Assembly: GCF_963678975.1 (NCBI RefSeq)
Contig: NC_089273.1
Span: 21,780,356-21,844,355 of the forward strand
DNA from: Dysidea avara
Taxonomy: Eukaryota > Porifera > Demospongiae > Dictyoceratida > Dysideidae
Direction: 5' to 3'
DNA: 64,000 nt
Shown: piece by piece, positions 1-64,000 of the stretch
How the letters are laid out: each line of letters starts with the position of its first letter
How positions within the stretch are numbered: the first letter of the stretch is position 1
Notes under the pieces: model-generated
Database searches by the model: none
Told to the model about the DNA's origin: nothing
The model's input: only the letters and a program-made list of their open reading frames with translations
Position numbers and translations under genes: made by a program

Positions 1-2549
1 TTCTACCCAAGGACAGTTTCTCTAACTTGGCTAGTGGGTGTGCAATAAGGGTGGGGTAGAAATTATCCATCTCTCCGACAGCTTTGTCGTCACCTCCCAC
101 TGTTAGATCATCCACTCCACAAGTAATGACAATGTCACTGATGAGACTTGATGATGAGGTGGTTAAGCCGTTGTATCCAAGTACAAGCTCTCCAATCCTA
201 ATAGTACCTCCCTGCAGTGCCCCATGAAGAATAACCAGGCCTTGGTCCTTAATATGGCAACCAATAAAATTCATTATTACCCAATCTCTGTTGGAAGAGT
301 GGGTGAGAAAAACCGCAATGCATTCTACATCGGTCAGTGATAACTTGATGTTGGCAAAGTCAATTTCCCTGTTTGAAAACACAGTCTCAATTGACTGACA
401 CATTTTGTGATCACCTGCTTCTTTAAAGCACCGATAAAGAAATACACACTTCACTTTGTCTTCTAGAAATTCTTTTGCAATAGTGATTTCATCATCAGAG
501 GTAGGTTTAAAAAGAAACCTTGTGAAGAAGTTAGACAGAGTAGTTGTACTGTATGTGGTTGTTTTAAGAAATGGTTTTGATATGAATCTCAGACAAGGAT
601 TTAGAATTTTTGAGAAGAGGTAAGCATTCACTGGAGTACATGTAGATACATGATTCATTAGTAAAGGGATGATTTTGAAGTGTGAGAAAAATGCAATCGC
701 CTGGTGGTTACAGATGTTTTTACCTGAAAGGAACCATCTTAATGCCTGTGGTTCTTCATTGGTGAACACAATGTTGACAAAAAACTTAAACATGTTGGAA
801 AAGCTCCCGCTCCAGAATCTCTCCTTGATTATTGTGAACTGTGAGTAAAGGGATAATTGAGCAATGTAATGAGCAGCTAAGTACTCTTGTACTGAAAGAT
901 GCAGGAAGCTGAAAGATGCAACTTTACCATTGACTCCAACATGCTCTATGGCCTCTAGTAAACCAAACCCATTTATGGCTCCTGGAAGTTTAAGCAATTC
1001 AGGACACTCAGCTTGAATTTTCTCAAGCATGAAAACGTGCTCAGCTTTATTTAATCCTTCAAAAGCCAGTTTGGAAAGTTCCTTTAAGATATCAATGTAT
1101 GGAGATGGGAAGTGATGGAAATCTTTAACAGGCTGTAAACTAATTCCTAACCTAGCCAAATTGCTACGGATAATTTGGCAGATGAAGAGATTATAGAATT
1201 CAGTTGAATTCGTTGGAAGTGTTACTGACCCTTGTTGATGTTGCTTGTACAGAAACAGCAACACGGTCATGTTAAAGGGAACAAGCAAGAGACTGTTAAT
1301 ACTTTGATATTTTCTGAGATATGCTTGGAGATCTTTCTGCTGCTGTTTTGTCAGGGACTTCTGAATTAGTGAACTTTGACACTCCTTTGAAAACCCTAGG
1401 ACTTCTATATGGATAGCATCTGGACGTAGGCCTGCTGAAGCATGAGGCCGAGAAGAAACTATTATTACACAGCCTGGTAAAACCTTACGTTGCAGTACAT
1501 CAGCAATAAAGCCACTGTGCTGCATTTCTTCTGGAAGTTCGTCAAAACCATCCAAAAGTAAGGCAACAGATTTGCCACCATTTTGTGCCAAGACATTTTC
1601 TGGAGTAGTTAGTTGCCTGAAAAGATGGATGAGGTCTGAAAGATTTTGCACGTGTTGTACTTTTGGATCACGGAGGTTAAGCAGGAAAAGGAACCTGCAA
1701 TTTTTCAATACCTTGTATTTTGCCCACTGATATGATATTTCCTTCAGTATCTCTGATTTACCTATGCCTGGTGGCCCTTCTATGAGTAAGGTACGTAAAT
1801 GTTCTGGTTGTTCCAGCAGGTCCATGCACTGTTCTAAAGTGACAGGGATGTATTCTGGATCTTCTTCAGCACTGCCTGATGAAGTTGGTTGATTTGGAGG
1901 AACAACTATTTCAAGTTGATCTGTTCTTCGAGCTTCAGTAATCTGTTCCTGTGTATCTTTCTTGGAGTTGTCTACTGTGTGCTGAATCATCTCTAACTGA
2001 AAAAAATGTTTCAGTTGTTTTGGAGGCCAAACATCATTTATAGATGAAAATCTTGTGTTAGTGTAGTATTCTACCAGATGATCAGATAAGTCATCACCAT
2101 CATCTATAATTAAATCATGCACGTGTTGTAAACTGTGGTGAGTAATGATTCTGACATACCTGAAACTGAGGATGATCTTTGTTGTGCTTCTTTGATAGCA
2201 TCTTCCAATTTGCCCCACGTTGGTGAGTCACCTTCATTGACCCACACTTTTAGGACTTCACCAAAACTTTCTTCAGTTTGACGTGGATGGTGAGCATTGT
2301 TTTCTAAGATGTTGTCAAGCTTGTAATCTTTTAGTCCAAGGATGGTCCCAATTATTTTCCAGTGCTTTGCATATTGGTCAACAATGTGTTTGGTGAGATC
2401 CACCCAGTTTGGATGCTCATCTCCTAATACAGTAATATTGTACACACATCAATGTAGTTAAAAGTAATTAATAATAAACTTCACTATGGTACATATGTAT
2501 ATGTGAATGGCTTACTTGATTTTCCAACTGGAATAATGAGACCTGACAT
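1..2549 (-). CDS. Death-NACHT-LRR receptor (NLR), 3' end beyond the window
   Basis: This is an intracellular NLR-type immune sensor. Three exons are proposed: 2549-2516 (MSGLIIPVGKS), 2423-2160 (Death domain) and 2103 to the left edge. All joins are phase 1 with GT-AG borders (gtaagc and gtatgt donors). The Death-type fold shows the W-K-x-I-G and L-G-L pattern. After it come a linker with VWPPKQLKHF, the P-loop GPPGIGKS near 1775, Walker B LDGFDE near 1550, the SSRP sensor motif, the winged-helix signature FLHLSVQEYLAA near 880, and leucine-rich sequence up to base 1. The third exon stays open for about 700 codons. The ATG at 2445 lies upstream of the acceptor and is probably not used. A TATATATAG lies close upstream of the proposed start. 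Family membership is secure; the first exon is inferred. In the family, the NACHT domain binds nucleotide and drives oligomerisation, and the Death domain recruits partners. Confidence 0.88.
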
Positions 2550-4144
2550 CGTACAGTGTAACTATTGGCATTCTATATATAGTTGCTTGAAATGTAAGCT
2601 GTATACTTGCACAGCTTATATAATAACCTTCACTGCAGAGTATTGATGTCATTTTACATTATGTAAGGAAACTACCCTTGACTAGGTGAAATCTCTGTGA
2701 AAACCCCTTTGTATTGTATGCTGTTTACACTTTACATACTCACCAAAATTGCTTTGTAATGATATTGCATAATTCAACTACATGTACACAATTGTGGTAC
2801 TTTGGTTTTGACAATGACCTCAAGATAATTTACACAAAAATTAGTACTACATCTTAGCAGCACATCTAAAGTTCTTAAAATTAAGTTATAGTTAAACCCT
2901 AGGATATCACAGTTGCCAGAAGCTGAGGTGTTGATAACTAGATATTCAATGAGTGCAGGTGTGATTTAACTGGCTATCTATCCCACACTTTCAAGCAGTC
3001 AAGTTCACAAACAACATGTCAATAAGACTAAATAAGCATGTCAGTTGTGGATGGCTTCAATTTTTGCTGCACTTATAGGCTTTGATTACACTTCTTTAAA
3101 TGAATGTATAAATACATGTTGTCTTCCAGAGGTGGAAGTAGTTTAAAAGTTAGCCATAAACTGCACATGAGTCCATAACTCTTGCTATTGTGCATAGCTT
3201 CTATATGGTCTATACTCCCAATATTAGTTTTAAAAAGTCATTTTTGGTACACCACATTCAGCATGAAATGAGTATAAATATCATCAAGGCATTTTTTTTC
3301 AATTTTGGATACCATACTGTGACACAGGTCAGTTCATGATCAATTATATGTTATCAAGTCATGGGACAGTAGTGTGAATGACTTTTCACTATAACACATA
3401 TGTGATCTTGCTGATATAAGGTAAGGATGCATGCATGGATATGTTGTGTAGATGAAAATCTGAACTTCCTATTGAATGTACACACTATAAACAAAATTTT
3501 GTAAATCTATGATAGGTTTAACAGACATTTGTTGTAAAACTTTAGTTGGTCAAAAAGTATATTTTCTATCTTCAATCACCTCCCATACATCTATTAAGTT
3601 ACACAGTTTAATTATTGCAAAGTTTATTTGAGCAGATATATTTAAAAAATTGAGTGTTGGTCATTGCAGTGCACATTATACCACACAATGATCCATCTAT
3701 TAACTCAGTGGAGAATTGGTCATGTACATAAATGCACTGTCAGTGCTGATTGTTCTACATAATTACTTATGTCATACAGGGGAAGTTTGCATGTCTGCCA
3801 ACAGTCAATGTATAACATTAAGTTAATTACATTAGCATGGAAGCACTTGGACGGTAAACACCATTTGCCAATGAGTTCATATAGATGTGTGTTGTTTATA
3901 GAGAGAATTGTTAACAGCATATTGTACGCTTCTGTAGATCAGGTAGCTTAGTTTTCTCTGATGAAAGAAAAGCTTAGTTGTACAAATCACTACTTTTGCA
4001 AGTGTTGATTATTACAAAGCTGTGTGAATTCTATAAAATGTGACCTGATCTTGAAAAACCTACATTTTTTGGGTGCAAGCAAACTTTTTGGGAGAACTCA
4101 AATGAAAGTTTCAGCATTAATTTTTTTTTGCACATTTGGATAAA
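2550..4144. other. Spacer upstream of the NLR gene
   Basis: AT-rich sequence without a convincing gene. Short open frames at 3720-3951 overlap on both strands and resemble no protein. A segment starting near 4038 (ATGTGACCTGATCTTG) recurs near 7211 and is probably the end of a small dispersed element. Confidence 0.6.
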
Positions 4145-5489
4145 CAGGGCCGGAGGAGGGAAAATTGAGTTGGTCAGGCCATTGACTATAATGTTGAAAT
4201 TGCTACTATATATATGCCAATGAGAGAGGAGCTGTTGCACAGTGTGCTTCCACACTCTGCAAAGTGCAAAGCACGAGCATTCTAGGGGGGTCTGGGGGCA
4301 TGCCCCCACAGGAAATTTTTGAAAATTAGACACTCAGATATGCAATTTTATAGTGATATTTCACTGCTAGCTAGCTATATAAATATGCTCAAGCCTATCT
4401 GTTGTTCTTTAGACTTTCTATACTATGTATAATTGTAGACCTGACATACAGGGGACACAGCATGAAACTTGCTGTGTGGTTCATTTAGTTATAGCTAGCA
4501 ATTAGAAGTTCAAGGCAGATCTGGGGGTGCAACCCCCAGGAGTTGCAGAATTTTTGTAATTTAAAGACTTGAAAATGCCTTAAAATTTAAAATTGATGCT
4601 AAATTGTAAAGTAAAACTAGCTATCAACTTGCAACTTTCCCCCCCAAATTTCACAGGGAACCCATGCAGCATGGCCCCCTTTATAGCTAGGATATAATTA
4701 CTATACAGTGAATTCACACAGTTGCAATAAAAAGCTACACAGCTACAAAATACAGTATACTGCCGTTGATCCGTTCACTTCATACTGGTTTGTATGAAGT
4801 GAACGGATCATCATGTAAATAGACTGGTGGACAGTCACGAGACCAATCAGTATTCGAAAATGGCGCGATGTGGGTGAGACTGACAGTTTGCTCAGTATCT
4901 CGACAGGACGAGTGGATAGTTGAAGAGGAGTGATTTCTACTCAACATCTCATCCAGATGGCCACCATGTAATGTGCGGGTGTACAGCTTCTTGCCGCGGA
5001 ATGAGTCATCTGGTTTGTCACTGCCAGCCCTTCGTCCAGTAAAAGAAGCCAAGAGAGACAAGCCAAGGAATGCTAATGATTATTTTATGAAGATTGAATT
5101 GTGATATAAGTGTGCTGGTTTAGAATCAAAGAAGGCACCTGCCTTACACGTGATAAATGCCAACTGTCAGCACACGTGATACTGTACGTAGAACCCACAA
5201 TCATTTCTGTACAAAACGATACGAATGTTATGCTGTACTGTAAGGTAATTGGAGGTATTATACGTGTAGTTCTGTGCTTAGTTAGGCTGAGAAACTAGGT
5301 AACTGCTCGTGTCATGTATTTTCAATAACATCTGTAAAACGTACGTAGCTACATGTAGATGCGATCGTCTAAAGATTGCATGAGAGTAATGTAGTTCGAG
5401 CTGGTCAGCCTACTGTCAGCTAGTTGGTTCAACTCCAGATTATTGGTCCGGCTCGGGTCTGACCAACCGGACCGCCTCCTCCGGCCTTG
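4145..5489. mobile_element. Candidate DNA transposon with CAGGGCCGGAGGAGG ends
   Basis: The left end at 4145 reads CAGGGCCGGAGGAGG and the right end at 5489, read inward on the minus strand, CAAGGCCGGAGGAGG. The similarity continues inward with TTGGTCAG on both sides. The flanking bases ATAAA (4140-4144 and 5490-5494) look like a target-site duplication. The interior holds two short G-run/C-run palindromes (near 4285 and 4525), a perfect hairpin and a minus-strand frame of 93 codons (4780-5061) that matches no transposase I recognise. This frame could be a remnant of the element's gene or a host exon. The ends resemble hAT-like termini, but a 5-bp duplication would be atypical for hAT, so the superfamily is open. 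Confidence 0.5.
4768..4809. repeat. Perfect 18-bp inverted repeat (hairpin)
   Basis: The arms GATCCGTTCACTTCATAC (4768-4785) and GTATGAAGTGAACGGATC (4792-4809) are perfectly complementary around a 6-base loop. It sits inside the candidate transposon at 4145-5489 and at the end of the 93-codon frame. Confidence 0.9.
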
Positions 5490-5917
5490 ATAAAGCAACT
5501 TTTAAACATTCTTGCTGTGAAGTTTCACACCCATAGCTTCTTTTTCCTAGGAGATATGGATGATTATATCAGACCATGTAGCAAAAAAATTAATGTTCTT
5601 CGATGATGATGTACTATACGTATCTTAGAGAAATAGCAAGTATTTTATTAATAAATGTGATGAATGCTGCTGACTGTATAGCATAAAAGGGAGAATGGAC
5701 ATCATTAAGTACTGCATGCAATTGCATGATACTTTCTACATGTAATCATATACGTAGCTACACTATTTTAGTTGCTGGATATGCCTCTAAAATTTATGTG
5801 TACAAAATAACTTTATACAGAATTAAAATATCAGATTACAGACAATGTAGTTAGCTACTTACACAGCTAGGTAACTTCAGATCAACTTTAAACTGGCCCA
5901 CGGCGGGCCACACTCAA
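5490..5917. other. Spacer between transposon and LINE
   Basis: AT-rich sequence. I see no gene or repeat in it apart from the GC-rich patch just before 5918, which is probably the 5' breakpoint of the adjoining LINE. Confidence 0.6.
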
Positions 5918-6977
5918 GAACACAGCAAGTAAGTGTAAAAGATGCCCTTTCATCCAAGGGACTTGTTACTATTGGAGTTCCTCAGGGGTCTATTTTGGGA
6001 CCTCTGCTGTTTTCAATATATGTGAATGATTTGCCAAATTCAATTACTTTATGTGATGTTAACATGTATGCTGATGACACAGAGTTGCACTATAGTAGCA
6101 GTCAACTGGAAAGAGTGGAGCAAGTACTTCAGAATGGCCTTGAGGAGGTTTCTAACTGGATGTCAGTGAATGGATTTAAATTGAACATTGATAAATCAGT
6201 TTGTATGTTGATTGGTACACGACAAAGAGTTAGTGGTGGGACTTTATGCTTGTCACTTAATGACAGTATGTTGAAGCAAGTGACATCAACCAAGTATCTA
6301 GGTTTGTTTATAGATCAATATTTAACGTGGCAAAATCATATAGATTATGTTTTGAAAAGAGTGAGGGGAAAAATCTACTCTATTAATCGCCTAAAACCTC
6401 CTCCTACTGTCAGGAAGTTACTGTACCAAGTGTATCTTCTGCCCATTCTAGAATATTGTGATGTGGTGTGGCAACCAACAAATGCAAGCCAAACTAGACG
6501 TTTAGAAAGATTTCACTCTAAGTACATTTCTCTTTGTAATGACTCATCTATCTCAGGACAGTCCCTTACTGAACGACGCAAGTTTCATACCATTCTACAA
6601 ACTTACAAAGTATTGCACAAGTTGGCTCCAGATTATCTCCATGGCATATTTGAATATGCTGTTAATGTTACGGGACGTATCAGCAGAAATGCTCATTGCT
6701 TGTTTGTTCCACAGCTACGGACTAATTATGGGAAAAGAAGCTTATATTACAGAGGTACTATATTGTGGAACGCTCTGCCAGCTGCTTTGTATCACGCATC
6801 AACTTTATTTCAATTCAGGAGTAGCTATTTAGAACAATATAATTGTAGTTAATATTAATTTGTAAATGTATGTAGTTTTATACATGTATGCTGTATACAG
6901 GGCGTAGCTGAAAAACAGCTTTGCTGATGCTACCTTCCCTGTTTAAATAAATTGAAAAAAAAGAAAAAAAAAAAAGA
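5918..6977 (+). mobile_element. 5'-truncated non-LTR retrotransposon (LINE), RT part
   Basis: An open frame from about 5918 to 6852 encodes the palm and thumb of a LINE reverse transcriptase and the C-terminal tail. It shows GVPQGSILGPLLF (just before 6010), the catalytic YADD (MYADDTELH, near 6070), the KYLGLFID motif, LLPILEYCDVVW, and a closing YYRGTILWNALP. The endonuclease and the N-terminal RT motifs are missing, as in usual 5' truncation during target-primed insertion. The 3' end has a short tail with AATAAA followed by an A-rich run to 6977. No stop or frameshift interrupts the remaining frame, so the insertion is fairly young. The pattern fits the Jockey/CR1-like group; the exact clade cannot be told. 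Confidence 0.9.
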
Positions 6978-7849
6978 AGTAAGAACGGCAGAGTGCAAGG
7001 CTGCTGCAAACTTTTTACAAGGGAATCCACAACTTGTTTGGCCTATCATTAGCATAATACTTATTAAACACACAACATTTAACTAGACACCACCATCCTA
7101 ACCACGTCATCCATTTAGAGCCAGCTACCACCCCAAGAACAATCATCAACTGGAACAGTTTGCCAACTTCAGTGATTGAGTCAGAAAACATTGACATATT
7201 TTCTAGATATATATGTGACCTGATCTTGGAAACCTATCTTTTTGGTACATTGGCCAATTTTCTGCTTTGTAGCTTAAATGAGGTATTGGGTGGTCATCTA
7301 TCTTGTGTTAAAATTTCAGCTTAATATCTTTAAGCATTCCTGAGATATGGCCAATTTTCTTTCCTGTACATTACAATGGTAAGCAATGTATGAGTTCTGT
7401 GAGTGATTGAGGGTGACAAATCACTTTGTTTACCAATAATTCCATTCTTACCATCTAAAATACTTTAATAAAAAAACATTTCTAATAGTTTAATGAAGTA
7501 TTCTTGGTACTTTTCTGCAATTAAATGGCATGTATCATATTGTCTAAGACTCAGTTTTAGCCATTCCAGCACCTGAACAAATCACCCAATTTGTACGTTA
7601 ATTGTTGGCCCATGCACGTGTAATAATATTTAGTTTACAATAAGCTATATTGTGACTATGCATGTGTGTGCTTTTCATTGTGGTATTATTCATCCCCTGG
7701 GTCCATCAGCACACTGTCTGTCCAGTAAGAATAAATAAACGAATAAATACTGAATAACGTGTTGCTAACTAAACTAAATCCAAAGAAATCCTAAAACAAC
7801 ACTTGTAAATAGCTTGTGTCCAACACACTGTTTTCTCTCGATACACATG
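6978..7849. other. Spacer with dispersed-repeat fragments
   Basis: From 7211 it carries a second copy of the TGTGACCTGATCTTG end seen near 4038. Near 7690-7750 there is a segment ending in repeated AATAAATAAA-like units, which looks like the 3' tail of another LINE or SINE. No gene is visible; the 60-codon frame at 7015-7197 is not supported. Confidence 0.5.
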
Positions 7850-10800
7850 TCACATCACAATGTTGATGGACACCATTACAATTGTTAATCCTGCAAGTAT
7901 CGTCCACACTGGTCCAACAATCAGACTGGAATCTGTGTAGAACATTTAATTAAGCAACGAGCTAAGTATATGAGTGGAATTAGGTTTTATACATTATGTA
8001 ACATAAGACAAAACTTCAGAGAGTATACATTAGCACGTAGTATCTATAATTTATCTGTTAACAGGAAGTATGCATGTATTCCTCCACCTTAGAAAACTTG
8101 TAAATAATTTGGCTAGCACCAGTACTTGCAAGTTATGTACACAATAGGGATTTGCCCACAGAGTTATGTTGTAATGCCATTTATGTCATATCATTTGTTT
8201 CACTGCTATTATTGCTTGAATCCCTAATTCATTTATAAAGTAATGTACAGTGGTCCCTCCATTATCCGGACTCATTGGGCTCTAGATGTGTTTGGACAAT
8301 GGAAAAGTTTGGATAAATGAAGCCATACAGTAGAGGCTACAGACAGTTATGAAGCAAAAACGTTAAACTATGAACATGTTTACACTATGGCTGCTTTAAA
8401 GAAACGTTCATATAACTTCATGAACTGAATTAACCCACCCTTTATGTTATTAAAATGTTAAACATATCAGAAAATCAGTTTGGGGATGCCCCCTAGTAGA
8501 TAACTGCTGTGCGATTGATCTATCACTGGAAATAGAGCATGACAACTACTTAACAATCAAGTATGGTGACCATATCCTGTACAACTACATTGATTTTAGT
8601 CAAGCACTGTGACCATGTCCATTTATTAGTCTAGCTGTGCTTATGATAGCATAGTGAAAACAAGGCATGGCAACCACGCAACGTGATGTATTATATAGGC
8701 CAGAAGCTCACTCAAGATACTCTAATAAAGCAGTCATCCTATCATCAATATGATATTCTAATAAAACAGTTACATTAGTATAATTGTGCTGTAGAACAAT
8801 GAGCAAAAATAGTATCAAGATTTCATGACATAAAATAGTGAGGGAGAGTGTTTAACTGTCAATATAGCCTGTACAAAATCACTGTGTATAGACATGGATG
8901 GTTGATCTTTTGATAAAACTATACGTTTTTCCTGCTGATAGAAAACTGTTGATTAGTGTTGAGAACTGATTATAGGTGTTGAATAAGGTAATGCCTTTGT
9001 TCTACTAAGGTATTGATGCTGTCTATTATACTACACAGTGAGATTTCGAATGAGTCTATGGTTAGACACTCTCAGTATTATGAACTCTTGCTAGTACAGT
9101 GGTCCCTCCATTATCCGGCCATCGAATATCTAAACTTTCTGTTATCCAATCTGTGGAAGTGACTGTTCTATTAGAGTATTTAGCCTAAAGTGTATGAAGT
9201 ATTTTAACATGAGCTTTGTGTATAATGAGGTTCAGATTTTTATACTTATAAAAGTGAAGTGTAGTGACTATGCAGCAATACATATTAATTCACCATCACT
9301 ATAATGTAGGAGGTACCATGGAGATTAAATGCAATTATACATGGCAACCTAAAATTAATGTTGACGAACAGCTGTTGTTGACAAGAAGTTGTACAAATAC
9401 AAGTGACACCCTACAAGTTATTCAGGCAATTTTTAAACAAAGTTGTGAAATGACATTTTTATTCTCAAAGAATTATCAAAGATTGGAATGCACTTCCTTG
9501 CAGAGTAGCAGAAGCAAGATGAACAATTGAATTCAAAACTATAATACACCTTGATGAGCACAACAAATTTTTATATTGAACAGAAGCTTTTAAAACTAAT
9601 TTTTGAGTATGCACCCAAAAGAATGCAAACATCTATTTATCGTTTACTACATGTAACAATTACGCAGCTGATTAAAAAATAGAGTGGTCACCTATTCCAA
9701 TAAAGCCGTCAACTATTGTGCATTATCTTGACAACATACACTTGCAAGCATATTAAAGTATTTCAAAATATAATTATATAATTGACTTAAGTCTACTACA
9801 TACCCAGCTGCTCTCTCTATTGCACAGAGTATTGTGTGCATCTAGCTAGCTTTTCTTTAACTGTCCTATTTAATAATTATGTGAGATGAATTATTTAAAG
9901 AAAAAATGAACTATGTAGACAAAAAAGTATCACCTACACAGCTACACATTTGTTGTTAAGGTAGTGTAAATACAAAACTTACATTGATTCCTCAAAAGTG
10001 TGATTAAGGGAGGAGCACTAATAGAGTAGTAAGACGAGAACAGTCAGAACTAATCTAACAGAGCATTCAGAAATGAATTAAAATTAATATGCATTAAAGA
10101 AACTTAAAACAAATGGTTTAATAGGTGAATCTTGAGATTTTTCAATTTGAGATTAGGATACTACTATCCATGATTGTCCCAACATTTGGTAACTAAAAGG
10201 GGAATAAGCATAGAGTATAATTATTGTAAATGATGAATCTACAGTAGCAAAGTTTGAAGTAAACTCTGTCAATGCTAAAATGCTTTAGGGCAAACCTTCA
10301 AATTCTTGCACCGATAATTACAACTCACTATCATCTGGAAGCCACCTTGGTGCAGCCTTTAAAAGACCTGAGTTAAAATTGGTGGATAGGAATCTAGACC
10401 TCCAAGAAAAAGAAAATTAATGTGGACCAAATTTGGTGTTTTACCTATGCTAGTAATAATATTATAATGTAAAAATTGGTGTAATTTTGAGACAAGACCT
10501 GGGATCTATACATGCCATTTTATTCCTATTAATAGCTTTTTTGGCTGCATGTAGCAATACAATGGACTGCGTCAAGTTTTGCTGATATATACACCCTTAG
10601 CCTTTGGGTCTGCGGCCCTTGTGCTTCAGGTGTATAACATAGATATCAGCAAGATCCCTCGCAGCTGTGGTAAAGCTATATATTACATATATATATATAT
10701 ATATAATGCAATTGTGTTTATATGTTCAAACCTGATTGCAGCTCTTTAATTAAAACAGTCATTCCACTGACATGATGATGTGTGGCATGACAATGTAGAA

Positions 10801-12793
10801 GCCACCATCCTGGATTATCCACAACAAATCTAATTACAGTGTATCCACCATATGGCACTGTGACAGTATCCTTTCTGGGATATATTTTCCCTGTGCTGTA
10901 TAAGTCATCAGTGATATTCTTCCACCTTATTTCTTGTATAAAGTCATCGTCATCTCCAATTGTGACAAATCTAGTTGTACAAGAACTATTGTCTGCATTT
11001 ACAACACATTCGATATTCTCATTTGACCTTACAAACAAGCCATTAGAGTCATAGGTAGGATAGCCTATGTCAGCAACATAAAAGTAGTGACCATGAAAAT
11101 GTACTGGATGTGCAACACCTAAATGTAAGTTCGGAATTGCATCCCTATTGGTCAAGACCATTTCAACTACACTGCCCTCCAGTAGATCGCTAATGTTTAT
11201 AACTTGAGTACAAGCACATTGATTAATAGTAGTGGTATCACAACCTCTTCTTGTGCAAATTGCACCAGAATTTTCAAAGTCATTAAAGTGGGTCACAGGA
11301 GGATAAGCTGGAAATCGAAAGGTTACTCCATCAACAGCACTACCAAATGTTGAAGCCTCTCCCTGGAATCCCCAATTAAGGAATATTGTTCTATTAGGAT
11401 AATAAATTTCTTCTGGGACTGTGTCATTCTCAAGCCCTTCAATCACCTCAAAATTAGTACAATTGTAGATGGTACCATACACAGTATATGGGCAGTTGAC
11501 AGCAGTACATTTTGATATAGCATCACAGTCCCAGGTTTCATTGATACTGGAAATATTCATAGTTTCAACATCTGTATAGTGTAGTATTGCTTCTGCTCTG
11601 TGGTAAGTAATTGGGTTAAAGAACACTTCATTATTGCTGAGGTCTATGTCTTCTATTGTCTGTGCCCATATCCAAAAGTCATTCTGCTCTGTGTTGTTTG
11701 CATGGATAACCACATCAAATCTTTCACCACCATTAATTATGACATAGTTCACATTTTCTATTGGCTTTATTGGACTGCCATCAGAAGCTATTACTGTCAA
11801 CTTGTGCCCTTCAACTGAGAATCTGAATGGAGAAGACTCTTGTGCACCAATAAGTCTGAAGCGATATCTGCTACCACGGGTGACGTTAAAGTAGTTCAGA
11901 CTTTGAGGCGTAATATTTGTGTCACCATTTTCATCAAAGTGTCTTCCTTTATCATTGATAATGGCTGACCAAAATGGAACAATTTCAATAAAAGAAAGAT
12001 CTGTTGCCATGGTAGCATTGTACATTACGTATGGTGGGTCATTTACTTGCGACTCTTTAAACCAAAATTGAAGAAAGTCATAATTTAGATATTCAGAAAG
12101 AAATGGCTGACCATACCAGTCCATTAGTATGAGCGTATGTTGATCTGGAAGATCTTCATCATATATATTTCCTGGAATTGTATCCTTCACAATTATTGCA
12201 CCATATAATCCGTCAATTCTCTGAAAACCGCTATGTGCATGGTACCAGTGTGTTCCTGATGGGGAGGCTTTGAATGTGTAAATAAAGTGGTGCAGGGGTT
12301 CGATGGGAAGTTGTGATATAAAGGCAACTCCATCATTCTCTGTTGTGCCAACTTGATGTATTCCATGCCAGTGAACAGTTATACCTTCTTCACTTCTTAG
12401 TTCATTATAAACTGTTACTTGGAGTGTTTGATTTTCATGAGTAATGATAGTTGGTCCAGGCATTTGAGCATTGATAGTTATAATTGTTCTGTAAGTTCCA
12501 TCAGTTTGAATTGGTTCCACAGCTAATTTTGTAGTATCAACACCCGGTAAAAGTGTGACCAAATTACCATTAGAATCAAAAGCAGCTCTATATCCTCTTA
12601 GCTGTTTGAGTTCAGTGGTGATGTTATAGTAAGTCATGGAGGTAAGGTATTCAACCACCAGCGTGATTTCACATGTGTTTTCAACAGATCTTCCTTCAGT
12701 GCAGTTAATAACCTTTTCCTGTGGGTCATATCCTGGTGCAATACAGTATCCAATGCTAGCAATACTTGCTAGTAATATTGATGTTGTCAACAT
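7850..12793 (-). CDS. Membrane-anchored multicopper oxidase (laccase/ferroxidase type)
   Basis: This secretory-pathway enzyme should oxidise a phenol-like substrate or a metal ion and reduce oxygen to water; the substrate is unknown. Exon 1 (12793-10732) encodes a signal peptide (MLTTSILLASIASIGYC) and three cupredoxin domains. All copper ligand motifs are present: HWHG (141-144), WYHAHS (183-188), HPVHFHGH (562-569) and HCHATHHHVSGM (667-678). These include the type-1 Cys668 and an axial Met678. Many NxT/S sites fit an extracellular fold. The frame could stop at 10718, but CAG|GT at 10732 joins in phase 1 to an acceptor at 7933. The resulting exon 7932-7850 encodes a hydrophobic C-terminal helix (LIVGPVWTILAGLTIVMVSI) and a stop, giving 714 residues. 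The enzyme call is very firm. The second exon is inferred, its donor (GTTTGA) is weak, and other exons could lie in the 2.8-kb intron. Confidence 0.9.
8248..8335. mobile_element. Tigger/pogo-like terminal repeat, copy 1
   Basis: It begins CAGTGGTCCCTCCATTATCC, which resembles the termini of pogo/Tigger-type elements, and folds back imperfectly on TTTGGACAATGGA downstream. It lies in the proposed oxidase intron. No transposase is nearby, so this is a solo end or a small non-autonomous copy. Confidence 0.45.
9097..9183. mobile_element. Tigger/pogo-like terminal repeat, copy 2
   Basis: It opens with the same 20 bases as the copy at 8248, in the same orientation, then diverges. It ends with a TGACTGTTCTATTAGAGTAT motif that also recurs elsewhere in the window. 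Confidence 0.45.
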
Positions 12794-13475
12794 CTATATA
12801 AGATTGATAAAATTAAATGTAGCAGTTGCATCAAGACACATGCACAGTGGTGTATCATGCAGCCCAAGAAGTCACACTTAACATGATATGGAGAACAATA
12901 TACCATTTTCCCACATACATATATAGCTCAGTCAGTGCTACCTTTACATAACTAAATGATGTTTTTTCTATGTTCTATGAAAATACTCTCAGATGTTGGT
13001 ACTCCACATACCAAACCTTATCCTTTCTATGAACTCTCTAAAATGTATTTATTTCTTCATTCTTTTCTCCTCCTTTTGCAAAGGTATAATGGTCATGGAA
13101 AGGCTGCAATGGTGTTATTGCCAACCAAATACTGTAATGCCAGCATTTTTCTTGGCCATGACCTTTGATTTCACAACTGCTCTTTGCACAAAATTATGGT
13201 GACTTTCTAAGTGGTCTACATTGATCAAGAGCTGCATGAAGGGATCAGTGACAATCGCTAGTTCAACTATGTGAGCCTAAAGTAAATTGATAATGCAAAG
13301 GACCAAATAAATTTATTTTGTGAAAAATTCCTTGCAGGCTGCCAAATGTAAGAAGTGGAGATTTAATACAGTGACCGTTTCTATTAGAGTATTTGATTTT
13401 GACTGACTGCTCTATTAGAGCGTCTTGATCTTGTGTGTAGAATTTGTGAGTGTGTGCGTGTATGTGTGTGTGCAT

Positions 13476-13506
<31 letters not shown>

Positions 13507-15355
13507 GGTGGGGGGGGGACACATGCCCCTTATGGATCTGCCACTGGTACATCACATGCAGGGAACATACTGTTAATATGCAGTGGATATACCTTGTGAT
13601 GGAGGAGACAAGCACCAGTAAATTAAGCAAAATGTGGTCAGGCCTTATTAAGCAGGTAGTCACTAGTCATTTACACAAATTTGGGAAAAGCAGGTAACAT
13701 AGACGAGTTTCACTGTAAATCATAAAAAATGAACAGTATAATGTCCTTTAATTTCAAAAACAAAAAAAATAGCTATGGTGTATTGCATTTAGGTACAACA
13801 TTTTCTATGACTATATAAACACTTTGACTATGTGTATACTTCAATGAGAAGTTGATGTTTGAATTTAATACAAGACATGTTAGTGAGCAAAGATTAGATG
13901 AAGAATGGTGAACGGTGTTGCTGGTTCACTGTTGTTGATACTTCATGGTTGACACAAACATTAGGTCAAGAATACCCGCACTGGAGAAGTACTTTGTTGA
14001 ATATTATATACAAGAGCTCACATATTAGGAACATTTCTATTAAGATTTAATAATGGTAGGGATTAACTCCTGATATCACCAAGAGCTTGATTTCATAGTA
14101 GTGGTCATATGTGATAAAGTTATCATCTGACTATCATAGGTATCCAACTGGTGTAATGTACTACACCCTCAAATTGTGATTTGAAATTTAGTGAAGTAGA
14201 CATTCACCATTTTAAGTTGCCTTATTGTTTTAAAGGTAATACCATCATAAATTCACCTACAGTATACAAAGCATGACAGCCAATTTCACAAAAAGTTTCT
14301 GGATCATACATTATGTTTGTTAAGTGCGCAGTATGCTATTTAGATTACAGTAAATCTTATATTTATGGTGTTCTATGAAATGTATATTCTGGGACAGGTT
14401 TGATTTCAAAATTTTCATGTGTACAGTATCACCACACAATCCAGTGAGTGATTAGTATGGCATGTAATAAACATAATATTATGTAAAGTGTAATTATTAG
14501 GGATTTTAATTCTCTTCAAAATAGACATTGTGTGATGGTGTAATCACATTGTGTAAACCCAGCTGTTGACATCATCAGGTAAGCGATACAGTATAATAAT
14601 TCAATAAGCAACCAATGTATGCTGTGCAATTTGCATGTAGCTTCTGTGAAGTATTCTTTTTCAATGGCTCTAAAATATTAATTATTTGCTTTATTTTTGT
14701 TGTAAAAATAATTTTCATATGCAAAATTATATATGCAAAAATATTCTACATGCACAACATCTTAGAGATACTTAGCAAAATTTTCAAACATTTAACTTGC
14801 TGCCTCTAGTGCTGTTACACAATAGCTATTTGCTTTCAACTAAAACACAATAAGCATCAAAGAACATGTTATATGGATGCGAAAGATTTAGATACTCTAC
14901 TAGTCATGTAAATTACCTGTGTAAGTTAGGATACACTTTAACTACATACAATATGTTAGTTAGTTAACAACATACACTTTCTGCTACACGAAAATCTTTA
15001 TCATAACATTTTTATTATGACATTTATTTGGCGTGCATTCTCTTTCTACTCAGTTTACATACTGCACATGCAGTATTGATGATAGCTTAAAAAACTTTAG
15101 GAGTGTTGTTTACAACAGTGCATATTGGTAGTTCACACCCTGAAGCATGATATTAATGGTGCGGTAATATTATATATGAATAATTACTCACATGTGAAAT
15201 CATTTGTGTGTGTTATCCAGAAGATAAACGTTAGAGCAGTAAGGAACCCTATCAGAAACAATAGTACATACATCCATTAAACTGTAAGACCTAATGGTTG
15301 ATTATATATATACATGTTAAGGAAACACCATTATCATTGCTGATAACTAGTTACG
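12794..15355. other. Spacer upstream of the oxidase gene
   Basis: No supported gene. It holds two CTATTAGAG motifs (13380-13420), a GT/G-run low-complexity tract and AT-rich unique sequence. The oxidase promoter should lie at its left edge, but no element is clear. The bases just before the start codon (TCTTATATAG) could be a splice acceptor, so a 5' non-coding exon may exist farther up. Confidence 0.5.
13445..13520. repeat. GT-rich microsatellite passing into a long G run
   Basis: An alternating TG/CG stretch runs directly into a tract of G broken by one T. Open frames across it (13263-13697) are low-complexity artefacts. The G run could form G-quadruplex structures on the plus strand. Confidence 0.9.
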
Positions 15356-15551
15356 TATAGCCTAAATATTTTGAGGGGAACTTTGTCACTGATTTTTGGG
15401 GGTTACCAGCGAAAAATTTATCGTTGAAATATTTAGACATCCATAATTATAGTCTAGTACATTTTTGGAGTGTTTGTAAATCCGCGAAATTTTATTTTTA
15501 GCAACATTGCTCAACCTCCAAAAATTTGCCCCTCGAAATATTTAGGCTATA
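15356..15551. mobile_element. 196-bp MITE with TATAGCCTAAATATTT ends
   Basis: The left end TATAGCCTAAATATTTTGAG and the right end CGAAATATTTAGGCTATA are inverted copies; the internal GGGGTT and AACCTCC segments also pair. A shortened relative lies at 56766-56896. No coding capacity. Confidence 0.8.
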
Positions 15552-15591
15552 TGGTATATGTAGTTAGTGAAGCAGTACAATCAGGGGCGGA

Positions 15592-15942
15592 GGAAGTAGT
15601 TGATATGAAGGGGGGCTGGGCTGACCCAGACTTATGGAAATGATCTACATTGTCTCTGGTTTGGTAAGGTGAGACCAAAAAAAAAAAAAAAAGTCACAAC
15701 CAGCTGACAATAGCTGCCTACCTCACCAGCTACGAATTATACTGATAAACTACATAAAATCCTTACATAGCTCGCTACACACTGCTCTAATACTATGATT
15801 GCTTTATTAGAGTGACTGCTCTATTAGAGTATCTCGATCTTGATCACCGTTTTCAGCCCCACTCCAAGAAGCCGCAATTTCGCGTAACATCTTTCTGAGG
15901 GGGGCTTCAGCCCCTAGCCCCCCCCCCTTTCCGCCGCCTATG
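15592..15942. mobile_element. hAT-like MITE with CAGGGGCGGAGG ends
   Basis: The left end CAGGGGCGGAGGAAG matches the right end read inward (CATAGGCGGCGGAAA) at 11 of 15 positions. Flanks AGTACAAT (15584-15591) and AGTACAGT (15943-15950) agree at 7 of 8 bases, as expected for an 8-bp duplication. Inside are an A run, two CTATTAGAG motifs (15800-15835) and a G-rich/C-rich palindrome near the right end. Non-coding. Confidence 0.65.
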
Positions 15943-15965
15943 AGTACAGTACAATACTTTGTTAA

Positions 15966-16419
15966 GGCCCCTATTTGGTGATTATTAGTTTCTCATCCAC
16001 CGCCCGCATCCTTCTTAAGCTACCGCATGGTAAGCCATTATTTACTCTGCGCATGCTCAGAAGAACACGAGATACCAAACTGTTATAATTTTTGTTGATG
16101 AACGCTACAATGCACTATATATCACCAGGAGAACTGTTGTTTTCCTTAGCAAATTGCTGCAGTGCCAGTTGCAATCGTGCTCTATCGACTTCATCAAAGC
16201 AGGCTTTCAGCTGACTGTCGAAAAACAGTTGGCGATCACAAAAAGTAGAATCAGCTGGTGAAGGAAATGTTTGTAGTAAGAAAGAAGGACAGTTTGGATA
16301 AGGTCTGTACATCAGTGTGTTAATATTATAAAATAATGGCATAATGGTAATACCCTCCCGGCCGCATCATAATAATTAGAAAGGCTGGATGAGAAACTAA
16401 TAATCACCGAATAGGGGCC
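15966..16419. mobile_element. PIF/Harbinger-like MITE, TAA target duplication
   Basis: The ends GGCCCCTATTTGGTGATTAT and, read inward from the right, GGCCCCTATTCGGTGATTAT continue in near identity through TAGTTTCTCATCC. TAA flanks both sides (15963-15965, 16420-16422), the 3-bp duplication typical of Harbinger elements. A 75-codon minus-strand frame inside (16115-16342) is not recognisable as a transposase. A decayed relative of the left end is visible near 19412-19462 (AAGGCCACTCC, then CCACCACCCGCATC). Confidence 0.8.
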
Positions 16420-16422
16420 TAA

Positions 16423-17961
16423 TGGCTACAAGTTAAGGCCAGAAATGATATAAATATTTCACCATGCAGTAAGGGCCTACCTCACTAAAAGATTTCACCT
16501 TACCTGTTTTGACAACTCATACACTATCAATGTTGCACCACTATTGTCTTCATTATGTGGTCCCAATGCTATCTAACAAAGTTTGGCTCTAAAAAGCTTT
16601 CCATATTAAGGGATTAGCAGCTAATCTCAAAGGTGAAGGCAATTCCTATGGAAAAAGAGGCTTTTACTTTACAAGAAGCCGAAAAGCGCATACTTTTGCC
16701 TTCTTGAAAATGGTGTATGATTAGCGTTAAATTGTTATCCATTTACAGGTTTAAGTGTGATAATTCACCTAAAATTCACACCAGTGCAATGTACCTTCAA
16801 AAGCAGATTCCTGTTGGGTAATTTTTTTGGAGGTAGCTGTTTGATTGGAGAACCCCAACTCAGATCCATACATAACAACTTCACATTTTTTAGGTAATGG
16901 AAATTGATTAATTAAAAGGTGGTGCATGTATATAGCTAGGCCTATAGGAGTCGTTTCACTGGTTTCTGTAAATCAATCAGCTTTTTAATATTATTATTAC
17001 TAAAGCTTTACAGTGACCAGTACTGAAGATTTTTGACAACAACTTCTGCTGCAGCCTTTGGATTACCTATCCTATATAACCTAATATCAAAAACTAAGCT
17101 AGTTACCAAAAAGAAAGTTAGCTATAGGGTAGTCTGACCCAAAATCACTTAATACAACAATATTTACCTAAGTTATCAAATCTGTTCTCTTTACACGAAA
17201 TCACCTAATATTGCTCTTCCAACACTATCAAGTATATTAGCTAAACACCTCTAAAAATAATTATCATTTTGGAGTTTATCTGCTGATGTTTTATTATTAT
17301 TGTTGACAGCTTTACAATGACCATTCACAGATTTCAGATAGCTATATAGCTAGTATATATCTAGCTACAAATTAAAGGCCTGGAATGGTAAGATATAACT
17401 GTGAGGGTGATTTTTATCATGACTTCATGATTATAGAGGCTTTCAGAATGAATCCCAAAACATCAACTATAACTATAGCTATTATACTATCTGCTAGCTT
17501 CCCCTTTTTTAATGGTGTGGATCTGAACTTGTTTGTGCCCCTCCCCTTGCTGCCCCTAGCAGTAGTGTTTATTCTAGAATTTCCCCTTTGGGGGGAATCA
17601 GGAATTTGGGGGGTGACCAGGTGAGTCTATAATAGTTATACATCTAGTTGTCCAAGTTTACGTAATATTTGCCAAACTGGTTAATCATTTAAGACTGTGT
17701 CATTGAGTGTTGATTTTGATTTATTTTTGTGATTGCATGGGTGAAACCAGATTCTATGGTTGGTAGAACTTGATGTATCTGTGTTGTAATAGGACAACCA
17801 TCCATTTGCACCTATTGTATGGAATTATTCCATTGGTAGTGCACTGTGTAGATTGCATTTAATCTGTTGAATAAACAATCTGTGTGAAATCACTGAGATA
17901 TTGTATTGGCCATACTTGTATTATACCACAAAGCAATATAGCAAATTAAAAGATCTGCATA
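16423..17961. other. Spacer in transposon belt
   Basis: AT-rich sequence with no gene or clear repeat. The 79-codon plus frame at 17385-17624 lacks any recognisable domain. Confidence 0.55.
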
Positions 17962-18212
17962 TGTGACTGGGCCTGTGAAAATAGGGCATGTGGGCACATG
18001 ATTTTTACCTACTTTTTCAAAGTTTCATCACTCATAACGTTTTCTACCATTATGCTATGACAATGTAATTTTCAGCACTTAATCAGCATTTAATTGGCGT
18101 TATAATATAAGTTACAGAATGCACATATTCTATTCCAATACTGAGATATTATCTGCAACATGATGGGATGTAGTTTGTGCCCACATGCCCTGTTTTCGCA
18201 GGCCTGGTCACA
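17962..18212. mobile_element. MITE family A, copy 1
   Basis: The termini are TGTGACTGGGCCTGTGAAAA and, read inward from the right, TGTGACCAGGCCTGCGAAAA; the similarity continues through GGGCATGTGGGCACA. It is flanked by TA. About 250 bp, non-coding. Other copies are at 20951-21578 and 24606-24836. Confidence 0.85.
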
Positions 18213-18580
18213 TATGTAGGTGGATGTATTGCAAGAAAACTTACACTATTTGAAATTGAATATTCATGGGAAGGAATTTCTTTATTATCAGGCTTGCTGA
18301 GATTAGCTAAATCTGGGGATACTTTTGTTGGCTGTACATGCCATTTTGAAAGTAACTACATAGCTTAGAATATTTTACAAAATTACACTTGGACAATTTT
18401 GAGAGCTAAGCATGCATGCTACTTAGAAAACTGGGTAAACTTGGCCTCTCAGATATAGCCATCACTATATGTAAGAACTTTTGTTAGTCATATATGTAGC
18501 TAGCTACCCTATAGGAGACTTTTATAAATTAAATGATTTGATTCTGAACCTGAGAGCATTTAAGGTTGTATTTGCACTTC

Positions 18581-19337
18581 TTAAGGTTACGGGATAGCTA
18601 CTGAGCGACTGTCAAACAAAAAATTTATTATGTAACTAAGGCGGGCTTGGTGTTGTTGTGTTGTGTATCAGCTGGTAACAGGCTTAAATTGTTGGGAGAA
18701 TCATAACGTGCTGACTGAAGGTACAAGAAAACACACATAACAGTACAAGATAACATAGAAACATCACACTTAGCAACTGGCGCACCTGTAAGTGCATGCG
18801 TAGTTTTGCTGACTAATGGCGATATTTTCCTGAACCAAAAATCAGGACTGTCAAACTCTAGTCTGGTTGTTAACATTTTGTATAAACAGACTACTAGTTT
18901 GGCTTCTTGTCTAGGTCCTGACGGAGCCTTTTGTTAGAAATAATGTTTCTAGTGCTTATGATATCAATTAAAAACGAGATTAAAAAATAAATTTTGTGAC
19001 CACAGTGTCTTGCTTTAGGCCATATTGTAGTCATATTTCAGCAACTATATACATTATTCACAAATCCTCTTGTCAGTCCCTCACAAGTGATGTTCTTCAA
19101 ATCTTAGAATTGTTAGTAAGTTCTCATGGCTCTTCATTGGTCTGATTTTTGGTTCATAGTTTTCACTAATTGGCATGGGGACAACTCATGTTTCCATAAC
19201 AACATTTGAATTTCATGTCGATTAATGAGAAGAATGCATAAATATTTGATAACAATGCATTAAGAAAAATCAAACCCCTAATCATGAAAAATGATTGATA
19301 GTGTACATGTGGGGTTTACAGTATCCTGTAACCTTAA
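18581..19337. mobile_element. Candidate element bounded by TTAA
   Basis: The left end TTAAGGTTACGGGATA and the right end TATCCTGTAACCTTAA are inverted with one mismatch, and both include TTAA, the target site of piggyBac-type elements. The interior of about 750 bp shows no transposase. The 16-base match alone could be chance, so the call is tentative. Confidence 0.4.
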
Positions 19338-19842
19338 TCTGGGAAATTTTTGCATATTTAGTGCTCTGAGGTTTAGACTGAGAGCATTTTTAATAAGTTT
19401 TGTGTGCCAATTTAAGGCCACTCCAAATAAATTCTCTGTTTCCCGTCCACCACCCGCATCTGGTTACTGCCAGCTCTAAATTATTCCATTATTTCGTATT
19501 CTTTTATTGTTTTCCGGTTATTCTTGCATACTGACAGACTCAGTAAAAGCTATCTTGAAACAGTGTCAACTCACGTGTCAGCAGTGCTAACACGTCGGCA
19601 CAGACTTCACGTTTGTGTTATTTTGCAACTTAACTTGAAAGGAAAGAACAAGTTTAAGCATACTTTCATGCAGCTTTTTATGGTTGTGCTAGGCAAATAA
19701 TGGCTTGATATAATGGAAATGGACCGCCCGCCCGACCAATTTTAGGGGGTGAGTCTGAGATTTTAGGTGAGATTTTAGGGGGGGAAGCCTTACCCCTCCC
19801 CCAACAGCCCTAGAATAACCACTTTCTGGCAGTCTCGTGTAA
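19338..19842. other. Spacer before nested elements
   Basis: It holds the decayed Harbinger-like end near 19412-19462 and repeats of GATTTTAGG near 19740-19780. No gene. Confidence 0.5.
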
Positions 19843-20683
19843 TGCACCTATCAATGTAATCCCCGACTACCACTAATACGGGCTGAAGTGGGGGAGGGTG
19901 GGGAGTTGCATCACTGAAAATTACAATTCCCCACCTACTCAGTGGGGAAGTACTAGCGATGCAAACTCTCGACCTACAACTCCCGGTAATACTGGGGCTA
20001 GGAGGGGATTTGTGCGGCTGTGTGGCATTATGCACTTGTCAATTTCATGCCCCACCCCCCACCCCCGGGAAGGGTGGGGGAATACAGAGGATTTGACAAA
20101 TCGTGGTGTCAAATTCCCCACTACTGGGGCAAAATCGGCTGTCAAATCCCCACCCCCATTAGTAGGGGATTTGACAACACCTCAAGGATGACTAAGCGCA
20201 TAATTCATGCATGCAACTAGTAATAAACCTGCCCTGTAGCTAGCTAGTAAAATTATAGCAAGTGCGATTTATTGTTTATAAATGCAACTGACTACCGAAA
20301 CCGAATTGGACAACTGTCAATTGCCCCAGGGGTGGGGACAAGAAGCAATGTCAAATCCCCACCTGGGGTGTGGGGACGCCCGGGGTGTGGGGACGCCCGG
20401 GGTGTGGGGACGCCCGGGGTGGGGGGGTGGGGCATGAAATTGACAAGTGCATTAGTCTAGTGATGAGTTAGTTCGAGTGGATTCTAGTATTAAAGTAATA
20501 ACTAGCACCCGAGACACTCCTTCCAAACTGAAAGCACAAACCTTTGCTGTCTGAGTGAATTTCTTTACAAATCCCCACTATCTGATGTCGGGGAAATTTA
20601 GCGATCAATTCCCCCACCATCCCCAACCTTCCCCCACCCTCAGCCCGTATTAGTGGTAGTCGGGCATTACATTGATAGGTGCA
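19843..20683. mobile_element. MITE family C, host of a nested element
   Basis: The ends are inverted: TGCACCTATCAATGTAATCC at left, and TGCACCTATCAATGTAATGC read inward from the right. Both continue with CCGACTACCACTAATACGGG. TAA flanks each side (19840-19842, 20684-20686). The element is split by family B at 20031-20451. Without that insert it is about 420 bp. The TAA duplication suggests a Harbinger-type source. Non-coding. Confidence 0.85.
20031..20451. mobile_element. MITE family B, copy 1, inserted in family C
   Basis: The termini TGCACTTGTCAATTTCATGC are exact inverted copies, flanked by TTA (20028-20030, 20452-20454). The interior is a series of short palindromes built from AAATCCCC and GGGGATTT. 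Near the right end the 18-base unit GGGGTGTGGGGACGCCCG is repeated three times, against once in copy 2. Confidence 0.9.
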
Positions 20684-20708
20684 TAACCGCATCGATTTTT
20701 CTCTGCAT

Positions 20709-20762
20709 GGCGCTTGTCGATTATAATTCACGGGTGCTTATAACTTCCAATCGATAAGCGCC
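20709..20762. repeat. Hairpin element F, copy 1
   Basis: The arms GGCGCTTGTCGATTATAA and TTCCAATCGATAAGCGCC pair imperfectly. It is preceded by TTTTTCTCTGCAT and followed by GCGAGACTAG; both contexts recur at copy 2 (22024-22092). Confidence 0.65.
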
Positions 20763-20950
20763 GCGCGCAGTGCAATCTGCGAGACTAGGGGCATCCAGTC
20801 AAGGGTTGGATTACTTTTGTGAACTATTTTTCTGTTATTAAATATGCATTTTATTTCATACAAATAAACAAAAATAAATGTTACCATATATGACTAGCTA
20901 CGAAACTCTCTGCCAGAAGAAACAGTTAATTCTCCTGACTTATGTTCATT

Positions 20951-21578
20951 TGTGACTGGGCCTGTGAAAAAAAGGCATGCAGGCACATAAAATTTGCTTA
21001 CTTTTTCAAACTTTCACCACTCATAACTGTTTATGCACTTGTCATGCCCCACTCCGGGGGGTGGGGGAATACAGGGGATTTGACAAATCGTGGTGTCAAA
21101 TTCCCCACTACTGGGGCAAAATCAGCTGTCAAATCCCCACTATGTTCCAACCCCATAGTAGGGGATTTGACAACACCTCAAGGATGACTAAGCGGCGTAT
21201 ATTTCATGCATGCAACTAGTAATAAACCTGCCCTGTAGCTAGTAAAATTATAGCAAGTGTGATTTTATTGTTTTGCAACTACCGATAATCTATCAGTAAA
21301 TTGGACAACTGCCAATTGCCCCAGGGGTGGGAACAAGAAGCAATGTCAAATCCCCACCTAGGGTGTGGGGACGCCCAGGGGTGGGGGGTGGGCATCAAGT
21401 GCTTTATTCCATCATGATATGGCCATAGAATCTTCAGCATCACTTAAAAATTTAATTGGCTTTATAGCACAAGTACAGAATGCAAATAGTTTACTCCAAT
21501 ATGGAGATATGACCTTTTGTGTGATGGAGTGTAGTTTAATTTGTGCCCACATGCCCTGTTTTCGCAGGCCCAGTCACA
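20951..21578. mobile_element. MITE family A, copy 2, interrupted by family B
   Basis: The termini TGTGACTGGGCCTGTGAAAA and TGTGACTGGGCCTGCGAAAA (right end read inward) are intact. The interior aligns with copies 1 and 3 up to ACTCATAACTG, is interrupted at 21034-21403 by family B, then resumes. Insertion of B is therefore the later event. Confidence 0.88.
21034..21403. mobile_element. MITE family B, copy 2, inserted in family A
   Basis: It matches copy 1 over most of its length (for example GATTTGACAAATCGTGGTGT and ACCTCAAGGATGACTAAGCG). Its ends are TGCACTTGTCATGCCCC and GGGCATCAAGTGCT, and TTA flanks both sides (21031-21033, 21404-21406). It is shorter because it has one GGGGTGTGGGGACGCCC-type unit instead of three. 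Confidence 0.88.
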
Positions 21579-21662
21579 TTTATTAACTGATTAAGTGTAT
21601 GTTAACTTGATATATGCATTACACTCATATTAATTTGAGCCTTGATAACAAAATTAATTAAA

Positions 21663-21860
21663 TTGACAAAACCAGGCTTCCACACACATCCTGCTTTGTG
21701 AATTTAATACTCAAAGTAGGAGTATATGCTATCACTTTCAACGTTTCACCTGTTATTGCTCAATACAATGAAAAAATTGTGCACATAACAGCCTGAGTGG
21801 TCAATTTACATGTGGTTAAATTCAAAGAACTGGATGTGTGTGAAAGTCAGGTTTTGTCAA
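21663..21860. mobile_element. MITE family D, copy 1
   Basis: The ends TTGACAAAACCAGGCTTCCA and, read inward from the right, TTGACAAAACCTGACTTTCA are followed by CACACATCC on both sides. About 200 bp, non-coding. Relatives lie at 42601-42824 and 46692-46960. Confidence 0.8.
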
Positions 21861-22023
21861 ATTTGGTCACAATTATTAAGGAATCAAGACATGTGCACGC
21901 CAATGTGTTAAGGTATATAATATCTATGGCAGTGCAGCTCAAGATGCATGCACATAGGTGGCTTTACTAAATGAGACAAGTTTGCTACTAAAATTCCTGG
22001 TGTCACATGGCCAAACTGCATGG

Positions 22024-22092
22024 CACTTATTGATTGGAAATTATAAGCTACTGCTATGAAAATAGGCATTTATAATTTCCAATCAATAAGTG
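22024..22092. repeat. Hairpin element F, copy 2
   Basis: The left arm CACTTATTGATTGGAAATTA pairs with TAATTTCCAATCAATAAGTG on the right across a loop of about 20 bases. It is followed by GTGCAGAGAAAAA and later GCGAGACTAG, the same context as copy 1. Confidence 0.75.
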
Positions 22093-22261
22093 TAGTGCAG
22101 AGAAAAAGCAGGTGGTCTGGCCACGCGAGACTAGAAAATTCCCTCCACCTTCCGGCAGTAGTCTGAGCTCAAAATTTGAGCATAATCACTCCCCAAAAGA
22201 GCTAGGAATTTTAAGTAAAGTCATGATGCAGATTTTAATATCTCATATGCCTGTCATGTGA

Positions 22262-22502
22262 AAACTGGACCCCTACTTTTGTTCCCCTCAGCCTGACTAT
22301 TTAATTTGTTGAAATATTTTGGACTCCCTGGTCCAAATATAACATTTGGCCCCCTACTGAATTAAGGGGGAACTGATTTGGACCCCTTCTGAATTTAGGG
22401 GGAACCAATATTTCAGATAATTTACTGAACTATTTGGACCAGAGACTGATATGAAATATTTGGACACCCAGTCCACTTTTTCTGAAAGTATGTTTGGACC
22501 CA
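22262..22502. repeat. Degenerate TTTGGACC-rich repeat
   Basis: Variants of TTTGGACC and its complement GGTCCAAA recur at irregular spacing, along with two AATT(T)AGGGGGAAC segments. It may be a decayed palindromic element. No coding potential. Confidence 0.4.
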
Positions 22503-22766
22503 GTCATTCTTCTTTTAGCTAGCTATATTTTAGCAGATGGTAACAAAGTTGAATGTTTACATATCAAGTTTGAGAGAGCTGCGACCATTCTAACCATCTG
22601 GATTGAATGATTTATGGTTAACCAGCCCTCGATCTGCCAATCGGCAACCTTGCCAGAAGAGTGCACTAAATAGACAAAACCACATAGCTAGCTAACAAGT
22701 ACAAAACTCCATGCACAGATGGGATGGGTACAAAACAAATTTATCATTAAAAGCAGCAATAAAGCT

Positions 22767-23088
22767 TTAATTGTTATTAGGTAAACCATTCCACCATTGT
22801 GAGGCCTTGTATACACCCGTATATCGGATATGTCTCTGTAAAAATGTTAGATGGTACCTAGGAAGATCAACATAGAAGAGGCATGTTCCAGTATCACGAT
22901 GGTGATGCCTGCCAAACAGAATAGGTGTATGTATGTAGTGGTATACACAGCATGCCGCAATTAATGAAGCTGGAGGTGCACAGTGATACTGTAATTTTAC
23001 CAAAAACAATCCAATGATAGTGAATGACATAAGGAATTCTACTGCAGACTTCTGAGACATGGTGGTCCCAGTATAAATTTATGATCAA
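22767..23088 (-). mobile_element. LINE C-terminal fragment, decayed
   Basis: The minus-strand frame 23060-22767 ends with YTGVYKASQWWNGLPNNN, which resembles the closing Y-x-x-x-x-x-x-x-W-N-x-L-P segment of LINE ORF2 proteins, as in the LINE at 5918-6977. No RT catalytic motif is present. The call rests on a short motif. Confidence 0.35.
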
Positions 23089-23299
23089 ACACTAACATGG
23101 AACAACTTTCATGTCAGTACAGCATTATTCACAATAATAAGAGGTATCTGGCTATGATTAGATGCCCTAAACTGTGATATTGAGAAATTCAATTCCATTC
23201 TACCATCTATGGCCAACTGATTTAGAAGCTTAAGCTATGAGTTCATTAGCAGCTTCTTCAGGGGTGTGTCCAAGGGTGGTGTCATCATTCATCAGCATA

Positions 23300-23623
23300 T
23301 TGGAGTAGCAGAAATTTCCAGAACAGTGAGGATCTCATTAAATGTAATTGTTACAAGATTATGGTTCGTCTTATCATTGAATATGCTGCACCCCCACACC
23401 TTGTTGAATATAAACAAGCTAGAATCAATCCAGAGAACTGCTGTTAGATTTTGCTTTAATGAGTTTTCAAGATATTCAAGTGCTACTAACATGCCTTCCT
23501 TAATTTACCATTGTTACAGGCAGGAGCAACCCTTAAGAGCGATTTCTGTAAAGAATGAACTTTTGCAGATACACATTTTGAGAAGCTGGTGTGTTACGGA
23601 TAAAACAATTGAGTGTCATTTAC

Positions 23624-23628
<5 letters not shown>
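23300..23628 (+). mobile_element. LINE RT thumb fragment with a frameshift
   Basis: One frame reads VRLIIEYAAPPHLVE, equivalent to the LLPILEYCDVVW block of the LINE at 5918. After a shift of frame near 23405 it continues as NINKLESIQRTAVRF and SRYSSATNMPSL, the typical segment that follows in CR1/Jockey-like ORF2 proteins. Too damaged to be active; the CA repeat follows at once. Confidence 0.6.

Positions 23629-23680
<52 letters not shown>
23627..23680. repeat. (CA)n microsatellite
   Basis: About 27 uninterrupted CA units directly after the LINE fragment. Confidence 0.98.
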
Positions 23681-23681
<1 letters not shown>

Positions 23682-23739
23682 TAAACATTTATATAGCTTC
23701 AATCACACATGTCATTGTCCACTCTAAGGCTGTCACGTA

Positions 23740-25330
23740 GGAACACCTGTTATGACTGACGTTGTGCGATGTCTCTCCCTTACTAAATGTTTCTAATATT
23801 TGTTACAACTCAATGTTTGTAATGCTTATGGTGACTGAATGTTTGTAGTGTTGCTTGCAATACAGTACATGCTGATGAATTACACGGTTTATACTGCATT
23901 GTCATGTAGGAACATATGTTGAGACTGACATTGTGAACTCTCTACTAAATGTTTATGATGCTTGTTACTACTCAATGTTTGTAAAGCTTGTGGCAACCGA
24001 CACAGCTAAAATAGTGTTTCAATACTACCTATACAAATTCCGTCTTTAGTCAGTATTGAAACAACTAATTCAAAAAGTCCCTATAATGAGAGAAAATGGA
24101 CCACAAATTTATAAATGACTCCAATGCTATTCAGTATTGGGGCCTGTGATCTGATTTTGTCTAAGCATAGATAAAATTAGTTCCAACACCAATACATAGA
24201 TGGAATAAATACAGGCAGTATTTGTATATGAGTTATGCTGTGCGAATGTTTGTGATACATGTTGGTGAATTACACGGGTCATGCTGCATTACATTGTTGG
24301 AGTGTTAGTACTTTTGAAATGTTCGATGTCGGTAATATATATATATTATATAGGTCAAGTGCACATCCCGAAAGTTACACACCCATACATACAGCACACA
24401 ATTGATCCTTGTGTTATATCAAGAGTGCTATAATTGCACATAACTGCATTGATTACCTGCATATTCATGTTCACCATATACATTATCATTCCTTGTCATT
24501 AGAACAGAGGTTGAGTGTTAATATTTCAAACTAAAGGTCATTATAATAATGACAAGGAATTTACAGAATCCACTGTCATTGTAGAAATAGTAGAGCATGC
24601 ATATGTGTGACTGGGCCTGTGAAAACAGGGCAGGTGGACACATGATTTTTCCTACTTATAAAACTTCATAACTTTTTATACAATTCAGCTGTGGCATTGA
24701 AATATTTAGCCCTTAGTAAGCATTTAATTGGCTTTATAATGCAAGTTACAGGATGCAAATATTCTGTTCCAGTACTGAGATATGTGATGGGGTGTAGTTT
24801 GTGCCCACATGCCCTGTTTTCGCAGGCTCAGTCACATATGTCAAACTGAAATTGCTTGCTCTGAATTACTACACAGAATTATACAAGTTGTGGTTCATTA
24901 ATAATTGTTCATTGTGTGTCATTAACTGTTTACAACAACTTTGGGGGAAATTGAGTGCAAAAAGCTGTGTCTAAAATCTGTTTAGACTGAATGGTGTGTG
25001 TTATCACTAAATTCTGTTTTCAATGTTCTGATTGTTGTGCCTAAATGTTTGGAATTTCATTGCAAGTGAAGGTCAACAATGTTTGTTACAACAGCATTTT
25101 TGTGATGGTGTTATTGTTACGGCTAAACATTGTATGTTGTAACGGCTAAACATTTGTGATATTTGTTTCGATTAAATGTTTGTAATGTTTGTTGCGACTA
25201 TATGTCTGTAATGTTTGTTGACGACTAAGTGCTTGTAACGTTACTCATGTGTGGTGTCCATGACTTGCAAGAGGTTGCAGTCCAGCATATGCTATGGTGT
25301 AATGTCGGGTGTTAGCAATGTTTGGCATTG
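23740..25330. repeat. Degenerate tandem repeat, about 25-30 bp unit
   Basis: Variants of CTAAATGTTTGTAATGTTTG recur many times (clear runs at 23775-23860, 23935-23995 and 25130-25245) with intervening TGTTGCGACTA-like segments. A family A MITE sits inside at 24606-24836. No gene. The array is old and irregular. Confidence 0.6.
24606..24836. mobile_element. MITE family A, copy 3
   Basis: The ends TGTGACTGGGCCTGTGAAAA and TGTGACTGAGCCTGCGAAAA (right end read inward) match copies 1 and 2. The interior is uninterrupted, showing the empty state of the site that holds family B in copy 2. Confidence 0.88.
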
Positions 25331-26300
25331 GTAATGCTGATGTAAGTGATGCTGAATGTACTCTATTGGGTAATAACCGATAGCGCACATCACCAATCCA
25401 GGCTGTTGTGCCCTACAAAGAGTTGTATGTACATGTATGTCTAAATGTGTGTATCCGGTTTTGTATAGTGATGTGCTATTGTATTATGTTGTTGTCACAT
25501 GCCGTAATGTTATAGAGCTTGTTGCGGTGGAAGGGTGGTTTGTGTAGGAAAGCATGCCATAATGTGCTGTATGTGCTCAAGTTAGCATGTTAACCTAAGA
25601 TGATAGGCAAGTGTGTAATTAAAGAGCCACATAGCCAACCAAATTCTCTCTGCAATCTACCAGTACTCCTTTTGCACATCATATCAGGCTATAACTCCAG
25701 TTAAGTATTACACACCATCCCACAGTCACAAGGTAGTTGTAACAATGAATTACAAATACATCTACTATGCCAGCATAAGGCCACACTGCATGCTGTCTTC
25801 CTTATCTCATCCTATCTTGCATCACTTTTTACTGTATCAAAGATTTTTGTAACTGTTGATGGATGAGTATTACCATCAAACAACATTCTGAGGGTAGCAA
25901 CTACTGAATCAGACCTGACAAAGCAAGTTGTAGTCTAAGCAATGCATGCAGTTTAATTCTAACTGTTTGAGGAAACAGTTACAAAATCATTGCAGCACTA
26001 AGTATTTGCAGATGAGAAACTACATAATACACTTCTGTGTAATTTCTGGTATTATTATATGGTCTATTCAACATAATAGGATGGCACAAAATATTGCTAT
26101 AATATTACTTAAATGATAAAATAGATGACAAGACACACAAAAGGGAATATACAGTACACTAAATAAAATATCTACTGTAAAAAAAGGATTGACTGCTGTA
26201 CTACGTAGCTTACAGCATGAAAAACTAACAATTACACACAAATAATTATTCAGAATGAACAGTGTACACACGTGTAGTGTTGTAACAAACTTGTATAATG
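25331..26300. other. Spacer downstream of the NLR pseudogene
   Basis: AT-rich, no gene or recognisable repeat. Confidence 0.55.
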
Positions 26301-26306
26301 TTTATT
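26301..26306 (-). promoter_or_regulatory. AATAAA polyadenylation signal
   Basis: On the minus strand AATAAA lies about 9 bases after the stop codon of the NLR pseudogene (26315), a fitting place for its ancestral 3' end. Confidence 0.5.
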
Positions 26307-26314
26307 AAATGTTC

Positions 26315-29300
26315 TTAATCTATTTCAATATGCTTCAATTTAGTGGAGACTTGCTGTAATGCTTGAGCGATGATAGCCTTCCCTACCTCTTGTAACGTAC
26401 ACTTTAACAGATCAATGTGTTTCAGTGAAGTGTTCCTTGTAATAACAGCAGCTATATGATTAGCACCAGCATCAGAAATCGTGTTACTACTCACAATAAG
26501 TGTCTTCAGTGTGTTGATGCTTGATAGTGCATCAGTAATAGTTATAAGTCCAACACTGCTAAGATTACAATTGCACAAGTTGATGTATTGTAGAGATACA
26601 GTTTGATTAATGATCGATGCTACTTCAGTGGAAACATCGTCAGTAATACTATTATTACTAACATTAAAATGAATTAAGCTTATGTTGTTCCTCAAAGATG
26701 TAGCCAACTATATAAATTGTCGTTCTGATATATTACACTCAGAAATATCTAAATGCTTCAGATATTTGTTTGCTGAAAGAATGTTTGCAGCAACTAATGG
26801 ACCTATTATGTTACAACTTACATCCAAACACTGTAATGGGGTATTATTGTCCTTTATCAAAGACTCAGATATAACTTTCATTCCTTCCTCAGATACATTA
26901 CAAGAACTGATTTCAAGTGCAGTTAGAGAAGTGCTTGTAGCAATCAAATCACAGATTTCGTATGCTATTTGATCAGATATTGGATTCCAATTTAAGTTCA
27001 GATGATGCAATACATTGCTTTCACACAGAGTGCCTAATATTCTATTAATTCCTAGCTCTTGTAGTTGGCAATTACAAAGATTTAAATAATTTAGCTTACA
27101 ATTGCAGCTAAGAGCACTAGCTAAGCTTTCAGCAACCCTATTGTTTATTCTATTTTCTGCTATATTCAGATACCTCAAATTAGAAATTGAGCTAAGAAAT
27201 TTACAAATTCTAATAAATCCTTTCTCAGTAAGCTCACAGTAAGACAAGTCTAAATGCTTCAAAGTTGCAGTGCCCATTACAGCAACTGCCAATTTTTCAA
27301 CACTGATATTTTCCAGTGTGTTGTAGCTAATATCAAGGTGAATTAATGATGTTGCCTTTGCCAGACCATTGGAAATCACCTTAGTGCATTGTTCAGTTAA
27401 ACCACATGAAGCAATTGCTAAGTACGTAAGGTTACTATTAGCTGAAATGACTCCTTTCACTACACGTGCAACAGTGCTGGATATGTTGTTGTAACTGAAA
27501 TCCAAGCAGCTCAAACAATCACAACTCTTCAAAGCATTCACTATTTCAAGTAATTCTTTTTCTGGTATATTACAATGCTGTAAGAATAGATGTTTCAGTG
27601 TGTGATTATTGACTATTCCTGATGCTAACAACATGGCAGCTTCACTAAGATCCAAAAAAGAAATGCTTTTGTTATCTCTCAAACAATCAAAAATACATTT
27701 AACATCCGTTCCATGAAAAAGACAATCGGATAATTTAAAATGATTTAGCAGATCACACTTGAGAATAGCTGTGCTAACATGTTCGATAGTCACATTATTA
27801 AAGGTGTTACCGCTCATATCAAGGTATTCAATAGATGAAGACTTCACTGGCCAAAAGCTGTCCATTGGTAAAACACACGATGCCAAATTCAGCCAATTTA
27901 TTCCTTTATTTGCATCTAAAACATTCTCCAACTGGCTAGTGGTAAAGTCAGCCAACTCATTTTCACTGATATCTAGTTGCTGTAATGATGATATACTTTG
28001 TAAAGCACAAAATATACTGTTAAGGCTACCTAATTGCATCTTGCAGTTTCTCAGTAGCACATGTTTAATGTTTGTAAAACAATGGGATAAATGATCTGCT
28101 ACCTGATCACTGATTACATTATAGCTTAAACTAATATAACACAATGAAGGTAGTTCAGATAGTGAAATTGTTATCATCATGAGTCCTTCTTCTCTTATCA
28201 TACACTTACTCAGATCTACATGACTTAACTCAATATTAGCTTCTGCAACCTTGGATAACAGGATAGCTGAAGAAGTATCAATAATATTAGAGGATAAATT
28301 AAGAAAAGTTAATGTTGGTATTTCCTTTAAAGCATCTAAAATGTAATACAGTCCCTGTTGTTGCAACTTACAATTCAATTAGCACTCTCATTGGTAATGT
28401 AATTATCACTGAAGTCACAATGTCTCAGTGACTTAATCATTCTTAAGGATTCAATAATCATGAGCATTCCTTGTTCCTTTAGTTCAAAATGACTTAAACA
28501 CAAAAGTTCTAGGCAGGTATTACAATTTATGACTGATGCCAGTAATTTAGCTGCCTTGTTACAAATAACTATAGTACTAATACAAATATGTCTTAGCACT
28601 GAAGAATGTTGTAGAGCGGTTATTATTTTAATGAGACATTGTTCATTTATATTATTATTCATCAGTTCAAAAGATTCTAAAAATTCATGATCATGACCAA
28701 TGCTGTTGCTTACCTGACATGCCTCCTCATCAGTAATATCACAGTTTACAATACTGAGATGACATAGTGGGGTACTAAACCGTATCAGCTGAAAAACATG
28801 TATAACATATTCAACTTCATCTAGTTCTTCACTGATTGTATTTGATTTTGATTTATTTTCCTCAACTATAATATTAGTTACAGTATTTAAGGATTGAATT
28901 TGTACTATCTCAAAGAGAAGAACCATACATGTAACACCCAAGCTGTTTAGCACAGAGACAGTTGCATTAGTAGACTGTAAAATTTCTGCACCACCTATTG
29001 CAATGTGATTAACAACTGCAGTGAGTTTAATGGTATCCTGCTGCACAGATGAAGACAAATATTTATTATTATCACAAATGATGACACTCCTGTTTGTAGC
29101 AATAACTTGCAATTGCAATGGTAAGCATTCAAACATGCCTTGTTCAACATTTGAAGTAATGATACGTCTAAGTTCAAATTGATTAATGTCATTGCCAGCA
29201 ATAATAAGTTGTTCAGTTTTCCAGCATAAGAACATTTGAACAATGTCTTTCAAAGATGATGATGTTAAATGATTACAGGAAAGATTAAGTTGTGTAACAG

Positions 29301-29890
29301 TTACACCACAGTACGTGCCTTTTTCTGGACACAGTGCATTACACCCACGATCCCCAATATTACATCCTGATAGGTTAATGGATTTCCAGTGCTTGTTGGA
29401 GCATGATATAATCCCTCCAACCTGCTTTAGGTCTGAATCTAACATGTTGTACAGTAGTTAACAAACTCCAAGGAATCTACTTCTTCATGTTCTGCTAACA
29501 CTTCAGTAAGTTGCTGACAGACAAACCTAAATATGAACAGCTTGTTATATACCATAATGTAATTTCTGTAATTTCTAATAGGTGTTGTATCAACGTTAAC
29601 TGGTGCAGGACCTGAATTGCATTTCAATCTCTCACTAAGGTTGTTGCTACTAATGCCATTATCTTCTTCACCAATTTTAATCATTAAGTATTTCTTTTCG
29701 GCTAAAATGAAGGAATATACACAATCACTCATACTCATTTGGTTGTTGTAAAGTGTAAGGCCATAAATGAATGTTCCTTCCTGTGACAAATTATTGAATT
29801 CATTTACGAAATTAGCAGTTAGAGTACAATTAACAATATAGACATACGCACAAGTAATGTAACCTATACTCTTTTGTTGATCTAAGGTTA
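26315..29890 (-). pseudogene. Distal LRR region of the NLR pseudogene
   Basis: From 29890 downward the frame reads VYIVNCTLTANF and VDSLEFVNYC. It shifts near 29442 to HWKSINLSGCNIGDRG, then runs as leucine-rich repeats of the RNase-inhibitor-like type (unit of about 28-29 residues with L-x-x-L-x-L-S-x-N/C). At 28378 about 20 residues of one repeat are missing and the frame changes. At 26708 a TAG replaces a codon inside a repeat, and the same frame continues to 26315. The stretches of 356, 556 and 130 codons are otherwise intact, so decay is moderate. In the family this domain senses or binds ligand. Confidence 0.85.
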
Positions 29891-29910
29891 CTGTATATCA
29901 AATGTTAGTA

Positions 29911-30239
29911 TCTAATCCAAAACAGCCAAGCTGTAAAAAAAGTATGTGGCCCTCAAAAAGGCTATGGTGAAAAAAGATGTGAAATCCAAGGTGGCGGCCA
30001 AGAAATGGCTGTGATGGTAGGTTAATGGTAAAAATTTTAATAACGACAATTCAGGTGAATTTTGTGCCAATTGACCAAGCGGCACCAAATTTCACCTGAA
30101 TTGTCGTTATTAAAATTTTTACCATTAACCTACCATCACAGCCATTTCTTGGCCGCCACCTTGGATTTCACATCTTTTTTCACCATAGCCTTTTTGAGGG
30201 CCACACACTTTTTTTACAGCTTGGCTGTTTTGGATTAGA
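29911..30239. mobile_element. Near-perfect 329-bp foldback element
   Basis: The arms 29911-30068 and 30081-30239 are inverted copies that differ at only a few positions (for example AGTATGTGG against AGTGTGTGG) around a 12-base centre, AATTGACCAAGC. It begins TCTAATCCAAAACAGCC and ends with the complement. It has no coding capacity. It sits at one edge of the block that splits the NLR pseudogene. Confidence 0.92.
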
Positions 30240-30419
30240 TTTCACTTCTTTTTGTATTTGTATACCCCAAAGCCGGCCTATGGCCTGCTTTGGGACTTTT
30301 TAACCTATCTTTTTTCTTTACCACAGGAAGAAGAAAAGATGAAGCAGATGTACCTTAAATATTTCAGATTTAATTAGTAAATGTACAAATTATATATATA
30401 TAATACATATATTTATTAC
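30240..30419. other. Left flank of the minisatellite
   Basis: Short sequence with a palindrome around CCCAAAGCCGGCCTATGG and GGCCTGCTTTGGG (30267-30296), then AT-rich DNA. Possibly the left end of a composite element that includes the minisatellite. Confidence 0.5.
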
Positions 30420-32845
30420 AGAACTGTCCATGGTGGTTTCTGTGTAACTGAACACTCTTCAAGGCAACTTCTTCTAGCTGATCTACAGGGTGATTTGTTT
30501 GTAGCTGAACTATTAACAAGGTAACTTCTTCTAGCTGTTCTCTCTACAGGGTGATTTATTTGTAGCTGGATTCTGTACAGGTGATTTTTTTGCTGCTGAG
30601 CTTACAGAATGGTTTCTTTGTAGCTGAACTCTCTACAAGGTAACTTCTTCTAACTGATCTCTCTACAGGGAGATTTGTTTGTAGCTGAACTCTCTACAGG
30701 TGATTTGTTTGCAGCTTAACTATCTAGATGATGGTTTCTTTGTAGCTGAACTCTCTACAAGGTAATTTCTTCTAGCTGAACTCTCTACATGGTGGTTTCT
30801 TTGTAGCCGAACTCTCCACAAGATAACTTCTTCTAACTGATCTTTCTACAGGGCAATTTGTTTGTGGTAGAATTTTCTACAGGGTGATTTCTTTGCAGCT
30901 GAACTCTCTACATGGTGGTTTCTTTTTACTGTAGCTGAACTCTCTACAAGGTGATTTCTTCTAGCTGATCTCTCTACAGGGTGATTTGTTTGTAGCTGAA
31001 CTCTCTACAGGTGATTTGTTTGCAGCTGAGCTCTTTACAGAATGGTTTCTTTGTAGCTGAACTCTCTACAAGGTAACTTCTTCTAACTGAACTCTCTACA
31101 GGGAGATTTGTTTGCAGCTGAACTCTCTTCATGATGGTTTCTTTGTAGCTGAACTCTCTACAAGGTAACTTCTTCTAGCTGAACTCCGTACATGGTGGTT
31201 TCTTTGTAGCTGAACTCTCTACAAGGTGACTTCTTCTAGCTGATCTTTCTACAGGGTGATTTGTTTGTAGCTGAATTCTGTACAGGTGATTTGTTTGCAG
31301 CTGAGCTCTTTACAGAATGGTTTCTTTGTAGCTGAACTCTCTACAAGGTAACTTCTTCTAACTGAACTCTCTACAGGGAGATTTGTTTGCAGCTGAACTC
31401 TCTTCATGATGGTTTCTTTGTAGCTGAACTCTCTACAAGGTAACTTCTTCTAGCTGAACTCCGTACATGGTGGTTTCTTTGTAGCTGAACTCTCTACAAG
31501 GTTACTTCTTCTTTGTATAGGGTGATTTGTTTGCATCTGAACTCTCTATATAGTTATTTCTTTGTAGCTGAACTCTCTACAAGGTGACTTCTTCTAGCTG
31601 ATCTCTCTACAGGGTGATTTGTTTGTAGCTGAACTCTCTTCATGATGGTTTCTTTGTAGCTGAACTCTCTACAAGGTAACTTCTTCTAGCTGAACTCCCT
31701 ACATGGTGGTTTCTTTGTAGCTGAACTCTCTACAGGTGATTTGTTTGCAGCTGAACTCTCCACATGATGGTTTCTTTAAATTTGTAGCTGAACTCTCTAC
31801 AAGGTAACTTCTTCTAGCTGATCTCTCTACAGAGTCACTAGTTTGTAAATGAATTCTCTACATGGTGGTTTCTTTGTAACTGAACTCTCTACGAGGTAAC
31901 TTCTTCTAGCTGATCTTTCTATAGGGTGATTTGTTTGTAGTGGAATTCTGTAAAGGTGATTTTTTTGCAGCTGAGCTCTTTACAGAAAGGTTTCTTTGTA
32001 GCTGAACTCTTTACAAGGTAACTTCTTCTAGCTGATGTCTCTACAAGGTCACTAGTTTGTAAACGAATTCTCTACACAGTGGTTTCTTTGTAACTGAACT
32101 CTCTACAAGGAAACTTCTCCTAGCTGATCTCTCTACAGGGAGATTTGTTTGTAGTTGAACTCTCTACAGGTGATTTGTTTGCAGCTGAACTCTCCACATG
32201 ATGGTTTCTTTGTAGCTGAACTCTCTACAAGGTAACTTCTTCTAGCTGATCTCTCTACGGGTGATTTGTTTGTAGCTGAATTCTGTACAGGTGATTTGAT
32301 TGCAGCTGAGCTCTTCACAGAATGGTTTCTATGTAGCTGAGCTCTTTACAAGGTAACTTCTTCTAGCTGATGTCTCTACAGGGTCACTAGTTTGTAAATG
32401 AATTCTCTACATGGTGGTTTCTTTGTAACTGAACTCTCTACAAGGAAACTTCTCCTAGCTGATTTCTCTACAGGGAGATTTGTTTGTAGCTGAACTCTCT
32501 ACAGGTGATTTGTTTGCAGCTGAACTCTCTACATGATGGTTTCTTTGTAGCTGAACTCTCTACAAGGTAACTTCTTCTAGCTGATCTCTCTACAGGGCGA
32601 TTTGTTTGTAGCTGAACTCTCTACATTGTGGTTTCTTTGTAGCTGAACTCTACAAGGTGATTTCTTCTAGCTGAATTATCTCTTTCTATAGTTGCATGAA
32701 TTCCCTACAAGGTAATTTCTTCTAGCTGATCTCTCTACAGGGTGAATTGTTTGTGGCTGATCTCTCTACAGGGTGACTTGTTTGTAGCTGATCTCTATAC
32801 AGGTTACTTGTTTCTAACTGATCTCTTGAATTCTCTTCGGATGAC
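30420..32845. repeat. 2.4-kb minisatellite, about 30-bp unit with higher-order repeats
   Basis: The unit is about 30-31 bases around GTAGCTGAACTCTCTACA, preceded by variants of GGTTTCTTT, TAACTTCTTC or TGATTTGTTT. Variants occur in a recurring order: a stretch starting CTCTTTACAGAATGG at 31031 recurs 275 bases later at 31306, so groups of about nine units have been copied together. Related groups restart near 31975 and 32306. The 61-codon frame at 32133-32318 is an artefact of the repeat. Confidence 0.95.
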
Positions 32846-33690
32846 TGCTCTATTAGGATGACTGCTCTATTAGAGTATCTCGATCTCGCACTTGCTACAC
32901 CAAGTTGGATTTCGTGTTATAACTCCGTGGCTTTAAGTCTGATTCTTCTATACCATTGAAGAGCCTTTCTAAGATGATAACTCCATCTGTACAGCGATTT
33001 TCAAAGCATTAGCCCAAGTGGTTTACTTGGTAGGCGTGGCAAGCAGTCGTTTTTTATTAGCTAATCTTGATTGCGTAATTGTTACACACTGTTGGTTTTT
33101 TCATTGTATCTTCCTGGTTTTTAGCTTGATTTCTTTCAAACCACAAAAGGTTTGAGGTTTAATAGTTAACCTATTCACCCACCGATGTTCAGCTTCTTCC
33201 CATACGCGGTTTACCCTGTAGGCGTGACAACATATTGGTGTTATTTTTCGTGAATAATCGCTCATAACTCTTTGCCTGTTTATCGTATTCCAGCCAAAGT
33301 TGGTACAGAGATGCGCCTTTTTATCCCCCTTCTGTGTGCTAAATTTCAAGGCGATCGGATATGGCGTTAGCAGTTTTTGTAAGTGTGCGAAAAGAGGAAG
33401 AAAAATAAGAAGAAAAAAAACAAGGAAGAAACTAAGCCAATTTTTAAAGTCGCATATCTCGGGAACGCTTGAAGCGCTTTCGCTCAAATTTGGAATGTGG
33501 AGTGCTGAAGGTGGAGGGAGTGTCCACAGCAAAAATCGTCTTGTTTCATCAAGGCAGCACAGAGCTATGGAGGTGCGAAAATTTCGTTTTCTTTCTTCCT
33601 GTCAATATACTCACGGGTGTTACGCGCCGGCTTCTTGGGCCGCACGACACGCTACCGTGTGTCTTGATCAGTGGCACATTTGAAATGAAG
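32840..33690. other. Right flank of the minisatellite, unique non-coding block
   Basis: It starts with two CTCTATTAG motifs and continues as GC-richer sequence unlike the NLR coding DNA. It ends near a small hairpin (GACACGCTACCGTGTGTC, 33649-33666). Open frames on both strands (33101-33708) overlap and show no domain. It is probably the conserved part of a non-autonomous composite element together with the minisatellite. Confidence 0.5.
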
Positions 33691-34758
33691 TTAAGGATTT
33701 TATATTGAGGAGAGATGTTGGAAATAATGGCATTATTCAGTTTGCTGTAATCAATATTGTTATTAGCTACTACAAGCTCTTCTACAATACAATGACAGAG
33801 AATTTCAATAAGCGATTTAATAACAGAAGTAGCTAGTCAAGTCATTATTTGAGAGGTCAAATTTCTTTAAGTGAAATGACCTTTCTTTCATTCACAAATA
33901 CATGAGTAAAACAGATCTAATTGAGCATCCTGAAACATCAATGGAATACAAATCAGGTGAGCAGTTAGTTAAAACAGCATCCAATACTCCATCATCTAAT
34001 AGGTTGCAATTGTTTATCTGTAACACACAGACTTTATTTAAAGGATAATGCAAAACAACATGTTTAATTTGTTTTTCACAAGTCCCATAAGCTAACAAAT
34101 GTGTTTGTGACAGTAATACAAATTGCATCTCCTCAATGGTCTGATGGACAGCCACAATTTCCTTCAACTTCATGGCAGTTCCTAAAGCAGCTTCATCAGT
34201 ATGGTCAACTTGAACAATGCTGATTGTTGAAACTTTCACAGTTTGTAAAAAGGGCACAATGGTGGTTATAATGCCATCTGATGACTCAGATACAACAAGA
34301 CTACCAACTGCCAAATTGTTCTGTAATGGATATTGTAAGATGCTATCATCAATTCTGCAGTTAATCAAATACATGCTACAAAATTTATCATTTGTTACTT
34401 GCAAGTCAATGTCTACTGGATCATTAATTACAATCAAGGGACGTTCTGTAATACAATTACATATAGTGGTGTGCTGTATACATATTTCAGAAAGTAAAGC
34501 ATCTCTTAATGCATCATCAGATACACCATTGTATGAAAGAACGAACTCATCTACTATGCACAGCTGAAGTAACTTGATGATACAAGATATGGAATAAGCT
34601 GTTGACAATATGTTGTTGGACAAATTCAACAATTGTATTACAGCTTTAGTGCTTGAAATGTGATCGCATAATGTTGTAAGACGCCTATCATCAATCCTGC
34701 AATCTGATAAATCAACTACTTCCCAACACTGCTCACTACTGGATATGTATGATAACAC
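33690..34758 (-). pseudogene. Middle LRR block of the NLR pseudogene
   Basis: The frame from 34758 begins SYISSSEQCWEVVDLSDCRI, the same pattern as the start of the preceding block (NKQWEVLNLSECYI) and of the distal block (NKHWKSINLSGCNI). The LRR region is therefore built from at least three related modules. TGA at 33892-33894 interrupts it. The LRR pattern continues beyond as LKKFDLSNNDLT, then in another frame as IVEELVVANNNIDY, up to the insertion. Confidence 0.8.
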
Positions 34759-36766
34759 CTACTTCACCTAACATTTCATGTGTGAGATAACAGTTTGTTA
34801 TTTGGAGCACTGTCATAAACTGACAAGTAGTGTTTAGCAAGATGATTTTATTAAAATATAAATGTGCTCTGAAAATTAACAGAATATTATCAGATTTGAA
34901 AGCATAACTGACATTATTTGTAAGACTCCTATCTACTTGATCTTGTAACACAGTGTCTTGTAGCACAGCATGTGGCTGATATGGTATGTGCCACTCAACG
35001 ATCTCACTACTATCCAAGCTGATGTTAAATATGCTTACTTTCAATCTCGGATTACTTGTAAGCAACACTATGACATCATTAACGTTAATCTTGCAATTCC
35101 ATATGTACAATGCAGGGACATGATTGAATGTTCCCATATCATTTAGTTCTCTCAAACGGGTATTAGATTTAGTGTTGATAATATATACTGATTCTTTTTT
35201 TACGCTTCCATGGTTTATGGAATCCTGACTGGTAAAGCTTCCCGAGTCACTCACAACAACTAATGGTATATAAAAGGTGTGGGCATGGTTGACCATTGCA
35301 CAATTAAGAAGCTCCTTTAAAATTATTTCATCAGCTAAATTGTTGTTTACAGTAATTAGTTTTTGAACTTTCAAATAAAGCACCAAGTTACAAACATCAG
35401 AAAGAGAGGATGGTGTTATGTGATTACTTGAAATGTCTAAAAGTTTTAGAATAGAAGTATTTAGCTGGTTAAGATATAATTTTACAAATATTTTAAAACC
35501 ACGATCTTCAATATAACATTCTGACAGGTTTAAAACTTCCCACTGTTTGTTAGATGATCTGGTCAAGAAGAAACCAAGAGTGTGCATGTCCTTAGGCAAC
35601 AATACTTGACCACTAAGATCAATTTTCCTCTCATGCAAAAAGTTTCCAACCTGCTCACACATTGTGTTATTTCCTGCCTCAAAGAAACACTGGAACAAGT
35701 GGAGACATTTAATTTTATCATTGACCATATCTTGTAATACACCACTTGCACCAAAAAACCTACTAAACAGTAAGAAACGATTTCCAGATAAATAGTGTTT
35801 TAAGGCAAGAGAATTACCTCCAGTTAACCCACAGTACATAATCCATGTATTAAGATATCTACTGTTCCAAAAATTTCCACAGATTATTTTCTCTTGTTCT
35901 GAAGTAGACGATGAAGCTACGTGAAATGCAGTCAAGAACTCTAGAAGAGAAAAGTGCATGAAATTAAACGGAACCTGTTCGCAATTGTCTACAAAGTTAA
36001 AGTACTTCACAGCTTTTAACAATCCCATACCATTTATGTTCTTGGAAAGCTGGAGTGATTTTGAAGAGACATCTGCATTACTAAATACTATTTTATCTTT
36101 GCCAAGAAGATTAAATGCAAGTTTTGACAATTCTTTCATTACCTGTTTATACCTCCCTGGCATTTCAAACAATGAGTTGATATTGAGTGGTATACTTTCT
36201 TTCTTTCTAAAATACCTTGAGATGGTCATGCATATAAACTGGTTGTTTATTTCAGTCTGAGTTTTTGGTAATTCAGACTGAGTTGTTTCAGTGAATAAGC
36301 ACATTAATATAGTCATGTTTAATGGAATATAACACAAACTATTGATAAATGGATTAGACTGTAAATATGCTGACATTTCATCAACATTAGTGGGGTTATT
36401 TTTAAAAGCTTGGCAAATATATTTTTTTCGATCTTCATCAGTAAATCCTAAAATTTCAATTCTACGATCCACTATTTTGTGAAGACGTGCAGATACTGTT
36501 GGTCGAGAAGTAATCACTATATCACAACATGGTAAGACGTTTTGGTTGATAATGTCCACAACAAATGATTCTTTTCTGAGTATCTCTAGTAGTTCATCAT
36601 AACCATCAAACACAAATAAGAGATCTTTACCAGAAGTATTAATGAGATAGTCAGAGAAGGTTTTTACCATTTGATTTCCTTGACAAGCACATGTGATATA
36701 TTGAGCTAACTGAGCAAAAGAGGTAAGCTTTTGAACACTAGGATCACGTAAAAATATCAAAACCAA
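34736..36766 (-). pseudogene. NACHT domain and first LRR block of the NLR pseudogene
   Basis: A 676-codon stretch starts just after the TAA at 36773-36775. It carries RDPSVQKL, Walker B VFDGYDEL, the ITSRPT sensor motif, NMTILMCLF, the winged-helix signature FMHFSLLEFLTAFH, and LRR sequence from NKQWEVLNLSECYI. It has no ATG at its start, so this is not a separate gene. At its end the frame must change near 34750 to enter the next LRR block. Confidence 0.85.
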
Positions 36767-37455
36767 GACTTTTTAATGTTTTAGCATCATTCTGTTTGCC
36801 CAGAGAAATACAATTTCTTTTGATAGAACTGTTTTACCAATTCCTGGTGCATTAGTATTGTGTATGAAGTTGACCTACCATCATCTGAACATGACGGAAA
36901 GATTTCATAGATATTATTGGTATATTTACAGCTTGTAAGATATTGCTCAGCAACTATTCCTTCTTCATCGCTATAGCTATATCATTCAGTGATGTGATTT
37001 CTCCTTTGTGCATTTGTGTTGCAATGTAAATTACTGCTTTTTTAGTAATCATTTTTCTATATGATGAATAAGGGCTACAGTGGTATACACTTCAGGTTGA
37101 TATGGAGGCCATTCATCATCACAGACCTCAAACCGCTTTCTAATATACATATCTTATAAGATACTGGTTACTTCAGGAATCTCCACCTCTAAACTACTAC
37201 CAGAACCTGAAATATCAGAGGAAATCAAATCAATGGCTGATATAACCTTCTTCCATGATGCGTTGCTGTCTAAGTCAAGCCAACCTTCCCAGACTGCATT
37301 AAAGCAATCTTCAGCTTTATGGTAATAGTCGTGATCTATGCTGTCTAATACACCTTTTTGAATACCTAGGGACTCTCCAATTTCCCTCCATTTAGCAGCA
37401 TATTTTGGAGTTACAAAGTTATGTAAGTCTTTTAATTTGGGTTTGGCTGCACACT
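36767..37455 (-). pseudogene. Death domain, linker and broken P-loop of the NLR pseudogene
   Basis: An acceptor (TTTTGTTTTAG) opens an exon at 37455 whose frame reads as a Death domain (YAAKWREIGESLGI, then CFNAVWEGWLD). The linker follows with EWPPYQPEVYTTVALIHH, a sequence typical of sponge NLRs. Between them TAA occurs at 37154-37156. After a frame change near 37053 the sequence continues MITKKAVIYIATQMHKGEIT to TAG at 36954-36956. Two more frame changes lead to the P-loop, whose first glycine is lost (NAPGIGKT), and TAA at 36773-36775. This is the most damaged part. A first exon like that of the intact NLR was not found. Confidence 0.82.
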
Positions 37456-38810
37456 CTAAAACAAAATAACATGATGGTGATACACATCATAACTTAAATA
37501 AGTAAGGATCCCACATGCTTTCGCTAAATAATAAGATTAAAATTGACTTTACTTAATGGTATATTTTATAGCTACAGTCAGACAGTAAGTCTCTGCACAT
37601 AATTTTACAGAACATCTAAAATGCACATGCTTTCCAATACAAACCACTGTTCTACCACTTTTATCTTTATTACTGTGTAACACACATTTCATGTCTATAC
37701 CAGATACTCCCTAACGAAGCAGTCAGTGGAAACAATAGTGCACTCAATTATATTGTACATAGCTTCTTTGATCGATATTCTCTAATAGAACAGTCACTTT
37801 GTAGTGAAATACTCTAATAGAACATTCATTAATTAAAATGTTCCAGGATAATTGTAAGAACATTAAAGTTGTTAACCTAGGAGCATAATGCAAGCATAAT
37901 GGGAACACTGAGGAGCATAATAGGTGAAATTTTTTGAAACATTTTGGACAAAAAGTTTGAACATATTTGACTCAGGCCTAAATGCTGGTCTACTGGTCCC
38001 AATCCTAAGTGGTGTTGAGATAATACGCTTGGCATATTATTATGTTAAATCAAATACATCATATTTGGACAAGTGGTCATGATAATTTATAAGATGGAGT
38101 CTGTATCAGTCCATTTTGAGTTTTGCTGTGTACATAACTTGAGTATTTTCATCTAGAATGTGACATGTCTGCGATTATTAAAAATCGCAAGAATGTTGCA
38201 TGTATATTATTATACATAATTTTATATGCACATACTTTATAATAATGTACGTGAGCAAGCAGTTGGAGCTTTGCCATTGGCATGCTAATAATTTTCATCC
38301 ATTGCCTGTAGCAATCTGATGATTTACAATATTTATAGGGATGAATGTCTAAGAAACCTTGCCATATCATTATATGTGGGAAAACTCTCTCACTTTATTC
38401 CATAGTAATCTAACTACTGTACCAATATAGCTGTAATTTTGAACAACTTTTTTTCACAGCGGTGTCTGGAACACCTAGGTGGTAATGGGGACACCAACAG
38501 TGTCACTGAAAAAAAAACACACACACACACATAGAAGCCACCTCAGCCACTGTCCATGTCTCTAGTAGCCTCATACTGTGTTTCAGCTAACCAGTGGCGA
38601 TAGAATGTTCCCAGTGGCTGGCACAAATCTCCAGAAATCCGTTTGTGAAAAACAGCCTGGGTGAATCAGTTGCATTACCGTGATGGTGTATTGGTATGCT
38701 TATCTATTCATGGTGAAAAGTGAACTTTACTGGTGTGCATGTATACGTAGGTCTACGATTTTCTAAATTTGGTCACATAAATTATTAGAAAGATCACATT
38801 TAATGTTTGC
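37456..38810. other. Spacer upstream of the NLR pseudogene
   Basis: AT-rich, with two CTAATAGAACA motifs (near 37785 and 37815) in the minus orientation and a short CA run near 38517. No gene. Confidence 0.55.
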
Positions 38811-39057
38811 GGTTTTCCCATACATTATCTGTGATGAGAGGGCAATTCAACAGTTTCCCCTTTGATAATTCTGGGCAATCAGTAATCACATAGATAATGT
38901 ATGGGGAAACCACAACTTTTATATACTATATGCAACAGTACTCTATGATTTTAAAACTTGGAAAAGCTAATTTTGACATTCACATGCATCCCATACATTA
39001 TCTATGTGATTGACCAGAAGGGATAATTGTTGGCTCCTCACATAGATAATGTATGAG
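38811..39057. repeat. Two tandem hairpins with CCCATACATTATCT arms
   Basis: Arms 38811-38835 and 38885-38912 pair (CCCATACATTATCTGTGAT with ATCACATAGATAATGTATGG), as do 38990-39009 and 39038-39057. The sequence after each hairpin is also similar (CTCTATGATTTTAAAACTTG, and a diverged copy after the second). A hairpin unit of about 170 bp has therefore been duplicated. Confidence 0.75.
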
Positions 39058-39139
39058 AAACTACAAACTTTAACTCAGTATTATATCTCATGACCTATGA
39101 ATGCTATCCTTTAAAATTTGGAAACTATATTATTCCCAG

Positions 39140-39411
39140 TGATTATCCCCCCCTTCCTGGGAATCAGTAGGGGAAGGTGACTTTACAAAATCCAAATTCC
39201 TGACCCATGTGTGGGGACACGATGAGCGTCAAATCCCTTCCTGTTATTCTTGCAGGAGGTGCATAGCCCGTAAAGTTGAGCAAGCACTAAGTGGAAGACA
39301 AAAATCCTGACTATAAAGTGGGGTGATTTTTAAGATCAAATTGGATCTCCCATATATGCTTGAGAGGATATTCCCCTGGAGGGGTAGTGGGGCGTAATAT
39401 TGATAAGTACA
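39140..39411. mobile_element. Decayed relative of MITE families B and C
   Basis: The right end GGGGCGTAATATTGATAAGTACA followed by TTA resembles the family B end (GGGGCATGAAATTGACAAGTGCA, then TTA). The interior has similar GGGG/CCCC palindromes. The left end is not clear. Confidence 0.4.
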
Positions 39412-39414
39412 TTA

Positions 39415-42400
39415 GCCATTCACCTGTAAAAATATTTTAAATATTCAAGTTGCTTGGGGCAACTTTGAATTCTGTTGTCATAGATTCATTCATTGCAAGG
39501 TCTGAGGTTCACTTCTGAGGTTATCCTGCTAGCTGCATCATTGGTCATAGAAACTGATTACTGGTATACAAAATTATACTGGTACATGATACAATACCCA
39601 AACCATCAGTTACTATATGGACTTTCCCTACATACTTCTGTAAGTACATCATGTATTTGTCACATTATAGTACAATAATGTAACACTGCATATAATGAAG
39701 TTGAAGACATTACAGATTGTTAAAGTTCACCATTGGAGTGTGCATGCTTGATCATGCAACATAACTGCTCGTGCTGTAGACATAGTTGAGGTTAGATAGC
39801 ACGTGTTTGAGTGAATCATGCACAAACACAGCTCATGCTGATGCCATAGAATGTAAGATGATGAATGATGTATGCCATTGCCTTGTTTGTAGTACACGTG
39901 CGTTGGTCTCTGTCTAAAGTTGTTCCATGTTGCAGTGTTGTTTGATGTCTGAGACAGGTTGACAATAATAGATAAGTTCAGTAATTGTTTGGTGATGACA
40001 ACATTAAATCATTTGTAGAATAATGCAAACATTATGGTCTTTCTTATACATTTTGTGCTTTGCCAGTTCACATTCTAGGACATAGAACAAATTGATAACC
40101 AAAAAGTTGATGTACAATCGATGTGTGCCGTATATATATAGTCTTGTTGATAGGCTACAGGTGTATGTATGTATATTGTCATTCATGAATCACATCATGT
40201 CTCAACAATGAAGCTATAGTACCACTAGAGAAGGAACTAACCATACAGTATAATTACCAAGGTATATTGGATGGCTTGAATTATATGAGGAGCACCAAGA
40301 AGCTATGAAGGTGGCTGCAAGTTAACTTTCTACTCATGTAGATCTGTTAACCAACATACCTTTGCTATTTGATATCTGACAAGTTAACCTTTGTTCATTT
40401 TGTAAGAATAGTAAGGAAATTATTCCCTAATTCCTATATCATACATATAGTATTCACAAATAGGAAATGTATTGCTAAACCCCATCCAAATCACATACAC
40501 GATATGGCCACACCATTTCTCCCAAATTTTACATGTAGAAAGGAAAACATTAAAACGTATCTGTCACTCTTCACATATAAATTTTCTGTGCCTGCATGTC
40601 TCATACATTGATGTGATGTCATGCAGTAGTTAGAGACAGATAGTTTAGTTTACTACATGATGGTGATTGTTTGGGGATAACAGTGTAAATCATTTGTAAA
40701 ATAACGGGCTTCTCTTTGCTATTGTACTTTGGTAAATCACATTCCAGGAAATTGGACTAACCAAAATTTGATATTCATAGTGCAGTGTAGACTCTGATGG
40801 TGGTCATGAAAATTAAATGGTATGTATGTGTAACATTCATCAATTACATCATGCATTTCCAAAGGAAGTTACTAATAGAGAAATATGTAACTAAGTAAAT
40901 TGTAAGCATAACTTACCATAGTTAAATGGCTTCAAGTAAGAAACAATTATGAAGTCATGGAGGAGATCGTGAGTTAACTTTTCTGTTGTTGTTTACTACC
41001 GTATAGTTGACTGTAATATTATAATTATGTCTAATAATTGCACAGTGAACCTTGGATTTGCCAAGAAAACTTTAGCCATGATGCATAAATGTATTAGTCC
41101 TTCTAGAACTGCTAGTAATACAATTTGTCACTAGTTCATTTAGTCTCAGGCCTTTCCAATTGTGTGTACTTGGCAACCCATAACTTGAATTATGAATATG
41201 GTACCACCCTAAAATTTGAACACATTCGACTCCTAACATAGCACTATTTTGTAGTGTAATAGGTGACAGGATAAAAACTCAAGGAGTTATGAGTACTATG
41301 AGTCAAACTTAGGAATTTGGAAACCCCTTTTCGCAGATCCAGTTATGCAAATAACTTTTTCACTGATAGGAACAATTAGAATCTGCTAATATACAATAAC
41401 TAGATATTTGTTGTGCGTATTTTAGTGCACAATTATGATCTACTAATAACATATTCTCTGAATCATGCCAGTAACAACCCTGGCCTGTACATTTAGATGC
41501 TAACATAATAACATAATGGTACCGACTCTTTTGGTCACTGCTTATGGGAAGGTCTACAACCCAGCTGCTCTAAACATGTTTGTGTCCTGTTAAAATTTTT
41601 TTAAATCTTACATGATCATGAAATTGATGCCTTTGCTACTGTGGGTGTACAACTACTTGGCTGTATTATAAAAGATTTATATATTCAAGATAAAATCTTG
41701 TTGATGGTTCAGTGGGCATTTTGAACTTTTGGAGCGTCATGCCCTGAGGCAAGATTTTACATCAGCCAGACTCAGCAATGTTGATAAATACAAGTGTAGG
41801 TGAAAGTGACAATTTGTATCATGTGATTATAGGATTGTCATACATGCATGCATATCATATTCACCATAATAAATGTAGTAATTTACTACTGTGTGGTCAT
41901 GTGTCTGTACCTATTGTTAAATGTACTAATCATTTAGATTCCTAATTTACGTACATGAGGCTATAAAACACATCTAATATACAGTGTAGCCTAAAAGTTT
42001 GGTTAGATAATTCAAGAGGGTGATTATTGGTCTAATCTAGAAAGGATACAGAAAATATATACACCTGTGTTTTATTAGCACCAGAAAATTTTAACTATAA
42101 ATTGTCATACAATAGCATGCACTACCAAGTTATTTATTTCCGCTGAATGTTTATTTGGCTGTATAGCCACCATACACAGTGATAATATTTGATTTAATTT
42201 GCCTCATTTGTTGCGTCATAATGAAACTGGACTTTCCAACATATCATGATAAGTACATTATGTGTTTATCACATTATAGATAATTAATATAACAATGTTT
42301 GTAATAATTTATGCAGTAAATACCAGCATTCTTTGTGTTGTGGTGTTCATGACTCTGCACATATTATGGTGAAGGTTACAAGTTTTAAAAATATAACTGC

Positions 42401-42600
42401 TTTCAATCACATGTTTGGTTTTCTGCATTGTGACCTCACAGGCAACAAGGTATTTATGAAGAATTAAGAACATTTCAGCTATTATAATCTTATGAAAATC
42501 GCAGATACTGCTCTCGTGTAGCATGGAACATAAGCACTTGCTATGGTAAAATACTGCTTCCTAAAGCTCATTGGAAATCGTATAAATTATGTGAATGAAT
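39415..42600. other. Spacer without visible genes
   Basis: AT-rich. A partial relative of the family D right end lies near 41315-41340 (GGAAACCCCTTTTCGCAGAT). Short open frames show no domain. Confidence 0.55.
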
Positions 42601-42824
42601 TTGACAAAACTAGGCTTCCACACACATCCACTTTTATGACTTTAAAGTACCATGATACGTAACTGAATGTAGGAGTATGCCATTAGTTTCAAATTTTGAC
42701 CTGTTATTTCACAATGCTATGGAAGAATTGTGGCAAAATTGTAGGTTACTAGCTTACTGAGTAGTCAAGTTACAGTTGGTTAAATTCAGAGAATAGGATG
42801 TGTGTGGAAGCCTTGTTTTGTCAA
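42601..42824. mobile_element. MITE family D, copy 2
   Basis: The ends TTGACAAAACTAGGCTTCCA and, read inward from the right, TTGACAAAACAAGGCTTCCA are nearly identical, both followed by CACACATCC. The interior aligns loosely with copy 1 (AGGAGTATGC, CCTGTTATT). Confidence 0.85.
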
Positions 42825-45800
42825 ATTTGGTCAAATATGGTTAATTAGCACTCACACAGTTTCACATTAATTATCTGTCCCCTCAAATACAATAGCTAGT
42901 ATTTGTCTATGGCTTAAGAATCTAGGAATTTTATGTTGATGTGAAGTTATGCAGTGGAATTAAAGTTTGAGACAGCACAGTGATGCCAGATTAATTACTA
43001 ACTGACTACCAATAAATTAATTTTTTGTCAATGATCATAAAAAAAATTTAACTCCATGGGCTTCTCTGCATGTATCTAACTTAGCTATTCACATATTACA
43101 ACAAATTGGATATAACTATAGTTAAGCTGCATAACATTATATGGTCTAGACGATAACACAACAGAGATCACTGTATGTCAGAATGCAATGATCTCATCAT
43201 GTCCTTCAAAAACTTGTGACCAGAGAAGTATACTAAAGCCACATTACGAATATAGCTACACAGTATGTACAACACCACACAAAACAGTTTTGATAGACTG
43301 CAGAGTATGTATATTATGTAGGAAGAACAATCCAACCATTAGTTTACTGCTAATATACTCTAGGGTGGTACCTTATCGCTGTTTCTAAGCTATTGGCCAC
43401 AACATATCAGCAATTGACCGCATAATTATGTACATTGATCTGGCTTGAAATAGATAACTGCTACTAAACTTGGGAATACCTGCAGTATAAAGTCCAAAAG
43501 AAAAGTATCACAATATAGTAATTATATATGCTATTTATTGGCACTGTGTACAATCCATTAAGAAAATAATTGTGGTGTAATGAGGCAAGGCTAGTACTGT
43601 TGCAATATATACAGATGTGAATATTGTACACTAAAACACTTTTGCTGTTCGCGATCAACATTAGTAACCAAATCTTGTTCCCTTGACAGTTGATCTTAGT
43701 TTCACATGTGATTATGAAACTTAACACTAATAAGTAGACAGCATTTTGTAATGTGCACACTACACAGTTACACATCCATTTATTGGAGTTACAATATCAT
43801 GCATTGGTAACTACATCAACATAGTTAAGGGACTGTGAATAAATAGTGAGGTCTTTAGTAGCAACGTGTTTTACATTATAATAGGTACAGTAGTTAGTTA
43901 CAGTGTTTGTGTATTGTGTTAAAAACTGCTTTGTCCACTCCTTTGTATAGATATATTACTTGTACTTCAGTCTGTGTTGTGGTAATTGGTACCAATTGAA
44001 CCTGGACTGTTTTCTCACTTTTTTAAAAATAACACTACCTCATGGACTTTTCACATCTCTCATGTCATTGTGGTCATCAGTGCTTATGGATTTGTCGCTA
44101 AGTTTGAATTCACATTGAATTGCTCAAATGGTATATATGTCAGTTTGACAAAACTTTCACATTTTAGTGGACCACAGTAAAGTAAATTATACTCAAATTT
44201 AAATCCAGTACATAAGTTGTAGCATTGAAATCATTCCCATTACACTAATGGTGTGGCTGTTATAATACTACCAGTATGTTGCTTAGCTATCTATAGTATT
44301 ACATTTCTGTATTGCAAGCAACTGTTTAAGTTCAATAATGTATAAATTAGTAAAACACAGGGCCCTATGTAATTTATTAGCCCTCAGGCCCCTAAGTCAT
44401 CAGATTACAACATTCCATCCATAGAACTTGTGTTTTGAAGTCTATCTAGATTATACAGACACATAAAATTATTATACAAAACTTTCACCAGAAAAATGTC
44501 ATAACTAAAATATATTATTTATTGTAAAATACATAATATGCTAACTTTTGCTGCAGACAGTCTTGTGTGCTAGTTTGTCATTGTGGTTGACTGGAATCAG
44601 ATGTGGTTACCCATATCTGTGGAATAATTTTCTGAAATTAGCTAATAAGACATGACCACATTAGGCAGGTCACATAAAAATGACATATTTGGTAATATAA
44701 ATGAACTAGTAACTAAATTGTCTGACATGTATTATACAGGTTTCACTATCTACCTCAAAAATACATAAAATGGCTTCTAAAATCCCCAGCATGATTAGTA
44801 GTTACTATAAGGCATAATACTCATTCATCAAATTTAACCCTGCAGAGTGAATGGTACCTTTAGTTTGATAGGTACAGTATAAATGCTAATGTGTACTGAA
44901 TCTCTAAACTTTAACAAGAACAAGACATGGTAACTTATTAACAGTATACAGCTGTAGACTCTTTCAAGATTGATTATATTGATGTATTTATTATTATTAT
45001 TATTATTTAGATGTCTATTTTTGTAACCAATTACAACTGTAGTAAGGTGTTCTTTTCTATATCATTTAGTACATAGACTTGTGAAATTGCAAATTGTCAC
45101 TCTAGAAACCCTTCAATGTTGTGTATGTGGTGGTACCATCAACATCATGGTCTTCATGGATCAGTCCAATCATTGATTTGGTAGACTAACATGTAACTGC
45201 TTCACTTAGTTTCCTAAACATCATGTCAACTAACTAATTAAAAACAATTCAATAATCATTTTGACTGCTGTTCAGAGTCAGTGTAGCAGCTACTATAGTT
45301 GCAGGCATTACTGTACCCCATAAGATGCAACATTACTTGACTCATATCTGTCATTGTATCTGATGATGGTGTGTATATAGACAAAATTAATTTCATGAAT
45401 TTTCTTTAGCTATACTGAACTCAGTCATCACTGACTGAACTCATAACTAGGGATCCGCTGATTATGTTGACATAATTGTGAGCATAATAGGTGCTTGAGG
45501 CGGAATACTTGTGCAATACTATAAATTCTTACTTCTCACAAATACCTATATGGGCAAATCACTACTCAAAACAATTATTATCCACAGAAATATTCATATA
45601 TCTCATGAACAGCAACAATGTAATTATGAGCACTCTGGCATGTATGTCATTGTTAGATATGGATAGACACAGAGGTGACAATGATATGAGGTACTAATAG
45701 TGACTGTTCACTGGTACAAGATCATTAAAGATGCCCACACTGTCTGCATAGCTCAACACATCATCTACTGATGTGGGCATTTCTAACAAGTTGTACTGTA

Positions 45801-46691
45801 CTTTCTTAATTACTTTCACTATTTGGCATACATGTTCACTGTGTGAAATTGATAGCACTATAGTTATTTTTTGTTGCAATGAAAGTTTCAATCTGATAAG
45901 TACTTTCAATATGAAGTCATGGTCTATTGATTGGAAGGGAATAAGACTGGTATTTGCAAAACCCGAATTTGATAAATCAAGCTACCATCACACACATACA
46001 ATTTTTTGACTTTAACTAACCATAGCTATTGGCCTATAAGTATATTAATGTTCACTACTAACAAAACTTAAGACCTGAAGACATAATTGTACTTCAAATT
46101 TATCAAAGTGGGTGAGGTAAGCACATGTTTCCCCAGGGTGGTGCATCAATAGTGGGAAAACAATAAGAACAACAAAGAAAACAATCTGATGGAAACTTCA
46201 TCTAAAATGCGGCATACAGGCATGTGCTTCTCATTATAACTGTATTGCATTCTACCTACTATTTTGTCACATATATGTGAGTGTACATGTACACGTGTTT
46301 GCTTACAGCTGTATTACAGATTAGTGTAAATCAACCCGGTGAAAAATTCTTGACATATGATGTATACATATCAATAATCATTGTATAGTCGTAAGTATTA
46401 GTGACTTGTGATTTTGTGGATGTGCTTCTTTCAATGGCAGCTGATTGAACTCTTGGCGGTACACAACTACTTGTAAGCTGCTTTATTATGCACCACGGCC
46501 AGCTGCATGGACTGCAGGATCCAGAGGTCTATATAGGAGCTTCTAAATGTTTGTGCCAAATTGTACAGTAGCTACTGCTCATAGTTACATTAGGCTATTG
46601 CATAGACTGGCACTGGCAGATTCAAATTGAAATTCATTTCTTGTTTCATACTGAATTTGAAATTAGTTATATATATATGGTGCAAATATGA
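42825..46691. other. Spacer without visible genes
   Basis: AT-rich, with an ATT run near 44988-45010. Frames of 60-100 codons on both strands (for example 43464-43775 and 45491-46009) overlap each other and lack domain motifs. Confidence 0.55.
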
Positions 46692-46960
46692 CCAAATTTG
46701 CAAAAGGGGGTTTTCCACACACATCCATGCCAATTCTATGAACTTGGAAGACAATAACTCATTACTCAAACACACACATATTATATATAATATAATTAGT
46801 AACCTGGAAAATTTTTCACCTACTAGGCTATATATGTTGGTGCTCACTACTGCCCAAATTTCAGTTCAATAACCTTTTCCAAGTAATCTGAAGTTATGAG
46901 TCATCAAGTTGGTAAATTGCAATTGGATGTGTGTGGAAGACCCCTTTTCACAAATCTGGG
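46692..46960. mobile_element. MITE family D relative, copy 3
   Basis: The ends CCAAATTTGCAAAAGGGGG and, read inward from the right, CCCAGATTTGTGAAAAGGGG converge on CTTCCACACACATCCA or TTTTCCACACACATCCA. It shares this subterminal core with the other family D copies but its outer ends differ, so it may form a subfamily. Confidence 0.75.
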
Positions 46961-47454
46961 TATCAGCACTACATCTTTGGTGTTCATGTCTTTTACTGCT
47001 GTATATACAGCCACCACAACTTAAATTACCCATGTTGTGTTACATTACTGAATAAGACACATATTTTCTGCTATCCAGAGTTCATTAATAATATTATTTA
47101 ACTCTAAAATATTATAGTACGTTAACTGTGCTTGCAATAGTACATTGTATATCACATGGTTATAAATAATCGGATAAAATTGTATATTTTGTACAATGTC
47201 ACAATATACAAGTATAAGAAGCATAGAACATATCAGTTGTAACAGTTACTTGTCATGTTTTGTACATATGGGTGACTACTAGTTAAAACACACATATGAC
47301 TGAATAATAATAGATTAATTATAATAAGGGGAAGAACCATACAAAAAAAATCAAACTGATACTTTAGTAGTGTGTGCATGTGTCATGATGTGAAATGTGA
47401 AAATAAAAGCATTAACACAAATAAAGTTGTCCATTGTAAATGTAAATGAGTGTG
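46961..47454. other. 3' flank of the CCP gene
   Basis: AT-rich; it probably holds the 3' untranslated region of the CCP gene. I saw no AATAAA on the minus strand close to the stop codon. Confidence 0.5.
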
Positions 47455-50400
47455 TTACTTGCGGACACACTTTGGTGTTGAAAAATATGCTCCCTTTTCG
47501 CATATCGCAGGGCTACTACCTTGAAGCTTATAGCCTCGTTTGCATGTGACGTAGGCAAATAAGAAATCACCTATTTCTTGGCAAGTTGCATCTCCATTGT
47601 TAACATCCAAACATGTGCATACTTCTAAAATAAACAAAACAAATATTAATCATAAACTTAGACACAATAATTTATTTTGGTGCTGTACCAATTACAAGCA
47701 CAAGTAAAAATTAGAAATTTTAAGTACGATTAGGGAAAATTGAGGGTAGGGATTAAATGTATACTAGTATATATCTTCATGTATAGGCAACCTCTCTTGT
47801 TTGTGCATACTGCATTAGAAGAAAGAATGGTGCTAGGCATATTGTTATAGTCTGAGTGTGCACCCCAACTATCAAATACTGAAATAGTGAATTGTGAAGT
47901 GGCCATTATGCTTCGTTTTTAGTTACGTACAGCCTGTTACACAGCATTCAAAAGAAGAACACCACAAGTAGAACCTCTGTAATCAATACAGTCACAGGGA
48001 AAAGATCAGATGATTCCCACTACGAATATAGCTATAGGGAAACCATCATGTGGCACTACCACAAATTGTCGCATTTTGCAAAGATATATATATATGGGAC
48101 ACAAAGGAGGACACAGGTAAGTCCATGAAGCATGCAATGTACATACCGTGGTATGTCAAAAGGAATTGAAGCAATGTCGAACAGTGAAAAAATCAGGCCC
48201 ACAGCCTTAGCCGTTATCAAGTAAGGCATCAGTTAGGCGGTCAGTCAGTATTTGTAGCAACCTATTAGAAACATTTCAGATTGTACTGAAGGCATTTTTT
48301 TAGGCTTGGTTAAAGCATTATACATAACCAAAGCACCATGAAGGTATTGTGAAGCTGGTCTTAGAGTGATATGTTGGTCAGACCTTCATAATCCCTAATA
48401 TGTAGTACTATCTCACTGTATGATATGTCATGCCATCATACAAACAAGTTGGAGAACTTACTGTCACATTTAGTTTGACTAGGGATTCTGTTCCATACAC
48501 CAAGTTCTGTACAGGTAAACTGTTTAAGTCCTTTCATTATAAATCCTTTATCGCAGGTCAAAATCATATCATACTCAATTTTCATGTCATCCATTATCAG
48601 TTCATGATCTCCATTCTCCAGATTAAAATCCATAGGGCACATTCCTATAAAATAGCAGTAAATAAATTGCATATGTGTGTATTTATGTGTGTGTAAACTG
48701 TAGAAGCAGGTTATCTAGGTAGTGTTAATGGGTACCTGTCGAAGCAATACCAACTATCTATGTCTCATATAACAGGTGATGTTCCAATGGGGCTTTGGAT
48801 ACCAACACCTTCTCATGTGAGACATGGTACAGTTTCCTACAGGCTACCACCAAGACAATTTACCTGCACTGACTTTCAGTACCTATATATAAATAGTAGG
48901 CCAAGTGAAATTTTGTGAATGCTATTCCTGTGGGAAGGCTTAAAGCCGGTGAATACAGGGAGTCAGAAACATGTAAAATATCTGTATCTTTTATAGACCT
49001 GCAATTGACCAATGCCAATACTCATCCATTGATACAATATCAGTATCGGTACAGCTCTACGTATACATATACCATAAGGAAAAGTTAGCAGTAAATTATC
49101 CTCTATTGCATCATTCAGCATATTGTAAACAACAACAACAATGGACTTTAAACACACCCGCATGCATACACACACGAATCCTTCGACTGTCGTATACATG
49201 GTCTTGCCAATGCAGTGAAATGCAACACTGGAGCAGTATAAGTACTATGAAAAATATCATTATAAAAGTACTGTTAAAATAGCACTCTAAAATCACAAGT
49301 GCCTGGGTAGCTAAATAGTGAATTCCTTGACTAGTATGAATTACATGGTATGAGTTTGAATCCCCAAATCAGTTAGGTTTTGTCTGTTTCTTAAGGATAT
49401 TTGTATCATCTTTTTAGTGGTCTATTTTTTATGCTATTGCACTGACTAGTTTGGATTAGTAAACACTTTTGTGATTGGTCATATAGGTAGCTAAAAATAA
49501 AAGGATTACAATATTGGAAAGCATATGAGAAATCTAATTTAGCCACAGTGTTCATACTATACTGGTATATACTATTAGTATATTATCACAAAATAATGAC
49601 TAGTTGCATTTTTGAATTATTGGCTGTGTCTTCAATATTGGTTCAATAGAAAACTTGTATTGGAAATAGACAATAAATATTGGATATCCCTGTATAAATT
49701 TAGCTACTACCAGCTTATATTAACTTACTGCGACATTTTGGCATAGGTGATGACCAGGTTCCATTTGGTTGACATGTTATTACAGAAGGTCCAATCAGCA
49801 TAAAATTAGGGAGAGGTGTATATGTAACTGTAGCACCGGCTTTAGTACCACCAGAGTTGGATGTTGTTCCACATTGCAGAGATTCATATTGTGGGCAGCG
49901 TTTTTCTAATTAGACAAAAACAGAGAAAAATGCACTAATTGCAACCATTGTGCACACGGTATTCATATTAACAACATTATATCGATGCATTTGATCTTTG
50001 AACTGAATGATCTATACACAGGAGACTTAAGTTACATATGTATTACCTCTATGTATGTTTGTTGTACTTTATGTTGTTGTATGTATGTGTGCCTCTCTGG
50101 CAGGAATGAACAGCTTTGTCTGACTGTTTAGAGGTAATAAACAATCAATCAATCAATCATGTAGTTAGACTGCACTATAGATGTCATGAAAGTCTCTGTA
50201 CTGTGGCATATGATATGTATTTGTTATACTGCTTGCAGTCATACATGTTATAACTTACTGTTTGATACACACTTTGGTGGAAATCCTTCCCATTTGCCAT
50301 CACTACATAGCCGTTTCTGGAAACCTGACACTGCATAACCAGTAGGGCAACTGTAAACTGCTAGGGAGCCATGTACTGGTGGGTTATTATGCCGTACAGA

Positions 50401-53400
50401 CCCAATAGGAATGTCTTCAGGGATCGGACACTGCTTAACTACATGAGGAAGTAAACCAGTTAACTCACTTTACCAGATAAACTGATCAAGTCTGTACACA
50501 GTCTATAATGTGCTCTTAGAATGGTAGAATATACGTATGCATGTCTGTATTATAAGTAATGGCATAATATAAAATACAAATAATTTGTTTGTAATATCGT
50601 GTTTGGTAACTCACTAGTACACATTTGAAGTGGAAACTTCCATTTTCCATGCTCACAATAGTTGACTCCTCCTCCATTCAATTGATATCCTTTGTTGCAC
50701 TTTAGATTTGTGGCATACAGAAATACACTAGTTTCTACTATACGAAAGTTGCCATTGCGAAGTTTAAATGGTGGACAATCTGTAACGACAAAACGCACAC
50801 ACACTGACTACTAAATTGTATATAGCTAATATACTGTAGATAGATGGTGAGATTAGCAATTAAATTAAAAATGCAGAGCTATGGTTTCTTAAAGACTATC
50901 TGAACTCACTGAGAATTACATAATGTTGTAATGACCTCACCCTTATGTACATATAAATCAAAAACTGGCTATATACAGATGTACAGTATTAGATGCAAGA
51001 TTTGGTAAGTGCTTCAGTTTTATTCATGTGGCAATGAATCTCTACATAGGTACTTTATTATGTGCTTAGTTGTGTAATAGTGTAGGAAGTTCTTTCTCAC
51101 AGTGTGGTTGAGGGTATAACATGCCACAGTGAGTGGGCCACACACATGGTCATTGAATGAATATTATAATACTGCACACATACCTTGGCAACTGGGTACA
51201 ACACCTGTCCATTTTCCATTCTTGCAAGTAAGCTGCTTGTCACCAACTAAACCATAACGTGTTGCACAGGTATATGTTGCTACAGCTCCTTCTTCAAGAG
51301 TATCAGGAATATCAATTAATGCTTTGGATACGGTAGGAGGGTTGTTACACATTGGTACTGCATTGGATACACATTTCACATTAAAACATCTGTGAGTTAT
51401 TATATACACTATATATTCCTACACTAAGTTTGTGGGTATTTTGTACACACTCCATTCACATTGTTATAATAATTATTTATTGTTGAATGTAATCAATGAT
51501 TAAACGCTATAACATGAGCTAACTCAGCCTGTCTGGGTGTAATATTTTAGCTACAAACTAGTGTTTTGATCATATTACAAATGAAAATAACAAGTTACTA
51601 AGGAACTTATCACTTCAAGGATTGCAGAAACAATAATACAAGGTTATTACATACATGTACATAATAGTAATAGGTTCTTTACACACACTGTATGTATGTA
51701 TGTATGCATGTATGTATGTATGTATGTATGTATGTATGTATGTATGTATGTATGTATGTATGTATGTATGTATGTATGTACGTATGTATGTATGTATGTA
51801 TGTATGTATGTATGTATGTACGTATGTATGTATGTACATACATATGTATGTGTGTGTATGCATGTATGTATGTATGTGGTTGTAAGTATATGTATTTACG
51901 TACATAAGTATGAATCTATGTACACATATACAGACATACTGTTCATACAGTATGTAGTATCTAATTGCAGAGGTGGCTACTGGGAGTAGCAGTAACAATG
52001 TACTGAAACATTAGTACACTTATTTCTCTAGTTGCAGTCAATACTGTTGTATACAACACATCACATCTACTGTGACTAATCGTAACAAAGTGGTGTCAGC
52101 TCTAACCCAGTTCCTGGTATACTACATACTACAAGTATTTTTGATTGACTGTCAAGTAGTTTTATATGAATACATGAACAACAAGATATTTGATTTGATT
52201 GACCACTTTGTCACTGACTTCTACTGTTGTGTGGTCATATTATTGTTATTCTAAACTTTGTTGTCAAAACTACCATCTATAGTTTATTATTAACATAATA
52301 CCTGGTTGTGGTAATCTAATAGGGGTAGGTTGTTGAGTGCTGGGAGTGGTTGGTGGTTTGGTTGGTTGACTGGATGCACACTTTGGAGGATTTCTGTTCC
52401 ACTCAATTCCAACACATTTTATCTTCTTATTACCCCTCATTGTATAGCCCTCATTACATTGGTAACGAGCCACTGATCCATCGGTAGTAGAATCATATTG
52501 CACTACTCCATTTTGTATTTCAAGAGGTGGAGGGCATCCTATAGCAAATATGACTATCGGTAAATATGCTTATGTGTGTACGTGCTCTGATTACCAGGAG
52601 TGGTGCTGGGAGTAGTTGGTGGATTGGTTGGTTTACTGGTAGGGATGGTTGGTTTACTGGTAGGGGTGGTTGACTGACTGGTTGGTCCTGTAAAACATTA
52701 ACAAATAAGTAGTATGAGCAGTTTGTCACATTAATACATAATCACAATCATCACACACAACTATTCATACAATGAGGATAAGTCAACTGAGAACTATCAC
52801 TTACAAAAACACCACACCACAAAATTAAGTGTACAGTATTGTTTTTTAACACAATAATGACCTTTAGATACACACACACACTCCAAGTTATGTATGTGTT
52901 TTAATCTAGGTAATACAAAGTGCACAAAGAAACTGTGCACTTTATAGTGATTCAATTGATCTCAGAACATTAATTGAATAATCAACCACCACCAACTGTT
53001 AAGATAATTGTGTCACAAATTTTCTAATCTTAATTAAAACAAAACCACCAGTTGCTTGGGTGGTGATATCTAGGTGTTTACTTAATCAGCCGCAAAAAAG
53101 GAAATGTAAGTAAAATAAAAGTTTCATAGGCAAAATTGTTTGCAATTACAAGCCAATTACAACATATGTAGAGGTGGCTCTCCTTAAAAGATGTCATTAA
53201 ACCACAATGCAGCCATATGTTAGAACACATGCTGTACACCAGAAAGGACATGATTTTACCTCCTGTGTTTATTTTACCTGTTGGAGTAGTAAACTGATTG
53301 TTGATCCATTCATAATATTTACAGATTGACAGTGCTGCTATTGTATTGGACCCTTGCATACATCCGAATGTTGTCATGGCATATAGTGTGTTGTCATCTT

Positions 53401-53965
53401 CAATGAAGCTGCCTGGTTTCTCGGCACATGCAGAAGTATTAAAGCAGGTCTGGGTTGATCCCTGCCAATTGGGCTTATATAAATTTTTACATTTCTTATT
53501 TTCATCTTTCTGGATGGGTGAATTGGTGATAGTCTTTTTGTTGATGACGTTAATAACAGAAAGGTCATCGGCTTTGTATATTTGTCTGCAGTTATCACTA
53601 ATGGTCGCTTTAGCCAGTATAAACTTGGGGGTCTCAAACTTTACCAGGGCAAGATCAGCAGCTTGAGAAGTAGCATAATCGGGATGAATTATAATACCAT
53701 CTTTTACCACTTTGATCCTCATTGATTTACCAGATGTAGAGTATTGCAGGGCTGTAGCTTTAATTGACAAGGAATCATTCTGTGCACAGTGAGAAAAACA
53801 GCTGGCAGCAGTAATCAAACAGTCATCAGAAATGATGGCTCCAAGACAACAGGACTTTTCACCACTTGATTGACACTTTGCTGTAAGTGTGGCCACCCAG
53901 AATGGCTGCTGGGCTAGTGTGACTGCAAGAATAGTCAGAAAGATGATGATTAATGCACCCTTCAT
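47455..53965 (-). CDS. Secreted serine-protease-homologue with seven CCP/sushi domains
   Basis: Nine exons: 53965-53278, 52687-52595, 52538-52302, 51357-51184, 50779-50615, 50438-50259, 49905-49729, 48644-48462 and 47624-47455. All joins are phase 1; the sum is 2067 bases, giving 688 residues. Exon 1 encodes a signal peptide (MKGALIIIFLTILAVTLAQQ) and a trypsin-like domain. It keeps the Asp (DLALVKF, D104) but has Ser for the catalytic His (TAASC, 55). The GDSGG site is replaced by EKPGS, with Pro for Ser, and there is no IVGG start, so it should not cleave peptides. Exon 2 is a Thr/Pro linker with repeated TSKPT. Exons 3-9 each hold one CCP domain (four Cys, G-x-W, P-x-C); exon 3 adds a second Thr/Pro stretch. 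No membrane anchor is seen. The design suggests a complement-like binding protein; haptoglobin also combines CCP and dead protease domains, but in the opposite order. Function is inferred. Confidence 0.88.
50000..50160 (+). mobile_element. Possible LINE/SINE 3' tail in a CCP intron
   Basis: It ends with GGTAATAAACAATCAATCAA and further ATCA units after CTCTGGCAGGAATGAACAGC, the style of a LINE or SINE 3' end closed by a short tandem tail. No coding part is present. Confidence 0.35.
51691..51882. repeat. (GTAT)n microsatellite in a CCP intron
   Basis: About 45 units of GTAT with a few GCAT, GTAC and GTGT variants. Long Tyr/Val/Cys/Met frames across it on both strands are artefacts. It lies between CCP exons 3 and 4. 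Confidence 0.97.
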
Positions 53966-54240
53966 TTGGTGTCTCTCAGCTGAGTATGTGAAAAAAGAAT
54001 CAATCACAAACTGTACAGTACTATGTGACAATAAAGAGCAATATTACAGTAAAGCAACATCAAGTCCTCACTTGTTGATAATTGGATCAAGATCAGTTAG
54101 GCAGCACTGTCAATTTGGTAGAAATCACCAGGTATAGCCTCAGTCAATAGTTGACTGCAGGCACCACCAGACTGAAGCTGAATGGACTAAACTGGAAATT
54201 TATAGCCATATGAAGCCACATATGTTGCATTTATTGTTAC
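53966..54240 (-). promoter_or_regulatory. 5' flank of the CCP gene
   Basis: No clear promoter box. The pyrimidine-rich ATTCTTTTTTCACATACTCAG ends just before the start codon region and could be an acceptor from an upstream non-coding exon. Confidence 0.3.
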
Positions 54241-55215
54241 CATATATGGATGTAACTCATCAATTGTTCATCTTTATGTGACCTCACATTGAGTCACCAA
54301 CACTGTATCCCTTTATGTACCTATTTTGGAGGAAAGTTCCCTGTAAACAATATATACACTGATTGAAGACATGTGTTAATGATTAATTTCTCTCTAACCA
54401 TTAATTGGCCTTGTGCACACCATATTAGTTCAAAAAAATACTTCGTATTACGTAGTTAAAACAAATCTAATTCAGTGAATCACTATGTTTTGTCGATGTT
54501 GTTAAAATTAAAGAATATAATTGTCTTGGTACATTGAATCTACCACCATAAGAGTGTAATAGATCTGATGTGTTAAATTATGGGAGAAAGTTGTCTCGGC
54601 AAGCAAAATTTTACCATATTTGTTGAAATGGACATGCTCTGTTACATGAATACATGTTGTTGATGTCCTTAAACTAAGAGAGAAATAGCCAGCAGCGTAG
54701 TTTAAATGTATGCCATGACCTGGAAGCATTTCTTGAGAACATTTATTTCCAATGGACACCTGGTCCTACAGGCTGTAGGACCAGGTGTCCTACAGACCTT
54801 CAGCACTTGTGCTATCCTTAATATAACAAAAGTAAAAACATCACAGCAAAAGTTAAGGCCAGCAAAATTCAAGCTCAAAGTATAGTGATCTCAATACTAA
54901 TAAAAATGGACTCAACAGAGATGGCTTTAATAATTACATCGTAAGATACATCTTGGCCTTGTTAATAACCTTGGCACTATAACAAGATGATCTTATAAGG
55001 AAAGTGGGAAATCGCTGTACATCACCAATTTAAGAAAGGACATATAAATTTAACATTCCAGTATGTAAAATATTTCCTTTCTTACATGTTTCTCTTATGA
55101 ATGTGCAACAAGTTGTCATGGCTCTAACAAAAAACATAGACGAGGGTGCATGTACCGTAATGTCAATGTGACAAATTCTTTGTCATGCAATGACAATATA
55201 TATATATATATATAT
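54241..55215. repeat. Diverged duplication, copy 1
   Basis: It matches 60859-61580 in the same order and orientation through many short blocks, such as TTAATTTCTCTCTAACCATT, CACCATAAGAG and GACAAATTCTTTGTCATG, with insertions and deletions between. The homology starts about 270 bases upstream of the CCP gene start. It ends in a TA run (55197-55215). Neither copy has a convincing gene. Confidence 0.75.
54754..54790. repeat. Perfect 18-bp inverted repeat
   Basis: GGACACCTGGTCCTACAG, one G, then CTGTAGGACCAGGTGTCC: a perfect palindrome with a single-base centre. It lies in duplication copy 1 and is not seen in copy 2. Confidence 0.92.
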
Positions 55216-56765
55216 TTTATCACTGAGCACGAGTGATTTCAGGTGCCAATACGTCTAACTTGATGATTGCTGATATCAAATATTTCAAATAGCAATAATA
55301 GTGGGTATGTCATTACTAAATATGCAGCGTATTACCAAGAGAACCCTCTATATACAGATATAGCGGTAAGCAAACACACAACTGCACAAACACTGTCATA
55401 AACCACAAAGAAACCATGTCAAGACAACTTTCAGTAGGTTACTACATCACATGTAATAAAATATAATTGTATAGTTGCAAACACCAAAAAATCTACTAAA
55501 CTGAAGCCACCAACAAAACGGTACCCATGTACAGGTAATAGACAACAAAGGAAGTACAAAACAAAACATGGCTGTAATATAGAATCTAAACTTGTAAGCC
55601 TTATAGTGACATAATGTTTCTTAGTAAAACTCTTTAGTTACTTATGTAGTGTAAATTGTGTGTGTGTTTGTCACTGAGCATGAAACTATTCTATTAGACA
55701 GATATAAAACAACCATAAATATGTGGTTAATGGCTGATTAAAAGTTACTGCTAACTTTATGAAAGTAGCAGGGAACTCTTTGGATGGTGCTTTGTTACTT
55801 AAAGTCATGGGAATGTATTATGATAGAGCTATAAGATTATCCAGATATATTGATTATCAAGATATCATAAGGCTTATCGAGATAAGGATGATAGGTTTAT
55901 CTATCTGCCAAATTTCTGTATATTACATGATATAGTTAACTGCCAAAAATGTAACCATTAATTGTCTAAATCATTAGTTTTGGCATTGTGCCCAAGTGTT
56001 GGAGGTGTCTACACCACCAGGTATTATTTAGTGTATATGTTCACACCACACCCTAACTATATAGTTACAGTTATTGATGTGACAAACTCTATTATCAAAA
56101 TGCTAATACAACACATAATTGTCTGGAGGTACTACAACACTCATGAATCATTTACGTAGGTATGACTGTTGACTATTTAGAACTTCAAATACACATTTCA
56201 AACATTAAATCTCTCAAACATAAGCCATAAACAATCCCTGTTTCATTGGTGCTATAAGAGAAATATCCATTTATCATACTAAGGAAATACCACACATGCA
56301 TACTTACACAAACTATAAATAGTTACTGTGGTCAGATCAAATTAATTATTTAGCTGCCACATTCAAAGTTTTTTGGTTTTTTATTTCTGCTGACAGTTTA
56401 TCACGGAACAAATTAGCGTACATAGTTCAAGGGAAATATATTATCATTAATAAATTTACCAGGAAACCTTTGGGTGTATAGTGTTACATAAATCATAGCC
56501 TGCAAACGTGTATCATGCACTCTCAGTACATACGTAGAATACTGTAGCAACATTTACTCCATCTTTAAAATCATAGACACTTTATGTGTTACACACACAC
56601 ACACACACACATGCAAGCACTTTTCATTATTCAACGGACATTTTTATTGGTGAAATTTATGTGATAAAGTGTTATTGTAAAAATGTCAACAAAGCACAGC
56701 TACCAATAATACTCTGACACTTATCCATCATTTATGTATACATAAGTACATTTGTTGGCCATATT
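55216..56765. other. Spacer without visible genes
   Basis: AT-rich, with a CA run at 56588-56612. No gene. Confidence 0.55.
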
Positions 56766-56896
56766 TAGCAAACATTTTATCCTTGAAATATTTAGACCTC
56801 CATATAGTCTAGGAATGTTTTCAAATCTGTGAAATATTTAAGTTAGGTAACATTGCTCAACCTCAAAAAATTTTGCCCCTCAAATACATAGGCTAT
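56766..56896. mobile_element. Shortened relative of the 15356-15551 MITE
   Basis: It shares TTGAAATATTTAGAC, TATAGTCTAG, AACATTGCTCAACCTC and TTTGCCCCTC and ends with AGGCTATATGG, like the MITE at 15356-15551. The left end has decayed or been lost. Confidence 0.7.
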
Positions 56897-59800
56897 ATGG
56901 TAGTACTGGATGATTACAGTAGTTTTTGACACTGTTACCTACATATAGTGTGAAAATATTGCATTTTACCTGATACTTATTCTGCACTGAGGAGCTCATT
57001 ATTTCATTATGGTGAATAGTAAAGGAATGTAGGAAACTATATAAGAACTGTTGACTGATTGCTCTATTAGAATATTTATGAATTCATGTGAATACATTAA
57101 AACATTTAGGCTGTTTTATGAACTACTCATTTCATGAACTGCCATAATTTTAAATTTATGCATGGTGTTGAAATGGCACCATCTATAGAGGACAGAGGTG
57201 TTCACATTTGGGACATGCATGTACATGACATCTGAACAAACTTTCAAGGCTTGCATATTTTTTTTGCAGATTTTGCAGTTGCTTGGTTGTCTGCAACATT
57301 TTCATCCATGAAATTTTGTGAATATAGTGAAAGCTCTTTTACTTGGATTCCTTTTATTTGGGTAGCCCAATTAGACCTGTCTATTAACAATAATAATCAA
57401 GTTTGGACTAGAAAGAAATACAAGAATGAAGTGTTAGGGTTGCTGTTTACCTGCTAGGTGGCTTGTCTATCGTACTAATAATAACCATCATTTGGTTGCT
57501 AGGTGATATTACAGCCCAGGAAAGTGACCGCAAATGCATGAATGTTTTGTAGTGGACTTCTTTTCTAACTGCATAGCACTAGCAGAAAGCAACATTAACA
57601 CGCTCAGTCTTTCATTTACTTTTGCATGTACTTCTCAGTTATAGACATTTCTGAGATACAGGCAGCAGCATAAATCAGACTGCTCAAATCCAAGATTTTA
57701 CTTGTATCAGGATTAAACTGTATGGAAAATGTGAACTCAAAATGAAACCTCACTCCACAAATTCGAAAATCGGTAGTTTGTTGGGATTCAATTACAAAAC
57801 TAGCAACAATCAAACCAAAACAACAATTGTTCACCATACACACATATGTGTAGTTACCATACCCCTTGAACTATCTGTTTTGGATTGATTAGAATGAAGT
57901 GCTTGTTTTTACAGAGGTTGTACAGACATGGTAGGACCTATTTATATGTTGACATTTCAGGGTGAGGGTTGCCACTTTACACATGGTAGGGTTGCATACA
58001 GCTGGTTTAGCTTATCAGAATGAGAGGATCAGACACAATTTGTGGTAGACTGTTTGTGTGACAATTCACAAACTTCTTATAGCCAATAGGGATGAAATTG
58101 TGAATTTGATTATGTGGTACATGAATAAGTTTCTATGGTTGTGGGTTTATTACTGGTCCAACATGGGCAGTTATCATGTACACTGATTCCTCAAAAATCC
58201 ATTACACAATCATGGTGTCAGTTTAGTAACAATGCAGTCAGCTGTAGTTACATTACAAGTGTTTTGGTTATTTATATAGATGTCATATTCAACAAATTCG
58301 TTGAATGATTTCTCATAATGCACAAATTGGTTGTGAAACAAATAGTTCAAGTAAATTATCCTGATTCATGATTTCTACTTAGGCAATAGATACAATTATG
58401 AAGATTTCCTTGACACTGATTAAGTGTTTTTCACAGCATATAATTATAGCTAGCTTTTGGCCGGCTGTGGGCACACACCTGGTTTAATGAAATCTGCAAT
58501 GAAACGTATATAATATTGTCATAAATTTTATTGAGCCATCTCTGATATTACATTATTTCACACTAACAAATAATAAAGACCACGCCTTTTTTATAGTTTA
58601 GTCACTTTCACACAAAAAGCTATGAACACATATACTAGGGCTTTGAACCTCAATTGACATTTTGCCGATTAGTAACAAATTCTAATACCATACATACTGA
58701 CTGGTACATGCTGTATCATGGACTTACCTTTGTCTTCTAGTTCATTACCACATAGGTGTTGATTTTTGGATAGAGTATAAAATGGCTTCTTTTACTGGCT
58801 ACCATGAGAACCATTTGTGATTTTTGTAGTGAGTGAAGGCACCTCTTGTATCGTTCTTTGTTTGTAATGCCATATAACAGTGGAACAAAGCTGATAACTA
58901 AGTGAAAGGGCCTTTTCAGTAATAGAAAGTTATGGGTATGAGTTCAGTCATGCAGTTAAATTGGTGTCATTCTATACTTTGATACAATATGTGCTGGTGA
59001 ACCAGTCATAAATCATGTTACAAAAAAGTAAAAAATTAAATTTAAACTGAAATAAAAGTGATGAAACAAGGGAGGTAATCTGCACCAGCAGCTTATTTAG
59101 TCCCTACTTGAGTCGGCCATACTATTGACAAGCTGTATATGACTGAAGTAGGTGAATGAGTATAGCAGCAAGTAATGTATAACACCCTTCTTGTTTCAAT
59201 ATTTTTCCTGTTTCATATACTTAAGTTGTATCTGTATGGTTATTGCACGTGTCCGAGTATTTTGGAATGGCACAATTATTAACGCAGCCTGGAGTGAAGC
59301 AATAACTGTAACTCATGTGGTTTTGCAACTTCCTGATAGAATTAGATCACTGGTAAACTTTATAGCTGAGTATAATAATCTTTTTATACAGTGATGATTT
59401 CAACTTAGACACATGTTACAATTATTTTATGCATGGGTAGCTAAATCAATTTAGATACCTTTCTTTAATGCTTAAACTTTAAAGCATACTAAACAATACC
59501 ATGACTATGAAGTGGCTTTCACATTTCCTTATGACCTTAATGTGAAGTCAGTTCATCAATCATATGACCAAGAATTAGGGTCATATTATAAGTGGAAGAC
59601 GCTGATGCCATGGTTCATATACAATTACCATACACAGAGTATCTTAGCAAAGAAACTCACGTGAGCTTCTCTATGATTCATCACCACTGACAACCAGTGG
59701 TAAATGTAATAATCAATTCAACCACTTCATAAACATGAGTTTTAAACACATTTTGGTAGTGAAATATGTGTGTACAAAGGTATAAAACTAACTGTAAACT

Positions 59801-60858
59801 GGTGTTATTTCTAAGTACTGAGAAATGCCAGTCAAGTAATCAGTGTGTTTTATGCCCTTTCCTTCCAGAACATCCTCTTTACAAAATAACCAACATTAAA
59901 CTTTCTGACGGGTAGAGTCCGAGTAGTTGAGAGGTCAAGTGTTGCTTTTTAATGGAACAGGAGGGAATTAGGCCAAGTTACAGGTCATTCAGGAGATGTA
60001 GCCAATCCCAGGTAGGCCAGAGTTCCACCAAGTCCAACTGCACAAAAATTTGTTTTTCTGAGGTAACGTGTAACGAATCGTGACATTTTCTTGACATGTA
60101 TTGGCAGGAATATGTTTAAAGGAAATGTAAGTGGAATTGTGCAAGGAATTGTCACAATTTCAGTAACTATTTTAGGGATATGCCAAATTTCATCCAGGAA
60201 ATGTACATGCATGAATTGTGACATTTCTTGTGGAAAATGTATATATTTCCTGAGAACGTAAGTGTCAGTATGGAAACATATGTACTGTAGCTGCTTTGGT
60301 GAAAATTGAATCTGCTGTCATGTGTGACAAGGCTGATTCATCAGATCCAGACACCTACATACTTACAGTACTTGCTCCCAAGTACATTACATGTGCATAT
60401 ATCTGTGGTTTGGGGTGTACATGTACGTATATGCTCAATATTCAACTACTGGGTCTATTGGTATATGATTTTACCATAGTGTATATAGTTGCATGATGCC
60501 CTTTAAATGCTGGAATAAAATGTGCTTTAATCCCATGTATGCACTGTCCACAGCGTCAGGAGATTGCACACTAATAGAGAAAAAACTCCTATAATTATCA
60601 TGAACCACAGTAGTGGTTCATGGTAGAGTTTTATGTCAAAATCTCAATAGAATGCCAAACAATAAAACACCTTAGAAAACATCACCAATAGCTATTAACA
60701 GAAGTCTTAGAAGTTAATTTGTAAAACTAAAATGATGAAATCAATGAAAGTACTTACACCACTCCTTTACTATATATACGTACTTTCCCACATCTTACGC
60801 GTAGTTAGGTGGTTCTTTCACACTTCTTTTGGTGAGATGGTCTTGCATCATGCCTTTT
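56897..60858. other. Spacer without supported genes
   Basis: AT-rich, with a GCTCTATTAGAATAT motif near 57060. Minus-strand frames at 57616-57843 (75 codons) and 59985-60224 (79 codons) start with ATG, but I recognise no domain and see no convincing splice context. Confidence 0.5.
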
Positions 60859-61580
60859 CTTATGTGACCACATATTGAATCACCAACTCTGTACCCTTTA
60901 TGTTCCTGTTATAGATACACACTGATTGAAGCCATGTGTTCGTGGTTAATTTCTCTCTAACCATTGGGCACCATATATAATCATGTTATTTAGTTCAGAT
61001 TGACTGAATCACAGTGTTTTGTTGACATCAATAAAATTTAAGAAAAGAATACAATTGTCTTGGTGATATATTGAATCTATCACCATAAGAGTTTAAACAG
61101 GCATGATTTGTTACATCAGAACAAGTTGTCAATGTCTTTAAACTAATTGAGAAAGAACCAACCATATATAGTCTAGGTGCTGCACGTGTAATGACAGTGT
61201 TGTAACTTTTAAATTCGTACAAAATCCTTGTAAGAGCTAATAAAATTCAGGGTGATCTCAGATGCAATAAAAACTGAAGGATTCAACAGAGATAGCTTAG
61301 ATCATTTAGTACACCTTACACTTACTAATAAACATGACAGTATATTAACTTAAAGGTGGAATTACCCTTCAAACTGGGAATTAAAGTATAAAGAACAGAA
61401 TACAGAAAGAACGTATAAATTTAAAGTCCCAGTGTATAGATATTTCAGTTATATACGCATGTGCTTTTTGTATGCAAGTACGTACAGCACTGTTGTCATG
61501 GCTATAACAAAAAAAACATAACGAGGGTGTGTGCCTTAATATAATGTGACAAATGCTTTGTCATGTGACGGCAATAATGT
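60859..61580. repeat. Diverged duplication, copy 2
   Basis: Counterpart of 54241-55215 in the same orientation. Shared blocks include TTAATTTCTCTCTAACCATT, ACAATTGTCTTGGTGATA against TAATTGTCTTGGTACAT, and TTGTCATGGCTATAACAAAA against TTGTCATGGCTCTAACAAAA. It is shorter and lacks the 54754 palindrome. Confidence 0.75.
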
Positions 61581-62970
61581 AAAGACTGCATATTATAAGG
61601 GTGGGTGATATCTTCATAAACAAATATTGATAATTTTTGGGATGTTATTTTGATTACTAATATTGCACTGTCTCTTGAATAACTCATACCTAGTCCATAT
61701 CAACTGACCTGCCTGTCCAATTTGCTTTAGAATGCTGATTTATTTCATAGTAGCTGGTAGTCCAGCAATACCTAGTATTTTGTGCCTGAACTGTACCCAT
61801 GATGTTTTTTGTACAAGATGTTGCATCATACTTACAAAGGTAACAGCAACTATAACACATTGTGCTTGTTACAGTGTATCTCGATATCATTAATGCACAT
61901 TGATATCAGTAAAATATTGAATGTCTTGACATATTTCCTACCCCTATAACCCATACACAACAGGCAGACCTGTTATAGACCTGCTACAGACCATAATATG
62001 TCAAACACCTGCAACAGATTTGTTTTATAACAACATAGTTCTCACAGAGCTGTCTCCAACTTACACTACCTGTTGAAACTATGTGCAAACTTTGTAGGAT
62101 ACAGGTCAAAGGTTTACCACAGGTCATGAATTTAAAACCACTGTACATACATGGCTTCAACAACAAAGAAAGATTTCAAACAAAGAAGCTAGTTTCTGTT
62201 TTGCAACAGTAGAAGACAAAGTGATTGATACTGAACTGATCTCTAGATGTATATTTTATTTATGCTTAAAAAGAAGATTTATGAAGGAAGAGCAGGCTTT
62301 CTAACAGGCTTTTCATGGAAGATAAATCACTGACAAAAGTTGTCTTCATTATGAGGACACTAGTAAGTTGTTACTGTAGTGCTTACACTAGTAACTATGC
62401 ATGTTAGTAGTCTGACACCTTATATCCTATGGAACAAACTTCTCTTCCATATAATGCACACCATAGATGTTTGACTCAAAGTTTATTGACACAATTCGAA
62501 GCTGTGGGGTCTCTTTCAAACCAAGAAAAATGGTGAATACGAGTTAACCTCATTGGTTGGAAATGATAAAAGAAAGCTACTTGAGAAGTTGCCAAAAAAT
62601 TAGTGGATTGTCAAGTAAAAGATTGTTCAAATGATGTCAAGGCACTTTAGGAGGTAATCATACATTGAGCTGCTTTCACACTATTATTTATTATTCTAGG
62701 GCTTTGCAAATCTGTATGACACTATTAAAGGAAGCCATGTGTCAGTATAAATACAGCTAGAATTGAAAAGATTGTAAGAATTGTATCAGTGATATATAAA
62801 AGTAACTAGCATATAATGAGTAGTCTAATATTATACGTACATGTAGCTATGTACCTGTAACATGGGTTAACCCGCTAGAGGCAATCCTGTGACAATGAAT
62901 TACAGGCTAAAGGGCTTCTGGTACTGTATATGGATAGAGAGTACCCACACAAAAACCTACAGGTACATGC
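61581..62970. other. Spacer without supported genes
   Basis: A Cys-rich 66-codon minus frame (61690-61890) has no recognisable fold. Nothing else stands out. Confidence 0.5.
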
Positions 62971-63721
62971 ACTGCCATAGTCTTGTGCCCAGTCTGGCCA
63001 GTGCAAATAGCGCAAACACTGTCTGGTGACATTGCTAGAGTTACTTGGACCCAGAAGTTCAATCTAGCTAAAAAATAGGATGAGGAGTTGCATAATTGTT
63101 TACAAACAGTGGAGAATCATTTGAAAATGGCTAGAAATAAAGCAAAACTCAAATTAGCACGACTGAATCACCCCTTGTAGTGATGTTCCTCCCAAGTTGG
63201 CAAGAAAAAAATTTCCTCCAACAACCGTCTGTTGCCTTATGGACTAACGTGCTAGAATGATCCTCAGATATTGGGTCTGCAGGGGTGTCTGATGATCCTT
63301 TACTCTTGGTAGTAACAGTAGTAGTGGTACTGTAATTGTAGTAGAGTTTATTTTGCCTTTGTGTTTGCTTATAATTTCTAATGGATTTACTTGAGGTACG
63401 TAATCTCCCCATACATTGTATCTTGTAAGGGTAGAGAAGATATTTAGTTTCTGTTAAACATCGAGGCATGATTCTTTGGTTTAAAATGGTGAGGTCAGAA
63501 AGGACTTGACAACCACCTCTTAAACAACCTCGGGGAGAACTTATCACAAAACGGCTTTAAATTGCCTGCTTTTTGATCAACTTCCAATTCATGCAATTAT
63601 GCATCTCATCGGTTGTGATGGGCCAGCCAAAATTTTGAACTTCCGGGCCCAAGAAACTCGAGAAATGTCACCAGACATTGTTTGCGCTATTAGCACAGGC
63701 CCGCTGGGCACGAAACTACAG
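62971..63721. mobile_element. Candidate element with about 130-bp inverted ends
   Basis: Left arm (62971-63100) and right arm (63593-63721) are inverted copies at roughly three-quarters identity. Shared segments include AATAGCGCAAACA, TGTCTGGTGACATT, GAAGTTCAA and TGCATAATTG. The interior carries a minus-strand frame of 132 codons (63547-63149) with a Thr/Ser-rich middle and a basic N-terminal half. I do not recognise it, and it may be a host exon or a remnant of an element gene. The alternative is two SINE-like copies in head-to-head orientation. Confidence 0.5.
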
Positions 63722-64000
63722 AACTTTGTGGTCGAGATACCCATGTGTGGGCATCAAGTTGCCCTCAAGCTGTCAAGTTCTGTATGCTTATTCAATCCTT
63801 AGAATTTCTGTAACCGAGTCAACATTTAATACAGATAAGATATTACCTCTTCGTACGTATTCTAGAAGACTATTATACAAGTTAGTAAAAAAGTTAATTA
63901 CAGCTTAATTTGTATTTTCTACAAAGTTATTTAACAGGACACTAAAGAAATCTTTTTGCTATAAAGTGGTAAAAGTCAGACTACTGTTCAACCTATGTAA
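63722..64000. other. Right edge of the window
   Basis: Frames at 63599-63908 overlap the inverted arm in two phases and are not supported as genes. Confidence 0.4.

Follow-up and report, generated by a model that had tools for sequence, protein, structure and literature searches.

A catalytically dead S1 domain heads a seven-CCP protein in Dysidea avara

On the minus strand of the analysed window, i.e., a 64-kb stretch of the genome of the sponge Dysidea avara (C2:21780356-21844355), a nine-exon gene (53965..47455) encodes a 688-aa product that runs from a signal-like start through a trypsin-like (S1) domain and a Thr/Pro linker into seven CCP/sushi domains. The S1 domain lacks two of the three catalytic residues, and the gene belongs to a multigene family in which the same domain order recurs. 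We lean towards reading the product as a secreted non-catalytic binding protein that carries the S1 fold as its head, i.e., as a haptoglobin-like protein with the domain order reversed.

A preliminary description of this stretch had proposed an intact gene over nine exons, and its limits (47455-53965) indeed correspond to the stop and start of the minus-strand model (Table 1). All eight introns are of the GT-AG type and of phase 1, and the join between exon 1 and exon 2 is supported by the splice sites, the phase, the Thr/Pro linker that reads across the junction, and the matching exon order of the paralogues. Pfam analysis of the whole protein returned a Trypsin match (39.8 bits) followed by seven Sushi stretches (150.9 bits, above the curated cut-off), which, together with the active-site alignment detailed below, agrees with the earlier reading of a dead S1 domain ahead of seven CCP domains. 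The linker announced in that reading was also recovered, since 76% of the residues between the S1 domain and CCP1 are Thr, Pro or Ser.

Table 1. Exons of the S1/CCP gene in window coordinates.
Feature	Position	Strand	Content
Exon 1	53278..53965	-	signal-like start (~residues 1-18) and complete S1 pseudoprotease domain
Exon 2	52595..52687	-	Thr/Pro/Ser-rich linker
Exon 3	52302..52538	-	CCP1 and second Thr/Pro linker
Exon 4	51184..51357	-	CCP2
Exon 5	50615..50779	-	CCP3
Exon 6	50259..50438	-	CCP4
Exon 7	49729..49905	-	CCP5
Exon 8	48462..48644	-	CCP6
Exon 9	47455..47624	-	CCP7 and stop codon

The N-terminus is hydrophobic (mean hydropathy of 3.41 over 11 residues), its signal-like character being judged by hydropathy rather than by a signal-peptide program. 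No later membrane anchor was found in the protein, in which the best 19-mer reaches a hydropathy of 1.56 and lies inside the S1 domain. Within the CCP array, CCP5 (exon 7) has Pro at the second main Cys position, which is Cys in the other six CCPs, and carries another Cys upstream, while CCP7 (exon 9) has six Cys and is followed by no transmembrane-like stretch. When the whole protein was compared with the PDB, 57 sequences were matched at E up to 1e-5, with CR1 as the best, and in all 57 the best-matching stretch was the CCP part. The CCP arrays of factor H and CR1 are thus akin in sequence to the present one, a likeness of CCP repeats in general, and we know of no S1 domain in either protein. 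Models made from the window gene revealed no further S1 or CCP exons in the 64-kb window.

Fold and active site of the S1 domain

Exon 1 on its own matched the Pfam Trypsin model with 42.9 bits over residues 29-221 (cut-off 20.6), and PF00089 was likewise matched by all ten family members scanned (of 13 loci). A family profile built from 10 of the 13 loci retrieved 476 PDB sequences at E up to 0.001, S1 proteases being the best, with plasma kallikrein first (E 1.2e-13) and with the best matches spanning positions 5-217 of 220; many of the best 60 of these 476 matches span the first half of the profile only. A single-sequence AlphaFold model of the domain was of low confidence (pLDDT 42), and it is the sequence profiles that uphold the trypsin-like fold originally proposed for exon 1. 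The prokaryote library NCBIfam gave no match, a scan of viral contigs with the family alignment gave no locus, and a scan of genome contigs with the same alignment gave seven loci, all from Streptomyces and with 26-32% identity.

The catalytic positions were read by alignment with L011, an S1 exon of the same genome that bears an intact triad. Position 57 is changed from His to Ser (LITAASC) and position 195 from Ser to Pro (CAEKPGSF where L011 has CQNDSGGP), and Asp102 is retained (DLALVK). In place of the His57-Asp102-Ser195 triad of active S1 peptidases, the window gene has Ser, Asp and Pro, so that the claimed loss of two of the three catalytic residues held up in this alignment; Gly193/Asp194 read as Glu/Lys. 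A regular-expression test also agreed with the claim that the activation start is missing, in that the window frame has no IVGG-like start, although this test is one-sided because the active L011 exon lacks such a start as well and a positive control was thus absent. Moreover, the signal-like start passes directly into the domain (QQPFWV), with no pro-segment in between. Judged from its frame, the domain appears to have lost both its chemistry and its means of activation.

The S1-then-CCP layout recurs in a family of thirteen loci

A search of the genome (550,814,596 bases on 108 contigs) with the window S1 domain yielded 15 matches including itself, among them one partial extra copy and one EGF-type domain (L012). 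The CCP-type loci number 13, i.e., the window gene, L031, L032, L026, L029 and eight loci clustered on C4 (37.56-37.68 Mb). L031 and L032, whose S1 domains are 93% identical to that of the window gene, lie on the same strand at distances of 37 and 67 kb, past the right end of the window. L026 (C2:25.36 Mb) has an S1 domain 26% identical to the window's, and L029 (C2:21.11 Mb) is a diverged family member on the contig of the window.

CCP exons were found downstream of the S1 exon, on the same strand, in 12 of the 13 loci (i.e., the window gene, L031, L032, L026, L029 and seven of the eight C4 loci, namely L041 with L044 and six more). Since this layout is shared by so many paralogous loci, it represents a family rather than an oddity, which also strengthens the earlier reading, in which the order is the opposite of that in complement proteases and haptoglobin. 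The thirteenth locus, L037, has a broken frame, with no CCP in the 2.2 kb examined (L053). The paralogue CCP exons were located with models derived from the CCPs of the window gene and then from those of the paralogues; an independent Pfam check, which covered L026 and L044, placed five of five CCP exons of L026 over the cut-off, and four of five in L044 at E up to 0.01, three of these over the cut-off.

The S1 exon is free of stops in 12 loci, and His57 is lost in all 13 (Ser in 12, Arg in L026). Position 102 is Asp in four loci and Asn in nine. At position 195, L026 has Ser, despite its missing His57, and L029 has Glu; for the C4 copies this position was not aligned by MAFFT, and by eye CANKPVAV would give Pro.

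In L031, exons 1-8 were recovered with GT-AG sites, exon 9 was found as well (in L045), and a partial extra S1 exon is present. Exons 2 and 3 are missing from the portion of L032 that was read, and GT-AG sites border the exons found there, with one acceptor AG a few bases from its first placement. The CCP exon trio of exons 4-6 occurs twice in L032 (5015-6117 and 3135-4247). CCP number thus apparently changes by exon-block duplication, as L032 illustrates, which is allowed by the symmetry of the phase-1 exons.

Divergence differs between the C2 array and the C4 cluster

For the three pairs in the C2 array, dN/dS was 0.46, 0.59 and 0.33 in the S1 exon and 0.88, 1.46 and 0.83 in CCP exons E4-E8. 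By Fisher's test, replacement changes per site were fewer in the S1 exon than in the CCP exons in two of the three pairs (p of 0.016, 0.22 and 0.007), whereas the excess of silent over replacement changes was significant in one of three pairs for the S1 exon (p of 0.076, 0.29 and 0.014) and in none of three for the CCP exons. Over its 688 bases, window exon 1 shows 24 differences from L031 and 22 from L032 (3.5 and 3.2%), and over 879 bases exons E4-E8 show 52 and 35, respectively. The intron comparison, which covered introns 4 and 5, gave 27 differences over 547 aligned bases with L031 and 19 over 570 with L032 (4.9 and 3.3%). Exon 1 diverges about as much as these introns, which makes constraint in the C2 array less convincing.

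The C4 copies are more diverged than those of the C2 array, and their pooled dN/dS was 0.41 for the S1 exon, 0.54 for CCP1, 0.19 for CCP2 and 0.26 for CCP3, values that serve as a guide since the 21 pairs, from seven of the eight copies (L037 omitted), are not independent. On the strength of these comparisons, the dead S1 domain looks constrained in C4 and less surely so in C2, with support that falls short of strong. The slower part is the S1 exon in the C2 array and, in terms of replacement changes, CCP2 and CCP3 in the C4 cluster. A general rule under which the head would always be the slower part was considered and discarded, as it is true in the C2 array and fails for CCP2 and CCP3 of C4. 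Since the slower part differs between both groups, either the S1 head or the CCPs could be the recognition end, and the earlier picture of a pseudoprotease binding tip carried on a CCP stalk is not established by these values.

Relation to known proteins

In the complement proteases C1r/C1s/MASP and factor B/C2, CCPs precede an active C-terminal protease. Like the window protein, these proteins are secreted and combine CCP and S1 domains, but the protease of the window protein comes first and is dead. Ovochymase and oviductin are proteases with CUB modules after the protease domain; they resemble the window protein in placing the protease domain before the binding modules and differ from it in that these modules are CUB and the proteases active. 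In haptoglobin, whose proteinase domain is catalytically dead, cleavage gives rise to a CCP alpha-chain and a proteinase beta-chain, with pairing through the CCP, whereas in the window protein the S1 domain comes first and seven CCPs follow. Nevertheless, haptoglobin shares with the window protein the union of CCP and serine proteinase domains and, according to the portion of the source at hand, binds haemoglobin via the latter (PMC3678498).

In the sections available to us, Babonis et al. (2019, PMC6767649) ascribe to sponges one trypsin-Sushi protein and a pair of trypsin-PDZ paralogues. They state that ctenophores have trypsin-Sushi proteins as well, that Sushi is among the common domains of the N. 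vectensis trypsin set, and that N. vectensis possesses a non-catalytic trypsin clade without associated domains; the legend of Fig. 4 names Amphimedon queenslandica. The sponge trypsin-Sushi protein is like the window protein in uniting Trypsin and Sushi in one sponge protein, whereas the present family comprises 13 loci, all without His57, a comparison made with a description that, in those sections, carries no domain order, triad or Sushi number. Moreover, unlike the N. vectensis non-catalytic clade as portrayed there, the dead domains reported here are accompanied by CCPs.

Sponge SRCR genes carry Sushi among other domains (PMC6208332, in the text available), and a legend in PMC11797021 lists ctenophore SRCR proteins that also bear CCP and trypsin-like domains. 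A dead S1-first CCP protein is not described in the portions at hand of PMC6208332, PMC6733828 and PMC11797021, nor is such a family in any title or start of abstract among the papers listed in searches of the open literature (subscription papers being outside this scope). The initial remark that no protein of this layout was known has to be tempered by the sponge trypsin-Sushi protein mentioned in the accessible part of PMC6767649. The joining of a dead S1 domain to CCPs as such was already known; what is added here is the reversed order and the multigene scale.

A candidate binding protein

In the binding protein that we favour, the S1 fold would form an N-terminal head devoid of catalysis and activation, the Thr/Pro linker would space this head from an anchorless CCP array, and a ligand would most likely be held by the head, the CCPs, or both, probably in surface or mucus defence or in adhesion. 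In its favour we count the intact nine-exon frame with Trypsin and seven Sushi matches, the PDB profile match (E 1.2e-13), the absence of His57 from 13 of 13 loci and the presence of downstream CCPs in 12 of them, the dN/dS of the S1 exon, the hydrophobic start without a later anchor-like stretch, and the precedent of haptoglobin. Against it we count the weak constraint on the S1 exon in C2, the unconstrained CCP exons E4-E8 in the same array (which would also fit decay), the broken L037, and the Ser at position 195 of L026 in spite of the missing His57.

A whole gene family headed by the dead protease shows that the S1 fold has been reused, probably for binding, in an animal lineage that likely branched off early. 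Should the head bind ligands, the family would stand as an independent parallel to haptoglobin and supply sponge immunity with a new set of candidate recognition proteins. The conversion of an enzyme fold into a binding repertoire could also be tested directly in this family.

An alternative that we rate as unlikely is a structural protein of adhesion or mucus, in which a gel or matrix filament would be built from the mucin-like linker and the CCPs, with the head serving for assembly only. Linker-like frames rich in Thr, Pro and Ser lie between the S1 domain and the CCPs in the window gene, L031, L026 (as a short candidate exon) and the seven CCP-bearing C4 loci, where they are open over 98 to 356 aa, and it is because these C4 linkers are long that a structural mucus role deserves consideration. 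The lack of a visible anchor and the loose constraint on the CCPs of the C2 array point in the same direction. However, the window gene, L031 and the L026 candidate have short linkers, no such frame (over 25 aa, over 40% T/P/S) was found before the first CCP of L032 or L029, and dN/dS is low in CCP2 and CCP3 of C4 (0.19 and 0.26).

The longest of the linker-like frames, in the C4 paralogue L054 (1013-2080, minus strand), is a 356-aa Thr/Pro-rich repeat frame with TEAVTPRP-like units, and its counterparts vary in length among the C4 copies.

Other S1 domains of the genome

The genome was further searched with the Trypsin model exon by exon and the best 35 candidates were scored, a procedure that proteases split over small exons may escape. 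Among these 35, 34 were S1 matches, 31 of which miss His57, the residue being kept in L011, L024 and L028. L011 had plasminogen first in a PDB search, and L024 is HtrA-like by reading of its frame, which holds GNSGGP; the Tyr that the alignment put at position 195 of L024 was rejected, as it is contradicted by this motif. A search for Sushi domains gave at least 150 matches (150 scored of 1757 candidates), an abundance that, like the NACHT and LRR frames of the window, would be in keeping with an animal such as a sponge.

Eighteen of the 31 S1 domains without His57 (L012-L023, L025, L027, L030, L033, L034 and L036) are of an EGF type, i.e., with EGF before the dead S1 domain, as classed by eye with a Pfam check on L016. 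Position 57 in these 18 is occupied by E (6), S (4), G (2), K (2), R (1), A (1), Q (1) and T (1). Across the ten full-length EGF-type domains, its column (R,S,G,A,G,E,K,Q,E,K) comes 12th in variability among 231 and is flanked by an invariant TSA and C, and Asp102 is invariant, while the Ser195 column, with Y, I, P and T, is unremarkable at rank 87 of 231. In a tree of S1 domains that included only two active sequences and left out L024, L028, L036, L037 and L025, the CCP type and the EGF type fell into separate groups; the node that sets all dead domains apart from L011 had a support of 0.92, and the CCP-type node one below 0.7.

It is conceivable, if doubtful, that this animal has turned nearly its whole set of S1 domains into a scaffold for recognition, with the old active-site cleft serving as a ligand pocket that varies across a germline-encoded repertoire. 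The 31 of 34 matches without His57, which are spread over tandemly arranged gene families that carry EGF or linker/CCP parts, speak for such a scaffold. The variability of position 57, on the other hand, fits either a changed pocket or the loss of constraint on a free site, since a site freed of constraint would vary too, and the unremarkable Ser195 column argues against a variable pocket.

Somewhat less probable again is a regulator of protease cascades, whose dead domain would serve active S1 proteases, or the inhibitors of these, as decoy or cofactor. Regulators built from a dead S1 domain and regulatory modules are known, insect serine protease homologues act as regulators of the decoy or cofactor type, and the window gene keeps Asp102 and much of the framework. 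Nevertheless, few active S1 partners were seen, which makes this role less likely: only 3 of the 34 matches (best 35 scored) keep His57, although split genes may have escaped, and the unsplit GDSGGP codon pattern with Ser occurs at two sites, neither of which is a convincing S1A exon. The pattern GGNGAYWSNGGNGGNCC, directed at active S1 partners, gave 39 matches versus 33 in the control, the two unconvincing sites with Ser being among the 39.

Finally, it is highly improbable that the cluster is decaying or the model an artefact, i.e., that exon 1 and the CCP exons stem from different genes or that the copies are pseudogenes, since S1 exons are followed by CCP exons in 12 loci without stops in their S1 exons, GT-AG sites border the exons found in L031 and L032, and dN/dS is 0.41 in C4, where divergence is larger, even though L037 is broken, L031 holds a partial extra S1 exon, and in C2 exon 1 diverges almost like introns 4 and 5 and CCP exons E4-E8 as much or more.

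Neighbouring features in the window

On the minus strand, a pair of NACHT frames and one long LRR frame (2-2227, 34739-36772 and 26711-28378) fit NLR-type immune receptor genes, and the candidate recognition family of dead S1/CCP proteins would thus stand beside an NLR-type stretch. A long open frame on the minus strand (10721-12793) corresponds to a multicopper oxidase with three Cu-oxidase domains. The window further contains a 2.4-kb tandem array of 61- and 92-base units (30432-32826) and, on the plus strand (5875-6849), a reverse transcriptase match that probably belongs to a mobile element.
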